From positions 124,001 to 188,000 of the forward strand of contig JACFMS010000001.1 of the NCBI GenBank assembly GCA_019455285.1: 64,000 nucleotides of DNA, read 5' to 3'. A model generated the notes under the pieces. The model saw only the letters and a program-made list of their open reading frames with translations. It had not been told where the DNA came from and made no database searches. Below are positions 1 to 64,000 of the stretch, one piece after another; the stretch's first letter is position 1; each line of letters opens with the position of its first letter. This DNA is from Sphingomonadales bacterium (GTDB lineage: Bacteria > Pseudomonadota > Alphaproteobacteria > Sphingomonadales > Govanellaceae). The translations under genes were made by a program, and so were the position numbers.

Positions 1-135
1 TCGCCTTCCCGCTTCGTCCCAGTGACGCCGGCGGCGCCAAGGGCGCAAGGGTAAGGCGATGCGCCGCAACGCAGTATCCCACGATGCGGCGTCAGAGCAT
101 CAGCATGAACGATGAGATCAAGCGGCATGAAAAAC

Positions 136-729
136 TCACAGCGGCGGCAGGGTTGCGACCTCTACTGTGGGCGTCCGATGGGCGCTGTCAAGGGCGCGGT
201 GAGCGGCCAGGACATCGGCCATGCGCTGCAAGGCCGCCTCGTAGGCATCCTCGCGGCGGCGCGCGGTCTCGAGCTTGGCGGCCGATTTGGCCGCCGGCGC
301 AATCTCATTGAAGGATTGGGCGAGTAGCTGCAGCTGGCCCTCGCTCAAGGTCGGCGGCGCGGCGGCAGCAAGAACGGGAGCCGCGGGCTTCTTCTCGCCG
401 GCAAGGAGCGCCATGACGTGACCGCCGGCATCCTTGCCGGTCTCCTGCTGCACCACCGTATCAGCCGTCGCCAGCGCCAGCCCGATGGGACCGCCAAACA
501 GGCCGCCGCCCGCCAGTTTGGCCTCCGGCCGGATGGTATCGCCGGTAATGGCGCGATAGATGGTGCTGACCACCGGGATGTGCTGCAGGGGATTGATGAC
601 GTCGATAAAATCCCAGAACGAGAAACCTTTTTTCGTCGCCGCAGGCGTTGCCGCGCCGGCTTTGAGCGGCGATGCGGCGGGCGGATCAAGGCGCGCCAGC
701 GGCGGCGTGAGCGTTGCGGCAGGGTCCAT
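136..729 (-). CDS. Conserved hypothetical protein, alphaproteobacterial type
   Basis: This 197-residue protein of unknown function has low-complexity Ala/Pro ends around a conserved-looking core at about residues 35-85. The core reads FWDFIDVINPLQHIPVVSTI, followed by a TGD motif and a glycine-rich GGGLFGGPIG segment. From memory, this core recurs in alphaproteobacterial hypothetical proteins, which supports a real gene. There is no clear signal peptide, although the Gly-rich part could touch a membrane. The C-terminal third is helical and charged. It lies downstream of ribA on the same strand, about 100 bases away. The start at 729 is the first ATG and has only a weak ribosome site. Confidence 0.7.
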   Translation of the reverse strand: MDPAATLTPPLARLDPPAASPLKAGAATPAATKKGFSFWDFIDVINPLQHIPVVSTIYRAITGDTIRPEAKLAGGGLFGGPIGLALATADTVVQQETGKDAGGHVMALLAGEKKPAAPVLAAAAPPTLSEGQLQLLAQSFNEIAPAAKSAAKLETARRREDAYEAALQRMADVLAAHRALDSAHRTPTVEVATLPPL

Positions 730-831
730 GGCAAAGGGGAGCGAGCAAGATGTGGGCCAAGACTACAACCCTGAACATTCAAGGACTTGGCGGGTGAGGC
801 CGGCAACATCTGCCGGGAACATCCCGCCCCC

Positions 832-1956
832 CTACAGATAATGCCCGCTGCGTTTGCGCTTGGTCAGGAGATAATGCTCGTTATGGCGGTTGCTGGGGAA
901 GGCGTGCGGCACCCGCTCCGTGACCTCGATGCCGCATTCGGATAGGGCCGCCACCTTGTCCGGGTTGTTGGTCATCAGCCGCACCCGCGTAAACCCCAAA
1001 CGCTGGAGCATTTCCGCCGCCGGCCGGAACGCCCGCTCATCGGCAAGAAAGCCTAATCGCTCGTTGGCGTCCACGGTATCGAAGCCCTGATCCTGCAGGC
1101 TGTAGGCGCGCAGCTTGTTGATCAAGCCGATGCCGCGGCCTTCCTGGGCGATGTAAAGAATGACCCCGCCACCGGCTTTGGCGATCTCGGCAAGGGCGCC
1201 GCGCAGCTGATCGCCGCAGTCGCATTTCAAGGAGCCCAACAGATCGCCGGTGAAACATTCGGAATGCAGGCGGGTAAGCACCGCCTCATGGGGCTTCGGC
1301 TCACCGATGAGGATGGCCAGATGCTCGACGCCGCCGTCAGCCGGGCGAAAGGCCACGATCCGCGCCTTTTCCGCCCCCGCCAGCGGCACATGGGCCGAGG
1401 CCACCGCCTGCAGCGCGGCGGCGATGGCGTCCTCATAGGCGTCGATATCGGCAGCCCGAACCCGCAACAGGTCCTCGGCGCGGGCGATCCGGTCGCCCTC
1501 CGCCGCCGTCAGGGTCGCGCTCGTCACCACCGCCGGCAATAGGCGGGCGATCTTGGCCAGCCGAACGGCGGCGCGATGAACGTCAAGCACAGGCTCGTCC
1601 GCGCGGCCGCGCCGGAACGGACCTTTCAAGGGTGAGGCGAGGTCGGCGGTGGGATCGGCGATGGCCTTGATCTCGGCTGCCTCCTGGTCGGCGGCGAGCG
1701 CCAGGATTTCCACCGCCTCGCCGCTGGGATTGACATGGAGCACCGCGCCGCGCTGGGCGGTGATCACCAGATGAAGCGCCGGGCCGACGCCGCGCAGCCG
1801 GGCAAGGGTTCGTGGCGTGGCGGTTTCGGCGGCGATGATCGCCAGGCCGCTGGCCGGACCTTCCACCAGCGCCATGCGGCCGCGGCGCAGCTCCGCCGCC
1901 GCCCGCTCGACGGCGCGGACGCCGGGCAAGTCATCTTTCTCGGCGGCTTGCGGCAT
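832..1956 (-). CDS. ribA: GTP cyclohydrolase II with N-terminal extension
   Basis: RibA opens the imidazole ring of GTP, the first step of riboflavin synthesis. The C-terminal half carries the family signature: the zinc cysteines of ECFTGD and LKCDCGDQL, the catalytic-site stretch QEGRGIGLINKLRAYSLQD, and NNPDKV with NEHYL near the end. At 374 residues it is nearly twice the length of E. coli RibA. The first 160-170 residues form an extra domain, probably a degenerate DHBP-synthase-like part as in other alphaproteobacterial RibA proteins, so RibB activity should not be assumed. It is divergent from the response regulator, with 84 bases between them. No FMN riboswitch is visible upstream. Confidence 0.93.
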   Translation of the reverse strand: MPQAAEKDDLPGVRAVERAAAELRRGRMALVEGPASGLAIIAAETATPRTLARLRGVGPALHLVITAQRGAVLHVNPSGEAVEILALAADQEAAEIKAIADPTADLASPLKGPFRRGRADEPVLDVHRAAVRLAKIARLLPAVVTSATLTAAEGDRIARAEDLLRVRAADIDAYEDAIAAALQAVASAHVPLAGAEKARIVAFRPADGGVEHLAILIGEPKPHEAVLTRLHSECFTGDLLGSLKCDCGDQLRGALAEIAKAGGGVILYIAQEGRGIGLINKLRAYSLQDQGFDTVDANERLGFLADERAFRPAAEMLQRLGFTRVRLMTNNPDKVAALSECGIEVTERVPHAFPSNRHNEHYLLTKRKRSGHYL

Positions 1957-2040
1957 GCTTAAATTTCGGCAACCAATAAAATCGTGGCCTGGCGGCTATG
2001 GCTCCCGGTATATAGTAAGCCTCAAGGCGAGCACAACAGA

Positions 2041-2727
2041 ATGATCGGCGCCAAGCATATTCTCCTGGTCGACGATGACAATGACCTGCGGCAGGCGCTG
2101 GCCGAGCAGTTGGCGCTTTATGACGAATTCGTCACCTACCAAGCCGCCAGCGGCGGCGCCGCCATCGAGGCTGCCAAAGAGGGTGGCCATGATCTCATCG
2201 TCCTGGACGTTGGCCTGCCTGATCTTGACGGCCGCGAGGTGTGCCGGCTCCTGCGCCGCAGCGGCGTCAAGGCCCCCATTGTCATGCTCACCGCCTCAGC
2301 CTCGGATTCCGACACCATTCTTGGACTGGAAGCGGGCGCCAACGATTATGTCGCCAAGCCGGTGCGCTTCCATGTGCTTCTGGCCCGCATCCGCGCCCAC
2401 CTGCGCCAGCACGAGATGACCGAGGACGCAGTCTTTCCCGTGGGCGGCTATACCTTCAAGCCGGCGGCGAAAATCCTCATCGACGCGGCCGGCAAGAAGG
2501 TCTGGCTGACCGACAAGGAGACCGCGATCTTAAAGTACCTGAAACGGGCGCAAGGGCGGGCGGTGAGCCGCGAGGTGCTGCTGGACGAGGTGTGGGGCTA
2601 TAATGCCGGCGTCACCACCCACACCCTGGAAACCCATATCTACCGCCTGCGCCAGAAGATCGAAAAGAACCCATCCGACGCCCAGCTGCTGGTCACCGAA
2701 AGCGGCGGCTACAAGCTCGTCGGATGA
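2041..2727 (+). CDS. OmpR/PhoB-family response regulator, orphan
   Basis: This is a two-component regulator of 228 residues. The receiver domain (about 5-118) has the acidic pair D11-D12, phospho-acceptor D56 in LIVLD, T84 and K106. The C-terminal winged helix (about 130-228) contains the LTDKETAIL and THTLETHIYRLRQKI segments of the OmpR type. No histidine kinase lies nearby. The ATG at 2041 is chosen because its product begins directly with the receiver domain and is preceded by AAGGCGAG; an upstream in-frame ATG at 1984 would add 19 unlikely residues. A TATA-rich -10-like stretch lies near 2011. Confidence 0.9.
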   Translation: MIGAKHILLVDDDNDLRQALAEQLALYDEFVTYQAASGGAAIEAAKEGGHDLIVLDVGLPDLDGREVCRLLRRSGVKAPIVMLTASASDSDTILGLEAGANDYVAKPVRFHVLLARIRAHLRQHEMTEDAVFPVGGYTFKPAAKILIDAAGKKVWLTDKETAILKYLKRAQGRAVSREVLLDEVWGYNAGVTTHTLETHIYRLRQKIEKNPSDAQLLVTESGGYKLVG

Positions 2728-2733
2728 CAGGCC

Positions 2734-2769
2734 AAAAAAGACGCCCGGTCGGATGAACCGGCCGGGCGT
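2734..2769 (-). terminator. Intrinsic terminator after lolA
   Basis: ACGCCCGG (2741-2748) pairs with CCGGGCGT (2762-2769), and an inner CGG/CCG pair extends the stem. Read on the minus strand, the hairpin runs into six T residues (2734-2739). It therefore ends minus-strand transcription coming from lolA and also sits just past the stop of the convergent response regulator. Confidence 0.75.
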
Positions 2770-2953
2770 AAAAGACGCATATGTCCGATATGCGGTCGGC
2801 GCGGGCAAAAGGGGACAAAACCCGCGCCTGGCGACCGACGGTCAAGGACATCAGGGGGGACGTGCCCTTGCCGGTGTTCAGCCGCTATCAAGAGATATGG
2901 GTACGGATGCGGAACATTCAAGATAAAGCCGTTCACATCCCCGTGAGGGGCGA

Positions 2954-3586
2954 TCAGCGCGGCCCGATCTTCTTGAAGGGCAGGGTGCGCGGGTCGTTGA
3001 AGGTGAAGAACTTGTCCGGCACATCGGCGTTGGTGACCGGGTTGACCAGGGTGACGCGGGTGACATAGCCCTGGGGATCGGTGACCTCCCACGCCCGCAA
3101 GGTGAGCGGCGGATCCTCGAAAATCAAGGTGATATACCCCTGATCGGTCTTTTTGGGGTCCACCACCACCACCCGCAACAGGCCATCCTCGCCGTGGCGG
3201 GTGGTGACTGTCAGGGCCTTGGTCAGATTGATGGTCTTGGCCACCAGGATGCCTAAGGGTGTCTCGGAAATCGGCCAGCGCGTCACCTGTTTGACGTCAT
3301 AGTCGACGAAGGTTAGGGTCGAGCCGTCGGCCACCACCAGGATCGGCACCCCGGGCTGGTACTCGAAGCGCAGCTTGCCCGGCCGTTCCATGGTCACCTT
3401 GCCTTCGGTCACCACGCCATCGGGGGCGACCTGAATGAACTCGGCTTTAAGCGAGCGGATATCGTTCAAATAGCGCTCGACCCGGGCGACATCCGGCCCA
3501 GCCGGCGGCGGCGCGGCGGCCGTCAACGCCCCAGCGCAGAAGAGGGCGGCCACTAAGGCCAACCCGCGTTTGGATATTGCTTTCAT
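2954..3586 (-). CDS. lolA: LolA-type outer-membrane lipoprotein carrier
   Basis: This is the periplasmic chaperone that takes lipoproteins from LolCDE to the outer membrane. Residues 1-25 form a signal peptide (KR charge, hydrophobic core, AAA cleavage region). The mature part matches the LolA beta-barrel: YLNDIRSLKAEFIQ at the start, PGKLRFEYQPG in the middle, and the late FTFNDPRTLPF stretch. The 210-residue length is normal. It follows ftsK by 43 bases on the same strand, an order common in Alphaproteobacteria, and is probably cotranscribed with it. The terminator at 2734-2769 closes the unit. ATG at 3586 is preceded by GTGGATTT. Confidence 0.9.
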   Translation of the reverse strand: MKAISKRGLALVAALFCAGALTAAAPPPAGPDVARVERYLNDIRSLKAEFIQVAPDGVVTEGKVTMERPGKLRFEYQPGVPILVVADGSTLTFVDYDVKQVTRWPISETPLGILVAKTINLTKALTVTTRHGEDGLLRVVVVDPKKTDQGYITLIFEDPPLTLRAWEVTDPQGYVTRVTLVNPVTNADVPDKFFTFNDPRTLPFKKIGPR

Positions 3587-3629
3587 AAATCCACTGTCCG
3601 CTCAGATTGGGACGAAATTAGGGCTTGCC

Positions 3630-5993
3630 TTAATGCTCCCCCACCAGCACTTCGCGCTTGCCGACGTGGTTGGCGGGGCTGACCACCCCTTCCTTTTCCA
3701 TGCGGTCGATGAGGTTGGCGGCGCGGTTATAGCCGATCTGGAGCTGGCGCTGAATATAGCTCGTCGAGGCCTTGCGGTCGCGCGCCACGATGGCCACCGC
3801 GCGGTCGTAAAGATCGTCGCCGCCGGTGCCTTCCATGCCGCCCAACAGCAGCGAGTCGAAGCCTTCCTCCGGCTCCTCGGTGATCTCCTCCAGATAGTCT
3901 GGCTTGCCCTGGGCTTTTAAGAACGCCACCACCTTTTCCACCTCGCCGTCGCTGACGAAGGGGCCATGGACGCGAGTGATGCGGCCGCCGCCCACCATGT
4001 ACAAGAGGTCGCCCTGGCCCAAAAGCTGCTCCGCCCCCTGTTCGCCCAAGATGGTGCGGCTATCGATTTTCGAAGTTACCTGGAAGCTGATGCGGGTTGG
4101 GAAGTTGGCCTTAATCGTACCGGTGATGACGTCCACCGATGGCCGTTGGGTGGCCATGATGAGGTGAATGCCGGCGGCGCGCGCCATCTGCGCCAGGCGC
4201 TGCACCGCCGCCTCGATGTCCTTGCCGGCCACCAGCATGAGGTCGGCCATTTCGTCCACCACCACCACCACCATGGGCAGCGACTTTTTCGGCAGCTCCT
4301 CGCTTTCGTAAATCGGCTCGCCGGTTTCCGCATCAAAGCCGGTCTGCACGCGGCGCATCAGGGTCTCGTTCTTGGCCTCGGCCTCGGCGATGCGCTTGTT
4401 GTAGGCCTTCAGGTTGCGCACACCCAATTTGGACATCGCGCGGTAGCGGTCTTCCATTTCGCGCACTGCCCATTTTAGCGCCACCACCGCTTTCTTGGGA
4501 TCGGTCACCACCGGCGTCAGAAGATGCGGGATGCCGTCATAGACCGACAGCTCCAGCATCTTAGGATCCACCAGGATCAGGCGGCATTCCTCCGGCGACA
4601 GGCGGTAGAGGAGAGAGAGGATCATGGCGTTGATCGCCACCGACTTGCCCGAGCCGGTGGTGCCGGCGACCAACAGATGCGGCATGGACGCCAGATCGCC
4701 ATAGACCGGCTCGCCGCCGATGTCCTTGCCCAGCGCCAGCGTCAGTCGGCTGGCGGCGTCCTCATAGGCGGTGGTGCCGAGAAGCTCGCGCAAATAGACC
4801 GTCTCGCGGCTACTGTTCGGGAGTTCGATGCCGATGACGTTGCGCCCCGGCACCACGGCGACGCGGGCCGACACCGCGCTCATGGAGCGGGCGATGTCGT
4901 GCGCCAGGCCAATGACCCGGGCGGATTTGGTGCCCGGCGCGGGCTCCAGCTCATAGAGCGTCACCACCGGGCCGGGGCGCACCGAGATGATCTGGCCTTC
5001 GACGCCGAAATCATCGAGCACCGATTCCAGCATCCGCGCGTTCTGCTCCAGGGCCTCGGCGGACAGCTTGTCGCCCTTGACCTTTTGCGGCTTGGCGAGA
5101 AGGTCGAGGGGCGGCAGCTTGAAGCCGTCGCCGCGCACGAAATCAAATACCGCCTGGCGCTCCCGCACCGCCCGCTGCGACGGTTTGGCCTCGACCACCG
5201 GCTCCTCCACCCGCGGCGCCACCTCGGCCACCGGCGGCGGGGGCGGCGGCGGCGCTTTGGGCTTGGCCTCCTTGGGCAGGCGGATGCCCGCCGAGGTGGT
5301 GGCCTGCCGGGCGGCGATCTTGTCCATCACATAGCGGCCGACGGCTGCGCCCGAGCGCGCCAGGAAGCGGCCGGCGACCGCGCTAGCCGCGGCGATCACC
5401 CGGCCGACCGCGCGCCACTCTTCACGGTTCATCTCAAAAGCGAAAAGATAGCCGGCGCCGCCGACGCCCGCCAACAACGGAGCGTAAATCCAGGGATAAA
5501 GACCAAGGCCGAGGGCGGCCAAGGCCCGCTCCAAGAGATTCATCGTCAAAACGCCGAGAAAGCCGCCGAACCCGGCCTTGATCGGCCACGCCTCGGGCGT
5601 CGGCAGCTGCGACAGGGCGGCCACCAATAGCACAATCGCCAGCGGCAGGGTGAGAAGCTGCAAGGCGATGAACGGCAGGGCGCGGTGATTGATGATGCGC
5701 CAGCCATAGACCGCCAACGGCAACACCAGGAGATAAGCGCCGAGCCCCAGGGCCTGCAACAACAGATCGGCGACATAAGCGCCGCCGGCTCCCAGCCAGT
5801 TGACCGGCGCGGCGGTGGTGGCGTTGCGCCAACCGGGGTCCGACGGGTCGTAGCTTATAAGCGCCAACAGCACGACCGCCAGCGCCGCCCACAGCAACAG
5901 GCCGCCCAGCTCAACGAGGCGGCGTTGCAGAAAAATCGCGACCGCTTCCGGCAGCAGGGCTTTTTTGCGCGGTTTGGCGGGGGCTCGTGCCAA
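3630..5993 (-). CDS. ftsK: DNA translocase FtsK
   Basis: FtsK is the septal ATPase that pumps chromosome ends apart and activates XerCD at dif. It has 787 residues. Several membrane segments lie between about residues 30 and 190, followed by a short Pro-rich linker (248-255). The alpha/beta motor has Walker A GTTGSGKS at 444-451 and Walker B VVVVVDEMAD at 575-584. The last 65 residues form the gamma winged helix that reads KOPS. The linker is much shorter than in E. coli, as is usual in this class. The start is TTG at 5993 with AAGGA nine bases upstream; no ATG fits better. Confidence 0.96.
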   Translation of the reverse strand: MARAPAKPRKKALLPEAVAIFLQRRLVELGGLLLWAALAVVLLALISYDPSDPGWRNATTAAPVNWLGAGGAYVADLLLQALGLGAYLLVLPLAVYGWRIINHRALPFIALQLLTLPLAIVLLVAALSQLPTPEAWPIKAGFGGFLGVLTMNLLERALAALGLGLYPWIYAPLLAGVGGAGYLFAFEMNREEWRAVGRVIAAASAVAGRFLARSGAAVGRYVMDKIAARQATTSAGIRLPKEAKPKAPPPPPPPVAEVAPRVEEPVVEAKPSQRAVRERQAVFDFVRGDGFKLPPLDLLAKPQKVKGDKLSAEALEQNARMLESVLDDFGVEGQIISVRPGPVVTLYELEPAPGTKSARVIGLAHDIARSMSAVSARVAVVPGRNVIGIELPNSSRETVYLRELLGTTAYEDAASRLTLALGKDIGGEPVYGDLASMPHLLVAGTTGSGKSVAINAMILSLLYRLSPEECRLILVDPKMLELSVYDGIPHLLTPVVTDPKKAVVALKWAVREMEDRYRAMSKLGVRNLKAYNKRIAEAEAKNETLMRRVQTGFDAETGEPIYESEELPKKSLPMVVVVVDEMADLMLVAGKDIEAAVQRLAQMARAAGIHLIMATQRPSVDVITGTIKANFPTRISFQVTSKIDSRTILGEQGAEQLLGQGDLLYMVGGGRITRVHGPFVSDGEVEKVVAFLKAQGKPDYLEEITEEPEEGFDSLLLGGMEGTGGDDLYDRAVAIVARDRKASTSYIQRQLQIGYNRAANLIDRMEKEGVVSPANHVGKREVLVGEH

Positions 5994-6050
5994 TAGGCGA
6001 TCCTTACCTAAAGAGTCTGGTAAAAGTGATACATCAGGCGAACATTTGTC

Positions 6051-7256
6051 TCAAGGCGCGAGAACCCGGCGGATACCGGCAAGCCCTTTTTCCGTGGTGG
6101 CCAGATCATCCACCAGGGCGACGCGGATAAAGGCGCGGCCGGGATTGCCACGCGCCGTATCAGCCGCCAGATAGCCGCCGGGCAGCACCCGCACCCCGGC
6201 CTCGCGCCACAAGGTCTGGGCCGCCTGTTCGCCGTCGCCCGCCTCCAGCCACAAGAAGAAGCCGCCGGCCGGGCGGTAGAAGCCGAGCCGCCCCGCCAAG
6301 AGACTTTCCGCCAGGTCAAATTTTTCGGCGTAAAGCTGGCGATTGGCGATGACGTGCGCCTCATCCCGCCACACGGCGGCGGATGCCGCCTGGATGGGCA
6401 GCGGCATGGTCGGGCCGATGTAGCTGCGGAAGCGCCGCAAGGCGGCAATCAGCTTCACGTCGCCGGCGATGAAGCCGGAGCGCAAGCCGGGCAGGCCAGA
6501 GCGCTTGGATAGCGAGTGAAACACCAGCACGTTGCGGAACGGATCGGCATCCGGCCGCGCCGCCGCCAGGCGGGCGCAGACTTCCAGCGCGCCCGTCGGC
6601 GGCGTGTCGCCATAAATTTCCGCATAGCACTCATCGGCCAGCAGCACCGCATCGCGTTCGCGGACAAAAGCGATCAGCCGCTCCAAATACTCGGCATCAG
6701 CCACCGCGCCTTGCGGATTGGACGGCGAGCAGAGATAAATCGCCCGCACGCGATCGAGAATGTCCTGCGGCTGCGCCAGGAAGTCGGGCAGAAAACCGGT
6801 GTCACGGTTGGCGTTGACGTAAATCGGTTCCGCGCCGGCGGCCACGGCGGCGCCGACATAACATTGATAAAACGGATTGGGCAGCAGAACCGCGGGCGTC
6901 GGTCCGCCGTCCGCCGGCGGCGTCGCCACGAAGATCGCCGAGAACAAGCCCTCGCGGGTGCCGACCACGGGCAGCACGTGGGCATCCGCCGTGACCATTC
7001 CCGCCGCCAAGCCATAGCGCCGGGTCAGCCACTCGGCCACCGCTTGGCCCCATTCCGCCGAGCCGCCGATGGGTGGATACTTGCCGTAAAGCGGTGCTTC
7101 GCGGGCGAGGATGTCGGCGACGAAGGCGGGCGCGCCGTGGCGCGGCTCGCCGATGGTCATGTCCACCGCCACGCTGCCGGGCTTGATCCCCGCCAACAGC
7201 GCGCGCAGGCGCGGAAAGGCGTAGTCCGGCAGATCGGCAAGGCGCGGATTGAGCAC
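6051..7256 (-). CDS. Class I/II PLP aminotransferase, possibly succinyl-DAP type
   Basis: This fold-type I aminotransferase of about 401 residues has the usual marks: substrate-side TIGEPRHGAP near the start, SPSNPQGA, LADECYAEIY with the PLP-contacting Asp/Tyr, and the lysine in FHSLSKRSGLPGLRSGF. The exact substrate cannot be read from sequence. Relatives in this position upstream of ftsK are often annotated as N-succinyldiaminopimelate aminotransferases, so lysine/murein precursor synthesis is likely but unproven. GTG at 7256 is preferred because GAAGGA lies about 11 bases upstream and the product begins at the conserved LNPRLADLPDY; TTG at 7295 is an alternative. Confidence 0.85.
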   Translation of the reverse strand: MLNPRLADLPDYAFPRLRALLAGIKPGSVAVDMTIGEPRHGAPAFVADILAREAPLYGKYPPIGGSAEWGQAVAEWLTRRYGLAAGMVTADAHVLPVVGTREGLFSAIFVATPPADGGPTPAVLLPNPFYQCYVGAAVAAGAEPIYVNANRDTGFLPDFLAQPQDILDRVRAIYLCSPSNPQGAVADAEYLERLIAFVRERDAVLLADECYAEIYGDTPPTGALEVCARLAAARPDADPFRNVLVFHSLSKRSGLPGLRSGFIAGDVKLIAALRRFRSYIGPTMPLPIQAASAAVWRDEAHVIANRQLYAEKFDLAESLLAGRLGFYRPAGGFFLWLEAGDGEQAAQTLWREAGVRVLPGGYLAADTARGNPGRAFIRVALVDDLATTEKGLAGIRRVLAP

Positions 7257-7327
7257 GGGCGGCGATATCCTTCGGTTCGGCGAGAGCGGCCGCAACTCTA
7301 GACGTCAGCTCACCCGAACTCAAGAAG

Positions 7328-8563
7328 TCAGCGCGGCGACGCCATGTCCTCCTCGGGGTACGCGCCGACCTTGTGGATCGCCAGATCCGCGCCCATGAAC
7401 TCATCTTCGTCCGACAGACGAATGCCGATGGTGACTTTAAGCACGCCGTAGATCGCCGCGCCGCCGATGAGCGCCGCCGCGATGCCGGCAACTGTGCCCA
7501 CAAGTTGCGCCGCCAAACCGACGCCGCCCATGCCGCCCAGCGCTTCCAGGCCGAACACGCCGCAGGCGATGCCACCCCACGCGCCGCACAAGCCATGCAG
7601 CGGCCACACGCCGAGCACGTCATCGATCTTCCAGCGGTTTTGCACGATCACGAACATACGCACGAACAGTGCCCCCGCCACCGCGCCGGTAGCCAGCGCG
7701 CCGATCGGGTGCATGACGTCGGAGCCGGCGCACACCGCCACCAGACCGGCGAGTGCGCCGTTGTGAACAAAGCCCGGGTCATTGCGGCCAACGATCAGCG
7801 CCGCCAGGATGCCGCCGGCCATGGCCATCAGCGAATTCATGGCGACAAGACCGCTGATGGCGTCGAGCTTTTGCGCGCTCATAACGTTAAAGCCGAACCA
7901 GCCGATGCACAAAATCCACGAGCCCAAGGCGAGGAAGGGAATGTTCGATGGCGGGATGCCGACCACCGCGCCGTCGCGGCGATAGCGGCCGCGCCGCGCC
8001 CCCAATAGCACCACCGCAGCGAGCGCGATCCAGCCGCCCATGGCGTGCACCACCACCGAACCGGCAAAGTCGTGAAAGGCATAGCCGAAAGCGTTTTCGA
8101 TCCAGGCCTGAAAACCAAGCCGGCCGCCCCACACCAGCCCTTCAAAGAAGGGATAGAGAAAGGCGACGATGAGGAAGGTTGCCGCCGTTTGCGCCCAAAA
8201 GCGGCCGCGTTCGGCGATGCCGCCGGAAATGATCGCCGGAATGGCGGCGGCGAAGGTCAAGAGGAAAAAGAACTTCACCAGATCATAGCCGCTCGCGGCA
8301 AAGCCCGCGGCGCTCGGCGCGCCGCCTTGCAGATCGCGGGCGCTGGCGATGAAATCGACGCCATAGGCCACGCCATAGCCGATGAAAAAGTAGGCGATGG
8401 TCGAGACCGCGAAATCCGCCAGGATCTTGACCAGGGCGTTGACCTGGTTCTTGCGTCGCACCGTGCCCACTTCCAAAAAAGCAAAGCCGGCGTGCATGGC
8501 GAACACCAGAATTGCCCCCAACAACATGAACAGTACTTGGCTGCCCGCCGCAATTTCTGACAT
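7328..8563 (-). CDS. amtB: Ammonium transporter AmtB
   Basis: This inner-membrane channel conducts ammonium. The 411 residues form about eleven membrane helices. The twin pore histidines are H173 (in DFAGSVVVH) and H323 (in WPLHGLCGAWG), with the pore-entry Asp of FHDFAG at 165. The C-terminal tail DEDEFMGADLAIHKVGAYPE is the cytosolic segment contacted by PII proteins, so GlnK-type control is expected. No glnK lies next to it. ATG at 8563 is chosen for the strong AGGGGAGG upstream. The leader holds two hairpins, one a terminator, described separately. Confidence 0.95.
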   Translation of the reverse strand: MSEIAAGSQVLFMLLGAILVFAMHAGFAFLEVGTVRRKNQVNALVKILADFAVSTIAYFFIGYGVAYGVDFIASARDLQGGAPSAAGFAASGYDLVKFFFLLTFAAAIPAIISGGIAERGRFWAQTAATFLIVAFLYPFFEGLVWGGRLGFQAWIENAFGYAFHDFAGSVVVHAMGGWIALAAVVLLGARRGRYRRDGAVVGIPPSNIPFLALGSWILCIGWFGFNVMSAQKLDAISGLVAMNSLMAMAGGILAALIVGRNDPGFVHNGALAGLVAVCAGSDVMHPIGALATGAVAGALFVRMFVIVQNRWKIDDVLGVWPLHGLCGAWGGIACGVFGLEALGGMGGVGLAAQLVGTVAGIAAALIGGAAIYGVLKVTIGIRLSDEDEFMGADLAIHKVGAYPEEDMASPR

Positions 8564-8600
8564 GACGAAACCTCCCCTTTCGTTGCCTCCGCCCATGCGG

Positions 8601-8639
8601 AAAAAATAGGCAAAAGCGCTTCGCGTGCGCTTTTGCCTA
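8601..8639 (-). terminator. Intrinsic terminator in the amtB leader
   Basis: TAGGCAAAAGCGC (8607-8619) and GCGCTTTTGCCTA (8627-8639) form a perfect 13-bp stem with a 7-base loop. On the minus strand it is followed by six T residues (8601-8606). It lies only 38 bases before the amtB start codon, on the sense strand, so it either attenuates amtB or ends a short upstream transcript. Confidence 0.75.
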
Positions 8640-8654
8640 AGTTTTGGGCTGAAT

Positions 8655-8680
8655 GATGGCGTCCCCCAAAGGGGACCATC
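8655..8680 (-). promoter_or_regulatory. Second leader hairpin upstream of amtB
   Basis: GATGG (8655-8659) pairs with CCATC (8676-8680) and TCCCC (8662-8666) with GGGGA (8671-8675), leaving a 2-base bulge and a 4-base loop. It precedes the terminator hairpin in the presumed amtB leader transcript. No known riboswitch class is recognised. Confidence 0.4.
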
Positions 8681-8857
8681 TTCGTCGCCCGACCGCGGCG
8701 AACCTTCCGTTGCCGGGCGACAAGCCGACAGTCACACGCCGCGTCCCTATAGGTGTCGAAACGCGGCGCACCTCTCTACTTCAAGAAGCATGCCAATGCT
8801 GGACAGGGCGCGCCGCGCTCGCCCATACTGGCGCTGGACAACGGAGCGCCCGCCACC

Positions 8858-10075
8858 ATGACAGCCAACGACAGCCATGACGTGATCATTTCCGGCGGCG
8901 GCCTTGTCGGCATGACGCTGGCCTTGGCGCTGGCGCAGGGCGGCTTGCGCTCCTTGGTGGCGGATCGGGATGCGCCGGCGCGGGCGCTCGACCCCGAGTT
9001 CGACGGCCGCGCCTCGGCCATTGCTTTTGCCGGCTATAAGCTCTTTGACGCCATCGGCCTGTGGCCGGCGCTCAAGGACAACGCGCAGCCGATCGAGGAA
9101 ATCCGCGTCTCCGACGGCGCGTCGCTCCTCCATTTGCATTTCGATCAGCGCGAACTGGGCGAAGGCCCGTTGGGCTTCATGCTGGAGAATCGCCGCATTC
9201 GCTTGGCGCTCCATGAAGCGGCGGCGGGAGAGCCGTTGATCAGCTTGCGCGCGCCGGCGCGGATTGCGTCGGCGACGCGCGAGACGGCGGGCGTTAAGAT
9301 TGAGTTGGAAAATGGCGAGGTCGCTACGGCGCGGCTATTGATCGCCGCCGAGGGCCGCCGCTCGCCGCTGCGCGAAGCGGCCGGCATCAAGCTTTACGCC
9401 TGGAGCTATGACCAGACCGGAATCGTCGTCACCGCCCATCACGAACGGCCGCACCGCGCCATCGCGCATGAGCATTTTCTGCCCGCCGGGCCGTTCGCCA
9501 TCTTGCCGCTAACCGGCAACCGCTCGTCCCTGGTGTGGACCGAACGCACCAAGACCGCCAATACTTTACTTAAGCTGCCGCAAGGACTGTTCGACGCCGA
9601 GCTGCGCCGCCGCTTCGGCGATTTTTTGGGTCACGTGCAGTCAGAAGGTCCGCGTTGGTCCTATCCCTTGGACCTGCAAATCGCCGAGCACTACACCGAG
9701 CGGCGGCTGGCGCTCATTGGCGATGCGGCGCACGGCATCCATCCCATCGCCGGACAGGGCTTAAACCTCGGCTTGAAGGACATCGCCGCACTGGCGCAAG
9801 TGCTGGCCGAGGCGGCGCGCGCTGGCGAGGACATCGGCGGCAACGCGGCGCTGGAGCGCTATGCCCGCTGGCGACGCTTCGACAACATGACCTTAAGCGT
9901 GGTGTGCGACAGTTTGGTGCGGCTGTTTTCCAACGACATCGCGCCCGTGCGCATCGCCCGTGATCTCGGCCTTGCCGCCGTCAACCGCTTACCGCCTTTG
10001 AAACGCTTTTTCATGCACCACGCCCGCGGCACGGTGGGCGAGCTGCCGCGGCTGTTGCGCGGCGAGGCGCTCTAA
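8858..10075 (+). CDS. UbiH/UbiF/VisC-family FAD hydroxylase of ubiquinone synthesis
   Basis: This flavin monooxygenase of 405 residues hydroxylates the ubiquinone ring. It shows the N-terminal Rossmann motif [15 protein letters not shown], the RSPLRE stretch near residue 170, and the late FAD motif [23 protein letters not shown]. Alphaproteobacteria carry several members (UbiH, UbiL, UbiM types) with different ring positions, and sequence alone does not tell which one this is. ATG at 8858 is chosen because the Rossmann fold starts soon after and GGAG lies about 11 bases upstream; the longer upstream frame adds 35 residues without family support. Its stop overlaps the Trm112-like gene by 4 bases, tail to tail. 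Confidence 0.9.
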
Positions 10076-10254
10076 TCCAACCGCCGCGCTTCGTCGGCGA
10101 GCATGATCGGTACGCCATCGCGGATGGGATAGGCGAGGTTGGCCTTGCGGCTGATAAGTTCGCCGCGTTCGCGATCATACTCCAACGGCCCCTTGGTCAA
10201 CGGGCAGACCAGGATTTCCAACAGCTTAGGATCGACGGCTGTCTGTTCAGTCAT
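10072..10254 (-). CDS. Trm112/UPF0434-family small protein
   Basis: This 60-residue protein matches the YcaR/Trm112 family: [16 protein letters not shown] near the start, the [13 protein letters not shown] core and a short acidic tail. Trm112-like proteins act as small partners of methyltransferases in other organisms; the bacterial role is unclear. Only one of the usual cysteines of the zinc-binding set is visible (in LVCPLT), so zinc binding is doubtful. AAGGAA precedes the ATG. It is the last gene of a minus-strand group with the LON-domain protein and CnoX. Confidence 0.88.
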
Positions 10255-10264
10255 GGTATTCCTT

Positions 10265-10942
10265 TCAATGGGCCGCGCCGGAGCCTTCGCCGGGTTCGGC
10301 GATGGCGAAGGTCATCAAGGTCGACATGGTGCGGGCGCGGTCATAAAGCGTCGGCGCTTCCAACAGCGCCTGTTTTTCGCTCGCTTCAAAGGGGCAGATC
10401 ATGGCCAGCGCGTTGACCAGCGTCTCATCCGGCGCCTGGGTGATGGCGTCCCAGTCGGGCGACAGGCCGCGGCAGTGGAAAAACCGTTTCAAATCGTTCA
10501 GCAGCTCGGCCCGTTCCTTGCCGCCGATGGTTTCCACCACCCGGCAATCATCAGCGAAGCGGTCATAATCCACCATCGCCTTGCGGTAAGGCGTGGTGCG
10601 CGCCAATTCCTCGCGCACCTCGAAGCGCGACACGCCGGTAAGCGTGATCAATATGCGGCCGTCGGGCAGATCGCGATGTTCGCTGATTCGTCCCAGGCAA
10701 CCCACGCTGTAGATCGGCGGTTCGTTGCGCGTGTCCTCGGGATCCAAGGGCTGGATCATGCCGATCAGGCGATCGCCCTCCAGGGCGTCGCGGACCATGG
10801 CGAGATAGCGCGGCTCGAAAATATTGAGCGGTAGATTGCCGCGCGGCAGCAACAGCGCGCCGGCAAGGGGAAAGATCGGGATGACTCGCGGCAAATCGTC
10901 CGCATCGTGAATGACGTCGGCGCTTGAGGACGACCCGGTCAT
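10265..10942 (-). CDS. LON substrate-binding domain protein
   Basis: This 225-residue protein consists of the N-terminal (PUA-like) domain of Lon protease without the ATPase and protease parts. Family marks are [26 protein letters not shown] at residues about 21-47 and GCLGRI at about 80. It therefore probably binds unfolded or specific proteins rather than cutting them. Its start overlaps the end of the CnoX-like gene by 4 bases, which implies translational coupling and a shared role in protein quality control. Confidence 0.9.
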
Positions 10943-11862
10943 GTGAACAGGAGCGACGACAGGCGTCGCCGGTTGGCGAGGGTGAACGGGCTCGTCGGTC
11001 CCATCGCCTCGAACATCTTGATCAATTGTTTGCGCGCCGCCTCGTCATTCCAGGCGCGGTTGCGGCGAATGATTTCTAAGAGATGATTGGCGGCGCCGTC
11101 GTGATCGCCGGCGTTGGTCAACGCCAGCGCCAGATCGTAGCGCGCCTGAAGATTTTCGGGGTCAGCGGTCAGCTTGGCGAGCAGAACCTGCACGTCGCCA
11201 ACGTCCTTCGTCTCCTCGGCCAGCGCCAGCGCGGCGCGCGCACCGACGATATCGGTGTGGTTTTCGTGTTCCTTCGGCGCACGGGCCAGAATGGCGCGCG
11301 CCTGATCGTAGTTTTTGCCGCGGATCGACGCATGGGCGAGACCGGCGATGGCTTCCGGATTTGCCGGATCGAGCTTCAACACTTCGGCAAAGAGCGCCGC
11401 AGCGCCGGTCATGTCGCCGGCTTCAAAAGCGCGCTCGGCGGCCTCCATCAGCGGCGCGACCTCTTGGCCGCCGTCGGCGCCGGGGCCGATCAGCGCCTGC
11501 ACGAATTGCTTTAATTGGCTTTCTGGCACCGCCCCCTGGAAACCGTCGACGGGCTGGCCGCGGTGAAACACCAGCACCGTGGGCACCGACTGGATGCGCA
11601 GCTGCTGGGCGATCATCTGGTTGTCGTCGATGTTGACCTTGACCAGCCGCACCGCGCCCTTGGCCTCGGTCACCACCTTTTCCAAGGCTGGGGTGAGCTG
11701 CTTGCAGGGCTGGCACCAGGGAGCCCAGAAATCCACCAGCACCGGCGCCTGCATGGAGGCCTGCACCACGTCGGCCATGAAGGTGGCGGCGGTGGCGTCC
11801 TTGATCAGGCCGCTGTTGCCGCCGGCCGCCGCCGTACTTTTTTGGCCGATGATGGTTTCCAT
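10939..11862 (-). CDS. cnoX: CnoX-type thioredoxin with TPR tail
   Basis: CnoX is a chaperedoxin that protects proteins from oxidation and passes them to folding machines. The thioredoxin domain (about residues 20-125) has the intact active site W49-C50-Q51-P52-C53. TPR-like helices follow from about 135 to 307. E. coli CnoX lacks one active-site cysteine, so this protein may keep reductase activity, as reported for Caulobacter CnoX. It heads the unit cnoX-LON-Trm112. About 70 bases separate it from the ProXp-ala gene, room for its own promoter. Confidence 0.9.
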   Translation of the reverse strand: METIIGQKSTAAAGGNSGLIKDATAATFMADVVQASMQAPVLVDFWAPWCQPCKQLTPALEKVVTEAKGAVRLVKVNIDDNQMIAQQLRIQSVPTVLVFHRGQPVDGFQGAVPESQLKQFVQALIGPGADGGQEVAPLMEAAERAFEAGDMTGAAALFAEVLKLDPANPEAIAGLAHASIRGKNYDQARAILARAPKEHENHTDIVGARAALALAEETKDVGDVQVLLAKLTADPENLQARYDLALALTNAGDHDGAANHLLEIIRRNRAWNDEAARKQLIKMFEAMGPTSPFTLANRRRLSSLLFT

Positions 11863-11935
11863 GGCTGCCCCGTTTTGTCGCCGTTACCTGACCTATTTAG
11901 TTTACGCCGTTCATATAGCCATCGAAAGCCGAACT

Positions 11936-12442
11936 TTAAAGGGCGTCGAAATCAAGGACGATCGGCGCAAAGCCGCAGTGACGGATGAAGGCGATCAGAT
12001 TATCCGCCGCGATGGCGGTGGTGGCGGCGTTATGGAGCGGATGAAAGTTCAAGGGGTTATGGCGCATCAGCGCGGCATCCAGCGCCACCGTCAGATCACG
12101 CCGCCCGCGGGCGTTGATCAAGGCAAAGGGCGTGACCGAGCCGGGGCTGATCCCCAGCACCTCGGCCAGGCGCTCGGCGCTGGCGAAGCTTAGGCGGTCG
12201 ACGGCAAGACCCGGCGCCTTGCCCAGCGCCTTTAAGTCCACCCGCCGCGCTTCGTCCACCACCGCCAGCAGATAGCGGTCCTTCTTGTCCTTCAAGAACA
12301 GGTTCTTGGCGTGGCCGCCGGGCAACACCCCGCGCAACTCCTGGCTTTCCGCCACCGTGAACACCGGCGCGTGGCGGTGGGTGACATGGGCGATGCCCAA
12401 CGTATCGAGAAGCGCCGAAAGATCTTGTTCGCTGGCCGGCAT
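11936..12442 (-). CDS. Prolyl-tRNA editing deacylase, YbaK/ProXp-ala type
   Basis: This free-standing editing protein of 168 residues removes mischarged Ala (or a similar amino acid) from tRNA-Pro. It contains the YbaK/EbsC fold with HRHAPVFTVAESQELRG near the start, HAKNLFLKDKK with the conserved lysine, and a late GSVTPFALIN segment. The pattern resembles ProXp-ala (PrdX). ATG at 12442 has AGGGGAAA upstream and fits the family length; the longer frame adds 14 residues. Confidence 0.87.
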   Translation of the reverse strand: MPASEQDLSALLDTLGIAHVTHRHAPVFTVAESQELRGVLPGGHAKNLFLKDKKDRYLLAVVDEARRVDLKALGKAPGLAVDRLSFASAERLAEVLGISPGSVTPFALINARGRRDLTVALDAALMRHNPLNFHPLHNAATTAIAADNLIAFIRHCGFAPIVLDFDAL

Positions 12443-12513
12443 GGTGTTTCCCCTTTCGGCTACGTTCCATAGCCGCAGGGCCAACGATGCGCAATCCTTA
12501 GCCGGGGCGCCTG

Positions 12514-13590
12514 TCAGTCCGACGCCTCCCGCGCCAGGAGCGCCTCTTTGCGTTTAAGCCCCCAGCGATAACCGGCAAGCCCGCCGTCGGCCCGCACCAC
12601 GCGATGGCAGGGAATGGCGACGGCCAGCGGGTTTTGCGCGCAGGCCCCGGCCACCGCGCGCACCGCCTGGGGACGACCCAGCTTGGCGGCGATTTCAGTG
12701 TAACTGGCGGTCCGGCCCGGCGGGATTGCTTGCAGCGCCCGCCATACCTGCTCTTGAAAGGCGGTGCCGCGAATGTCGAGGGGCAAAGGAAAGGAGCGGC
12801 CCGGCGCTTCCACGAAGTCCACCACGGCGGCCACCGTCTCGCCAAACGCCGCATCGCCGCCGATCAATTGCGCCTGGGGAAAGCGACGCGCCAGGTCGCG
12901 CGCCAAGGGTTCGGGGGCGTCACCCATAAGAATGGCGCACACTCCCTTCTCGGTGGCGGCCACCAGAATGAAGCCCAGCGAGCACGCGGTTATGGCAAAC
13001 CGCACCACGACATTCCTGCCGCCGGCCTGATACTCGCCGGGCCGCATGCCGAGCGCGGCCGGCGCTTCGGCGTAAAACCGGCCGCTGGAATTAAAGCCGG
13101 CGTCATAGAGGGCGGCGGTCACGCTCTGCCGCCGGGTCAAGGCCTCCCGCACCCGCTGACGGCGCTGCGCGGCCGCGTAAGCCTTCGGCGTGATGCCCGT
13201 TACCGCCTTGAAAATACGGTGGAAGTGATAGGGACTGAGGCCCGCTTGCCGGGCCAGGGCGGCAAGATCGGGGGCCTCCTCAGCGCGCTCGATATGGCGG
13301 CAGGCCTCGGCCACCAGGTTGGCATGCCTCTCCCCAAGCGACGGCGCATCGGGCCGGCAGCGCCGGCAAGGGCGAAAGCCCGCCCGCTCGGCCTCATTCC
13401 CTGTGGCGTGAAAGCGCACGTTCTCCCGCTTCGGCCGCCGGGCCGGGCAGGACGGCCGGCAGTAGACGCCGGTGGTGGCGACCGAAAAGTAGAACCGCCC
13501 GTCATAAGCGGCATCGCGGCGCAGCACGGCATCCCAACAGTCGTCCGGACTCAAGACGGCATCTGCGGCAGGCGCGGTGGCGGCGGTCAT
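12514..13590 (-). CDS. ada: Bifunctional Ada: phosphotriester methyltransferase, AraC regulator and O6-methylguanine methyltransferase
   Basis: Ada repairs alkylated DNA and activates its own regulon. The 358 residues hold three parts in order. The N-terminal zinc domain has C44, C48, C75 and C78, with C44 as likely methyl acceptor. The AraC-type helix-turn-helix follows at about residues 95-180 (LSPYHFHRIFKAVTGITPK). The C-terminal methyltransferase has the acceptor motif IPCHRVV. ATG at 13590 follows AGGAGG; an in-frame start 29 codons earlier is less likely. A 15-base sequence 75 bases upstream is shared with the DUF1203 upstream region. Confidence 0.95.
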   Translation of the reverse strand: MTAATAPAADAVLSPDDCWDAVLRRDAAYDGRFYFSVATTGVYCRPSCPARRPKRENVRFHATGNEAERAGFRPCRRCRPDAPSLGERHANLVAEACRHIERAEEAPDLAALARQAGLSPYHFHRIFKAVTGITPKAYAAAQRRQRVREALTRRQSVTAALYDAGFNSSGRFYAEAPAALGMRPGEYQAGGRNVVVRFAITACSLGFILVAATEKGVCAILMGDAPEPLARDLARRFPQAQLIGGDAAFGETVAAVVDFVEAPGRSFPLPLDIRGTAFQEQVWRALQAIPPGRTASYTEIAAKLGRPQAVRAVAGACAQNPLAVAIPCHRVVRADGGLAGYRWGLKRKEALLAREASD

Positions 13591-13665
13591 GGGTCTCCTC
13601 CTTCCTCTGTCATCATAGGACCTGCCGGCCATTATGACGAGGGCGGGGACGCTTGACGCTCCGTC

Positions 13666-13680
13666 TCTTGCGGTCAAATT
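13666..13680 (-). promoter_or_regulatory. 15-base box upstream of ada, shared with DUF1203
   Basis: Minus-strand AATTTGACCGCAAGA is identical to 17768-17782 and is followed in both places by a similar CGG-GCGT stretch. It holds TTGACC, a plausible -35 hexamer. It lies about 75 bases before the ada start codon. The function is inferred only from recurrence. Confidence 0.35.
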
Positions 13681-13816
13681 CAGGAGCGGCGGGCGGGGCG
13701 GAAGCCCGGTCCGGCCGCTTTTAGGGCTTGCATTGGGGCGGTGTTTGCGTAATATCGCGACCGCCTGGGACCAGGGGCGCCATGCCGCCTGATGCGGTCC
13801 CGTCCGGTCGTGGAGC

Positions 13817-13891
13817 GCGGGCGTAGCTCAGGGGTAGAGCACAACCTTGCCAAGGTTGGGGTCGTGAGTTCGAATCTCATCGCCCGCTCCA
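13817..13891 (+). tRNA. tRNA-Gly (anticodon GCC)
   Basis: A full cloverleaf is visible. The acceptor stem GCGGGCG pairs with CGCCCGC (13881-13887), the discriminator is T, and CCA is encoded at 13889-13891. The D arm contains GCTCAGGGGTAGAGC. The anticodon stem CAACC/GGTTG holds the loop TTGCCAA with anticodon GCC, and the T arm has GTTCGAATC. The tRNA ends 3 bases before the stop of the convergent acuI-like gene. Confidence 0.98.
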
Positions 13892-13894
13892 GAA

Positions 13895-14887
13895 TTAAGC
13901 ATTCACATCAACAACAATGCGGCCCTTGACCTGGCCCTTCAGGATCGCTGCGCCCAAGCGCGGCAGATCGGCAAGCGTTGCCGGTTCGATCATGGCTTCC
14001 AATTTATGCTTCGGCAGATCCGCCGCCAGACGCTGCCAGACGCGCACCCGGTCGGCATAGGGGCGCATCACGGAATCGATGCCGAGAAGGTTGACGCCGC
14101 GCAATATGAACGGAATGACGGTAGCGGGCAGCGCCGCGCCGCCGGCAAGGCCAACCGCGGCGACGGAAGCGCCATAGCGCATCTGCCCCAAGACCCGCGC
14201 CAGCATGGCGCCGCCGACGGCGTCGATGCAGCCGGCCCAGGTTTCCGTCTCCAGGGGGCGCTTCACGGTCTCCGCCAATTCGGCGCGCGGCACGATGCGC
14301 GCCGCGCCAAGATCGCGCAAATATGGTTCCGTCTCAGGCCGTCCGGTAACCACCGCCACTTTGTAGCCGAGCTTGGCCAGGACGGCGGTGGCAACCGAGC
14401 CGACGCCGCCGCCGGCGCCGGTCACCAACACTTCCCCCTGTTCAGGTTTCAAGCCATGATCTTCCAGCGCCAGGATCGCCAGCATGGCGGTGAATCCAGC
14501 GGTGCCGATGGCCATCGCCTGGCGCGTGGTCAAGCCGTCCGCCAGCGGCACCAGCCAATCCGCCTTGACGCGCGCCTTTTGCGCATAGCCGCCCCAATGG
14601 GTTTCGCCGACCCGCCAGCCGGTGAGCACAACCTTGTCACCCGGCTTGTAACGCGGATCGGATGAGGTTTCGACCGTGCCGGCGAAATCGATGCCCGGCA
14701 CATGGGGATAGGCGCGGACCAATCCGCCGCCGGTGGTCAGGCAAAGCCCGTCCTTATAGTTCACCGTTGAATATTCAACCGCGACGGTGACATCGCCCTC
14801 CGGCAACCGGTTTTCTTCAATTTGCTGCACGCTGGCGGTGGTGGCGCCATCTTCATTTTTTTCAACGATCAAGGCTTTGAAAGTCAC
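13895..14887 (-). CDS. Acrylyl-CoA reductase-like MDR oxidoreductase (AcuI/YhdH type)
   Basis: This NADPH-dependent medium-chain reductase of 330 residues belongs to the family that turns acryloyl-CoA into propionyl-CoA. Typical segments are VNYKDGLCLTTGGGLVR, PHVPGIDFAGTVE, GTAGFTAMLAILALEDHG and the NADPH loop VTGAGGGVGSVA. There is no zinc site. GTG at 14887 is chosen because AGGA lies upstream and the product begins VTFKALIVEK, the usual family start; the longer frame adds 43 unsupported residues. It follows the DUF1326 gene by 55 bases on the same strand and may be cotranscribed with it. Substrate specificity is inferred. Confidence 0.88.
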   Translation of the reverse strand: MTFKALIVEKNEDGATTASVQQIEENRLPEGDVTVAVEYSTVNYKDGLCLTTGGGLVRAYPHVPGIDFAGTVETSSDPRYKPGDKVVLTGWRVGETHWGGYAQKARVKADWLVPLADGLTTRQAMAIGTAGFTAMLAILALEDHGLKPEQGEVLVTGAGGGVGSVATAVLAKLGYKVAVVTGRPETEPYLRDLGAARIVPRAELAETVKRPLETETWAGCIDAVGGAMLARVLGQMRYGASVAAVGLAGGAALPATVIPFILRGVNLLGIDSVMRPYADRVRVWQRLAADLPKHKLEAMIEPATLADLPRLGAAILKGQVKGRIVVDVNA

Positions 14888-14942
14888 GTTGGTGTTTCCT
14901 GCTGTTTTGAGAAAAATTCCGCGCGTTTGAGTAAAGGTGGCG

Positions 14943-15590
14943 CTACTTGCCGGGACCGCGCCAGTCGATCTGGCATATTTCCGCCGAGCGGCCGTCAAAA
15001 TCCCACACCCGGCCATAGGCGCGCACCCGGCCCTTGGTGGCGGTGGCGATGGTGACGTCCGGCCCCATCCAGTAGCCGGTGTTCGTCACCACGATATCCT
15101 CATGGGGATCGGCGCCCGCGACCGGCACCACCTCTCCTTGGATTTTTTTGCCGACCATCAAGCGGCGCGCCTTGCCTTCGGTTTCATATGACACCGCCGC
15201 GCGCTCCGCTCCGAGAAAGGTGCTGACCAAAACGCCAAACAGACCGGTGGTGCCGCGCGCCTTGCCGGAGAAAATGTTGATGAGCGCTTCATAGGCGTCA
15301 TCGCTGGCGCGCTCATCGATATAAGCCGCCGCCGTCCAGTTGCCGCGCGCCATCAGGCCGGGAATTTCCAACAAGAGGCCGACATTCAACCCCGATAAAT
15401 CGGCGTCGCCGTAATGGCCCTTGTCGATGCGCACGCCGGCCCACGCCTGGCAATATCCTTCCGTCGGCGGATGCTTGCCCAAACTGACGACGCACGGGCA
15501 AAACACGGTGCAGTTGCAGTTGAGAATGAGCTCGCCCTTGATGGCCCAGGGCGTTTGCCCGATGGACGATGGTTGTCCGGCGGTTGTCAT
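14943..15590 (-). CDS. DUF1326-family cysteine-rich protein
   Basis: This 215-residue protein of unknown function has a Cys cluster near the N-terminus (C25, C27, C31 and C33), suggestive of metal binding. The remainder is a soluble mixed fold with RGTTGLFGVLVSTFLGAE in the middle. DUF1326 proteins are often encoded beside DUF2182 membrane proteins, as here, where only 17 bases separate the two. ATG at 15590 follows AAGGAACG. No signal peptide is seen. The role of the pair is not established, and metal sensing or insertion is only a guess from the cysteines. Confidence 0.85.
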   Translation of the reverse strand: MTTAGQPSSIGQTPWAIKGELILNCNCTVFCPCVVSLGKHPPTEGYCQAWAGVRIDKGHYGDADLSGLNVGLLLEIPGLMARGNWTAAAYIDERASDDAYEALINIFSGKARGTTGLFGVLVSTFLGAERAAVSYETEGKARRLMVGKKIQGEVVPVAGADPHEDIVVTNTGYWMGPDVTIATATKGRVRAYGRVWDFDGRSAEICQIDWRGPGK

Positions 15591-15607
15591 CGTTCCTTGT
15601 CCTTTCT

Positions 15608-16381
15608 TCACATCGCTAATACCCACGCCGCCGCCAGCACCAGCAGCCCGCCCAAGGGCCGGGTCACGAGACGGCCGACGTCCGGCAATTTCTCAAACGT
15701 CATCAGCACCATGCCGAGCCCCATCCAGAAGAGGTTCATGGCGCCGCCGATAAAGGCCAACAACATCAACGCCCAGCAGCAGCCCAGACACAATCCGCCA
15801 AGCCGCAGCCCCATGACGGCTGCGCCCCACGGACCTTCCCGCCAATACTGCATGAAGAACGCCAGCGGCCGCCGGCAGCGGCTGAGACACGCCGCCTTGA
15901 CGGCGGAAAACTGGTAGCCTCCCGCCAACGCCAATAATCCCGCCGTCAGCCAACGGGAAACGCTTTCGCCTTGCGCCGTGAGGAGGCCAGCCGCCGCCAG
16001 CGTTACCTGCAGCTGCGCAGCGAGCAGGGCGAACGCCAGCCACACGCTCAAATAGCCGACCAGAAGCGCCCAAAACCCCGACCTGCGCGCCGCGCCGGCT
16101 TGCAGCAGGTCGTCATAGGTCGCCAGGGCCGGCAGGAAAGTTGGCGTCATCATGCCGAGCGCCATCAGCCCCCACATGACCGCCGCCGTCGGCAAGTCCG
16201 CGGTCGTTGCCCCGGCCGAGCATAGCCCCGCCCACCATGCCGGCCCAAAAATCGTTGTCGGTTGGTCGAACGGCAGCGGCGCCTGCATCAGGTAAATCGC
16301 CGCCCATGCCGCCAGCAGCAGCAGGTAGAAGGTCAGCCAATGGACGCCCGGCATCAGACGAGGGCGCGCTGATCCATCCAT
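15608..16381 (-). CDS. DUF2182 integral membrane protein, putative metal binding
   Basis: This membrane protein of 257 residues has about six to seven hydrophobic segments. It carries the DUF2182 signature: MWGLMALGMMTPTFLPAL near residue 70, the CLSRCRRPL pair of cysteines, and LGGLCLGCCWALMLL with three more cysteines before the late WMGLGMVLMTFEKL. These Cys and Met residues suggest metal handling within the membrane. It heads the minus-strand unit DUF2182-DUF1326, perhaps with acuI. ATG at 16381 follows GAGGGA. It is divergent from the GntR regulator with a strong palindrome between them. Confidence 0.85.
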   Translation of the reverse strand: MDGSARPRLMPGVHWLTFYLLLLAAWAAIYLMQAPLPFDQPTTIFGPAWWAGLCSAGATTADLPTAAVMWGLMALGMMTPTFLPALATYDDLLQAGAARRSGFWALLVGYLSVWLAFALLAAQLQVTLAAAGLLTAQGESVSRWLTAGLLALAGGYQFSAVKAACLSRCRRPLAFFMQYWREGPWGAAVMGLRLGGLCLGCCWALMLLAFIGGAMNLFWMGLGMVLMTFEKLPDVGRLVTRPLGGLLVLAAAWVLAM

Positions 16382-16438
16382 GTTTCCATCCCTCGATTTC
16401 CCGTTGCAATGGAGCCGGAATGAGATAGGATTAATAAA

Positions 16439-16462
16439 TGTCATACATTTAAATGTCTGACA
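16439..16462. promoter_or_regulatory. 24-bp near-perfect palindrome, candidate GntR operator
   Basis: The left half TGTCATACATTT (16439-16450) and right half AAATGTCTGACA (16451-16462) are inverted copies with 11 of 12 positions matching. The site lies 57 bases from the DUF2182 start and 19 from the GntR start, in an AT-rich spot unlike the surroundings. Its position between a FadR-type regulator and a divergent unit is classic for an autoregulated operator. Confidence 0.65.
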
Positions 16463-16481
16463 AATAAAAATCGGTCATGAG

Positions 16482-17225
16482 ATGAAAACCGAGCTCAAAA
16501 CCGCTGGGGAATATTCGGCGCAGATCGCCAACGCCATCCGAGAGTCGATCCTCACCGGAAAACTGACGGTCGACGCGCGCCTGCCGTCGGAATCCGATCT
16601 CGCCGAGACCTTCGGCGTTTCTCGCCCGACGGTGCGAGAGGCCTTGAAGCGGCTGGCGGCGCAGAACTTGATCCGCACCCAGCGCGGCGCCGCCGGCGGC
16701 GCGTTCGTCAATCGGGTAAGTTTTGATGAGGTGCAAAGCAGCCTGGTTACCTCCTCCACGCTGTTGTTGTCCATGAACGCCATCGATTTTGAAACCGCCT
16801 GCGAGGCGCGCTATGCGCTGGAGCGGGCCTGTCTGCCGCTGGCCGCCGAACGCCGCCTGCCGACCCATCTGGCGGCGATGCGGGCCGAAATCGCCCGCCA
16901 GGGTACCGACGGCCTGGATGATCAGGCCTTTTGCGCCTCCGACGTCGCGTTTCATCGGGCGCTCGTTGAGGCGGCCGGCAATCCCATCCTGTCCCTGCAC
17001 CTCGCCGGCGCTGTCGAGGCCATGCAGCCGTTGATGAACATGGTCACCTTCCGCACCCGGTCCCGGGAGCGGATCATCGCCCTCCATCGGCGTATCGCCG
17101 ACGCCATCGATGGCAGAGACGCCGGCGCGGCGGAAGCGGCGCTTCTCGAATTGGCGTCCTACACCGCCCAACTGGGCGGCAAGGCGCGCGAACAGCGCGC
17201 CGTGCGCGCCGCGGCCATTGGCTGA
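16482..17225 (+). CDS. GntR-family regulator, FadR (FCD) subfamily
   Basis: This 247-residue transcription regulator has an N-terminal winged helix (about residues 8-75) with LPSESDLAETFGVSRPTVREALKRL. The C-terminal FCD ligand domain (about 100-230) includes ALERACLPLAAERR, the DVAFHRAL motif and the late HRRIADAI, which supply the metal/ligand histidines. Members of this group usually sense organic acids. The divergent unit includes an acrylyl-CoA reductase-like enzyme, so a short-chain acid or CoA ester is a reasonable ligand guess. ATG at 16482 has a weak ribosome site; the leader between the palindrome and the start is only 19 bases. Confidence 0.9.
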   Translation: MKTELKTAGEYSAQIANAIRESILTGKLTVDARLPSESDLAETFGVSRPTVREALKRLAAQNLIRTQRGAAGGAFVNRVSFDEVQSSLVTSSTLLLSMNAIDFETACEARYALERACLPLAAERRLPTHLAAMRAEIARQGTDGLDDQAFCASDVAFHRALVEAAGNPILSLHLAGAVEAMQPLMNMVTFRTRSRERIIALHRRIADAIDGRDAGAAEAALLELASYTAQLGGKAREQRAVRAAAIG

Positions 17226-17244
17226 CCGCGCCCGCGGCGACCAC

Positions 17245-17712
17245 TTACCCCCGATCGATGCGCGCCAGATAGCAGCCGGCCTTGGCCGCGTGGGCGTGGA
17301 TGTAAGCTGTCTGGGGATTTGCGAATAGCTCCTTAATGAAGCGTTCGATCGCGGCTCCTTCTGTCACCTCGGCGTCCACCATCATCCCCGCCGCATCAAA
17401 GGCGCGCAGCGATAACAGGCGGCAACGCAGCACAGCCGGCACCTCGCCAGCCGCCAGGGTCGCTTCCTCCGCCTGGGGACGAACGTACACCGCATGGCTG
17501 GCGCGAAACGGCGTGTTGATCGGCTGGTGCTCGAAGTTGATGAGCAGCACCTCCTCGCCCACTTCGGCATCCCTGAGGCTGACACGGCAGGGAAAGCCGG
17601 GCTTGGCGGTGACCACGCAGCGGCGCGCGCCCTTGCGGGCCAGCTCCTCGTCCGTCAGCGCCCACAACGGAGCAAAGTGGGACCGCGGCAGGGCGGAAAC
17701 TTGGAAGGTCAT
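17245..17712 (-). CDS. DUF1203-family protein
   Basis: This small soluble protein of 155 residues has unknown function. It matches the DUF1203 pattern: the opening FQVSALP, an RCVVTAKPGFPCRVSLRDAE segment with two cysteines, LLINFEHQPINTPFRASHAVYVR, and the end YIHAHAAKAGCYLARIDRG. ATG at 17712 follows GAAAGGAGA. It lies downstream of the GFA gene on the same strand with 63 bases between. The 15-base box at 17768-17782 overlaps the end of that gene and could provide a promoter. Confidence 0.83.
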   Translation of the reverse strand: MTFQVSALPRSHFAPLWALTDEELARKGARRCVVTAKPGFPCRVSLRDAEVGEEVLLINFEHQPINTPFRASHAVYVRPQAEEATLAAGEVPAVLRCRLLSLRAFDAAGMMVDAEVTEGAAIERFIKELFANPQTAYIHAHAAKAGCYLARIDRG

Positions 17713-17767
17713 GGCCGTCTCCTTTCGCACCCTTTTTAACGCGACGGGAGATGCCACGCTTCCCGCT

Positions 17768-17782
17768 TCTTGCGGTCAAATT
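17768..17782 (-). promoter_or_regulatory. 15-base box upstream of DUF1203, shared with ada
   Basis: This is the same AATTTGACCGCAAGA (minus strand) as at 13666-13680. With TTGACC as -35 and a 17-base spacer, TGGCAT would be the -10 element. It overlaps the stop codon of the GFA gene. Confidence 0.35.
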
Positions 17783-18303
17783 GGCGTTTGGGCGGCCTTG
17801 GCGGCGTGATAGGCGTTGATCTTCGGCATCAGCGCCGCGCGCCGTTTCAGGCTTTCCGGCGGCCAGTATTTCTCGCGCTCGTAAAATGCCGGCACCGCCA
17901 CGGCGTCCGGCGGCAGCGCCACCCAGGGCTGCTTTGAGGCCGTGAATATGTGAATGTTGGGCGGCAGTCGGTCGGGATCGTCCAAGCTGCCGACGCGGAT
18001 GAAGCTGATGAAGGGGCCGGCGCTTCGATAATGGCTCCACACCGCAATGCGGCAGACCGGACAGCGGGCGATCATCTGCCCGTCGCCGCTCTCTGACGGG
18101 GTATCAATGAGCTCCGGCGGCTCCCGCAGCAGCGTCACCCGATCCGCCTCGATCAGGGCGTTGAGCGCGAACGACGCCCCCGTCTCGCGCTGGCACCAGC
18201 GGCAGTGACAGCAATGGACGAACATGGGCGGCGATTCCAGACGGTAGCGCACCCGCCCGCAATCGCAGCCGCCTTCCAAGGGATGAAAGGGTTTATCGGT
18301 CAT
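17776..18303 (-). CDS. GFA-family zinc protein (glutathione-dependent formaldehyde-activating-like)
   Basis: This 175-residue protein has the CENP-V/GFA fold, in which cysteines hold structural and catalytic zinc. Visible cysteines are C13, C15, C31, C32, C34, C37 and the pair C81/C84 (CPVC). Only some members bind glutathione or formaldehyde, so the name describes the fold rather than a proven activity. The C-terminal 40 residues are charged and helical. The stop codon lies inside the shared 15-base box. Confidence 0.85.
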   Translation of the reverse strand: MTDKPFHPLEGGCDCGRVRYRLESPPMFVHCCHCRWCQRETGASFALNALIEADRVTLLREPPELIDTPSESGDGQMIARCPVCRIAVWSHYRSAGPFISFIRVGSLDDPDRLPPNIHIFTASKQPWVALPPDAVAVPAFYEREKYWPPESLKRRAALMPKINAYHAAKAAQTPI

Positions 18304-18381
18304 GCGAACATTCTATTACTATTCCGACGGCTTGAGAAGATTCGCCGTCCGGACGATTGGTTTGGCGTCTTGAGCTTTGGT

Positions 18382-18413
18382 AAAAAAACCGGCCCTTGTA
18401 TCAAGGGCCGGTT
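18382..18413 (-). terminator. Intrinsic terminator after the OsmC gene
   Basis: AACCGGCCCTTG (18387-18398) and CAAGGGCCGGTT (18402-18413) form a perfect 12-bp stem with a 3-base loop. On the minus strand it runs into seven T residues (18382-18388). It lies 38 bases past the stop of the OsmC-family gene. Confidence 0.9.
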
Positions 18414-18451
18414 GCAAGGTGGGGAGGCGAACGTGACGAAGAAAACAGACT

Positions 18452-19018
18452 CTAGGCAACCACTTCCAGCTTCGATTCCAGGCGAATGGGCTTGGATATA
18501 TTGAAATAGTTGGGTGAGGTTTTCATCACCGCCTGGTGAATTTCCTCAAATTCCGCCGCCGTGCCGTTACCCTTGATGCGCACGCGGTACTTGATCGCGT
18601 CATAGCCCGGGCGCACGCTGTCATCGAGGCACAAAAAACCGCGCAAATCCAGCGCGCCTTCGGTTTCCACCTCGAGCAGATCGAGCGTGATGCCGCGCAT
18701 CGCCGCGTTGGCGACATAGCCCACCATCATGCAGGCGTTCAACGCCGCCATCAGCATTTCCTGCGGGTTTGGCGCGGTGTTGGCGCCGCAAAGCTCGAAC
18801 GGCTCGTCGATCTTGATCTTGAACGCGCGATCGATGCGCTGGCCGCCTATGGTGTAGCCATCGACCGCGGTCTCGCTTCTGGTCTGGCCGTTCCAGGCCG
18901 AGCGCACGGCGAACGCCACCACGCCTTTTGACGGATCGGCGGCAACGTCGGCAATGACTGACTTTAAGGCATCCACATCGATGCCGTTGACCTTGGTGCT
19001 TTTGACGATATCCAACAT
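18452..19018 (-). CDS. OsmC-family protein
   Basis: This 188-residue OsmC/Ohr-fold protein belongs to a family that reduces organic hydroperoxides. Family marks are the GPNPQE-like NTAPNPQEMLMAALNACMMVGYV (about residues 80-102) with a reactive-type cysteine in LNACMM, and the C-terminal VMKTSPNYFNISKPI. A further cysteine sits in FELCGAN. The Ohr-type catalytic pair is not obvious, so peroxidase activity is likely but not certain. It is transcribed in the same direction as the diiron protein upstream, with 42 bases between, so the two may share a transcript ended by the terminator at 18382. Confidence 0.87.
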   Translation of the reverse strand: MLDIVKSTKVNGIDVDALKSVIADVAADPSKGVVAFAVRSAWNGQTRSETAVDGYTIGGQRIDRAFKIKIDEPFELCGANTAPNPQEMLMAALNACMMVGYVANAAMRGITLDLLEVETEGALDLRGFLCLDDSVRPGYDAIKYRVRIKGNGTAAEFEEIHQAVMKTSPNYFNISKPIRLESKLEVVA

Positions 19019-19060
19019 GACAGTCTCCTCTAGGTTGATGGTCGTGTAAAAAATTATGCC

Positions 19061-19978
19061 TTACGAAAATGCCGGGACGATGCCTTCCAGGCGCGTACGC
19101 TGCGCCGGCGCAAGGCTTTCCACCGTTTGCAGGAAACGGCGATGGCCCATGCCGGTGCCCAAGAACGTCCAGCGCATGGCCTGATGCTGATGATTGACGA
19201 AAGCTTCCAGCTCCTCGGCGTCGAGACGACGCTGGGCGGCGCGGCAAAAAGCGTCGACATCAAAGATCGTTTGCTGCTTCAAGCCGCCGTCCAACAGCAT
19301 GCCGATTTCCAGATAGCCATCGATGGCCTTAGCGATGCTGTCGGCGTCGCGGTCTTTAGCAATGGTTTCCACCATCAGCGTGTCGAGCTTGGCGTGCTGT
19401 GCTTCTTCCATCCAATGGTGCTTCAAGAGACTTTTGAATTGTGGATCAAGATCGCCGTTGTCCTTGATGCTGTCCACGTAATGGCGCTGTGTCATCCATT
19501 CGATATGCAGAATCACCAGCGCCACCGACAGCGGATCATGCGCCAGCACCGCCTTGGCGATTTCTTCGGGCGGGCCGATGACGTCGCAGGCGATGCCGAA
19601 GCCCTTCTCAAATTCTTCGCGGAAGCGCTTGAAGAGATGAATGTGCTTGGCCTCTTCGCTGGCGAAATTCAAAAAGGCGCGCACCCGATAGTCGTCGCCC
19701 TGCAAGTGCGGCCGGGCATGATCGAGCACGAAGGGCAGAATGAATTCCTCCACCAGACCAAAAAGATAGAGATAGTTATGGCCGCGGATCTGATTGAGGA
19801 TCAGCTTTTCGCGCGGCGACAGGTAATCCATGCTCTGCACCCGGGCGAGCGCGTCGGGCATGAACGGCTTGGAAAAATCCAGGGTCTTGTCGGGACCGAT
19901 CAAATCCTCGATCCGCCAGTTGACGCGCTCGGACGCGGCCAGGCTTTCCGCATAGGTGAAATTGTGATGCATGTTCAT
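19061..19978 (-). CDS. Ferritin-like diiron protein, AurF/CmlI-like motif
   Basis: This helical protein of 305 residues has two copies of the diiron motif E-X(28-37)-(D/E)-E-X2-H: E78 with E108-E109-x-x-H112 (EEAKH), and E160 with E191-E192-x-x-H195 (EEAQH). Spacings are 29 and 30 residues. This double pattern is typical of carboxylate-bridged diiron oxygenases such as AurF and CmlI, and of some desaturases. The substrate is unknown, and no biosynthetic genes surround it. ATG at 19978 follows GAGGAGA. A CRP-like box lies between it and the divergent CRP-type regulator gene, which may control it. Confidence 0.75.
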   Translation of the reverse strand: MNMHHNFTYAESLAASERVNWRIEDLIGPDKTLDFSKPFMPDALARVQSMDYLSPREKLILNQIRGHNYLYLFGLVEEFILPFVLDHARPHLQGDDYRVRAFLNFASEEAKHIHLFKRFREEFEKGFGIACDVIGPPEEIAKAVLAHDPLSVALVILHIEWMTQRHYVDSIKDNGDLDPQFKSLLKHHWMEEAQHAKLDTLMVETIAKDRDADSIAKAIDGYLEIGMLLDGGLKQQTIFDVDAFCRAAQRRLDAEELEAFVNHQHQAMRWTFLGTGMGHRRFLQTVESLAPAQRTRLEGIVPAFS

Positions 19979-20052
19979 GGTTTGGGTCTCCTCGATGTCC
20001 CAGGGGGGCGATTGCCGATGACCCGACCATGCCGGCGTGGCGAGCGCGGTTC

Positions 20053-20068
20053 CGTGACGGGCGTCACA
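20053..20068. promoter_or_regulatory. CRP-type binding site
   Basis: CGTGACGGGCGTCACA matches TGTGA-N6-TCACA at nine of ten fixed positions. It lies 56 bases before the CRP-type regulator gene and 75 before the divergent diiron gene. This fits control of one or both by the neighbouring regulator. Confidence 0.6.
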
Positions 20069-20088
20069 GAGGGCGACAAAATACGAAT

Positions 20089-20112
20089 TTTTCGGGTAGA
20101 CTGACCCGAAAA
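20089..20112. promoter_or_regulatory. Perfect inverted repeat before the CRP-type gene
   Basis: TTTTCGGGT (20089-20097) and ACCCGAAAA (20104-20112) are exact inverted copies around 6 bases, just before the ribosome site of the regulator gene. It could be an operator or an mRNA hairpin near the start. There is no T-run, so a terminator is unlikely. Confidence 0.4.
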
Positions 20113-20123
20113 GAGGGAGATTC

Positions 20124-20798
20124 ATGGCCGCCGGCGACATTCTGGACCGCTTACCGAAGCATTCGATCCTCGCCGCCCTCGAGGCGGCGGAGGCCGCGGC
20201 CATCCTGGCCGCCTCACCGACCCGACGCTTCGCCAAGGGTCAGGTGCTGATGGACATGGGCGATGAGGGCGACAGCCTGATGATCGTCCTTTCTGGCCTG
20301 ACCAAGGTCAGCGTCGTCACCCCGGCGGGCCGCGAACTGACCCTGGATTATGTCGGCGTGGGCGGACTGATCGGCGAATTGAGCGTGCTCGACGGCGCGG
20401 CGCGCTCGGCCCGTATCACCGCGGTGGAGCCCACCGAGGCCGTCGTCATCTACCGCCGGGACGTCATTCCCTATCTGGAACACAACGGCCGCGCCGCGCT
20501 CGCCGTGATTCGCGCCCTGTGCGAGCGGCTGCGGCGCACCAACGAACTCCTGGAAACCACCACCACCATGGGCCTGGAGCCTAAGCTCGCCCGCGGCATC
20601 CTGCGCCTGTTGCCGGCGGGCGAGGCCGAGCTGCGCCTATCCCAGGGCGAGATCGCCAACGCCGTGGCGCTGTCGCGGGAGAACGTCAACCGTCAGCTGC
20701 GGGAATGGCAGGATATGGGCTTCGTCGACCTGGCGCGCGGCCGCATCGCGGTGCGCGACCGCGCCGCCTTGCAGGAAATCGCCGATATCGCCGAGTAA
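20124..20798 (+). CDS. CRP/FNR-family regulator, CRP-like
   Basis: This regulator of 224 residues has an N-terminal cyclic-nucleotide-type beta barrel and a C-terminal helix-turn-helix (LSQGEIANAVALSRENVNRQLREW). The pocket signature GELSVLDGAARSARITA resembles the cAMP-binding loop of CRP (GE and RSA positions kept). There is no N-terminal cysteine cluster, so it is not an oxygen-sensing FNR. ATG at 20124 follows GAGGGAGA. A CRP-like box and an inverted repeat lie in its leader, suggesting autoregulation. The convergent neighbour is a broken globin. Confidence 0.9.
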   Translation: MAAGDILDRLPKHSILAALEAAEAAAILAASPTRRFAKGQVLMDMGDEGDSLMIVLSGLTKVSVVTPAGRELTLDYVGVGGLIGELSVLDGAARSARITAVEPTEAVVIYRRDVIPYLEHNGRAALAVIRALCERLRRTNELLETTTTMGLEPKLARGILRLLPAGEAELRLSQGEIANAVALSRENVNRQLREWQDMGFVDLARGRIAVRDRAALQEIADIAE

Positions 20799-20808
20799 TA
20801 CCGAATAA

Positions 20809-21066
20809 TCAGCGCCCGCTGGGCCGCTCCGAGACTAGGGTGAACACTTCACACGCGCCAAAGCCCTTCAATTCCGCTACCCCCCGTGAGGCGGCGACGA
20901 AATCCGCCTCAATCAGCTCGCGGGTCTGGGCGTCCAGCCGCGCCATATCGATATTGGCGAAATACTTCTGCAAGGCCGCGTCATCCAACAGGCGGTCATA
21001 GAAATCGGCGACGATCTTGCGCACCGCCGAGAAGCCGCCCGCGCGTTCAAAAATAGTGCTCGCCAT
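20809..21066 (-). pseudogene. Truncated-hemoglobin-like fragment without heme histidine
   Basis: The 85-residue frame begins like group 1 truncated hemoglobins: TIFERAGGFSAVRKIVADFYDRLL then YFANIDMARLDAQ, covering helices A to about E. The rest of the fold, including the proximal histidine of helix F, is absent, and the frame contains no histidine. The regular family length is 115-130 residues. The sequence after the stop is the 3' end of the convergent CRP-type gene, so the missing part is not simply out of frame. It may be a decayed globin or a short protein with a new role. ATG at 21066 has AGAGGGAT upstream, so it is probably still translated. Confidence 0.6.
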
Positions 21067-21151
21067 CATATCCCTCTTTTATGAAGGCCGCGTTCTCTCA
21101 TTTGTGCCGTTTTATCAGCAACTATAGCATTATTTCCCGCCAGCCCAATCC

Positions 21152-22330
21152 CTAATGGCGTGTCCGCGGCGGGGTCTTGGCCGAGGCCATGAGCAGGATC
21201 AGCGATCCGATCAGCGCCGAGACGAGCGAGCCGGAGAGCACGCCCAAGCGCACCGCGTTGGATTGCGCAACGCTGTCGAAGGCCAAGGAGCCGATGAACA
21301 GGCTCATGGTAAAGCCGATGCCGGTCAGCACCGCCATGCCAATGAGCATCTTTGGCGTGGTTTCAGCCGGCAGCCGTAGCCTGAATAAGGCAAGCGCGAA
21401 GGCGGCGCCGGCCAGCACGCCGATGGGCTTGCCGGCCACCAAGCCGAGGATGATGCCCAAGGGCACCGTACCGACAAATTGATCCAGCGTCAGGCCGAGG
21501 AGAGGCAGACCGGCATTAGCGAAGGCGAACACCGGCAGGATGCCGTAGGCAACCCAGGGGTGCAGCATGTGCTCCAAGTGCCGCAGCGGGCTTTCGCCGC
21601 GCGCGTCGGCGGCGCGCAACGGGATGGCCAGGCCGACCACGACGCCGGCCAGGGTGGCGTGAACCCCCGACTTGAGCACGAACGCCCACAACAGCACGCC
21701 GACCATGAGATAAGGGGCAAGCCTGGTCACCCCGCGCTGATTAAGGAAGGCCAGCGCCGCGATGGCGATGCCCGCCAACGCCAACGAGGCAAACGAAAGT
21801 TCCGCGGTATAAAATATCGCGATGACGATGATGGCCCCCAGGTCATCGATCACCGCGATGGTGGTCAACAGGATTTTCAACGACAACGGCACGCGATTGC
21901 CGAGGAGCGCCATCACGCCGAGCGCAAAGGCGATATCGGTGGCGGCGGGAATCGCCCAGCCGCGCAGCGCCGCCGCATCGCCGACGTTGATGAGGGCGTA
22001 TATCACCGCCGGAACCGCCATGCCGCCGATGGCGGCGCTGATCGGCAGCAAAACCTGCTCGCCGGCCAGCGGGCCGGCCAGAACTGCGCGTTTTAATTCC
22101 AGCGCCACCAAGAGAAAGAAGATCGCCATCAAGCCATCGTTGATCCACAACAACAGCGGTTTCGAGATGGCGGCTTCGCCAAGCGCAATGGTGAAAGGCA
22201 GCGTCAGGAGAGCGTCATAGAGCGGCGCCAGCGGCGAATTGGCAGCCATGATGGCCAATACCGCCGCCGCCATGAGAATGATGCCGCCGGCTGATTCAAG
22301 CGCGAAAAATTTGCGAATGGCGTCCACCAT
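21152..22330 (-). CDS. nhaA: Na+/H+ antiporter NhaA
   Basis: NhaA expels sodium in exchange for protons at the inner membrane and helps at alkaline pH or high salt. The 392 residues form about twelve membrane helices. Family marks are LESAGGIILMAAAVLAI at the start, WAIPAATDIAFALGV, the ion-binding aspartate pair in TTIAVIDDLGAI, SGVHATLAGVVVGL, and GKPIGVLAG. Length is typical. ATG at 22330 follows AAGGGGAAACG. It is divergent from the Usp gene, with 170 bases between them that hold no recognised operator. Confidence 0.96.
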   Translation of the reverse strand: MVDAIRKFFALESAGGIILMAAAVLAIMAANSPLAPLYDALLTLPFTIALGEAAISKPLLLWINDGLMAIFFLLVALELKRAVLAGPLAGEQVLLPISAAIGGMAVPAVIYALINVGDAAALRGWAIPAATDIAFALGVMALLGNRVPLSLKILLTTIAVIDDLGAIIVIAIFYTAELSFASLALAGIAIAALAFLNQRGVTRLAPYLMVGVLLWAFVLKSGVHATLAGVVVGLAIPLRAADARGESPLRHLEHMLHPWVAYGILPVFAFANAGLPLLGLTLDQFVGTVPLGIILGLVAGKPIGVLAGAAFALALFRLRLPAETTPKMLIGMAVLTGIGFTMSLFIGSLAFDSVAQSNAVRLGVLSGSLVSALIGSLILLMASAKTPPRTRH

Positions 22331-22500
22331 CGTTTCCCCTTCTGGTCGCGCCGCCGACGCGAAAGATCTCTAATATTGGACGCCAGCACGCCCAGTACAA
22401 CCGAAATCGACCTCCGGCAGGACCGTCAAGGTGCGGAATCGGTTTAAAATCCGGCCCGAACGCTTTAAGATCAAATCACTACGGCAGCTTGGAGAAGCAA

Positions 22501-23349
22501 ATGATGAAAGAAATCGTCGTCGCCACCGATCTTTCGCCGCGCGCCGCGCGCGCCGTTGAGCGCGCCGCCATGCTGGCCAAGGAACAGGGCGCACACTTGA
22601 CGGTGGTCAGCGCCGTTGATGACGCCCTGCCGGCGGACATGGCGCGTGACATGGCGGAACGCGCCAAAGCCAAAATCGATCATCAGTTGCAGGCCCTGGG
22701 GCAAAAAAACGGCTGCAAAGCGACCTCGCGCATCGTGTTTGGCCGACACTTCGAAGCCATTCTCGACGCCGCCAACGACGCCCGCGCCGACCTTTTGGTA
22801 TTGGGACGGCATCGCAAGGGACACGTCCGCGAGCTGTTTCGCGGCAGCACCGGCGAGCGGGTGATCCGTTATGGCCGGCTGCCGGTGCTGCTGGTGCGCA
22901 ATATCGCGCGCAAGCCCTATAAGCGGATACTGATCGGCGCCGATTTTTCGCCCGCCTCCGAACGCGCCGCCGGCTTCGCCTGCCAGCACTTCAAGGACGC
23001 CGCGCTGGAAATCTGTCACGCCTTCGACATGGCGTTCGCCGGGCTCATGGGCGGCGTGCGCACGGGCAGCAAGCGAACGGCCAAGGATGAGGCCGCCATC
23101 GCCGCCATGGTCGAGGAGGAAAAACGGTATTTCCTCAAGCGCCTAGGCAAACCAGCGCACAACCTTCGCTTCCACCATGTCATCGGTCAGGCCGAGGAGG
23201 TGTTGCGCCGCGAGGTGCGGCGGCGCAAGCCCGACCTTCTGGTGCTCGGCACCCATGGCCGCGGCGCGCTCGCCCGCGCCGTCATCGGCAGCGTTGCCGA
23301 AAACTTCCTGCGCGACCCGCCGTGCGACATTCTGGTGGTGCGGCGTTAG
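22501..23349 (+). CDS. Tandem universal stress protein (UspA family)
   Basis: This protein of 282 residues has two UspA domains (about 1-140 and 143-282), so one chain mimics the usual dimer. Both halves carry the ATP-loop pattern: LVLGRHRKGHVRELFRGST in the first and LVLGTHGRGALARAVIGSV in the second. The double ATG at 22501 follows GGAGAAGC, and a TTG twelve bases earlier is less likely. Members help cells survive stress or starvation by unknown detail. It is followed by the phosphate transporter on the same strand after 91 bases. Confidence 0.9.
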   Translation: MMKEIVVATDLSPRAARAVERAAMLAKEQGAHLTVVSAVDDALPADMARDMAERAKAKIDHQLQALGQKNGCKATSRIVFGRHFEAILDAANDARADLLVLGRHRKGHVRELFRGSTGERVIRYGRLPVLLVRNIARKPYKRILIGADFSPASERAAGFACQHFKDAALEICHAFDMAFAGLMGGVRTGSKRTAKDEAAIAAMVEEEKRYFLKRLGKPAHNLRFHHVIGQAEEVLRREVRRRKPDLLVLGTHGRGALARAVIGSVAENFLRDPPCDILVVRR

Positions 23350-23440
23350 ACCTCTTGCGCTTACCAACAAGAGCACGTAACAGTTCATGCCGTGAGGAAA
23401 GCATAAGGCGGCAAGCGCCGCCGAAGGGCGGGCGCGGCAT

Positions 23441-24880
23441 TTGGCGAAAAGCAAGCTTCAAAAAGACCTTGAGCGGCTTTGGCTGATCGCCGATACGCTG
23501 GCGCTGGAAGCCCGCGCCACCTTACGATTCGCCCTTGCCGCGTCGGTTATCGCCGGCTCCCTGCTATTTTCGATCCTGTTTTTGACCCCCGGCTCGGGGC
23601 AATTGACCATTCTGTTGGCCTGCATGGTCGGCGCCTATATGGCGATGAACATCGGCGCCAACGACGTCGCCAACAACATCGGGCCGGCGGTGGGGGCGCG
23701 GGCCCTGACCATGAGCGGGGCCTTGGTCATCGCCGCCATATTCGAGGCTTCAGGGGCCATCATCGCCGGCAGCGACGTGGTGCAGACCATTTCCAAGGGC
23801 ATCGTCTCGCCGGACAGCTTCGGCGCCCCGATGACCTTTGTCTGGGCGATGCTGTCGGCGCTGCTGGCCGGCGCGGTCTGGCTCAATCTGGCGACCTATT
23901 TCGGCGCCCCGGTATCGACCACCCATTCCATCGTCGGCGGCGTCGTCGGGGCCGGCGTCGCCGCCGCGGGCCTCGACGTGGTTGACTGGCCGAGCCTTGG
24001 CGCCATTGTTTTAAGCTGGATCATCTCGCCGGCATTGGGCGGCACCATCGCGGCGCTGTTCCTGCTCCTTATCAAGGCGAGCATCATGTACCGTCCGGAC
24101 CGCGTCGCCGCCGCCCGGCGGTGGCTGCCCATTCTGATTGCCGTCATGACCGCGTCCTTTGCCGCCTATCTGATGACCAAGGGGCTGAAAAATGTCTGGA
24201 AAGCCCCCACGGAATTGGTCACGGCGGCGGCGCTGGCGATCGGCGTCTTGGCGCTGTTGATAGCGCGGCCCATGATCCGCCGCGCCGCCGTCGTCACGGT
24301 CAATCGCCGCAAGGCGGTATCCAAGCTGTTCGCCGCGCCGCTGATTGCCGCCGCCGCGCTCTTGTCCTTCGCGCACGGCGCCAACGACGTCGCCAACGCC
24401 GTCGGACCGCTGGCCGCCATCGTCAGCATCATCGAGCATGGCGAGATGCAGGCCGCCGTCGGCGTCCCGGTTTGGATCATGGTCATCGGCGCGGTGGGAA
24501 TTTCCGCCGGGCTGCTGATTTATGGCCCGCGGGTGGTGCGCACGGTGGGCCAGGAGATCACCCGGCTTGACGAGGCGCGGGCATATTGCGTGGCGCTGTC
24601 GGCGGCGATCACCGTGTTGGCCGCCTCCTGGCTCGGCCTGCCGGTCAGCTCCACCCACATCGCCGTGGGCGGCGTCTTCGGCGTCGGTTTCTTGCGCGAG
24701 TTCATCGCCAACCGGCGACGCAACGGCGGCGGCAAGCAACCCTCCGCCAAGGCCCTGGCCAAACGCCGGCTGGTGCGCCGTCGCCATGTCTTCAGCATCG
24801 CCGCCGCCTGGATCATCACCGTCCCCGCCACCGCCGGCCTCGCCGCGCTGATTTTCGTCATCATCGACCTGATCCGGTAA
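23441..24880 (+). CDS. PiT-family inorganic phosphate transporter
   Basis: This inner-membrane phosphate permease of 479 residues is driven by proton or sodium. Both halves have the PiT signature: MNIGANDVANNIGPAVGARAL (about residues 68-88) and AHGANDVANAVGPLAAI near 310. The motifs GAPVSTTHSIVGGVVG and LPVSSTHIAVGGVFGVG repeat the second hallmark. A charged N-terminal stretch of about 30 residues precedes the first membrane segment. The start is TTG at 23441 with only a distant GAAGGG; no better start is seen, so the first residues are uncertain. No phoU-like gene is adjacent. Confidence 0.92.
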   Translation: MAKSKLQKDLERLWLIADTLALEARATLRFALAASVIAGSLLFSILFLTPGSGQLTILLACMVGAYMAMNIGANDVANNIGPAVGARALTMSGALVIAAIFEASGAIIAGSDVVQTISKGIVSPDSFGAPMTFVWAMLSALLAGAVWLNLATYFGAPVSTTHSIVGGVVGAGVAAAGLDVVDWPSLGAIVLSWIISPALGGTIAALFLLLIKASIMYRPDRVAAARRWLPILIAVMTASFAAYLMTKGLKNVWKAPTELVTAAALAIGVLALLIARPMIRRAAVVTVNRRKAVSKLFAAPLIAAAALLSFAHGANDVANAVGPLAAIVSIIEHGEMQAAVGVPVWIMVIGAVGISAGLLIYGPRVVRTVGQEITRLDEARAYCVALSAAITVLAASWLGLPVSSTHIAVGGVFGVGFLREFIANRRRNGGGKQPSAKALAKRRLVRRRHVFSIAAAWIITVPATAGLAALIFVIIDLIR

Positions 24881-24988
24881 TCGGCCTGAAGCTGCCTGTT
24901 ACCCATTTCGAGGGCTCGGCTACCCATCGTGGAAGATTGACGTCACCCGGCGCTAAATTAACCTTGACCGATCATCGAGGTGGCCATC

Positions 24989-25750
24989 ATGACGAAAATT
25001 CGCATCATCACGCCGCTGCATTCGCTCTCCGCTGCCGTCAGCGGCAGCACGCTGGAGGAATTACAACCACTGGAGAAATTGGGCATCGCTTTTGACGAAG
25101 CGTGTCTGCAGAGCGGACCGGCATCCATCGAAACCCATTTCGACGAGGTGCTGTGCGCGCCCTATACCGTCGCCGCCGCCATCGAAGCAGAAAAAGCAGG
25201 CGTCGACGCCGTCATCATCAACTGCATGGGCGATCCCGGTCTCTATGCGGCGCGCGAAGTTGTGACAATGCCGGTGTTCGGACCCTGCGAAACCTCGCTG
25301 CATGTCGCCGCCATGATGGGCCATCGTTTCAGCGTGGTATCGGTGCTGGACAGCGTGCGGCCGATGTTCGAACGCAATGCGCTTCTCTATGGTTTAGCCG
25401 GTAAAGTCGCATCGCTGCGCATGGTGAATATTCCGGTGTTGGAGCTTGAGGATGGTTCACCGCGCCTGCTGGAGCGCCTGCTGGAGCAATCACGTCTTGC
25501 CATTACCGAAGACCATGCCGATTGCATCGTGCTCGGTTGCACCGGCTTTCTCGGCGTCGCCGAGCAGCTGGAGAAGAAACTGCATGCCGCCGGTCATCCG
25601 GTGCGGGTGATCAATCCGATGCCGACCACAGCGCTCATCGCCGCCGCGTTCGTCCACGGCGGCTTGGCGCACAGCGCGGCGGCCTATCCATCGCCCAATA
25701 AAGAAAAACCCATCATCGGCTTCACCATGCCGACGTGGCGCAAGAAGTAG
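24989..25750 (+). CDS. Asp/Glu/hydantoin racemase family protein
   Basis: This cofactor-independent racemase-fold protein has 253 residues. The two catalytic-type cysteines are in IINCMGDPGLY and VLGCTGFLGV. GPASIETHFDEV near residue 45 matches hydantoin racemases, as does the NPMPTTALIAAA segment near the end. The substrate (hydantoin, aspartate, or a maleate-type acid) cannot be fixed from sequence, and no hydantoinase lies nearby. ATG at 24989 is preferred, with GAGGTGG upstream; GTG at 24980 is possible. It ends three bases before the stop of the convergent tamB. Confidence 0.85.
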   Translation: MTKIRIITPLHSLSAAVSGSTLEELQPLEKLGIAFDEACLQSGPASIETHFDEVLCAPYTVAAAIEAEKAGVDAVIINCMGDPGLYAAREVVTMPVFGPCETSLHVAAMMGHRFSVVSVLDSVRPMFERNALLYGLAGKVASLRMVNIPVLELEDGSPRLLERLLEQSRLAITEDHADCIVLGCTGFLGVAEQLEKKLHAAGHPVRVINPMPTTALIAAAFVHGGLAHSAAAYPSPNKEKPIIGFTMPTWRKK

Positions 25751-25753
25751 CGC

Positions 25754-28700
25754 TCAATAATCTTTTTTCCAGCGCAAGCCCAATCGATTGCCGGCGGTTT
25801 GCCCGCCGACGTCGCTTTCCACTTGCAGGTTTCTGGTGACATCGACGCGCAGCGTGGCGTCGCTGGCGCCGGTTTCGGTATCGGTGCGGACCTCCAGATA
25901 GACCCGGTCGGTGAGGTATTTGCCGCCGGTCACCTGCGCGCCGGCGCTGCGGTCCTCGCTCGCCCCCACCGCCAGCCGATCAAGGCTTAGGGCTTTGCGG
26001 GCGACGGAAAAGACGTCCCAACCGCCGCCCGACGACAGCGATGACACCGCGCTGGCGAGCTGCACCGCCTCCAGCGCCGTCAGCGATTGCACGCCGGCGC
26101 CAAACAGAATGCGCGCCATCACTTCATCCTGCGGCAGCGGCGGGTCGGAGGTGAGCTCTACCGTCGGCCGCGACAACGTGCCGCTGAGCGTCAGGATCGC
26201 CTTGAAGTCGAAGGTTGCGTATTCGGCGCGCAAGTCGATCGCCGGATCGATGGCGCGGCCGCCGGTGAAGCGCAACCCACCGTCGCTTAAGGTGAACGTC
26301 TTGCCGGCAAACTCGAAGGTGCCGCGCACCGCCTTTAGCGCGCCGTCGATGGTGGGAGCGGCAGCGTCGCCGCGCACCCTAAGCGCGCCTTGCCATTCCG
26401 AGTCAAGACCGCGGCCGCGCAGCCACACCCGGCGGTCGGCGCTGAGCGCCAGGTCCAATCGACGGAACGTGGGCAATGCCCGATCCCCGCCGTTGGCGGC
26501 AAGCGCCATCGACGTTGGACTATTGATCTCACGCACCTCCAGCACGACGATTTCCGGCGGCAGCTTCTTGGCCAGCGAGATTTCCGCGCCGTCAATATCA
26601 AGCGCGCCGGTGAGCGCCGCATCGTCCGCCGTGCGGTCATACGCCAACTGCCCGCTGGCGCTGGCGGTGACGCTGCCGATGCGCAACAGCCGCAGCTTCT
26701 GCAACGATGCCGTCAGGCGGCCGACAACATCGCTGTAGCCCTTCAGCGTCAACGTTCCGGCAGCGCTGGCCTTGCCGCCGTTGCCGTCTTGCGCCGTCAG
26801 TTCGGTGACGCGCAGCGTCTGGCCATCCAGCGTTGCCGCGGCGGCGACGTTTTGCAGCGCTGCGCCCCAGCGCAGATTTTCATAGCGGCCGTCGCGCACG
26901 CGCAGCGCGCCATTGAGTGCGGGTGTGCGGAGCGTGCCGGCAATGGCGATGTCGGCGTCAAGCGCGCCCTCGAACACGTCTTCGCTCAAATTGGTCAGTA
27001 AAATGAGCGGCGATAAGGGTCCGTTCCAGGATAGCGCGCCGGCGAGCGGCGCATCGTTGACGAGCGCCAGCGTTGGCCGGCCATCATGGCGCACCGCCAC
27101 GGGCAGCCGCAGCGACAAGCGCGCCGCGATGTCAGCGCCGCTGAGCGAGGCGGTGGTTTCCATGGCCAGGATGTCGCCAGTGCCGCGAAACTGGCTTGTG
27201 AGCGCCAGATCAAAACGCGGCGACAGGCCGTCATCGAACGCTTCCCCGACCTGCCGCGCCTCGATCGCCGCCGCGCCGGCGGCCTGATCGGGCGCAATGG
27301 TCAGATCGAGCGTGCCACTGACTTGACCGGCCAGCGGCGTGCGGCCGGCCAGCAGGCTGAGCACGGCCAGATCGGCGTCTTTAAGGTCGATATGGGCCGT
27401 GGCGCTGCGGGCCGTTCGCTCCGCCGCCGCCGCCGCCCGCCCCTCGCCCAAGGCAAGCTCGGTTGCGGCAAGTCGCCAGCCGTCATCATCCCAGGTCAGC
27501 GTCGTGGCATGGGCCAGCGCCAGGGAGCGGCCCGCCAGCGCGCCGCCAAGCTCGGCCACCGTCAGCCGGGTGGTCTCGGCGGCTAGATAATCGCCCCGCG
27601 CCTTGATATCGAGCGGCCCGTAATAGTCGCCGGTCAGCGCCAGCCGCCAAGGATTGGCGGCATCCGCCGCCGTCATGCTGAACGCGCCTTCCCGCAGGCG
27701 CAGGGTGGCGGAGCGGTAATCGCGCACCACCGCTTGGCCCTGTGCGGCGCGCAAGCCGCTACCCTTGCCGCTTGTCAAATCGAGGAGCAGGCGGCCGTCG
27801 ATGGCGATCGCTTCGGCGCTCACCGTCTCGCGGTCAGCCAGCACCAGAGTGAGGGCTTGGCCGTCGATGACGCCGGAGACCGCCTGTAGCGTCTCGCCCT
27901 TCCATTCTGTAGGGGCGAAAGCAAGATCGAGCCGCAGCGCCCCGCCGGCATCCACTCCTGCGCCGCGGCGCAATACCGCCAGATCGCCGGAAGCCCCGGT
28001 GAGCCGGCCGCTGATCAGCCCGCTGGCGCGCGCCATGCTGAGCCCACCCAACACCGTGGCCACCGGGCTATCGACCATGATGTTGCTCAAGACAACTTTT
28101 TCCTGGTCCACCGCAAGGCCGCCCACCGCCCGCAGCGGCCCCAAGGGCGAACTGGCGTTGAGCGTGACGCCGCCGTGCGGCGCGCGCGTCACATCGTCGA
28201 GGGAGACGGCCAGCGTGGCCCGCCGCAGCCCGCCATCGGCGGCGATCAGCCAAGGGGCCTCCAGGCGAAGGAGCGCCGTGGCGGACCGCTGTTGCCGATA
28301 ATCGAGGGTGGCGCGGCTGCCGTCGGCCAGCGCGACGCCGAGGAGCCGGCCCACCGCCCCACCATCCACGGCCACCAGCTCGGCGCGGGCGGCCGCAGGC
28401 TCATAGGCGCCCTGGAAGGCCGCCGCCGGCGAGGTCAGGAATAGTCTGGCCGTGAGGTTGGGCCCTATGGCCAGATCGCCGACGACGCGGATGGGACCTA
28501 AGGCATCGAGCCGGCCGCCGCCCTTGGCCGCCGTCAGATCGCCGGCGAGGGTCAGACGCGTTACCCCGCCCTCGGCGGCGACCGTCGCATCCATAGCGGT
28601 GACGCCGCTCCGCCAGCCGTCGGCAAGGCGGGCGATATCGCCGCTCAAGCGGCCCTTGGCCAGCCCCCGTTTGGCCTTGAAATCATAACCGCCGCCGCCG

Positions 28701-30070
28701 GCCAGGGTCAGCCGGCCATCGTTTATGGATACCTTGTCCAGCGCGAGGCGGCGGCCGTTTTCCCACCGCCCCTCTGCGCTCCAGCGAATTTTTTCAAACC
28801 CTTGCCGCCGCCATGACGTCATGACGTCAAGTAGTGCGCCGCTGCCGTCGGCGCTTAAAGTGCGGCTCTCGGGCTGCCAGTCCAGCCGCAGCCGGCCCTC
28901 GGCCTTGCCAATCTTGCCCTCAGCCCCGGCCAAGCCTTGGCCGCTGAGCGCCAGTGTGGCGGTGATGGCGTTGTCCCAGACGACCTGGCCTGTGGCGTGC
29001 AGCGCCGCCAGCGTCGTCGGGGCCGGCAGCGGCGGCTTTGCAAGCTTCAGGTCGACCTTGGCGGCGGACCAGCCGACGGCGCCGCCGCTGGCGATGCGTA
29101 AGGTCAGATGCGGGTTGGCCGCCGATGCCGTCAGCGCTTGCGCCGCGCCGTCCTCATCAACATCAAGGGCCAGGTTTATGGTGCTGGGCGGGGCGATCAG
29201 GCCGGCGGCCCAGGGTGGCAGATCGAGGGCGGCGGCCAAACCCGGCGCGGCCTGAAACCGGCCGACGAGCGCCAACCGCGCCCGATCATCCACCATCACG
29301 TGGCCGTCAAACCCGGCGACCCCAGCAAGCCGCGCCGCCACCACGCCGCGCCACGCCCGCCATGGGCCATCGCCCTTGATGGCGAAGGTGATGTCGGCAA
29401 GCTGCCGCAGACCGGCGGCGCGAATGGCTTCGCTCAGTACGCCTTTTTCGTTTGAGACGACTTTTAGGTCCAATGATAAAGTTTCCGCCGCCCGCTTGCC
29501 GTCCGCCCGCAGCGTCAGTCGATCGCCGGCGGAGCCGACTGCCGCCACATCGGCGTCAAGCCGGGCGTCATCCAGCCGCAGCCGGCCCTGGACCCGCAGC
29601 GGCGGCAGCGTTCGTTGATCGAGGGCGGGCAGGGTGAGCGCCGCCACGGTCAGCTTGTCCACCCTCAAGTCCAACGGCAGCGACGGCCAGGCGATGTCCG
29701 GCGGCCAACCGCCGCCGGCGCCGCCCCCCGTCGGCCAGCGCCGAATGGCCAGCCTCTCGGCGGCAACAGCGCGGATATGAAGCTCGCCGGCAAAAAGCCG
29801 GCGCGGCTGCCACTCGATGGTCAGCGACGGCAGCTCCAGCCACGTCCCCGCCGCATCGGCCGCCGCAACGCCGCCGAGCCGCAGCGTGCCGAGGCCGCGA
29901 AACGACAGCTTATCGATACGCACCACCGCCTGGGGCGGGGCGCTCAAGGCGGCTTCCAGAAGCCCCGCCAGGAGCCGCGTTCCGGCAACCGTCAGCACAA
30001 TCGCGACGGCGGCGGCCGTAGTGGCCGCGGCTGCGAAGATCATCCAAAGGCGTTGCCGTCGTGACGTCAT
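25754..30070 (-). CDS. tamB: TamB-type translocation and assembly module subunit
   Basis: TamB is a very long inner-membrane-anchored protein that spans the periplasm as a beta taco and works with TamA in outer-membrane assembly or phospholipid transport. The 1438 residues begin with a single membrane helix (about 10-35), continue as a long repetitive beta structure rich in Ala/Gly, and end with the DUF490 region, including VRGTFEFAGKTFTLSDGGLRF, DPPLPQDEVMARILFG and the final LRWKKDY. ATG at 30070 lies 16 bases after the tamA stop, so the two are cotranscribed. Two copies of a 17-base palindromic sequence occur in this gene. Confidence 0.93.
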   Translation of the reverse strand: MTSRRQRLWMIFAAAATTAAAVAIVLTVAGTRLLAGLLEAALSAPPQAVVRIDKLSFRGLGTLRLGGVAAADAAGTWLELPSLTIEWQPRRLFAGELHIRAVAAERLAIRRWPTGGGAGGGWPPDIAWPSLPLDLRVDKLTVAALTLPALDQRTLPPLRVQGRLRLDDARLDADVAAVGSAGDRLTLRADGKRAAETLSLDLKVVSNEKGVLSEAIRAAGLRQLADITFAIKGDGPWRAWRGVVAARLAGVAGFDGHVMVDDRARLALVGRFQAAPGLAAALDLPPWAAGLIAPPSTINLALDVDEDGAAQALTASAANPHLTLRIASGGAVGWSAAKVDLKLAKPPLPAPTTLAALHATGQVVWDNAITATLALSGQGLAGAEGKIGKAEGRLRLDWQPESRTLSADGSGALLDVMTSWRRQGFEKIRWSAEGRWENGRRLALDKVSINDGRLTLAGGGGYDFKAKRGLAKGRLSGDIARLADGWRSGVTAMDATVAAEGGVTRLTLAGDLTAAKGGGRLDALGPIRVVGDLAIGPNLTARLFLTSPAAAFQGAYEPAAARAELVAVDGGAVGRLLGVALADGSRATLDYRQQRSATALLRLEAPWLIAADGGLRRATLAVSLDDVTRAPHGGVTLNASSPLGPLRAVGGLAVDQEKVVLSNIMVDSPVATVLGGLSMARASGLISGRLTGASGDLAVLRRGAGVDAGGALRLDLAFAPTEWKGETLQAVSGVIDGQALTLVLADRETVSAEAIAIDGRLLLDLTSGKGSGLRAAQGQAVVRDYRSATLRLREGAFSMTAADAANPWRLALTGDYYGPLDIKARGDYLAAETTRLTVAELGGALAGRSLALAHATTLTWDDDGWRLAATELALGEGRAAAAAERTARSATAHIDLKDADLAVLSLLAGRTPLAGQVSGTLDLTIAPDQAAGAAAIEARQVGEAFDDGLSPRFDLALTSQFRGTGDILAMETTASLSGADIAARLSLRLPVAVRHDGRPTLALVNDAPLAGALSWNGPLSPLILLTNLSEDVFEGALDADIAIAGTLRTPALNGALRVRDGRYENLRWGAALQNVAAAATLDGQTLRVTELTAQDGNGGKASAAGTLTLKGYSDVVGRLTASLQKLRLLRIGSVTASASGQLAYDRTADDAALTGALDIDGAEISLAKKLPPEIVVLEVREINSPTSMALAANGGDRALPTFRRLDLALSADRRVWLRGRGLDSEWQGALRVRGDAAAPTIDGALKAVRGTFEFAGKTFTLSDGGLRFTGGRAIDPAIDLRAEYATFDFKAILTLSGTLSRPTVELTSDPPLPQDEVMARILFGAGVQSLTALEAVQLASAVSSLSSGGGWDVFSVARKALSLDRLAVGASEDRSAGAQVTGGKYLTDRVYLEVRTDTETGASDATLRVDVTRNLQVESDVGGQTAGNRLGLRWKKDY
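28814..28830. repeat. 17-base repeat, copy 1 (inside tamB)
   Basis: TGACGTCATGACGTCAA is identical to 30062-30078. The first 16 bases are a perfect palindrome made of two overlapping TGACGTCA units. In both copies the tamB frame reads DVMTS, so the repeat could reflect coding constraint or chance, but 17 identical bases twice in 1.25 kb is unusual. Confidence 0.6.
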
Positions 30071-30078
30071 GACGTCAA
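30062..30078. repeat. 17-base repeat, copy 2 (at the tamB start codon)
   Basis: This is the second copy of TGACGTCATGACGTCAA. It covers the tamB ATG (30068-30070 on the minus strand) and the short tamA-tamB gap, where a palindrome could fold over the start codon. Confidence 0.6.
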
Positions 30079-30086
30079 TCTCGCGT

Positions 30087-31859
30087 TCAAAAACTCTGCC
30101 CCAGGCTGATGTAGATTTCAAAATGATGATCGACGTCGCGCCGCGTCAAGGGAAACGCGATATCGAGACGTACCGGCGCAAACGAGGTGTAGTAGCGCGC
30201 GCCGACGCCGGCGCCGACAAAGACCTTCTCCTTAAAATCAGGCAGGCTTTGGGCGTCCACCTGTCCCGCCTCGATGAACGGCACGATGCCCAGCCGCTCG
30301 GTGATGCGCAGCCGCGCTTCCAATCCCGCCTCGATCAGAGAGCGGCCGCCGATGGGATCGCCATTGGCGTCCAGCGGGCCGGCGAACTGATAGCGGTAGC
30401 CGCGCACCGAACTGCCGCCGCCGGCATAGAACCGTTTGGTGGCCGGCAGCCGGTCGAGGTCGGCGCCAATGACCGTGCCCGCTTTCAGACGCGCCGCCAT
30501 CACGTAGTAGCGGCGATCATCAAGCGCGAGATAGGCGCTGGCGGCCGCCTCGAAGATGGTGAACTGCAAGGCTCCGCTCTGTTCGCCGATGAAGGGCCGC
30601 GCCGAGATGCTGAACCGGCTGCCGCGGGTGGGATCGAGCAAACTGTCGGTATCATCGCGCCGCACGCCGCCGCGCCCGCCGAGCAGATAGAAGTGACGGG
30701 TGCCGTCAAGATCGGTCACCCGGCTGTATTCCAGAGCGCCGCCAAAGAGCAGGGTCCAATGGTCGGCGAACGGCCGCTCCAGCACCGCAGATGTCTCCGC
30801 GCTGTAGCTGGTATAGGCGTCCGGCGCTTCGCGTCTCAGCGACGCGCCGATGAGCAGCCGTTGATCGCGCCGTCGAAACGAGGGAACGTCAAGGCTGGCG
30901 GCCAGTGATTGCTCGATCTCAGCCGCAGCGCCCAGCAGCCGCAGCCGCTCGCCCTGACCGAAAAAGTTGCGGTGCTCCCAGAACGCATTGCCGCCGAACC
31001 CGTCGCTGGTGCTGTAGCCGCCGCCCGCGCCGTAGGTGCGATGCTTGGCTTCGCGGACCCGAGCGATCAGCGGCACTACTGAGCCGTCCGGCCGCGTCTC
31101 CACCTCGACGGCGGAAAAAAGATTGGTCTTGGCAAGATCGAGCCGAAAACGATCCACCAGCCGCGCATCGTAAGCGTCGCCAGTCTGCCAAGGCACGAGC
31201 CGCTTCAGGTGAGCCGGCTTGACGCTATCCAGACCTTCAAAGCGCACCTCGCCGAACGCCGCCCGGGGGCCGGGATCGATGTCGAGCGTCAGCGCCACCG
31301 TCGCCGTGGCGTGATCGACCACCACATCGCGGCGAATGAGACGCGGCTGGGGGTAGCCGATTTCCGGCAGGCGGCTGAGCACCGCCTGCTCGAAATTGAC
31401 GATGGAAGCGCTGAGCAAGGGGCGCGGCAGTTTTGGTTGCGCCGCCGTAACGATGGCCTCAAGCTCCGCCGTCGCCCCAGCATCGGCCCAGCGCACGGTC
31501 GAGGTCGTCCAGTTATAGCGCACGCCCTCCTCGACCATCAGCACGATGGCGACCCGCTTGCCGCCGCGCTCCACACGGTAGCTGACCCGCGAGGCGTAGT
31601 AGCCGCGCGACTGCAATATCCGCTCCAAGGATTTGACATCGCGGCGCACCCGGTCGCGCAGCTCGGCGAGCGATCGGGGCGGCGTTTTTTTAAGATCCTC
31701 AAGAACCGAGACCTCGTCAAAGAGATCCTTGGCCTTCGAGTTGGCGAGCCCTTCCAAGCGGACATCATAGGCCAAGCCGCCTTGCGCCCAAGCCGCGCCG
31801 GCCGCCATGACGATCCAGATCAGCGCCGCTAGTATCGCTGTTGCCCGCTTGCTCACCAC
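30087..31859 (-). CDS. tamA: TamA-type Omp85 outer-membrane protein
   Basis: This Omp85-family protein of 590 residues has a signal peptide (about 1-26, ending AWAQ), roughly three POTRA domains (about 28-270) and a C-terminal 16-strand barrel. The barrel contains the typical loop motif GGGSSVRGYRYQ (VRGY being the Omp85 hallmark), and the chain ends in the outer-membrane signature with a terminal Phe (LGQSF). It pairs with the adjacent tamB. The essential BamA would be longer with five POTRA domains, so TamA fits better. GTG at 31859 follows GGCGAGGTG. The RND pump gene ends 62 bases upstream. Confidence 0.93.
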   Translation of the reverse strand: MVSKRATAILAALIWIVMAAGAAWAQGGLAYDVRLEGLANSKAKDLFDEVSVLEDLKKTPPRSLAELRDRVRRDVKSLERILQSRGYYASRVSYRVERGGKRVAIVLMVEEGVRYNWTTSTVRWADAGATAELEAIVTAAQPKLPRPLLSASIVNFEQAVLSRLPEIGYPQPRLIRRDVVVDHATATVALTLDIDPGPRAAFGEVRFEGLDSVKPAHLKRLVPWQTGDAYDARLVDRFRLDLAKTNLFSAVEVETRPDGSVVPLIARVREAKHRTYGAGGGYSTSDGFGGNAFWEHRNFFGQGERLRLLGAAAEIEQSLAASLDVPSFRRRDQRLLIGASLRREAPDAYTSYSAETSAVLERPFADHWTLLFGGALEYSRVTDLDGTRHFYLLGGRGGVRRDDTDSLLDPTRGSRFSISARPFIGEQSGALQFTIFEAAASAYLALDDRRYYVMAARLKAGTVIGADLDRLPATKRFYAGGGSSVRGYRYQFAGPLDANGDPIGGRSLIEAGLEARLRITERLGIVPFIEAGQVDAQSLPDFKEKVFVGAGVGARYYTSFAPVRLDIAFPLTRRDVDHHFEIYISLGQSF

Positions 31860-31921
31860 CTCGCCTTGTGCTCCGTTAAGGGCGTATCAAGGGTGTCACC
31901 TGCGGCGGCAATGCGCCAGGG

Positions 31922-34900
31922 CTATTCGGCGGCTTGCAGCTTCTTCAGCTCCGCCGCCACATGGCCGGGCGATTTGGTATGCCGCGCCAACAGGTAATAA
32001 AACACCGGCACCACGAAGAGCGTGAACAGGGTGGCGACCGCGACGCCGGAAAATATCACCACGCCCAGCGAATAGCGGCTTTCCGAGCCGGCCCCGGTGG
32101 ATAGGATCAACGGCACGGCGCCCATCACCGTCGCGAACGCCGTCATCAGAATGGGCCGCAGGCGTATGCGGCTGCCCTCAATGATGGCTGCCGTGAACTC
32201 TCTGCCCGCGTCGCGCATCTGATTGATGAATTCGACGATCAAAATGCCGTTCTTGGCGGCGATGCCCACCAGCATGACGATGCCGATCTCGCTGTAGATA
32301 TTAAGCGTACCGTTGGTGACGAGAAGTCCAAGCAGCGCGCCGATGATGGCCAGCGGCACGGTCAGCATGATCACCATGGGATGAACGAAACTTTCAAACT
32401 GCGCCGCCAGCACCAGGTAAACCACCAACAGCGCCAGACCGAAAATGAAGAAGAGCGCGCTGGAGGAGTCCTTGAACTCCCGCGATTCGCCGCGGTAATC
32501 GATGCGCGCCCGTTCCGGCAGCGATTCCTTGGCGGTCGTTTCCAAAAATGTCAGCGCCTCGCCCAAGGTATAGCCCGGGGCAACGTTCGCCGAAATGGTG
32601 ACGGCGCGCTGACGATTGAAGCGATTAAGCGTCGCCGCGCTGCCGCGTTCCTCGAACTTGACCAGGCTGGAGAGCGGCACCAGCACGCCGCTGGTCTCCG
32701 AGCGGACGTAAATATTCGACAAGTCCGTCGGCGAGCGGCGATCTTCCGCGCGCCCCTGCAGCATGACGTCGTACTCTTCGCCGCGATCGATGTAGGTGGT
32801 CACCCGGCGGGCATTGAACATGGTCTCCAACGTCCGCCCGATGTTGCTGACCGTCACCCCGAGATCCGCGGCGCGATCCTGATCGATGATAACCAGAATT
32901 TGCGGTTTTGTTTCCTTCAGGTCGGTTTCCACGGCAACGAGCGCCGGGTTTTCGCGAATCCGCTCCAGCATGACGTCGCGCCAGCGCGCCAGTTCTTCGT
33001 AACTATCGCCGCCGATGACGAACTGCACCGGCTTGCCGCGGCCGCCGCCGACGCCTTTTAAGCCGCCGAACACCACCGGCACCGCGAACACGCCCGGCAC
33101 CGATTGCAGTTTGCCGAAAATCTCCCCGATGATTTGATCCGATGACCGCTCGCGTTCGTCAAAATCTTTCAGCGTGACGATGCCGATGCCGGTATTGACC
33201 TGCTCCTCGGAGCCGAAGCCGGGAACGCGGGTCAGCACGCGGGTCGCCTCGCCGCGCTCGTAAATCTCCATCAGAATATTTTCGATGCGGCGCATGCTGC
33301 GAACCGTCGCTTCGAAGCTGGAGCCTTCCGGACCGGATACCAGGACATAAATACGGCCGCGATCTTCGTTGGGCACGAACTCCTGCGGCGTGATGGCGAA
33401 CAGCGCCAGAATCGCCGCCACCGATGCCGCAAAGGCGATGATGGTGATCTTCGGCCGCGCAAAGAGCTTCTCCAGCGTATGGCCGTAAGCGGTATTGAGG
33501 CGGGTAAACCACTGATCGACGCGGTGGCTCAGGCCGGTCCGCAATCGCTGCGCATCGAGAAGCTTGGACGACATCATCGGCGACAAGCTGAGCGCTGCGA
33601 ACGCTGAGATGGCCACGGCGCCGCCCAATGTCACCGCCAGCTCCTTGAAGATACGGCCGACATTACCGCCCAGAAACAGGATGGGCACGAACACCGCGAT
33701 CAGTACCAGCGTCGTCGCCACCACCGCCAACGTCACCTGCCGCGCGCCGAGATAGGCGGCGATCAGCGGCGGTTCGCCTTCCTCGACCCGACGATGAATG
33801 TTTTCCAGAACGACGATGCTGTCGTCGACCACCAGACCGATGGCCAGCACCAGCGCCAGCAAGGTCACCAGGTTGACCGAATAGCCGAACATGGCCAGCA
33901 CCATGAACGACGCCATCAGGCTTACCGGCACCGTCACCGCCGGTATCAGTACGGCGCGGACGCTGCCTAAAAACAGGTAGATGACGATGATCACCAGGAT
34001 CATGGCGATGATCAGCGTCTTGTAGACCTCGAAAATCGCCGCCTCGACGAAAACCGAATCGTCGGCGCCCACCACCATGGAGATATCGGAAGGCAGGGAG
34101 GGCTTGATCTCTTCCATCTTGGCATGGGTGGCGCGGGCAACATCCAAAAGGTTTGCTTTTGACTGCTTGATGATGCCCAGACCGATCATGTAGCGGCCAT
34201 TGCCGCGAAACTCATTCCTGTCCTCTTCCGGCCCCAGTTCCACCTTCGCCACTTCGCCGAGCCGCACCAGGTAGCCGTCAGCGCCGCGGGTCAACACCAG
34301 ATTGGCGAAATCCTGCGGCGATTTATAGCTCCGCGCCACCCGCAAGCTGAGTTCCTGATTGGTGGATTCAAGGCGGCCCGCCGGCAACTCGACATTTTCA
34401 GCCCTCAGCGCATTTTCAATGTCGGCCACGGTAAGACCGCGCGCGGCAAGCTTCTTGCGGTCGATCCAGATGCGCATGGCGTAGCGCCGCTCGCCGCCGA
34501 TCCAGATCTGCGCCACGCCGTCGATCACCGTAAATTGGTCGACGAGATAGCGTTCGGCATAGTCGGTAAGCGCCATGCCGTCGCGGGTCTCGCTCATGAT
34601 ATTGACCCAGAAGATCGGCGAGCCATCGGATTCCGCCTTGGCGACAGTCGGCGGGTCGGCTTCCTGCGGCAGCTCATCGAGGACGCGCGAGACCCGGTCG
34701 CGCACGTCATTGGCGGCGACATCAATGTCGCGGTTGACGATGAATTCGATATTGACCGTCGAACGGCCGTCCTGGCTTGACGATTGGATGGCACGCACCC
34801 CCTCGATGCCGGATACTTCATCCTCGATGATCTTGGTGACCTTGGTCTCGACGATGTCCGACGACGCGCCGCGATAAATGGTGGTGATCGACACCACCGG

Positions 34901-35026
34901 GGTGTCGATATCGGGATATTCGCGCAGCGGCAAGAGGGTGAACGACAACGCGCCGAAGGCGATCAACAGCAAGCTCATGACGGTGGCGAACACCGGCCGC
35001 TTGATGGAGATATCGGAAAGGATCAT
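31922..35026 (-). CDS. RND efflux pump, HAE-1-like inner-membrane subunit
   Basis: This proton-driven efflux transporter of 1034 residues has twelve membrane helices and two large periplasmic loops. Family marks are IKRPVFATVMSLLLIAFG at the start, the proton-relay aspartates in AIGLVVDDSIVVLENIHRRVEEG, and the lysine in GIAAKNGILIVEF. It forms a pump with the adaptor encoded 23 bases upstream and an outer-membrane TolC-like channel that is not encoded here. Substrates cannot be told from sequence. ATG at 35026 follows AGGGAGCG. Confidence 0.95.
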   Translation of the reverse strand: MILSDISIKRPVFATVMSLLLIAFGALSFTLLPLREYPDIDTPVVSITTIYRGASSDIVETKVTKIIEDEVSGIEGVRAIQSSSQDGRSTVNIEFIVNRDIDVAANDVRDRVSRVLDELPQEADPPTVAKAESDGSPIFWVNIMSETRDGMALTDYAERYLVDQFTVIDGVAQIWIGGERRYAMRIWIDRKKLAARGLTVADIENALRAENVELPAGRLESTNQELSLRVARSYKSPQDFANLVLTRGADGYLVRLGEVAKVELGPEEDRNEFRGNGRYMIGLGIIKQSKANLLDVARATHAKMEEIKPSLPSDISMVVGADDSVFVEAAIFEVYKTLIIAMILVIIVIYLFLGSVRAVLIPAVTVPVSLMASFMVLAMFGYSVNLVTLLALVLAIGLVVDDSIVVLENIHRRVEEGEPPLIAAYLGARQVTLAVVATTLVLIAVFVPILFLGGNVGRIFKELAVTLGGAVAISAFAALSLSPMMSSKLLDAQRLRTGLSHRVDQWFTRLNTAYGHTLEKLFARPKITIIAFAASVAAILALFAITPQEFVPNEDRGRIYVLVSGPEGSSFEATVRSMRRIENILMEIYERGEATRVLTRVPGFGSEEQVNTGIGIVTLKDFDERERSSDQIIGEIFGKLQSVPGVFAVPVVFGGLKGVGGGRGKPVQFVIGGDSYEELARWRDVMLERIRENPALVAVETDLKETKPQILVIIDQDRAADLGVTVSNIGRTLETMFNARRVTTYIDRGEEYDVMLQGRAEDRRSPTDLSNIYVRSETSGVLVPLSSLVKFEERGSAATLNRFNRQRAVTISANVAPGYTLGEALTFLETTAKESLPERARIDYRGESREFKDSSSALFFIFGLALLVVYLVLAAQFESFVHPMVIMLTVPLAIIGALLGLLVTNGTLNIYSEIGIVMLVGIAAKNGILIVEFINQMRDAGREFTAAIIEGSRIRLRPILMTAFATVMGAVPLILSTGAGSESRYSLGVVIFSGVAVATLFTLFVVPVFYYLLARHTKSPGHVAAELKKLQAAE

Positions 35027-35049
35027 CCGGCGCGCTCCCTAGCTACCGA

Positions 35050-36141
35050 TCAAGACGCGACGTCCGCCGCCGGCCGCGCCGCCTGCACCGTCACCGGCGC
35101 GCCATCGAACAGCCGCACGATGCCTTCAATGGCCACGATCTCCCCTACCTTCAGCCCTTTGATGATTTCCACGTAGCCCGGCTGGCGGCGGCCAATGACG
35201 ACGTCGCGCTGATGCGCCACGCCGCCTTTGATGACATAGACGAATTGCCGATCCTGCACCGGGATGACCGCCTCCTCCGGCACCGCCAGACGGTCGGCGC
35301 GCTCGCGGATGACCATCACCGTCAGCAGCATGCCGGCGCGCAACAAATGGTCGGGGTTATCGATCTCCGCCCGCACGGTGACCGTGCGGGTGGCGGGATC
35401 GACCCGCGAATCGATGCCGGTGACGCGACCGACAAACTCGCGGTTTTCATAGGCTGCGCTTCTGGCTATGACCTCAAGTCCCGGACGCAAGGCGCCAAGA
35501 TAGATTTCCGGCAGCGCGAATTCGAGCTTGATGATGTCGATATCGTCGATGGAAATGATCGGCGTGTTGGGCTGCACCAGCGTGCCTGGGCTGACCTGGC
35601 GGAAGCCGAGGACGCCGGCAAACGGCGCCCGGATCAGCCGGTCTTTGAGGCGGGCGGCGATGGCTTCTACTTTGGCCCTGGCGGCATTGCGCGCCGCGGT
35701 CTGCTCGTCCAGGCGGGCGCGGGAATAGGAGCCGCGGGACACCAGATCGCTGATCCGGGCGTATTGCTGCTCGGCCTCGGTCAGATTGGCCTTGGCCTCG
35801 GCCAGGAGCGCCGATTCCTCGTCGTTGGTCAGCTCCACCAGGATGTCGCCTTTCTCCACCACCGCGCCATCGGCGACATTGATGCGCCGCACCGTGTCGG
35901 TGACCTTGGCGGTCAACATCACCGATTCGTTGGCCCGGGCGGTGCCGATGGCCTCGATGCTGTCGATGAACAATACCGGCCCGGCCGGAGCCACCACCAC
36001 CTGGGCTGGCATCATCGGTCGCTGATCGCCGCCATTGGCCAGGATCACGCGCCAGAGTACGAAGCCGGCCACGACCACCAGCACGGCGGCGGCGATGACG
36101 GCAATAGGGTGACGGCGCAGATGCGGCAGATGTGCAAGCAC
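35050..36141 (-). CDS. RND periplasmic adaptor (membrane fusion protein)
   Basis: This adaptor of 363 residues links the RND pump to an outer-membrane channel. Order of parts: N-terminal membrane anchor (about 13-33), a barrel-sandwich half (ESVMLTAKVTDTVRRINVADGAVVEKGDILVEL), an alpha-helical hairpin (about 110-170), the second lipoyl half (IRAPFAGVLGFRQVSPGTLVQ), then beta-barrel and proximal domains. GTG at 36141 follows GGAGAA. It is the first gene of the adaptor-RND-tamA-tamB run. Confidence 0.93.
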   Translation of the reverse strand: MLAHLPHLRRHPIAVIAAAVLVVVAGFVLWRVILANGGDQRPMMPAQVVVAPAGPVLFIDSIEAIGTARANESVMLTAKVTDTVRRINVADGAVVEKGDILVELTNDEESALLAEAKANLTEAEQQYARISDLVSRGSYSRARLDEQTAARNAARAKVEAIAARLKDRLIRAPFAGVLGFRQVSPGTLVQPNTPIISIDDIDIIKLEFALPEIYLGALRPGLEVIARSAAYENREFVGRVTGIDSRVDPATRTVTVRAEIDNPDHLLRAGMLLTVMVIRERADRLAVPEEAVIPVQDRQFVYVIKGGVAHQRDVVIGRRQPGYVEIIKGLKVGEIVAIEGIVRLFDGAPVTVQAARPAADVAS

Positions 36142-36167
36142 GAACGACTTCTCCGGACTAGACGTCA

Positions 36168-36193
36168 GGGCTCAGGCGGGAGCCCCCTTTTTT
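36168..36193 (+). terminator. Terminator-like hairpin of unexplained orientation
   Basis: GGGCTC (36168-36173) and GAGCCC (36180-36185) form a 6-bp stem followed, on the plus strand, by CC and six T residues. No plus-strand gene precedes it; the upstream DNA is the antisense of the adaptor gene. It could end an antisense transcript or be coincidence. Confidence 0.35.
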
Positions 36194-36304
36194 CAACATA
36201 CGGCGGAACTTAGCGTTGCCCCCACATCTGTCAAACCCCTCTTTCATCCGTCACGGCATTTTGATGTGCATGCGCCGGATCAAGCGCCACTCTTTGCCAT
36301 CTTT

Positions 36305-36319
36305 TTAAGACCACATTAA
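36305..36319. promoter_or_regulatory. CtrA-like box TTAA-N7-TTAA
   Basis: TTAAGACCACATTAA matches the full CtrA consensus of Alphaproteobacteria. It lies 74 bases before the start of the PAS_5-type gene, a normal distance for control of its promoter. The divergent RND adaptor gene starts 164 bases away. Confidence 0.5.
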
Positions 36320-36392
36320 AGTGTCCAAGATACCTTTTTAGCGCGCCTGGAGGTATTATGCCCAGAGGCGGATGAGAACAAGGGATGACGCC

Positions 36393-37481
36393 ATGGCTGC
36401 GGCGGCGGATTCTCCGGACCCGGTTTCCGGTCAGGCGCGCGAGCGCCGACTGATCCTGGCCTTCTATGAACAGTGGTCGGCGCTGGCCGCCGACCGGCCC
36501 TATCCGGCGCTCACCGATTTTACCGCCGCGATGCTGGCGCCCTATAAGCCGTTTGCCGTGCTGATCGATCTGCGCGGCGGCCGTGACCAACCGATCCTGC
36601 GGGCCATCGGCGGCCGTATCGCCGCCCGTCTGGGCGAAAATCTGGTCGGCCAGGCGTTGGAGCGAGCGCCGCGTCATTCGCTGTTGAGCCGGGTCACCGA
36701 CCATTATCTGGAGGTGCTGGCCAATCGGGCGCCGGTGGCGTTCGAGGCGACTTTTCATGAAGCCCTGGGGGAGGATATTCCGTACCGCGCCATCCTGGCG
36801 CCGTTGAGCGATGACGGCGAGAACATCGATTTCATCCTCGGCGTCGTCAACTGGAAGGTCGAGACGGATACCGCCGCTCAAGCCATTGATCTTGCAGCCG
36901 ATCTGACGGCGCTGCGCGCCGCCGCCAAGGCCGCCGGACGCTCGCGCCAGGCGCTTTATATCCTGCTCGGCGATGCGCTCGCCTTCTGGGGGGATGCCCA
37001 TCGCGCCCCGGCGGACTATGCCGCCCTGCTGCGGGAAGCGGGCGTGAAGGCGCAATCCCGCGCCCCCTTCACCGCGCTGCTTAAGCTCATCTTTGGCGCC
37101 CATTACGACAAGACCCGGCTGACCGAATACGCCGCCGCGCTCGCCCACGCCCAACGCCAGGGCTGGGCGCCCCAGACCTTCCGGGAGCGGCTGCTGGCCG
37201 AGGGCGGCATGAAGGCCATGGTGCGCTCCGAACGGCGGCGGCGCGAACCGAGGGCGGCTAAACATCCGATGCTGCTGGCCGAATTGGCGCAAGGTCTGCC
37301 GGCGCTGGCCGTCGTGGATCGTTGGCCGGCGGATAAGGAGGGCGACCAACCGCTCCTCCTTCTCGCCCGGCGCGGCGCCGGCGGCCGCCTGGAGGTGGTC
37401 GCCGCCACTCCCGCCGACCAGGGCGAGGGGGAACGGTTGGCCCGCCGGATGGTGCGGCAAAAACGGTCCTCTGAAGAATAA
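36393..37481 (+). CDS. PAS_5-type sensory domain protein
   Basis: This protein of 362 residues has a PAS_5-like domain in the first part (about 15-145): RPYPALTDF at the start and the NIDFILGVVNWK end, a family nearly confined to Alphaproteobacteria. The C-terminal 200 residues have no recognised domain but look folded, and end in a basic tail. No kinase, cyclase or DNA-binding part is seen, so it may act through partners. ATG at 36393 follows AAGGGA with good spacing; an ATG 21 bases earlier is possible. A CtrA-like box upstream suggests cell-cycle or motility-linked control. Confidence 0.75.
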   Translation: MAAAADSPDPVSGQARERRLILAFYEQWSALAADRPYPALTDFTAAMLAPYKPFAVLIDLRGGRDQPILRAIGGRIAARLGENLVGQALERAPRHSLLSRVTDHYLEVLANRAPVAFEATFHEALGEDIPYRAILAPLSDDGENIDFILGVVNWKVETDTAAQAIDLAADLTALRAAAKAAGRSRQALYILLGDALAFWGDAHRAPADYAALLREAGVKAQSRAPFTALLKLIFGAHYDKTRLTEYAAALAHAQRQGWAPQTFRERLLAEGGMKAMVRSERRRREPRAAKHPMLLAELAQGLPALAVVDRWPADKEGDQPLLLLARRGAGGRLEVVAATPADQGEGERLARRMVRQKRSSEE

Positions 37482-37498
37482 AACGGCATTTGAATTAT

Positions 37499-37528
37499 TT
37501 GAATTAATCGCCGGAAAAGGTCTATAGT
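37499..37528 (+). promoter_or_regulatory. Sigma-70-type promoter of the glutamate dehydrogenase gene
   Basis: TTGAAT (37499-37504) and TATAGT (37523-37528) are separated by 18 bases in an AT-rich gap between the PAS gene and the dehydrogenase gene. A second TTGAAT copy lies 9 bases upstream. Transcription would start near 37535. Confidence 0.5.
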
Positions 37529-37621
37529 GCGCCCGATTCAACAACCCCGATGCGCCGTCACTCGGCCGCCAGCGTCATTTCCCGCCCCGCAACTCATGAT
37601 CCGCCAAGGGAGCCCTTATCC

Positions 37622-40600
37622 GTGAAAGCCTGGACTTTGCGCGACTCGCATGTGTCAGCCGTCGTCGAGCACACGCGTCAGCGGCTGCCCGCCGACGAGC
37701 GGACGGCCATGGAAAGCTTCATTCGCCGCCTCTACCGCTCGGGCGCGCCTGATGACATTCTCGCCCGCTCCGAGGAGGCGCTCTACGGCATTGCCCTGTC
37801 GGCATGGCGCTTCTTGGCGCGCCGCGCCATGGGCCAGCCGAAAATCCGCGTCTTCAACCCCACCGTCGAGGCCGACGGCTGGCATTCCACCCATACCGTG
37901 ATCCAGCTCGCCAACGACGACATGCCGTTTCTGGTGGACTCGGTAAGCGGCAACCTGGCCGCCGCCGGCATCGAGGTGCATTTCATCGCCCATCCGGTCT
38001 TTTCCGTGGCGCGCGATGACGCCGGCAACCGCCAGGCCATCGCCGACGGCGCGCCCGATCAGCCGGGTTATCGCCGAGAATCGTTCATTCATCTGGAAAT
38101 CGACCGCAAATCCTCGCCCAAACTATTGGCCGAGATCGAAGCCCGGCTGGCGGCGATCCTGGCCGACGTGCGCGCCGCGGTCAGCGACTGGCGGGACATG
38201 CTGGCGGCGGTGGGAAGCGCCGCTGACGGCCTGGCGCTGGCGCCGAAGACCGTCGACGCCGCGCTGATTGCCGAAAGCCGCGCCTTTTTGGACTGGATCA
38301 AGGACAACAACTTCACCCTCATCGGCTATCGTCACTACGATCACGCGGCAAAGACGCCGCAGGTGGTACGCGGTCTAGGCATCTTGCGCGATGACAGCCG
38401 GCAGGTTTTCCGCAACGGCAACGCCTTCATCGCCGTCTCCGATGAAGTGCGCGATTTTCTCGCCGGCCCCAATCCGCTCATCGTCGTCAAGGCCAACGTC
38501 AAATCGACCGTGCACCGTCCGGTGCATCTCGATTACATCGGCGTCAAAAGCTATGACGACAAGGGCCGCGTCGTCGGCGAGCACCGCTTTGTCGGTCTTT
38601 TCACCTCCACCGCTTACAACCGGCGCACGCAATCCATCCCCTATCTGCGGCACAAGGTGACGCGGGTGATCGAGCGCGCAGGCTTTGATCCCTTAAGCCA
38701 CGACGGTAAAGGGTTGTTGCACATTTTGGAAACCTTTCCCCGCGACGAGCTATTTCAAGTCGATGTGCAGCCGCTGTTTGAGACCGCCATGGGTGTTTTG
38801 TACCTCCATGAACGGCCGCATTCCCGCGCCTTCCTGCGCCAGGACAAATACGGTCGCTATGTTTCAGCGCTGGTCTACGTGCCGCGCGAGCTTTACGAAA
38901 GCAATTTGCGCAACCGCATCGAAAAGATTTTATGCGAGGCTTATAAGGGGGAAATCTCCGCCCGCCACGCCCAGTTGTCCGACGACGTCATCGCGCGCTG
39001 GCATTTCATTGTTCGCACCCGACCCGGCGATACGCCGCGGGTCGATCCTGAAGACATCAATCGCCGCATCGCCCAAGTGGCGCGCGGCTGGCGCGATCAC
39101 TTGAAGGAAGCGCTCATCGAGCGCGCCGGCGAGGAACGGGGCACGGCGCTGTTCGAGCGTTACGCCAATATATTTCCCGCCGGCTACCGTGACGCCTTTC
39201 CCGCCGATTTCGCCGTCATCGACATCGAAAAAATGGAAGCTATGCGCGGTCCCGAGGACGTTTTCTACAACGTCTACCGCATGGCGGAAGACCGTGACGA
39301 CGCGCTGCGGCTGAAGATTTATCACCCCAGCCGGGTCATTCCCTTGAGCGAATGCATGCCGCTTTTGGAAAATCTCGGCTTAAAAGCGATCGAGGAATTC
39401 GCCTACGACATCCGCCACGCCGGCGACGACGCCGCCGCCGGCTGCATCCACAACTTTTATCTGGTAGAGCCTGAGGGCCGGGAAATTTCCCTATCCGCCC
39501 TCAAGGGTCCCTTGGAAGATACCTTGGCCGCGGTGCAATCCGGCGCGGCGGAAAATGACGGCTTTAATGCGCTAGTATTGAAAGCGGATTTAAGCTGGCG
39601 TCAGGTGGTGGTGGTGCGCGCATATGCGCGATACCTGCGGCAACTGGGCACGCCCTATAGCGAAGACTACATCCGCGCCACGCTCGCCGAGCATCCCGCC
39701 ATCGCCCGAGCCCTGGTGGCGCTGTTTGAGGCGCGCTTTGATCCGGCGCGCGAGGAAGCGACGCGGCGGCAGACGGCGGACGCGGCGGCGGCGGATATTC
39801 AACGCCAACTCGACGGCGTCGCCAGCCTCGATCAGGACCGCATCATCCGCTGCTTCCGCAATCTGGTGCTCGCCACCTTGCGCACCAACTATTACCAAAG
39901 CCAAAACGGCGAAGCGGCAAAACCGGCGCTGGCGCTGAAAATCAACAGCCGCGCCTTGAACGAAGCGCCGTTGCCGCGCCCCTTTGCTGAAATCTTCGTC
40001 TATTCGCCACGCATCGAAGGCGTGCATCTACGCTTAGGGCCAGTGGCCCGCGGCGGTTTGCGCTGGTCCGACCGGCCGGAGGATTTCCGCACCGAAGTTT
40101 TGGGACTGGTCAAGGCGCAGCAGGTGAAAAACGCCATCATCGTGCCGGTAGGCGCCAAAGGCGGCTTTTTCCCCAAGTGTTTACCGAAAGACGGAGATCG
40201 CGACGCGGTGGTGGCGGAAGGCGTCGCCTGCTATCGCGCCTTCATTTCGGCGCTGCTTGACGTCACCGACAATCTGGCCGACAGCAAGATTGCGCCGCCG
40301 TTGCAGACCGTGCGCCACGATGGCGACGATCCTTATTTCGTCGTCGCCGCCGACAAGGGCACGGCGACGTTTTCCGATTACGCCAACGAGATCGCCCAGG
40401 CGCGCGGCTTCTGGCTCGATGACGCCTTCGCGTCGGGCGGCTCGCACGGCTATGACCACAAGAAAATGGCCATCACCGCGCGCGGCGCGTGGGTGTCGGT
40501 GGAGCGGCACTTCCGCGAGCTCGGCATCAATATCCGCAAAGAGGAAATTTCCGTCGTCGGCATCGGCGACATGTCGGGGGACGTATTCGGCAACGGCATG

Positions 40601-42439
40601 CTGCTCTCCGACCGCATCCGCCTCATCGCCGCCTTCGATCACCGCCACATCTTTCTCGATCCGACGCCCGATCCGAAGAAAAGCTTCGCCGAGCGGCAGC
40701 GCCTGTTCGCCCTGCCGCGCTCGTCCTGGGCCGATTATGACGCCAAGCTCATCTCCAAGGGCGGCGCGGTGATCGATCGCAAGGCCAAGTCGGTGCGCTT
40801 GAGCGCCGAGGCCCGCGCGGCGCTTGTCATCGACGCCGAGGAGGCGACGCCGAGCGACATCATTCAGGCGATCTTGCGCGCGCCGGTGGATTTGCTGTGG
40901 ATCGGCGGCATCGGCACCTACGTCAAGGCGTCGGGCGAAGCCCACCGCGACGTCGGCGACCGCGGCAACGACGGTTTGCGGGTCAACGCCGATGAACTGC
41001 GCTGTCGCGTCGTCGGCGAAGGCGGCAATTTGGGCGTCACCCAGCGCGGCCGCATCGAGTTCGCCCGTAAGGGCGGGGCGATTAATACCGATTCGGTGGA
41101 CAATTCCGGCGGCGTCAATTGCTCCGACCATGAAGTCAACATCAAGATATTGCTCAACGGCGCGCTCAGCGCCGGCAAGCTGAGCCGGACCGCCCGCGAC
41201 AAGCTGTTGGCGGAGATGACCGACGAGGTGGCGTCGCTGGTGCTCGACGACAACTACCTGCAAACGTTGTCAGTATCGCTGGCGCAAGCCATGAGCGGCA
41301 AGTCGCTCGATCCCTACCGGCGGCTGATCACGCGGCTGGAAAAAACCGCCGAGCTTAATCGCGCGCTGGAAATGTTGCCGAGCGACGGCGAGCTCGCCGA
41401 GCGGCAACTACGCCACGAGGGGCTCACCCGGCCGGAACTGGCGATCGTCATTTCCTACGCCAAAATGGCGCTTACCGACGCGTTGCTGAAAAACCCGGTG
41501 CTGGATGAGCCCTATCTGGAGGCTGATCTGGCCGGCTACTTCCCAGCGCGGCTCGCTGGCAAATACCGCGCCGCCATGCGTGGCCATCGCCTGCGCCGCG
41601 AAATCATCGCCACCGAGCTGGCCAATCAGCTGGTCAATCGCTTAGGGCCGGAATTCGCCTTCGGCATCGCCGAGGAACTGGACGCGCCGCTCGCCGATGT
41701 GGTCAAGGCCTATGTGGTGATCCGCGATCTCTTCGCGCTGACGCCGCTGTGGCGGGAAATCGACGCGCTTGATGACAAAGTGCCGGCGGCGATCCAGACC
41801 ATCCTTTATCTGGAAGTAACGGATTTCACCCGCCGACTGGTGTTGTGGTCGCTGCGGCGCGGTCATGGCGCAGCCGCCATCGCCGACTCGGTGGCACGCT
41901 TGAATGACGGCATCAAGGCCTTATTGAAGACCCCCAGCAGCGTCCTTGGCGTGGCCGGCGCCAAGGCGCTGGAGCAAAAGGCCGGCATGTATGGCGAGCA
42001 CAAGGTGCCGGCCGATTTGGCTGCGCACGTTGCCGGCCTGGAGGCGCATTGGACATCGGGCGATGTGGTCGAAGTGGCGGCGGCCTTGAAACGGCCGGCG
42101 GCTAGCGTTATCGGCCCTTACTTCGAGCTCGGGGTCAAGGTCGGCTACGATTGGCTGCGCGCCAGCGCCGAACTCCTTATGGTTGAGGATCACTGGGATC
42201 GCTTGGCGCTGGCCTCCATCGTTGATGATCTCTTGGATCAGCAGCGCGAACTGGCGCAGCGCCTGCTGGCCGACAGCAAGTCGGGCCGGGAAGGCGACGC
42301 CGTGGCGGACTGGGCAAAGCAGCAACACGCGACGCTGCAGCGCGTCGAACATTTTCTCAATGAAATGAAAGCGACGCCGCTCACCGTGGCCAAGCTTGGT
42401 TACGCCGCGCACTTTCTGCGCACCACATTGCTGCGCTGA
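37622..42439 (+). CDS. NAD-specific glutamate dehydrogenase, large (180-kDa) type
   Basis: This enzyme deaminates glutamate to 2-oxoglutarate with NAD, mainly in amino-acid catabolism. The 1605-residue size marks the GDH-180 class, with long regulatory N- and C-terminal regions around the core. The core shows [21 protein letters not shown] with the following lysine-containing [22 protein letters not shown], and later GVGEGGN-like [19 protein letters not shown] for NAD binding. GTG at 37622 follows AAGGGAG and starts the conserved part; ATG at 37550 would add 24 residues with a weak ribosome site. It converges on purH with 12 bases between stops. Confidence 0.95.
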
Positions 42440-42451
42440 CGGATCGAAAGA

Positions 42452-44050
42452 TCAGTGCCGGAAATGGCGCATGCCGGTGAACGCCATGGCGAGATTGTGC
42501 GCGTCGGCGGCGGCGATGACTTCCTCATCGCGCATCGAGCCGCCGGGCTGAATAACCGCCGTCGCCCCCGCTTCGACCGCCGCCAGTAGACCGTCGGCGA
42601 AGGGAAAGAAGGCGTCGGAGGCCACCACCGAGCCTTGGGTCAAGGGCGCGCCGCCGGCGATCTTGGCGGCGTCTTCCGCCTTGCGGGCGGCGATGCGCGC
42701 CGAATCGACGCGGCTCATCTGCCCGGCGCCGATGCCCACCGTGGCGCTGTCCTTGACATAAACGATGGCGTTCGATTTGACGTGCTTGGCGACGCGGAAG
42801 GCAAACAGCATGTCGGCCAGTTCGCGCGCCGTGGGCTGACGTTTGGTGACGATTTTCAAGTCGTCCGCCGCAACAACGCCGTGATCGCGATCCTGCGCCA
42901 GAAAGCCGCCGGCCACCGAACGCACGGTCAGGCCCGGCGCGCGCGGATCGCGCAAACCCCCGGTCAGTAACAGCCGCAAGTTCTTCTTCGCGGCAAAGAC
43001 GGCGATCGCATCTTCATCGGCGTCGGGGGCCACCACCACTTCGGTGAAAATTTCCGTCACCGCCCGCGCCGTTTCGCCATCCAAGGGCCGGTTGGCGGCG
43101 ACGATGCCGCCATAAGCGCTCACCGGATCGCAGGCGTGCGCCTTGCGGTAGGCCTCCGCCAACGTCGCGCCGGTCGCCACGCCGCACGGGTTGGCGTGCT
43201 TGATGATAGCGATCGCCGGCGTTGCGGGATCGAATTCGCAGATAAGCTCAAAGGCGGCGTCGGTGTCGTTGATGTTGTTGTAAGACAATTCCTTGCCCTG
43301 TACCTGACGCGCACCCACCACCGAGGGACCGCTGACGCCAAGGGCGCGATAAACCGCCGCCTGCTGATGCGGGTTTTCGCCATAGCGCAGCTCTTGCGCC
43401 TTGACGCCAGACACCGTGAACCGCTCGGAAAATTTTTCGTCCAACACGTCGCGCGCAAACCAGCCGGAAATCGCCGCGTCATAAGCCGCGGTGCGGGCAT
43501 AGGCCTTGGCGGCGAGACGGCGACGCAAGTTCAAGGTCGTCGCGCCGGCATGGGCGGTCATCTCCGCTTGCACGGCGGCGTAATCCGCCGCCTCCACCAC
43601 CACCGTCACATCATGATGGTTTTTCGCCGCCGAGCGCACCATGGCCGGGCCGCCGATGTCGATGTTCTCGATGACGGCGTCGAAATCCGCGCCGCGCGCC
43701 ACCGTCGCCTCGAAGGGATAAAGATTGACCACCAACAGATCGATATCGCCGATGCCGTGCGCGGACATGGCGGCGCGGTGTTCGGCGTTGGCGCGCTGAC
43801 CCAAAAGACCGCCGTGAATTTTCGGGTGCAAGGTTTTCACCCGACCGTCGAGCATTTCGGGAAAGCCGGTGTAGTCGGCGACCTCGATCACCGTGAGGCC
43901 GGCGTCGCGCAACGCCTTGGCGGTGCCGCCGGTGGAGAGGATTTCAACGCCTTGGTCAGCAAGAAAGCGGCCGAACTCGAGCAATCCCGTTTTGTCGGAA
44001 ACGGATAAAAGAGCGCGGGTGATAGGGCGTAAACCGACGTCAGCAGTCAT
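42452..44050 (-). CDS. purH: Bifunctional AICAR transformylase/IMP cyclohydrolase
   Basis: PurH makes the last two steps of IMP synthesis. The N-terminal cyclohydrolase (about 1-200) has [19 protein letters not shown] and [13 protein letters not shown]. The C-terminal transformylase includes the lysine-histidine active site in [13 protein letters not shown], plus the late [10 protein letters not shown] and [11 protein letters not shown] segments. The 532-residue length is typical. It lies last in the htpX-rsmB-rpe-purH minus-strand run. Confidence 0.97.
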
Positions 44051-44071
44051 CGTGGTACTCTCGTGGAAAAT

Positions 44072-44755
44072 TCAGGTAGCGGCGGCGCGCAGCGCCTTGA
44101 TATTTGCGGCATACATGTCGGGACCGCCAGCAAAGGTTGCCGTGCCGGCGACCAGCACATCAGCGCCGGCGGCGACCACTTGATGGATGGTGTCGCGGGT
44201 AACGCCGCCATCCACCTCCAACATGATGTCGCGGCCGCTGGCGTCGATGCGGCGGCGCAATTGAGCGATCTTGTTGAGCTGCGAGGCGATGAATGATTGC
44301 CCGCCAAAACCCGGATTGACCGTCATCACCAGAATGAGATCGACGACGTCGATCACATAGTCGAGGACTTCCGCCGGCGTTGACGGATTCAAGGACACGC
44401 CGGCTTTCTTGCCCAGCGATTTGATGAGCTGCAAACTACGGTGCAGATGCGGGCCGGCCTCGGCGTGCACGGTAATGATATCCGATCCGGCATCGGCGAA
44501 GGCGGCGATATAAGGGTCCACCGGCGCGATCATCAGGTGCACGTCGAAGGGCAGGGAGGAATGGGCTTTCAAGGCCTTGACCACCGCCGGGCCGATGGTG
44601 ATGTTGGGCACGAAATGGCCATCCATCACGTCGACGTGGATAAGATCGGCCCCGGCGGCGCTCACCGCGCGCACCTCCTCGCCGAGCTTGGCGAAGTCCG
44701 CCGACAGGATCGACGGAGCGATAAGAACGGGTCGCGCCGGTGTTTTTGCCATCAT
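44072..44755 (-). CDS. rpe: Ribulose-phosphate 3-epimerase
   Basis: Rpe interconverts ribulose 5-phosphate and xylulose 5-phosphate in the pentose phosphate and Calvin pathways. The TIM barrel of 227 residues shows [16 protein letters not shown], the metal/catalytic stretch [30 protein letters not shown] and the phosphate loop [11 protein letters not shown] double ATG lies at 44755 and 44752. It is separated from rsmB by 17 bases and from purH by 21, so one transcript is likely. Confidence 0.96.
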
Positions 44756-44772
44756 GGCGCTTTCCTAGCAGG

Positions 44773-46089
44773 TCAGGCGGTCCGCCGCAATCGCGCGATG
44801 TAAAAGCCGTCGACGCCACCGGCCATGAAGGGCAGGGTCTGGACGTCGCCGGCGGGCAATAGCGCGTCGCTCAATCCCAGCAGTTCTTCGCGGGCAATAG
44901 GCGCGCGTTTGAATTGGGGATGGCGGGCGAGAAAGGCCGCGATCTGCGCCGGCCCTTCCTCGGCTTGCAGCGAGCAGACGGCATAAATGAGCCGCCCGCC
45001 GGGCCGAATGAGCCGCGCCGCCGCATCGAGAAGCTCGGCTTGCAGGACGGCGAGCGCCGCCACGTCCTCGGGCTTGCGCAGCCAGGCGATCTCGGGATGG
45101 CGGCGGATGGTGCCGGTGGCGGCGCAGGGCGCGTCCAGGAGCACGGCATCGAAAGGTTCCTCGGCGGCAAAGGCGCGCCCGTCGGCGGCGATCACGGTGG
45201 CCGGCAGCTTGGTGCGCGCCAGATTGTCCCGCAGCCGTTCCAGCCGCGCCGCCGACTGGTCCACCGCGGTAACCTCGGCCCCGGCGGCGGCCAGTTGCAA
45301 AGTCTTGCCGCCCGGCGCGGCGCACAGATCGAGCGCCCGCTCGCCCGGCTGAGGGTTGAGAAGCTTGGCCGGCAGCGCGGCGGCGGCGTCCTGCACCCAC
45401 CAGGAGCCTTCGGCAAATCCGGGCAGCCGTTCGATGCGGCCATGGGCGGCCAAACGCACCCCGCCGGTGGGCGAGGGAACGGCGTCAAGGCCGTGGACCG
45501 CAACGCCAGGCTTGATGCTCAAATCAAGCATCGGTTCGACAAAGCTGGCGGCGATGATGCGGCGGGTGGTGGCCTCGCCGAAGCGTTCGACCCATGAGGA
45601 CCACAGCCAGGCCGGGACCGCTGTCCGCTCCAGATCGATGGCCGCCAGCATCGCCGCGCCATCCCGCGCCAGCCGGCGCAACACCGCATTGACCAGACCT
45701 TTGCCGGCCTGCACCTGCGGCAGGCGATCACGGGACGCCAGCTCCACCATGGTCGCCACCGCCGCGTGGGGCGGGGTGCCGAGGAACAGGAGCTGCGCCG
45801 CGCCAAGCCGCAAAATCGCCCGCAAGCGATCGTCCAGTCGTTTTTCCGGCGCGCTTAACGCCTGCGCCAAAACCGCATCAATTTGCCCTAAGCGGCGCAG
45901 CGTGATGGTGAGCAACAGGCGGGCAAACGCCCGGTCGGCGGGATCAAGCGTCGCCGCGCGATCGGCCAGAGCGGCGAAGGCCGCTTCGTGGTGAACGCCG
46001 CTTTCAAGCACGCGCCCCAGCGCGCCCACGGCAAGGCGGCGGGCGGCCAGGGGGTCGAGAGTGGATTTTTTCGCACGGCGGCCGGTCAT
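44773..46089 (-). CDS. rsmB: 16S rRNA m5C methyltransferase, RsmB/NOL1 type
   Basis: RsmB methylates C967 of 16S rRNA. The 438 residues have an N-terminal NusB-like RNA-binding domain (about 10-150) and a Rossmann methyltransferase. SAM binding is shown by LDLCAAPGGKTLQLA, and the two active cysteines lie in LDAPCAATGTIRRHPEI and YAVCSLQAEEG. Length and domain order match the family. It is the second gene of the htpX-rsmB-rpe-purH run. Confidence 0.93.
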   Translation of the reverse strand: MTGRRAKKSTLDPLAARRLAVGALGRVLESGVHHEAAFAALADRAATLDPADRAFARLLLTITLRRLGQIDAVLAQALSAPEKRLDDRLRAILRLGAAQLLFLGTPPHAAVATMVELASRDRLPQVQAGKGLVNAVLRRLARDGAAMLAAIDLERTAVPAWLWSSWVERFGEATTRRIIAASFVEPMLDLSIKPGVAVHGLDAVPSPTGGVRLAAHGRIERLPGFAEGSWWVQDAAAALPAKLLNPQPGERALDLCAAPGGKTLQLAAAGAEVTAVDQSAARLERLRDNLARTKLPATVIAADGRAFAAEEPFDAVLLDAPCAATGTIRRHPEIAWLRKPEDVAALAVLQAELLDAAARLIRPGGRLIYAVCSLQAEEGPAQIAAFLARHPQFKRAPIAREELLGLSDALLPAGDVQTLPFMAGGVDGFYIARLRRTA

Positions 46090-46135
46090 GGCCGCCCTTA
46101 GAGCATATTTCGCCGGTTAGCGCTACGGCGGGCGC

Positions 46136-47026
46136 TTAGCCCCACGGCCCGCGGCGAGGCGTGACGCGTAGGGGCGCGGCGGTGCCGCCGCCGGCCATGG
46201 CCATCAGCCGGGCGATGCGGTTTTCTACGTTGGGGTGGGTGGAGAACAGATTGTCCATCGCATGGGCGTGCAGCGGGTTGACGATGAACATATGAGCGGT
46301 GGCCGGGTTGGCCTCGGCTTCCGGGTTGTCGATGCGCGCCGCGCCGTGCTGCAATTTGCCGAGCGCCGAGGCCAACGCCGCCGGCATGCCGCTGATCTCG
46401 GCGCCGCCGCGGTCGGCCTCGTATTCCCGGCTGCGGCTGATCGCCATTTGAATGAGCGCCGCCGCCAAGGGGGCCAGGATCATGACCAAAATCGCCCCCA
46501 CCGCGCCCAAGGGATTGTTGCGGTTGTTGCCGCCACCCATGAAGAAGGCGAAGTTCGCCAGCATGCCGATGGCGCCGCCGATGGTGGCGGCGATGGTCAT
46601 GGTCAGGGTGTCGCGGTTTTTCACGTGCGCCAGCTCGTGGGCCATGACGCCCGCCAGCTCGCGATCATCAAGGAGGCGCAGGATGCCGGTGGTGGCGGCC
46701 ACCGCCGCATGTTCCGGGTTGCGCCCGGTGGCGAAGGCGTTGGGCTGATCGTTATCGATGATATAGACCTTGGGCATGGGCAATTGGGCGCGCTGCGCCA
46801 GTTCGCGCACGATGCCATGGAGGCGGGGCGCGACGGCCGCATCCACGGGCCGCGCCCGATAGAGCCGCAGTACCACCTTGTCGGAGTTCCAGTAGGCGAA
46901 GAAATTCATCGCCAGGGCGACGAGGAACGCCACCACCATGCCGCTCTGACCGCCCACCAGATAGCCGATGACCAGAAAAAAGCCGGTCAGGGCCGCCAAC
47001 AGGATCGCCGTCCGCATGATACCCAT
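46136..47026 (-). CDS. htpX: Membrane zinc protease HtpX
   Basis: This inner-membrane M48 metalloprotease is involved in quality control of membrane proteins. The 296 residues have two N-terminal membrane segments, the zinc motif [10 protein letters not shown], then two further hydrophobic segments and the third zinc ligand in [16 protein letters not shown] at 47026 is chosen because AGGAGG lies about ten bases upstream; ATG at 47035 would touch the ribosome site, and 47017 is also possible. It is the first gene of the minus-strand run to purH. Confidence 0.94.
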
Positions 47027-47109
47027 GACTGTCATACCTCCTCTCGCCCGCCGAACATTGGCAGCGGGCGATAATCACCTTATGTAGAGGGAAAGCGGAC
47101 GGCGACAAG

Positions 47110-47274
47110 ATGGAATGGACCATGAACCAGTCAAAGAACGACCAACCGGCGGCGGCGGAGAAGGAAAAGACCGCGCCGGCAGCAGAGAAACCAAAGGAAA
47201 TCGGCGGGCCCAAGGGGCCGGAGCCGACCCGCTATGGCGATTGGGAGGTCAAGGGCATCGTCTCGGATTTTTAG
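47110..47274 (+). CDS. DUF1674 / SDHAF4-like succinate dehydrogenase assembly protein
   Basis: This short frame of 54 residues ends in the hallmark of the DUF1674 family: EIGGPKGPEPTRYGDWEVKG followed by IVSDF and the stop. Mitochondrial SDHAF4 binds flavinylated SdhA and helps it join SdhB; bacterial members are assumed to do likewise. The N-terminal half is Lys/Ala-rich and disordered. The start may be ATG at 47110 or 47122, neither with a strong ribosome site. No sdh genes are near. The sterol desaturase-family gene follows after 9 bases. Confidence 0.85.
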   Translation: MEWTMNQSKNDQPAAAEKEKTAPAAEKPKEIGGPKGPEPTRYGDWEVKGIVSDF

Positions 47275-47283
47275 AGTGACGCC

Positions 47284-48111
47284 ATGACCCTGGCTCAAAC
47301 CCTGGTCGATCAGGAAGCCGCGATCCGCGTGGCGGCCTTCCTGATGTTTCTGGGGGTTTGCGCCGGGCTCGAAGCGTGGCGGCCGGCGCGGCCCTGGCGC
47401 GAACCCCGGTCCCAGCGCTGGCCGCGCAATCTCCTCCTCCTTTTCCTCGATACGGCGATCCTGCGGCTGCTCTATCCCGTGCTGGCGGTGGGCGCGGCGC
47501 TGTGGGCGGAGGCGCAGGGCATCGGCCTTTTTCACCTCCTTGACGCGCCGCTGATTTTGGCCGGCATCCTGTCGTTCCTGGCGCTCGATTTCACCCTTTA
47601 CGCCCAGCACCGACTGCTGCATGCCTCGCCCCTGTTGTGGCGGCTGCATCGCGCCCATCACCTGGACGCCGACCTCGACGTTACCTCCGGCGTGCGGTTT
47701 CACCCCTTGGAAATGGTCTTTTCCATGGCCATCAAGTTGGCGGTGGTGGCGGCCCTGGGCGCGCCCGCCGTTGCCGTGGTGCTGTTTGAGATCCTCCTGA
47801 ACGCCAGCGCCCTTTTTACCCACAGCAACCTGCGTCTGGGCAATGGGCTCGATGCGGCGCTGTCGCGCCTGATCATCACCCCGGCGGCGCATCGCCGCCA
47901 TCACTCCACGCGAGCGGCGGAACACAACCGCAATTTCGGCTTCTTCCTGTCGCTGTGGGACCGGCTCCTTGGCACCTTTCTGCCTGGCGCGGCAAAACTA
48001 CCGCTTGAGTTGGGGCTGGGTTTTGCGCCAGGATCGGACCGGTTGCGCTTGCCCTCGCTCATCGCCGACCCCTTTTTGTCGGGTCCCGATGCCGAGGCGG
48101 AAAAGAGATAA
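47284..48111 (+). CDS. Sterol desaturase/fatty-acid hydroxylase family protein
   Basis: This membrane diiron enzyme of 275 residues has four or more hydrophobic segments. It has the three histidine boxes of the family: HRLLH (109-113), HRAHH (122-126) and HRRHH (203-207), plus single histidines at 140 and 180. Members hydroxylate or desaturate lipids, sterols or carotenoids; the substrate here is unknown. It is probably cotranscribed with the SDHAF4-like gene upstream and sixA downstream. The start ATG at 47284 has a weak GAG. Confidence 0.87.
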   Translation: MTLAQTLVDQEAAIRVAAFLMFLGVCAGLEAWRPARPWREPRSQRWPRNLLLLFLDTAILRLLYPVLAVGAALWAEAQGIGLFHLLDAPLILAGILSFLALDFTLYAQHRLLHASPLLWRLHRAHHLDADLDVTSGVRFHPLEMVFSMAIKLAVVAALGAPAVAVVLFEILLNASALFTHSNLRLGNGLDAALSRLIITPAAHRRHHSTRAAEHNRNFGFFLSLWDRLLGTFLPGAAKLPLELGLGFAPGSDRLRLPSLIADPFLSGPDAEAEKR

Positions 48112-48125
48112 GGCCGTTGGCAGAG

Positions 48126-48650
48126 ATGAAAACCCTGATCCTGATGCGTCACGCCAAATCGGATTGGAGCGGCAGCGAGCTTAGCGATCACGATCGGCCG
48201 CTCAACGCCCGCGGCTATGAAACGGCGGAGCGTCTGGCCGCCTTTCTGAAGGATCAGGCGATCAAGCCGAGCCGCATCTTATGCTCCACCGCGCGCCGGG
48301 CGCGGGATACCTTGGCGCCGATCCTGACGGCCGATGGCGCGCCGCCGCCGGTAGACTATGACGAGCGCCTTTACATGGCGACTGCGCCCCGGTTGCTGAA
48401 AATCGTGCAGGGCCTCTCCAATGCTGATGACGTGGTGCTGGTGATCGGCCATAACCCCGGGCTTCACGCCCTGGCGCTGGCGCTGGCCATGGGTCCGGCG
48501 GATGGCGACCGGCAGGCGCATCAGGATCTGGCCAACAAATTTCCCACCGGAGCGATGGCGATCCTGCGCTTTACCACCGACAGCTGGCGCAAGGTTGATC
48601 CCGGCTGCGGCGCGCTGGTGGATTTCATCCGCCCCAAGGCGTTCACCTAA
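48126..48650 (+). CDS. sixA: SixA-type histidine phosphatase
   Basis: This small phosphohistidine phosphatase of 174 residues belongs to the branch-2 RHG superfamily. The catalytic motif is LMRHAKSDWSG (His9), with the second histidine in VVLVIGHNPGLHALAL and Arg in CSTARRARDTL. SixA removes phosphate from the nitrogen-PTS carrier or from HPt domains; the actual target here is unknown. ATG at 48126 is chosen because the product begins at the conserved MKTLILMRH; TTG at 48117 is an alternative. Its stop overlaps the flavin reductase stop by 4 bases. Confidence 0.88.
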   Translation: MKTLILMRHAKSDWSGSELSDHDRPLNARGYETAERLAAFLKDQAIKPSRILCSTARRARDTLAPILTADGAPPPVDYDERLYMATAPRLLKIVQGLSNADDVVLVIGHNPGLHALALALAMGPADGDRQAHQDLANKFPTGAMAILRFTTDSWRKVDPGCGALVDFIRPKAFT

Positions 48651-49180
48651 GTCGTCCCCACCCCGCCGAAGCGGCCGGCAAAAAACGTCAGCGGCGCGCC
48701 GCCGGGCACGGCGAAGCGTTCCACCCTGGCAATCAGGATATGATGATCGCCGGCCGGCGCCACGGTTTCCAGCAAGCACTCGAAAATCGCCATGACGCCG
48801 CCCAGGAGCGGCACGCCGCCAAGGCCACGGCCAATTTCCAGTTCGGGCTCGACGGCGGCGAAGCGATCAACGCCGGGCCGCCCGAAATGCCGCGCCAGCG
48901 CCGCCTGGTCTTGCCCCAGGATGTGCACCGCAAACCGCACCCCGACGGCAAAAGCCGCCACATGCTGCGATCCAGCGGCGATGCTCCATAAAATGAGCGG
49001 CGGGTCGAGCGAGACCGAGGCGAAGGAATTGACCGTCAGCCCGATGTCCTTGCCGGCGGCATCAAGGGTGGTGATGATGGTCACCCCGGTGGCGAATTGG
49101 CCGAGCGCATCGCGCAACGCCCGCCGCCCGGCTTCAGAAGCGTCAGGCGTTACAAAAACAGGGACAGCGGGGGAAGGCAT
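48647..49180 (-). CDS. Flavin reductase-like FMN-binding protein
   Basis: This split-barrel protein of 177 residues has the flavin reductase pattern: LRDALGQFATGVTIITTLD near residue 22, GLTVNSFASVSLDPPLIL and a late GDHHILIARVERF. Such proteins reduce FMN or FAD for a partner monooxygenase. No partner oxygenase is adjacent on this strand. ATG at 49180 follows GGAGAAAAG. The gene stands alone, convergent with sixA. Confidence 0.88.
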   Translation of the reverse strand: MPSPAVPVFVTPDASEAGRRALRDALGQFATGVTIITTLDAAGKDIGLTVNSFASVSLDPPLILWSIAAGSQHVAAFAVGVRFAVHILGQDQAALARHFGRPGVDRFAAVEPELEIGRGLGGVPLLGGVMAIFECLLETVAPAGDHHILIARVERFAVPGGAPLTFFAGRFGGVGTT

Positions 49181-49314
49181 GGGGGCTTTTCTCCGGTCTG
49201 GCGCCCTGGTGGGCGCTCTATCGATGTTAGACGAACTTTAAACCAGGCGTGATATGCTGCAAACTAAAGTATGGTTATTTTTCTTTGCAAGAATAAGCCT
49301 TAACGGCATCCGAT

Positions 49315-51774
49315 ATGCGTGAAAAGGAGCTTAGGCTGGCGCTGGTGTGTTACGGCGGGGTGTCCCTCGCCGTCTACATGCATGGCGTGAACAAGGAAAT
49401 CGTCAAGCTGGCGCGGGCATCCGCCGCCTACAACCGCTCGCCCGATCATGCCGTGCGTCAGACCGGGGACTATGCCGAGCATGCCCCGCCCCGCGGCGAC
49501 CCGGCGGACAGCGAGGTCATCTATTTCGACGTCCTCAAGGCCCTGGGCAAGTCCATCGACCTGCGCATCATCGTCGATGCGGTGGCGGGGACGTCGGCCG
49601 GCGGCATCAACGGTATCTTCCTGTCTCGCGCCATCGCCCATGACCTTGATTATGACGGGCTGCGTCACTTGTGGCTGCAGGAGGCCGACGTCGCCCGGCT
49701 GTCCACCGCGCCGGAGCCGCGCGGCATCTGGAATCAGCTGCTGATCAAGCCGGTGGTCAAATTCGTCACCCGCCGCATGTTGGGCTCCAAGGGCTTGGGC
49801 GCGCGGGTCAGCGAAAAGCTGCCGTCGCTGGTGCGGCTGCGCACCCTAAAGCCGCCATTCGACGGCGTTCATCTGGTGCGCATCCTTTATGACGCGCTCG
49901 TCGGCATGGGCCGACCGCGGGCAACGGAGGCGTCCTTGATGCCATCGGGCCATCGCCTCGACACCTACGTCACCGTCACCGATTTCTATGGCTTTCTGCG
50001 GCAACTGCCGCTCCATGACCCGCCGATGATTTCCGAGCTGGAGCATCGCCACACCTTGACCTTCACCTTCGTGCGCTGGCGCAACGGCGAGATCGAAAGC
50101 GACTTTGATCATGATGGCGTGCCGGCGTTGACCTTCGCCGCCCGCGCCACGTCGAGCTTTCCCGGCGCGTTTCCGCCGGCCAATTTGAGCGAGATCGACA
50201 CCGTGCTCGATGAGCGCGGGTTGGTATGGCGGGCCAAAGACCGTTTCTTCGTGCGCAATTTCGGCGATTACCTGCGCGCTGGGCTCGATCCGCACCGCAC
50301 CTCGTTCATCGATGGCGCGGTGCTCAACAACAAGCCGTTCGCCGCCGCCATCCGCTCCATCCACGGCCGCCCCGCCTATCGTGAGGTCGACCGCCGCATC
50401 GTCTACATCGATCCCCATCCCGATGAGCTGATGCCGCCGCCCTCCGGCGTCACGCCCAATTTGTGGCGCACCTTGAAGGCGGCGCTGTCGGATATTCCCA
50501 GAAACGAGCCGGTGCACGACGACCTGGCGGAAATTCAGGCCTTCAACAAGCAGGTGCAGATGGTGCGCGCGGTGATCGACGCCATCCGACCGCAAGTGGG
50601 CAGCATGGTGCGCGAAATCGTCGAAGCGGTGGAAGACAAGGAAGTCACCACCGAGACCATTCGCTTATGGCGCATCGGCGCCAATTCGCGCGCCGCCCGC
50701 GACGCCGGCTATTCGTTTGAAGGCTATACCCGGCTGAAGATTCAAACCGCGGTACGCTATTTGTCGGGCATTGTCGCCGATATCTGCGGCTTTGCCTGGG
50801 AATCGCCGGCGCATCGCAAGCTGCATCACATTCTGGAAACGTGGGTGTTCAAGGATCCCCTGGATAATCGCGGTACAGTACCTGATTACGCCCGGCGCGA
50901 TCCTGCAAGCTTGCCCAACTGGGTGCGGTTCTTGACCACCTTCGACATCGATTACCAGCGCCGGCGGCTGCGCTTCGTCATCAGTGAACTTAATCGACTT
51001 TATCATCGCGGCGAGGAGGACGAATGGCGGGCGATGAATTTGCATCGCCTGGATGCGCTCAAGGCCAGCTTCTATGATTGCCTGACCGACCTGCGGGAAT
51101 ATGACAGCGGTACTTTTGCTTCGCCGGAGTTGCGCGGCAAGTTTTATCGCACCTTCGCCGATCTAGAAAACGGCGCCGCCGATGACAACCGCGCCTTCGA
51201 CGCCAAGGCGTTTTGCGCCACCCACCTTGCCGAGATCGATGCGGCGCTGGCCGAGCTTTCCGCCGAGATTGGCCTGGAGAAGAAGAAGATCGACGCCGAC
51301 GCCATCCTCGCCGAAGTCCACAGTCCCGATTGGCCGCCGGCGCTGGCCCATGAGTTGGTGGAAAGCTATCTCGGCTTTCCGTTCTGGGACGTTATCACCT
51401 TTTCCATCATGGGCAGCCGCGAGGTGGGCGAGTTCAACGAAATCAAGGTCGACCGCATCAGCCCCAACGACGCCAAGTCCTTGGTCCATGGCGACGCCCG
51501 CGCGCTCCTCAAAGGTGTGGCGATGCGGCATTTCGGCGCCTTTTTCAGCCGCAAGGACCGGGAAAACGATTATCTCTGGGGCCGCTTGAACGCCGCCGAG
51601 CGGCTGATCGACATTCTCATCGACGCCGGGCGGCAGGAGGGCGGCGGGCCGGAACTCAACGTTACCGAATTCAAGCGGCAAATCTTTCAGGCCATCATCA
51701 ACGCCGAACGACCGCACCTGCCGGCCAGCGAATCCCTGATCTTGAAGCTCGATGAACGCGTGAAGGCGCTATAG
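49315..51774 (+). CDS. Large patatin-like phospholipase (DUF3376 type)
   Basis: This 819-residue protein has an N-terminal patatin domain with the oxyanion motif GGVSLAVYMHG, the nucleophile S94 in GTSAGG and the catalytic aspartate D333 in SFIDGAVLNN. The C-terminal 450 residues match the extension seen in patatin-related proteins with DUF3376; their function is unknown. It is likely a lipid acyl hydrolase. There is no signal peptide, so it probably acts in the cytosol or at the inner membrane. The upstream 130 bases are AT-rich and should hold its promoter. The ribosome site at 49315 is weak. Confidence 0.87.
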   Translation: MREKELRLALVCYGGVSLAVYMHGVNKEIVKLARASAAYNRSPDHAVRQTGDYAEHAPPRGDPADSEVIYFDVLKALGKSIDLRIIVDAVAGTSAGGINGIFLSRAIAHDLDYDGLRHLWLQEADVARLSTAPEPRGIWNQLLIKPVVKFVTRRMLGSKGLGARVSEKLPSLVRLRTLKPPFDGVHLVRILYDALVGMGRPRATEASLMPSGHRLDTYVTVTDFYGFLRQLPLHDPPMISELEHRHTLTFTFVRWRNGEIESDFDHDGVPALTFAARATSSFPGAFPPANLSEIDTVLDERGLVWRAKDRFFVRNFGDYLRAGLDPHRTSFIDGAVLNNKPFAAAIRSIHGRPAYREVDRRIVYIDPHPDELMPPPSGVTPNLWRTLKAALSDIPRNEPVHDDLAEIQAFNKQVQMVRAVIDAIRPQVGSMVREIVEAVEDKEVTTETIRLWRIGANSRAARDAGYSFEGYTRLKIQTAVRYLSGIVADICGFAWESPAHRKLHHILETWVFKDPLDNRGTVPDYARRDPASLPNWVRFLTTFDIDYQRRRLRFVISELNRLYHRGEEDEWRAMNLHRLDALKASFYDCLTDLREYDSGTFASPELRGKFYRTFADLENGAADDNRAFDAKAFCATHLAEIDAALAELSAEIGLEKKKIDADAILAEVHSPDWPPALAHELVESYLGFPFWDVITFSIMGSREVGEFNEIKVDRISPNDAKSLVHGDARALLKGVAMRHFGAFFSRKDRENDYLWGRLNAAERLIDILIDAGRQEGGGPELNVTEFKRQIFQAIINAERPHLPASESLILKLDERVKAL

Positions 51775-51784
51775 GTCCCAGGCT

Positions 51785-51866
51785 GTCATTGCGAGCCCCT
51801 GCAAGGGGCGAAGCAATCCATGCCTGTTCTGGATCGCTTCAGTCGCTATCGCTCCTTCGCGATGAC
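51785..51866. repeat. REP/MITE-like intergenic palindromic repeat, family A
   Basis: The element starts GTCATTGCGAG and ends CGCGATGAC, with inner arms GAAGCAATCCA and TGGATCGCTTC. A GCCCCT-GCA-AGGGGC hairpin lies in the left arm. It fills the gap between two convergent genes. Arms of this kind are common dispersed repeats in Proteobacteria. Confidence 0.7.
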
Positions 51867-51891
51867 AAGGAAAAAACTTTGCCAACCTGCC

Positions 51892-52233
51892 TTACACATG
51901 AAACGACTCGCCGCAGCCGCAGCTGCCTTTGGCATTGGGATTGTTGAAGGTAAAGCCGCTGGTAAAGGTGTCTTGGACGAAATCCATCTCGGAACCGATC
52001 AGATATAACAGCGACTGCGGGTCGATAAAGACCTTCACCCCTTTATCCTCGATCACTTCGTCCGCCGGATTTATGTCGTCCACATAATCAACTGCGTACG
52101 CCAATCCTGAGCAGCCCTTGGTCTTGGTGCCAAGCCGCACCCCGTGGCAGGGTTTGCCGCGCGCCGCCAGCAGTTCGCGGATGCGCGCCGCGGCGGCGTC
52201 GGTCAAGGTAATCGCGCTTTTTGCCTGGGCCAT
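51892..52233 (-). CDS. sufA: Iron-sulfur cluster carrier, SufA/IscA type
   Basis: This A-type carrier of 113 residues receives new Fe-S clusters and passes them to apoproteins. The three conserved cysteines are in TKGCSGLAY and near the end in GSCGCGESF. It is the last gene of the suf operon and follows sufT by 17 bases. ATG at 52233 follows GGTGAG. Whether it acts as SufA, IscA or ErpA is not certain, but the position favours SufA. Confidence 0.92.
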   Translation of the reverse strand: MAQAKSAITLTDAAAARIRELLAARGKPCHGVRLGTKTKGCSGLAYAVDYVDDINPADEVIEDKGVKVFIDPQSLLYLIGSEMDFVQDTFTSGFTFNNPNAKGSCGCGESFHV

Positions 52234-52250
52234 GTTGACTCACCGATTGT

Positions 52251-52661
52251 TTACAAAAACCCGAGTTCGAGGCGGGCGGCTTCCGACATCATGGTCTGGT
52301 CCCACGGCGGATCCCACACCACCTCTACCTTGACGTCCTTCACCCCGGCCACGTCGCGGGCCTTGAGCTCCACCTCGCCGGGCATGCTTTCCGCCACCGG
52401 GCAATGCGGCGTGGTCAAGGTCATGACGACGCGCACGTTGCCCTCGCGGTCGGCGATCAGTTCATAGATCAAGCCCAGCTCATAAATGTTGACCGGAATT
52501 TCCGGGTCATAAATATCGCGCAAGGCGTCGGCGACGCGCATTTCAAGATCAACGTCGCGCTCTTCCTCCGACAAAGTCGGGGCCGGCGTTGGCACTGCCG
52601 GCTTGGCGTCGTCGTCTTCCGACTTGCCTAGGAATGCATCGAGAAACTTTGCGGGGCACAT
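52251..52661 (-). CDS. sufT: SUF-associated MIP18/DUF59 protein
   Basis: This 136-residue protein has the DUF59 core (about 40-130): ALRDIYDPEIPVNIYELGLIYEL with DPEIP, and MTLTTPHCPVAESMP with the conserved cysteine. The first 35 residues are a variable Pro/Ala tail. SufT helps mature Fe-S proteins when demand is high. It lies between sufS and sufA. ATG at 52661 follows AGGGAAG. Confidence 0.93.
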   Translation of the reverse strand: MCPAKFLDAFLGKSEDDDAKPAVPTPAPTLSEEERDVDLEMRVADALRDIYDPEIPVNIYELGLIYELIADREGNVRVVMTLTTPHCPVAESMPGEVELKARDVAGVKDVKVEVVWDPPWDQTMMSEAARLELGFL

Positions 52662-52677
52662 ACTTCCCTCATCCTCA

Positions 52678-53934
52678 TCAGGCGAAAATTTTTCGCACTT
52701 TGTGCAGGCCTTCGATCAGCGCATCCACATCCTGGCGCGAGGTGTACATGCCGAACGAAGCGCGCGCGGTGGCGGCGATATCGAAGAAATCCATCACCGG
52801 CTGCGCGCAATGGTGGCCGGTGCGAATGGCCACGCCGTCGCGGTCGACGATGGTGCCGATGTCGTGGGGGTGAGCGCAATCCATGACAAAGGAAATCAGC
52901 GAGCCATGATCGCGGGCGCGGCCGATGATGGTCACCCCCGGCACTTCCTCCAGCCGGCCCCAGGCGTAATCGAGGATGGCGTGTTCATGGGCGGCGATGG
53001 CGTCCATGCCGATCGAATTTACATAATCGATGGCGACGCCGAGGCCGATGGCGCCGACGATATGGGGCGTTCCGGCCTCGAATTTATGGGGCAAATCGTT
53101 GTAATCGGTCTTCTCGAAGGTGACCGTGCGGATCATCTCGCCGCCGCCTTGATAGGGCGGCATGGCGTTAAGGAGCGCCGCCTTGCCGTAAAGCACGCCA
53201 ATGCCGGAGGGTCCGTAAAGCTTGTGCCCAGTGAAGACATAAAAATCGGCGTCTAGCGCTTGCACATCGATGCGCATGTGCTGCACCGCCTGGCAACCGT
53301 CCACCAGCACTTTCGCGCCCGCGGCGTGCGCCTTCTTGATGATCGCAGTGATGGGCGTGATGGTGCCCAGGGAGTTGGACAGTTGCGTGATGGCCACCAG
53401 CTTGGTTTTCGCCGACAGCAGCTTTTCAAATTCATCCAGCAAAAAATTGCCGTCGCGGTCGATCTCGGCCACGCGAATGACGATGCCGGTCTGATCGCGC
53501 AACAACTGCCATGGCACGATGTTGGAGTGATGCTCCATGCGTGACAGAATAATTTCGTCGCCGGCTTTCAAAAAGGCGCGGCCGTAGGTTTGCGCCACCA
53601 GATTGATCGCTTCGGTGCCGTTGCGCACGAAGATGATTTCTTTGTCGGACGCGGCATTCAAAAACGCGCGCACTTTTTCCCGCGCATCCTCGAACGCCTG
53701 CGTCGATTTCTGGCTCAGGTAATAGACGCCGCGATGGATATTGGCGTATTCCGCTTCATACACATGACGCACCGCGTCGATCACGACACGCGGCTTTTGC
53801 GCGCTGGCCGCGCTGTCAAGAAACGCCAACGGCTTGCCGTAAACGGTGGTGCCGAGAATGGGAAAATCGTCGCGCACACGGAGCACGTCATAGGGCGCGG
53901 CGTTGCTGGATTTGGCGAGAACGTCCATGGTCAT
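52678..53934 (-). CDS. sufS: Cysteine desulfurase SufS
   Basis: SufS takes sulfur from cysteine for Fe-S cluster assembly. This PLP enzyme of 418 residues shows the lysine motif VFTGHKLYGPSGIGVLYGK, the catalytic cysteine in RTGHHCAQPV, and the N-terminal YLDSAASAQKP-like FLDSAASAQKPRVVIDA. The ATG overlaps the sufD stop by 4 bases and follows GGAGAGGGG. No sufE is encoded in the operon, so the sulfur acceptor must lie elsewhere. Confidence 0.96.
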   Translation of the reverse strand: MTMDVLAKSSNAAPYDVLRVRDDFPILGTTVYGKPLAFLDSAASAQKPRVVIDAVRHVYEAEYANIHRGVYYLSQKSTQAFEDAREKVRAFLNAASDKEIIFVRNGTEAINLVAQTYGRAFLKAGDEIILSRMEHHSNIVPWQLLRDQTGIVIRVAEIDRDGNFLLDEFEKLLSAKTKLVAITQLSNSLGTITPITAIIKKAHAAGAKVLVDGCQAVQHMRIDVQALDADFYVFTGHKLYGPSGIGVLYGKAALLNAMPPYQGGGEMIRTVTFEKTDYNDLPHKFEAGTPHIVGAIGLGVAIDYVNSIGMDAIAAHEHAILDYAWGRLEEVPGVTIIGRARDHGSLISFVMDCAHPHDIGTIVDRDGVAIRTGHHCAQPVMDFFDIAATARASFGMYTSRQDVDALIEGLHKVRKIFA

Positions 53935-55163
53935 GCCCCCTCTCCCCGGCCCGTCATCCAGCGCCCGACGCGATCGATGTTACGCTCACGTAACGACTCG
54001 TCCGAGATGGTCTCCAGGACCTCGCCGATGAAGGCCTTGACCAGCATCGAGCGCGCTTCCGCCGGCGGCACGCCGCGCGCTTCCAGGTAAAACAGCATGT
54101 CGGGGTCGAGCTCGCCGACGGTGGCGCCATGGCTGCACTTGACGTCATCGGCATGGATTTCCAGCTCCGGCTTGGCCGCCGCTTCCGCCGTGCGCTGCAA
54201 TAGGAGGCTGCGGGTCGATTGCGCCGCATCCGTACCTTGGGCATGGGGCGCCACATAGACCCGGCCTTGAAAGGCGGCAAAAGCTTTGTCGTCTAAGACG
54301 CCTCTATAAAGCTGCCGGCTGCGGCAGCGCGGGACCAAGTGCGATACCTCGCTGCGGACATCGATCCGGGTCTCGCCGCCGCCGAGATAGGCTCCGGCCA
54401 GCTCGGCCGCGCCGTCCTCGCCAATGAAGTCCACCAGCGTCTCGCGCCGGATGGAGCGGCCGCCGAGGATAAGCTCGGTCGAGGCGAACCGCGCCGCCTT
54501 GCCGACAGTGGCGGCGATGACGCCGGTGTGAAGCGCCTGCTCGCCTTCGCTTGCCACACTGATCAGCCGCGCTTCCGCCCCCTCGCCCAGGGTGATGTCG
54601 ACCACCGGGTTGCTCCAATAGCGCTTGCCGGCGCTGCCGGCGAAGATCAGTCGGAGGTCGGCGCGCGCCCCGGCGGCGACCTTAATGGCAATGCGGGGAT
54701 GGGCCATCTCGCCGTCGCCGGCGGGCAGGGTCAGCGACGCCACCGTCAACGTCTTGGCCTCGCCGGCTGCGATCGTGATCACGGCGGCGCGCGGCGTCAG
54801 CGCTTCATTGAGCGTCGCCAGGCTATGGGCGTGCAGCGCACCCGCCGCAGCCGCCGCCACAGGCTCGACGCCGTTGTCATCAAGGACGCGGCCGTTGGCC
54901 AGCACGAGGCTGGTCGCCGGATCAAGGGCAAGCTCGGAGAGGAGCGCTCGCGCCGCGGCGCCATCCGCCGGCGCCGCCATGGTCCAGGATTCGCGGCTGA
55001 ACGCGCCAACGTCGGCGTAATGCCATGCTTCTTGCGCGCGCGCCGGCAGACCTAATTCCACAAAGCGCCGCCACAGCGTCTCGCTCGCCTGCATGTGCTC
55101 GAACGCGGGACGGAACATCGCCGTCTTGTCGTCGTTGGTTTGAGATGCAGATTGCGTTTTCAT
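53931..55163 (-). CDS. sufD: SUF scaffold subunit SufD
   Basis: SufD pairs with SufB and SufC in the scaffold that builds Fe-S clusters. The 410 residues are mostly a right-handed beta helix. Family marks are DDKAFAAFQGRVYVAPHAQGTDAAQ, LEIHADDVKCSHGATVGELD with the conserved Cys-His, and LEARGVPPAEARSMLVKAF near the end. It follows sufC by 9 bases. Confidence 0.95.
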   Translation of the reverse strand: MKTQSASQTNDDKTAMFRPAFEHMQASETLWRRFVELGLPARAQEAWHYADVGAFSRESWTMAAPADGAAARALLSELALDPATSLVLANGRVLDDNGVEPVAAAAAGALHAHSLATLNEALTPRAAVITIAAGEAKTLTVASLTLPAGDGEMAHPRIAIKVAAGARADLRLIFAGSAGKRYWSNPVVDITLGEGAEARLISVASEGEQALHTGVIAATVGKAARFASTELILGGRSIRRETLVDFIGEDGAAELAGAYLGGGETRIDVRSEVSHLVPRCRSRQLYRGVLDDKAFAAFQGRVYVAPHAQGTDAAQSTRSLLLQRTAEAAAKPELEIHADDVKCSHGATVGELDPDMLFYLEARGVPPAEARSMLVKAFIGEVLETISDESLRERNIDRVGRWMTGRGEGA

Positions 55164-55172
55164 GTCAACCTG

Positions 55173-55931
55173 TCACGCTGCTTCGCCGACATAAGGAGCG
55201 TAGCCTTCGCGCTCCAACTCCAGCGCCAGTTCCTTGCCGCCGGTCTTGACGATGCGGCCCTTGGCCAGCACGTGCACCACATCTGGCACCACGTAATCAA
55301 GCAGCCGCTGATAGTGGGTGATCATCAGCAGGCTGCGCTCCGGCCCGCGCAAGGCGTTGATGCCGTGCGAGACCACCTTTAGGGCGTCGATGTCGAGCCC
55401 GGAATCGGTTTCATCCAAAATCGCCAGCCGCGGCTGCAGCATGGCCATTTGCAGCATTTCGTTGCGCTTCTTCTCGCCGCCGGAAAAGCCGACATTGACC
55501 GAGCGCTTGAGCATCTCGGGATCCATATCGAGGGTTTTGGCTTTCTCGCGCACCAGCTTCAGGAAATCGGCCGCCGACAGTTCCGCTTCGCCGCGCGCCT
55601 TGCGCACCGCGTTTAACGCCGTGCGCAAAAAATTCATGGTCGAGATGCCGGGAATTTCCACCGGGTACTGGAAGCCGAGGAAAATGCCGGCGGCGGCGCG
55701 CTCGGCGGGATCAAGCGCCAGAAGATCGCGGCCTAAAAAAGTCACGCTGCCCTGGGTCGGCATATAGCCATCGCGGCCGGCGAGCACATAGGATAGCGTC
55801 GACTTGCCCGACCCGTTGGGACCCATGATGGCGTGCACCTCGCCGGTGCGGATGGTCAGGTTGATGCCGTTCAGGATTTCCCGGCCGTCCACCGTGGCGT
55901 GTAAGTTCTTGATCTCCAACATCACCGTCAT
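55173..55931 (-). CDS. sufC: SUF ATPase SufC
   Basis: SufC is the ABC-type ATPase of the SufBCD complex. The 252 residues have Walker A GPNGSGKST, the signature FSGGEKKRNEM, and Walker B LAILDETDSGLDIDAL. The Q loop is in GFQYPVEIPGIS. There is no transmembrane part, as expected. ATG at 55931 is chosen; TTG at 55937 and ATG at 55922 are also in frame. It follows sufB by 15 bases. Confidence 0.96.
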   Translation of the reverse strand: MTVMLEIKNLHATVDGREILNGINLTIRTGEVHAIMGPNGSGKSTLSYVLAGRDGYMPTQGSVTFLGRDLLALDPAERAAAGIFLGFQYPVEIPGISTMNFLRTALNAVRKARGEAELSAADFLKLVREKAKTLDMDPEMLKRSVNVGFSGGEKKRNEMLQMAMLQPRLAILDETDSGLDIDALKVVSHGINALRGPERSLLMITHYQRLLDYVVPDVVHVLAKGRIVKTGGKELALELEREGYAPYVGEAA

Positions 55932-55946
55932 GTTCAATCTCGTTTA

Positions 55947-57398
<1,452 letters not shown>

Positions 57399-57402
57399 GG
57401 GG

Positions 57403-57894
57403 TTACGCTCCAAAGCCGTCATGACAGGCGCCGGCAGCGGCGGCGCTCGGCGTTGCGGTCAAGGGTACGGTCAACTCGGCCGGCAGCGGCGTTGATACTT
57501 CGGCGAAGGTTATGCCTTTCAGCGCGCCATCGATGGCGGTGTTGATGCGCTGCCAATAGCCCGCCATGCGGCAGGTGGCGAGGATCTCGCAAGCGCCGTC
57601 GCCTTGGCCATGGTCCAGGCAATGGGTGACGGCGATCGGGCCTTCCACGGCGTTGACCACGTCGGCCACCGACACATCCTGCGGCGCGCGGGCCAGGGAA
57701 AAGCCGCCATTCAGCCCGCGATGGGATTGCAACAAGCCGCCGCGCGCCAGCGCGCCCAAAATCTTGCTCACCGTCGGTAGCGGGATATGGGTCAGCTTGG
57801 CCAGATCGGCGGCGCTGTGCCGAAGGCCGGGGTCACTGGCCATGTGCGACACCAGCACCACGGCATAGTCGGCCAATTTCGACAGGCGAATCAT
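57403..57894 (-). CDS. Rrf2-family SUF operon regulator (IscR-like)
   Basis: This 163-residue regulator has a winged helix (about 1-70) with [20 protein letters not shown], and a cluster of C92, C102 and C108 expected to hold a Fe-S cluster. It resembles the SUF-type Rrf2 regulators that repress suf when cluster supply is sufficient. The C-terminal 30 residues are variable, with one further cysteine. The gene heads the operon and a perfect palindrome overlaps its promoter, implying autoregulation. Confidence 0.92.
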
Positions 57895-57921
57895 GACGCG
57901 CGTCCCAGGTTTCCTTAAATC

Positions 57922-57936
57922 ATACCAAATTGGTAT
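57922..57936. promoter_or_regulatory. Operator at the suf promoter
   Basis: ATACCAAATTGGTAT is a perfect 15-base palindrome located 27 bases before the rrf2 start codon. Its end overlaps a minus-strand TATGAT, a good -10 element. A repressor bound here would block RNA polymerase. The likely binder is the Rrf2 regulator encoded next to it. Confidence 0.65.
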
Positions 57937-58027
57937 TCTTTACATGGAAGGGATGCGCGGAATTGTCAATTGGAATCTGGGCGCGGTGATGCGGTTTATT
58001 TATTTATGGAACTGCCCACATCCCCCA

Positions 58028-58096
58028 GTCATCGCCACGCAGGCGGGGATCCAGTTTATTGAATTCACTATGGATTCCCGCTTCCGCGGGAATGAC
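58028..58096. repeat. REP/MITE-like intergenic palindromic repeat, family B
   Basis: The left arm runs GTCATCGCC, AGGCGGGGATCCAG and the right arm TGGATTCCCGC, GCGGGAATGAC; they pair over most of their length around an AT-rich centre. It lies between parB and the suf promoter. This is a common proteobacterial dispersed repeat type, different from the one at 51785. Confidence 0.7.
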
Positions 58097-58136
58097 GATT
58101 ACCTATTGAGCGTAATCATTCATAAGCCCCTGCGCA

Positions 58137-59033
58137 CTAGCGCCGGCACAGCCGCTGGCAAAGGTCATCCAGCTGTTCCAGGGTGCTGTAGGCGATGCGC
58201 AGCTCGCCGGCCTCGTTGCTGCGCTGCATGATGGTGACCTTCAAGCCCACCGTCTGTGACAGATCGAGCTCCAGGGCCGCGGTATCAGGATCGCGCTCGC
58301 GGCCGCGCGGCCCGCCACCCCGTGGCGCGCCCTTGGGTTTGGCGGCGCGCGCCAAGTCTTCCGTGGCGCGCACATTCAAGTTGTCTTGGACAATTCTTTT
58401 CGCCAAAGCTACCGGATCATCGGCATTGATCAGCGCCCGGGCATGGCCCATGGTCAGCCGGCCGTCGGCCAGCATGTCCTGCAGTTCCTTGGGCAAGGTC
58501 AGCAGGCGCAACAGATTGGCGACATGGCTGCGGCTTTTGCCCACCAGCTGGCTGAGCTGTTCCTGGGTGTGGCTGAATTCGTTCATCAGCCGCTCATAGC
58601 CGCGAGCTTCCTCGATGGGCGTCAGGTCGGAGCGCTGAATGTTCTCGATCAGCGCCACTTCCAGCATTTCGCCGTCGGTCAAGTCCTTGATCACCACCGG
58701 CACTTTGTGGAGCTTGGCCTTCTGCGCCGCCCGCCACCGCCGCTCGCCGGCGATGATCTCGTACTGGTCGGCGCTGTCGGCTACCCGGCGCACCAGGATC
58801 GGCTGCAGGATACCCTTTTCACGGATCGAATCGACGAGTTCATCCAACGCCTCGGCATTGAACACATGGCGCGGCTGATAGCGGTTGGCGCGCAACAATT
58901 CGATCGGTACTTCCTTGGCGGTGCGCACCTTATCGAGGGTGGCGTAATCGGCGGCGTCGGAACCGAGAAGCGCCGACAGACCCCGTCCCAAACCCACCGG
59001 ACGCGTTTTGCCCCGGCTTTCCTTGGCTTCCAT
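58137..59033 (-). CDS. parB: Chromosome partitioning protein ParB
   Basis: ParB binds parS sites near the origin, spreads by CTP switching and directs the origin with ParA. The 298 residues show the CTP-binding GERRWRAAQKAKLHKVPVV box, the recognition helix-turn-helix (LSQLVGKSRSHVANLLRLL) and a C-terminal dimer domain. ATG at 59033 follows AGGGGAGG; longer starts overlap parA and lack support. It lies downstream of parA, both after rsmG. Confidence 0.96.
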   Translation of the reverse strand: MEAKESRGKTRPVGLGRGLSALLGSDAADYATLDKVRTAKEVPIELLRANRYQPRHVFNAEALDELVDSIREKGILQPILVRRVADSADQYEIIAGERRWRAAQKAKLHKVPVVIKDLTDGEMLEVALIENIQRSDLTPIEEARGYERLMNEFSHTQEQLSQLVGKSRSHVANLLRLLTLPKELQDMLADGRLTMGHARALINADDPVALAKRIVQDNLNVRATEDLARAAKPKGAPRGGGPRGRERDPDTAALELDLSQTVGLKVTIMQRSNEAGELRIAYSTLEQLDDLCQRLCRR

Positions 59034-59062
59034 GGTGGTGTCCTCCCCTGTCGTCATCGCCG

Positions 59063-59890
59063 TCACGCCGCCCGCTTGCGTTCGCGCCGCAACACTTCCG
59101 ACGCCAGCCGCACGTAGGCCTGGCTGCCGGCGCACTTCAAGTCGTAAAGCAACGCCGGCTTGCCGTGAGACGGCGCCTCGGATATCCGCACGTTGCGCGG
59201 GATCACCGTGTCATAAACCTTGTCGCCGAGCACGCCGCGCACGTCCGCCGCCACCTGATCCGACAGCCGATTGCGGCGGTCGAACATGGTCAGCACCACG
59301 CCGAGGATTTCCAACTCGGGATTGAAATTAGCGCGCACCCGTTCCACGGTTTTCAAAAGCAGGCTCAAGCCTTCCAGGGCGAAAAACTCGCATTGCAGCG
59401 GCACCAGCACCGCGTCCGCCGCGGTCAGCGCGTTCAAGGTGATAAGGTTTAAGGACGGCGGACAGTCGATCAGCACATAATCGTAATCATCGATGGCGTG
59501 ATCGGCGTAAAGCGCGTCGCGCAGGCGAAAGCAGCGATGTTCGGCATCCACCAATTCCAATTCCGCCCCCGACAGATCGACCGTGGACGGCACGATGGAA
59601 AGTTTGGGGATCGCGGTCGGTCGGGCTGATTCCCGCAATCCGGCGGCGCCGATCAGCAATTCATAGGAGGAATGCGCGCGGGAATTGCGGTCGATGCCAA
59701 GCCCGGTGGAAGCGTTGCCCTGGGGATCGAGGTCGACCACCAGCACCCGCCGGCCGATGGCGGCCAGCGCGGTGGCGAGATTGATGGTGGTGGTGGTCTT
59801 GCCGACCCCGCCCTTCTGATTGGCGACCGCCACGATGCGGCGGCCGGGCGTGGGCATGGCGGCTAACGAGTCTGGCGAACGATCAGGCAC
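59063..59890 (-). CDS. parA: Chromosome partitioning ATPase ParA
   Basis: ParA is the Walker-type ATPase that pulls ParB-bound origins across the nucleoid. The 275 residues have the deviant Walker A NQKGGVGKTTTTINLATALA, VVDLDPQGNASTGLG and DCPPSLNLITLNAL. GTG at 59890 follows GGGAG and overlaps the rsmG stop by 8 bases; ATG 11 codons later is an alternative. Both parS sites of the window lie within 3 kb. Confidence 0.96.
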   Translation of the reverse strand: MPDRSPDSLAAMPTPGRRIVAVANQKGGVGKTTTTINLATALAAIGRRVLVVDLDPQGNASTGLGIDRNSRAHSSYELLIGAAGLRESARPTAIPKLSIVPSTVDLSGAELELVDAEHRCFRLRDALYADHAIDDYDYVLIDCPPSLNLITLNALTAADAVLVPLQCEFFALEGLSLLLKTVERVRANFNPELEILGVVLTMFDRRNRLSDQVAADVRGVLGDKVYDTVIPRNVRISEAPSHGKPALLYDLKCAGSQAYVRLASEVLRRERKRAA

Positions 59891-60509
59891 GGCGCACTCC
59901 CTTTACCCGCAGCAAGCGTCCCCTTGGATCCGTGACGCTGGGGAAAATTTCCACCTGCATTTTCCAAGATTTTGTGGCTGCGGTCAATTCTTCATCAACA
60001 TTTTGTCCCTTATGCACCACCGCTATGGTGTTTGGACCAAAGAACGGCTGCGCCAGGGCCAATAGTCTTGGCAACGGCGCACAGGCGCGGGAAGTGATGA
60101 CATCGAGGGGCGGCAATTTTAACTCCTCGATCCGCCCTTCGTGCACCTGAGCGTTGGCTTGGGTTTCTTGTATCACGGTCCGTAAAAAAAGGCACTTCTT
60201 TGGGCTCTTTTCCGCCAAATGCACCTCGCCACCGCCCATCAGGGCGATCACCAGCCCGGGCAGGCCCGCCCCCGACCCGATATCCAGCCAACGCAAGGGC
60301 GGTCGGGCCGCGCGCCAGCCCGGCGCCAGGTCAAGAACCTGCGCCGAATCCCAGATATGCCGCCGCCACAGATCAGGGATGGTGCTGGCCCCGATCAGGT
60401 TCAAGCGGTCATTCCATTCCAGAAGCAAACGAACGTAGTGCCGCAGGCGATCCAATGTTTCACGTGAAACATCGGTCTTTTGACGAAAATCCTCGGGTCC
60501 GAAGGTCAT
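59883..60509 (-). CDS. rsmG: 16S rRNA m7G527 methyltransferase RsmG (GidB)
   Basis: RsmG methylates G527 of 16S rRNA. The 208 residues show YVRLLLEWNDRLNLIGAST, RHIWDSAQVLDLAP and the SAM site WLDIGSGAGLPGLVIAL. A perfect parS site lies inside the gene (60456-60471), where it encodes part of DVSRETL. ATG at 60509, 7 bases past the mnmG stop, is chosen; an ATG at 60548 would overlap mnmG. Confidence 0.95.
   Translation of the reverse strand: MTFGPEDFRQKTDVSRETLDRLRHYVRLLLEWNDRLNLIGASTIPDLWRRHIWDSAQVLDLAPGWRAARPPLRWLDIGSGAGLPGLVIALMGGGEVHLAEKSPKKCLFLRTVIQETQANAQVHEGRIEELKLPPLDVITSRACAPLPRLLALAQPFFGPNTIAVVHKGQNVDEELTAATKSWKMQVEIFPSVTDPRGRLLRVKGVRRA
60456..60471. other. parS site 1, inside rsmG
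   Basis: TGTTTCACGTGAAACA is a perfect 16-base palindrome identical to the classical parS consensus bound by ParB. It lies within the rsmG reading frame, about 1.4 kb from parB. Confidence 0.93.
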
Positions 60510-60516
60510 GGATGGA

Positions 60517-62382
60517 TCAGGCTGATAGGCGCTGCGCGCGCCGAACATGGGCCAGAAGCGCGCTCAAGGCCGCCGGGGTCACCCCCGCCAACCGGGAAGC
60601 CGCCCCCAGGGTCGCCGGTCGCCCGGCCTTGAGCTTTTCCCGCACTTCCGTCGACAGGCCGCCGACGGCGTCGTAATCAAGGTCTGCCGGCAGCCGCAGC
60701 GCCTCATCCTTGCGGAAAGCAACGATATCCGCCTCCTGCCGGCTCAAGTATCCCCGGTAGAGCGCATCGATTTCCACCTGCTCCACCAGCGCCGGCGCGA
60801 TGCGGCCCAAAGCCTCCGGCCAGATGTCCCGTAGCCGCGCAAAGCTGATATCGGGGTAACTCAACAGCTCCAGCGCCGTACGCCGGATACCGTCGAGATT
60901 GACCTTGAGCCCCGCCCGCGCCGCCTCGCTGGGTGTCAAAGAGACGCCGCTCAGCGCCTGGCGCGCGGCGGCCAAGGCCGCCATTTTGGTCTCGAACGCC
61001 TTATGTCGGGAGGCGCCCACGCACCCCAGGGCCGCGCCCAGGGCCGTCAGCCGCTGATCGGCGTTATCGGCCCGTAAACTCAGGCGATATTCGGCCCGGG
61101 AGGTGAACATGCGATAAGGCTCGCTGACGCCGTGGGTGATCAGGTCGTCGATGAGAACACCGATATAGGCGTCGGCACGATCGAGCATGAAGGGCTCCGG
61201 CCGTCCGCCCGCCCGCAGCGCCGCGTTAAGCCCCGCCATCAATCCCTGCGCCGCCGCTTCCTCGTAACCGGTGGTGCCGTTGATCTGGCCGGCCAGGAAC
61301 AGCCCCGGCGCGCGGCGGGTTTCTAGGCTGGGAGTCAATTCCCGAGGGTCCACGTAGTCGTATTCAATGGCATAGCCGGGGCGCAACACGCGCACCCTCT
61401 CCAACCCCGGAATGGTGGCCAGCAATTCCAGCTGCACCTCCTCAGGGAGCGAGGTGGAGATCCCGTTGGGATAGACGGTAACGTCGTCAAGTCCTTCCGG
61501 TTCCAGGAAAATCTGGTGGCTGTCCTTGTCGGAAAAGCGCACCACCTTGTCCTCGATGGAGGGACAGTAGCGCGGTCCCCGGCCGGCGATGGCGCCGGCA
61601 TACATCGGCGCACGGTGCAGGTTGGCGCGGATAATGTCGTGGGTGCGCGCCGTGGTGCGGGTGATGTGGCAGACCACTTGCGGGGTGGTAATGGCGGTGG
61701 TCAGAAAGGAAAACGGCGTCGGCGGATCATCGCCAAGCTGCACCTCCAGCCCGGCCCAATCGATGGTGCGGCCATCAAGCCGCGCCGGGGTACCGGTCTT
61801 CAGCCGTCCCAAGGCAAAGCCCAGGCGGGACAAGGTTTGACTTAAGCCCAGCGCCGGCGGTTCGCCGACCCGGCCGGCCGGCGTCTGGCGCTCGCCGATG
61901 TGGATGACGCCGCGCAAGAAAGTACCGGTGGTCAGCACCACCGCGCCGGCGCGGATGGTCTCACCCGCCGCCGTCACCACGCCGGCGACCCGGCCCTGAT
62001 CCAGTATGAGGTCTTCCACCACCGCCGCGCGAACCGTCAAATTGGCATAATTCAAGAGCAACTCTTGCATCGCCGCCCGGTACAGCTGGCGGTCGGCCTG
62101 AGCCCGGGGGCCGCGCACCGCCGGGCCCTTGCGGCGGTTCAAGAGACGGAACTGAATGCCGGCGGCATCCGCCACCCGGCCCATGACGCCATCAAGGGCG
62201 TCAATCTCCCGCACCAGATGGCCTTTTCCCAGGCCGCCAATGGCCGGATTGCAGGACATCTCGCCAATGGTTTCGATCTTGTGGGTGAGAAGCAGCGTAC
62301 GCGCGCCCAGCCGCGCCGCCGCCGCCGCCGCCTCGCAGCCGGCGTGACCCGCCCCGATCACAATGACGTCGAATGTTGGCAT
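60517..62382 (-). CDS. mnmG: tRNA uridine-34 modifying enzyme MnmG (GidA)
   Basis: MnmG works with MnmE to build carboxymethylaminomethyl groups on wobble uridine 34 of several tRNAs. This FAD protein of 621 residues has [20 protein letters not shown], the conserved [22 protein letters not shown], and PTPFSF with the following VVCHITRT. The C-terminal helical domain begins near 560. ATG at 62382 follows AGAGGGCGGG. It lies next to mnmE, its functional partner. Confidence 0.97.
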
Positions 62383-62444
62383 CCCGCCCTCTTTAGTGGC
62401 GGCGCACTCTACGCCAAACCGCCATCAGGGTCAAAGCCCGGCGA

Positions 62445-62460
62445 TGTTTCACGTGAAACA
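62445..62460. other. parS site 2, between mnmG and mnmE
   Basis: This is a second perfect TGTTTCACGTGAAACA, 1989 bases from the first. It fills most of the 79-base gap between mnmG and mnmE and ends two bases before the mnmE stop. Confidence 0.93.
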
Positions 62461-62461
62461 T

Positions 62462-63787
62462 CTATTTACCGATACAGAACTCAGCAAAAATCGTTCCCAG
62501 TACGTCCTCCACCTCGACCCGGCCGGTAACCCGACCCAGGGCGCGGGCGGCCAGCCGCAAGTCTTCCGCCTGCAATTCAAGCTCCTTCGGTGCGGCCAAA
62601 AAGGCCGCCAGATAGGCCACCGCTTCCGTCAAGGCCTGGCGATGCCGCTGGCGGGTGATCACCGCCGTCTCGCCGCCGCCTAAAGACGTTTCCGCCCGCC
62701 GGCAGAGCGCCGCCATCAACGCGTCAATCCCGACGCCGGTACGAACCGATACGGCGATGACGTCGCCCGGCGGTTGATTGGCCAAGAGATCGCTTTTCGA
62801 TACCACCAGCAGCGCGCCCGGTCCCTCGGCGTAACCCTGCACCGCCGCCGGGATGGCCGGCCAGACGTCGGCGGGAATCAGCACCAGCCGCAGATCCGCC
62901 TCCTCGGCCCGGACATGGGCGCGGCGGATGCCTTCGCTTTCCACCTCATCGCCACCTTCCCGCAGACCGGCGGTATCCACCAGGGTCACCGGCAGGCCCT
63001 CAAGGTCAAGATGCACCTCCAGAGCATCCCGGGTGGTGCCGGCGCGGGCCGAGACGATGGCCACGTCCCTTTTAGCTAACGCGTTGAGAAGACTTGATTT
63101 TCCTGAATTAGGCTCACCCAGGATGGCAATCTCGAAACCGTCCCGCAGGCGCTCTCCCCGCCGTTCGTCGGTCAGCGCCTGCATGATCTCCAGACGCAAG
63201 GCGTCGACCTCCGGGCGGGCCCGCGCCGCCACCTCTTCCGGCACCTCCTCATCGGCAAAGTCGATGGCGGCCTCCACGTAGGCCAGCGCCGACAACAGCC
63301 ACTGCCGCCAGCCGTCGTAGACCGCCGCCAGCTCGCCCCGCGCCTGGCGCAAGGCCTGGCGGCGCTGGGCCTCGGTTTCGGCGGCGATGAGGTCGGCCAA
63401 CCCCTCCACCGCCGTCAGGTCCAGTCGGCCGTTGTCGAAGGCGCGGCGGGTAAACTCGCCCGCCTCCGCCAGCCGGGCGCCCGGCACCTGGGCGATGGCA
63501 GCCAGCACCGCCGCCACCACCGCCGGCCCGCCATGCACATGAAACTCCACCACATCCTCCCCGGTGAAGCTTCTAGGACTTTGAAAGTAAATGACAATTC
63601 CCTCATCCAAGAGACCGTTGTCCGGCCCCTGGCGAAGTTGTCTTAACGCCGCGCGGCGGGGCGGCGGGCAGGAGCCGGCGAGAGCTTCGGCAACCGAGAC
63701 GGCGGCTGGTCCCGATACCCGGATCACCGCCACGCCGGCGCGGCCACGGCCAGAGGCAAGGGCAAAGATGGTGTCGGCGGCGCTCAT
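62462..63787 (-). CDS. mnmE: tRNA modification GTPase MnmE (TrmE)
   Basis: MnmE is the GTPase partner of MnmG. The 441 residues have the N-terminal folate-binding domain (SAADTIFALASGRGRAGVAVIR), a helical domain, the GTPase with G1 GEPNSGKSS, G3 DTAG and G4 SKSD, and the invariant C-terminal FCIGK. Length is normal. ATG at 63787 overlaps the stop of the ferredoxin-like gene by 4 bases. Confidence 0.97.
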   Translation of the reverse strand: MSAADTIFALASGRGRAGVAVIRVSGPAAVSVAEALAGSCPPPRRAALRQLRQGPDNGLLDEGIVIYFQSPRSFTGEDVVEFHVHGGPAVVAAVLAAIAQVPGARLAEAGEFTRRAFDNGRLDLTAVEGLADLIAAETEAQRRQALRQARGELAAVYDGWRQWLLSALAYVEAAIDFADEEVPEEVAARARPEVDALRLEIMQALTDERRGERLRDGFEIAILGEPNSGKSSLLNALAKRDVAIVSARAGTTRDALEVHLDLEGLPVTLVDTAGLREGGDEVESEGIRRAHVRAEEADLRLVLIPADVWPAIPAAVQGYAEGPGALLVVSKSDLLANQPPGDVIAVSVRTGVGIDALMAALCRRAETSLGGGETAVITRQRHRQALTEAVAYLAAFLAAPKELELQAEDLRLAARALGRVTGRVEVEDVLGTIFAEFCIGK

Positions 63788-64000
63788 GTCTGGCGCGGCG
63801 GCCCATCCTCCGGCTTCAGCAGCAGGCGCGCCACTGGCCGGCCGGCCACGAGATGGCTTTCGAGAATTTCGTCGATATCGGCCTTGCTGCGGTAGGTATA
63901 CCAGACCCCTTCCGGATAGATCACCAAGATCGGCCCCAACTCGCAGCGATCAAGGCACAAAGCGCCGTTGATGCGCACGTTTTTCAACCCCAGCGCCTGG
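63784..64000 (-). CDS. 2Fe-2S thioredoxin-like ferredoxin, 5' part outside window
   Basis: The visible 71 residues are the C-terminal part of a small 2Fe-2S ferredoxin of the thioredoxin-like type. They contain VRINGALCLDRCELGPILVIYPEGVWY with two of the four cluster cysteines; the first two should lie upstream, past base 64000. The frame stays open to the window edge, so no start is assigned. The stop overlaps the mnmE start by 4 bases, so the two are coupled. The partner enzyme is unknown. Confidence 0.85.
   Translation of the reverse strand, partial: QALGLKNVRINGALCLDRCELGPILVIYPEGVWYTYRSKADIDEILESHLVAGRPVARLLLKPEDGPPRQT

Follow-up and report, generated by a model that had tools for sequence, protein, structure and literature searches.

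The amtB gene in this 64-kb stretch of DNA (the window, meaning the whole stretch that was analyzed) is preceded by a sigma-54-like promoter, and two NtrC-type enhancer-like sites lie downstream of this promoter at the two ends of a terminator-like stem-loop (Table 1). The reading that we favor, which from the sequence we judge to have an even chance of being correct, is that amtB has a sigma-54/NtrC promoter whose downstream enhancer pair doubles, as RNA, as a terminator limiting read-through. The promoter site, the site pair, their order, and the hairpins are present in the sequence as predicted elements. From these we infer NtrC binding, looping from a downstream position, the efficiency of termination, and a limiting role or purpose. 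All support is computational, and the arrangement is known from two near-identical genomes only.

Table 1. Predicted features of the amtB upstream region and flanking genes
Feature	Position	Strand	Basis or remark
amtB-type ammonium transporter	7328..8563	-	411 aa; Pfam PF00909, E 2.8e-86
amtB start ATG	8563	-	sequence
Shine-Dalgarno AGGGGAGG of amtB	8571..8578	-	sequence
NtrC-type enhancer-like site 2, TGCCTATTTTTTCCGCA	8596..8612	-	three weight matrices; its T-tract is also the U-tail
T6 tail of terminator, directly after stem	8601..8606	-	sequence
Terminator stem-loop, perfect 13-bp stem, 7-nt loop	8607..8639	-	sequence
NtrC-type enhancer-like site 1, AGCCCAAAACTTAGGCA	8634..8650	-	three weight matrices
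Second hairpin, GATGGTCCCCTTTGGGGGACGCCATC, arms GATGGTCCCC...GGGGGACGCCATC	8656..8681	-	fold
Third hairpin, GTCGCCCGGC...GTCGGGCGAC	8684..8721	-	fold
5' hairpin, first base is predicted +1	8736..8769	-	fold
Predicted transcription start	8769	-	placed from the sigma-54 site, 12 nt past the -12 position
Sigma-54-like promoter TTGGCATGCTTCTTGAA	8780..8796	-	weight matrix
Sigma-70-like hexamers, possible ubiH promoter	8800..8829	+	number of such hexamers not above chance expectation
ubiH-like FAD monooxygenase, divergent	8858..10075	+	Pfam PF01494

Sigma-54-like promoter and gene context

An earlier note on this DNA stated that no sigma-54 promoter was found. This was contradicted by a clear sigma-54-like site at 8796-8780, which scored 27.8 bits, the runner-up on both strands of the 64 kb reaching 14.2 bits. 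For the weight matrix, 22 distinct sites from 33 relatives were used, with the window and its sister genome of the same genus (G001) excluded; the 33 relatives also omit non-alphaproteobacterial loci and the alphaproteobacterial loci L017, L022, L029, and L077, which showed no clear promoter. A conserved TTGGCAY-N5-TTG was found before the amtB start in loci of the same order with ubiH-amtB synteny (L096, L105, L106, L107, L109, L112, and L116), and the first 16 bases of TTGGCATGCTTCTTGAA are identical in L112. The textbook -12 element is TTGC; here it is TTGA, as in many relatives. The sigma-54 factor RpoN is encoded in the genome (PF04552, E 5.8e-69), and no NtrC-type activator was detected among the 37 scanned proteins of the window.

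Of 104 amtB upstream regions, 40 had a sigma-54 site of at least 15 bits. In 38 of these the site lay at -49 to -110; the exceptions were the window and G001, at -233/-235. This survey restored the loci left out of the matrix set and dropped L038, which was too short; L114 and L118-L120, partial or distant-paralogue loci of the order, were not used. A site at -233 implies a leader of about 206 nt in which the hairpins are transcribed. With transcription predicted to start at 8769, ahead of every hairpin, one would expect either premature termination or a short RNA.

The amtB gene is the second Amt paralogue of the genome and has no glnK attached, and the other paralogue adjoins a P-II gene on another contig. 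Between the window and G001, the gene is 94.4% identical in DNA and the protein is 97% identical, indicating that amtB is still under selection. Several relatives of the order have two amt genes arranged in tandem, of which the second is orthologous to the window amtB; in the genome of the window the two are apart. The tandem arrangement was seen in G010, G026, G040, G053, G062, G068, G074, G094, G105, and G108 (loci L094-L108), among others.

Terminator and leader hairpins

The perfect 13-bp stem with six T residues just before the amtB ribosome site, reported in the earlier note, is present on the minus strand at 8639-8601. Among the terminator-like stems on the two strands of the 64 kb it is the longest, and among terminator-like sites the strongest; stem and T6 together score as a strong terminator. 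Terminator-like stems of at least 12 bp did not occur in six Markov resamplings of the 64 kb (one strand each). One other long terminator-like stem was found in the window, at 18387-18413 on the minus strand (12 bp, T5). The second hairpin (8681-8656), also noted before, is joined by two more at 8721-8684 and 8769-8736, and the next gene, ubiH-like, is indeed divergent. Folding of the predicted 169-nt RNA gave -91.9 kcal/mol (z -6.8), and none of 200 shuffles was equally stable.

These hairpins led the earlier note to suggest transcription attenuation or a small RNA. The suggestion holds in that a terminator lies inside the predicted amtB leader. Its conditional form is less likely, since prefix folding of the leader gave no strong antiterminator structure competing with the stem. 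A conditional attenuator would be a terminator that is on by default, with an RNA-binding protein, an RNA, or a ribosome event permitting read-through. In favor of such a device, the predicted transcribed leader ends in a strong terminator close to the ribosome site, with several stable hairpins upstream, and ANTAR-controlled nitrogen leaders are known (accessible part of PMC3369931). The prefix folds lower this reading, and a leader peptide was rejected: the open reading frame from the ATG at 8679 is out of frame, is only 3 codons long in G001, and lacks its ATG in G002, a genome of another genus in the same family (both alignments by eye).

In leaders controlled by ANTAR/NasT proteins, such as those of nas and eut, a nitrogen gene is likewise preceded by hairpins and a terminator (accessible parts of PMC3369931 and PMC5424462), and the target leader has two hairpins with hexaloops carrying A1 and G4 (accessible part of PMC3369931). 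The predicted loops here are 10, 8, 4, and 7 nt. An ANTAR-type hexaloop was thus absent from all predicted loops, and an ANTAR leader was ruled out by loop form, as far as PMC3369931 describes it in its accessible part. The present leader differs from these systems in that it has no hexaloop pair and no competing antiterminator and in that its stem overlaps DNA activator-like sites. A search of the genome for an ANTAR protein gave no match, and the control genomes were equally without a match. On balance, we regard a conditional attenuator as unlikely.

Masking of the ribosome site by the second hairpin was considered as well and rejected. Its TCCCCTTT (8668-8675) could pair with the amtB ribosome site (AAAGGGGA, 8573-8580), but the minimum-energy fold contained this pairing only if the 5' part was omitted, and the match is shorter in G001.

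Conservation in related genomes

The intergenic DNA is 96.9% identical to that of G001, and the amtB, ubiH, aminotransferase, and ftsK genes are 92.3-94.4% identical. Positions 8553-8667 form a run of 115 nt identical in G001, and this run ranks no higher than fifth in length in 15.9 kb. By eye, two G001 substitutions in the third hairpin and one in the 5' hairpin keep G-U pairs on the minus strand.

In G002, the ubiH and aminotransferase genes are present with no amtB between them. Its intergenic DNA nevertheless aligns to the leader with a local score of 239, compared with 131 ± 16 for shuffles (0 of 1,000 as high) and with 0 of 314 real stretches reaching it. Neither the promoter (1.6 bits) nor the site pair (-4.7) survives there, the stem is short, the T-run is broken, and the rough terminator score is below 0. 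The gap in G002 (L142:5211-5574, G002:C1) holds two facing TGTCATTC...GCGGGAATCCAG-type repeats, together with a sigma-54 site that has decayed. In G003, the fourth genome of the family, the sequence ends at ubiH.

A covariance model was built from the window, G001, and G002, and it finds the element in 3 of 4 family genomes, all three being its building set, with 73 bits in G002. In 396 genomes of the order and 385 of the class, other matches were at chance level. Relative to the model, 2 of 19 pairs are changed on both sides in G002 and 5 others are broken, with an uncertain alignment of the stem; the covariation comparison covers two near-identical genomes and one eroded relative. Conservation of the hairpins in relatives, to which the earlier note had looked, was not seen outside the immediate family. 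A terminator-like hairpin of at least 8 bp between promoter and start occurred in 2 of the 40 regions, those of the window and G001, and in none of the 38 other sigma-54 amtB regions.

The G002 alignment first raised the suspicion of an autonomous small RNA. According to this explanation, the RNA of about 169 nt, or its last 85 nt or so, would be a nitrogen-induced product acting in trans, and amtB would be expressed by leakage. A highly structured RNA with a hairpin-linker-terminator layout is consistent with it, as are the alignable segment in a genome lacking amtB (239 versus 131 ± 16) and the 73 bits of the covariance model, though G002 was used in building that model. The short stem, broken T-run, and lost promoter of G002 fit decay instead and leave this explanation as a rival only. 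Outside the family, the genomes of the order and class gave chance-level scores only, and no Rfam family was matched at curated thresholds, at which a tRNA was the sole known RNA family in the 64 kb. The MmgR/suhB small RNA (RF00519) has a similar hairpin-linker-terminator layout, and MmgR is NtrC induced (both from the accessible part of PMC7143759). This candidate was rejected: the leader scored 20.4 bits, half of the curated 41, and a true copy is elsewhere in the genome. The subthreshold suhB and ar7 matches in the window were assigned to chance level, as a search of the genome itself with an E limit of 10 gave 21 suhB matches, of which only one was over the cut-off. A trans-acting RNA is given slightly less weight than the conditional attenuator and is likewise unlikely. 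The favored enhancer-terminator reading, for its part, explains the hairpin-like remnants of G002, which are without promoter, sites, or amtB, only as erosion.

Enhancer-like sites at the ends of the terminator dyad

In relatives, amtB is preceded by two 17-bp palindromes (e.g., TGTCTATTTTTTAGGCA) whose starts are mostly 39-42 bp apart and whose pair is centered 68-140 bp upstream of the promoter. Three NtrC-type matrices were built without the window. Matrix 1 (14 sites, seven loci) ranked 8612-8596 first and 8650-8634 second in the 64 kb, and matrix 2 (19 sites from other relatives) ranked them in the reverse order. Matrix 3, built from 6 sites before glnK/glnB-type genes of the window's own genome, G001, and G002, placed 8612-8596 first and 8650-8634 third. 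The sites behind one matrix (f8) were chosen by eye, and the first matrix served to find the sites of the second. As a pair with a spacing of 38, the sites scored 28.6-31.7, and the next pair in the 64 kb scored 14-17. None of 500 dinucleotide shuffles of the leader reached 28.6. By eye, 14 of the 17 letters of site 2 equal the TGTCTATTTTTTAGGCA of L105, L107, and L116. Both sites are imperfect, with one perfect half each.

Two sites of the same motif precede glnK in the window's own genome, and the motif also occurs before one glnB/K-type gene, which points to NtrC. NtrC is the putative binder, as judged from the motif and the neighboring nitrogen genes. Each of the two sites has 2 mismatches to the NtrC consensus of Paracoccus, as published in the accessible part of PMC5424462, and this consensus fits better (1 mismatch) at a site overlapping the amtB start. 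The statement in the earlier note that no known protein-binding leader was recognized needs revision, because the stem ends match NtrC-type enhancer sites.

The site pair makes up the two ends of the terminator dyad: the inner halves, TAGGCA/TGCCTA, form the outer stem, and the 21-nt spacer gives 7 further complementary pairs. The pairs of 29 relatives have 2 or fewer, indicating that the hairpin exceeds a mere by-product of two sites. Among 31 amtB regions having both a promoter of at least 15 bits and a site pair of at least 20 bits, the pair is upstream of the promoter in 29; it is downstream only in the window and G001, about 170-174 bp from the promoter and within the predicted transcribed leader.

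These comparisons bear on the explanation that the dyad is an NtrC enhancer pair acting as DNA only, its RNA hairpin being a tolerated by-product. The tandem sites of relatives, which lie outside transcribed DNA, resemble such plain DNA elements, and in L064 (Sneathiella) a 19-bp terminator-like dyad sits upstream of the sigma-54 site. The seven extra spacer pairs, unseen in the 29 relatives, and the score of stem and T6 as a strong terminator argue against a by-product and make this explanation improbable. That an ordinary leader terminator, a remnant of a lost gene or a random gain, resembles NtrC sites by chance is very improbable, the sites being imperfect but the matrix ranks, the pair score in the 64 kb and in leader shuffles, and the spacing of 38, near the 39-42 of most relatives, all standing against it.

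Proposed mechanism and comparison with known systems

Under the favored reading, in which enhancer pair and terminator coincide, nitrogen limitation would cause NtrC to bind the pair, loop back, and open the sigma-54 promoter. The polymerase would then make a leader of about 206 nt with four hairpins, and much of the transcription would stop near 8601, giving an RNA of about 169 nt. AmtB would be made only by read-through, so that its expression would be limited, and NtrC on the same DNA may limit amtB further. A more specific form, in which a single 55-bp sequence is at once downstream NtrC enhancer and intrinsic terminator, capping amtB and, with NtrC bound, perhaps also blocking the polymerase, is proposed tentatively and is less probable than the general one.

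If true, the nitrogen response would carry its own limit, built into one overlapping DNA/RNA element. This would be a natural example of an enhancer moved into the transcript under its control, where its bases serve a second time as a terminator. It would also offer a compact test of the coupling between initiation control and termination control. For sequence scans, a caution follows: enhancer palindromes with a T-rich center can mimic terminators. Here the enhancer and terminator readings overlap, and promoter position alone separates them.

Sigma-54 systems with downstream enhancers include FleQ of Pseudomonas and FlbD/ftr of Caulobacter. The present element is similar in having activator sites downstream of the promoter, but those systems involve neither NtrC nor amtB, and to our knowledge their downstream sites do not double as intrinsic terminators. 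A literature search, which covered few subscription papers, found no amtB leader terminator and no enhancer that is also a terminator. Proteobacterial NtrC/sigma-54 promoters of glnK-amtB or amtB share the -24/-12 site, the NtrC-type palindrome pair, and the amtB target with this region; it differs in that the pair is downstream in the leader and forms a terminator. The content of the NtrC regulon is described in the accessible part of PMC5343134. The element would thus work like an NtrC/sigma-54 amtB promoter, minus the usual upstream position of the sites.

Terminator-like dyads were also observed at other loci. The L064 dyad, about 177 to 132 bases before amtB, overlaps an NtrC-type site, illustrating that enhancer dyads can resemble terminators. 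Loci L012, L014, L071, and L084 (Thiobacillus-type) have a common ACGCCCC...GGGGCGT-like hairpin with a T-rich tail upstream of sigma-54-like sites, 118 to 240 bases before amtB. At the genome's own glnK-amtB locus (L091, G000:C12), the region 150-180 bases before glnK was noted for two strong NtrC-type sites accompanied by only a weak sigma-54-like match (7.9 bits), which is located just behind a GCCGCC...GGCGGC terminator with T7.
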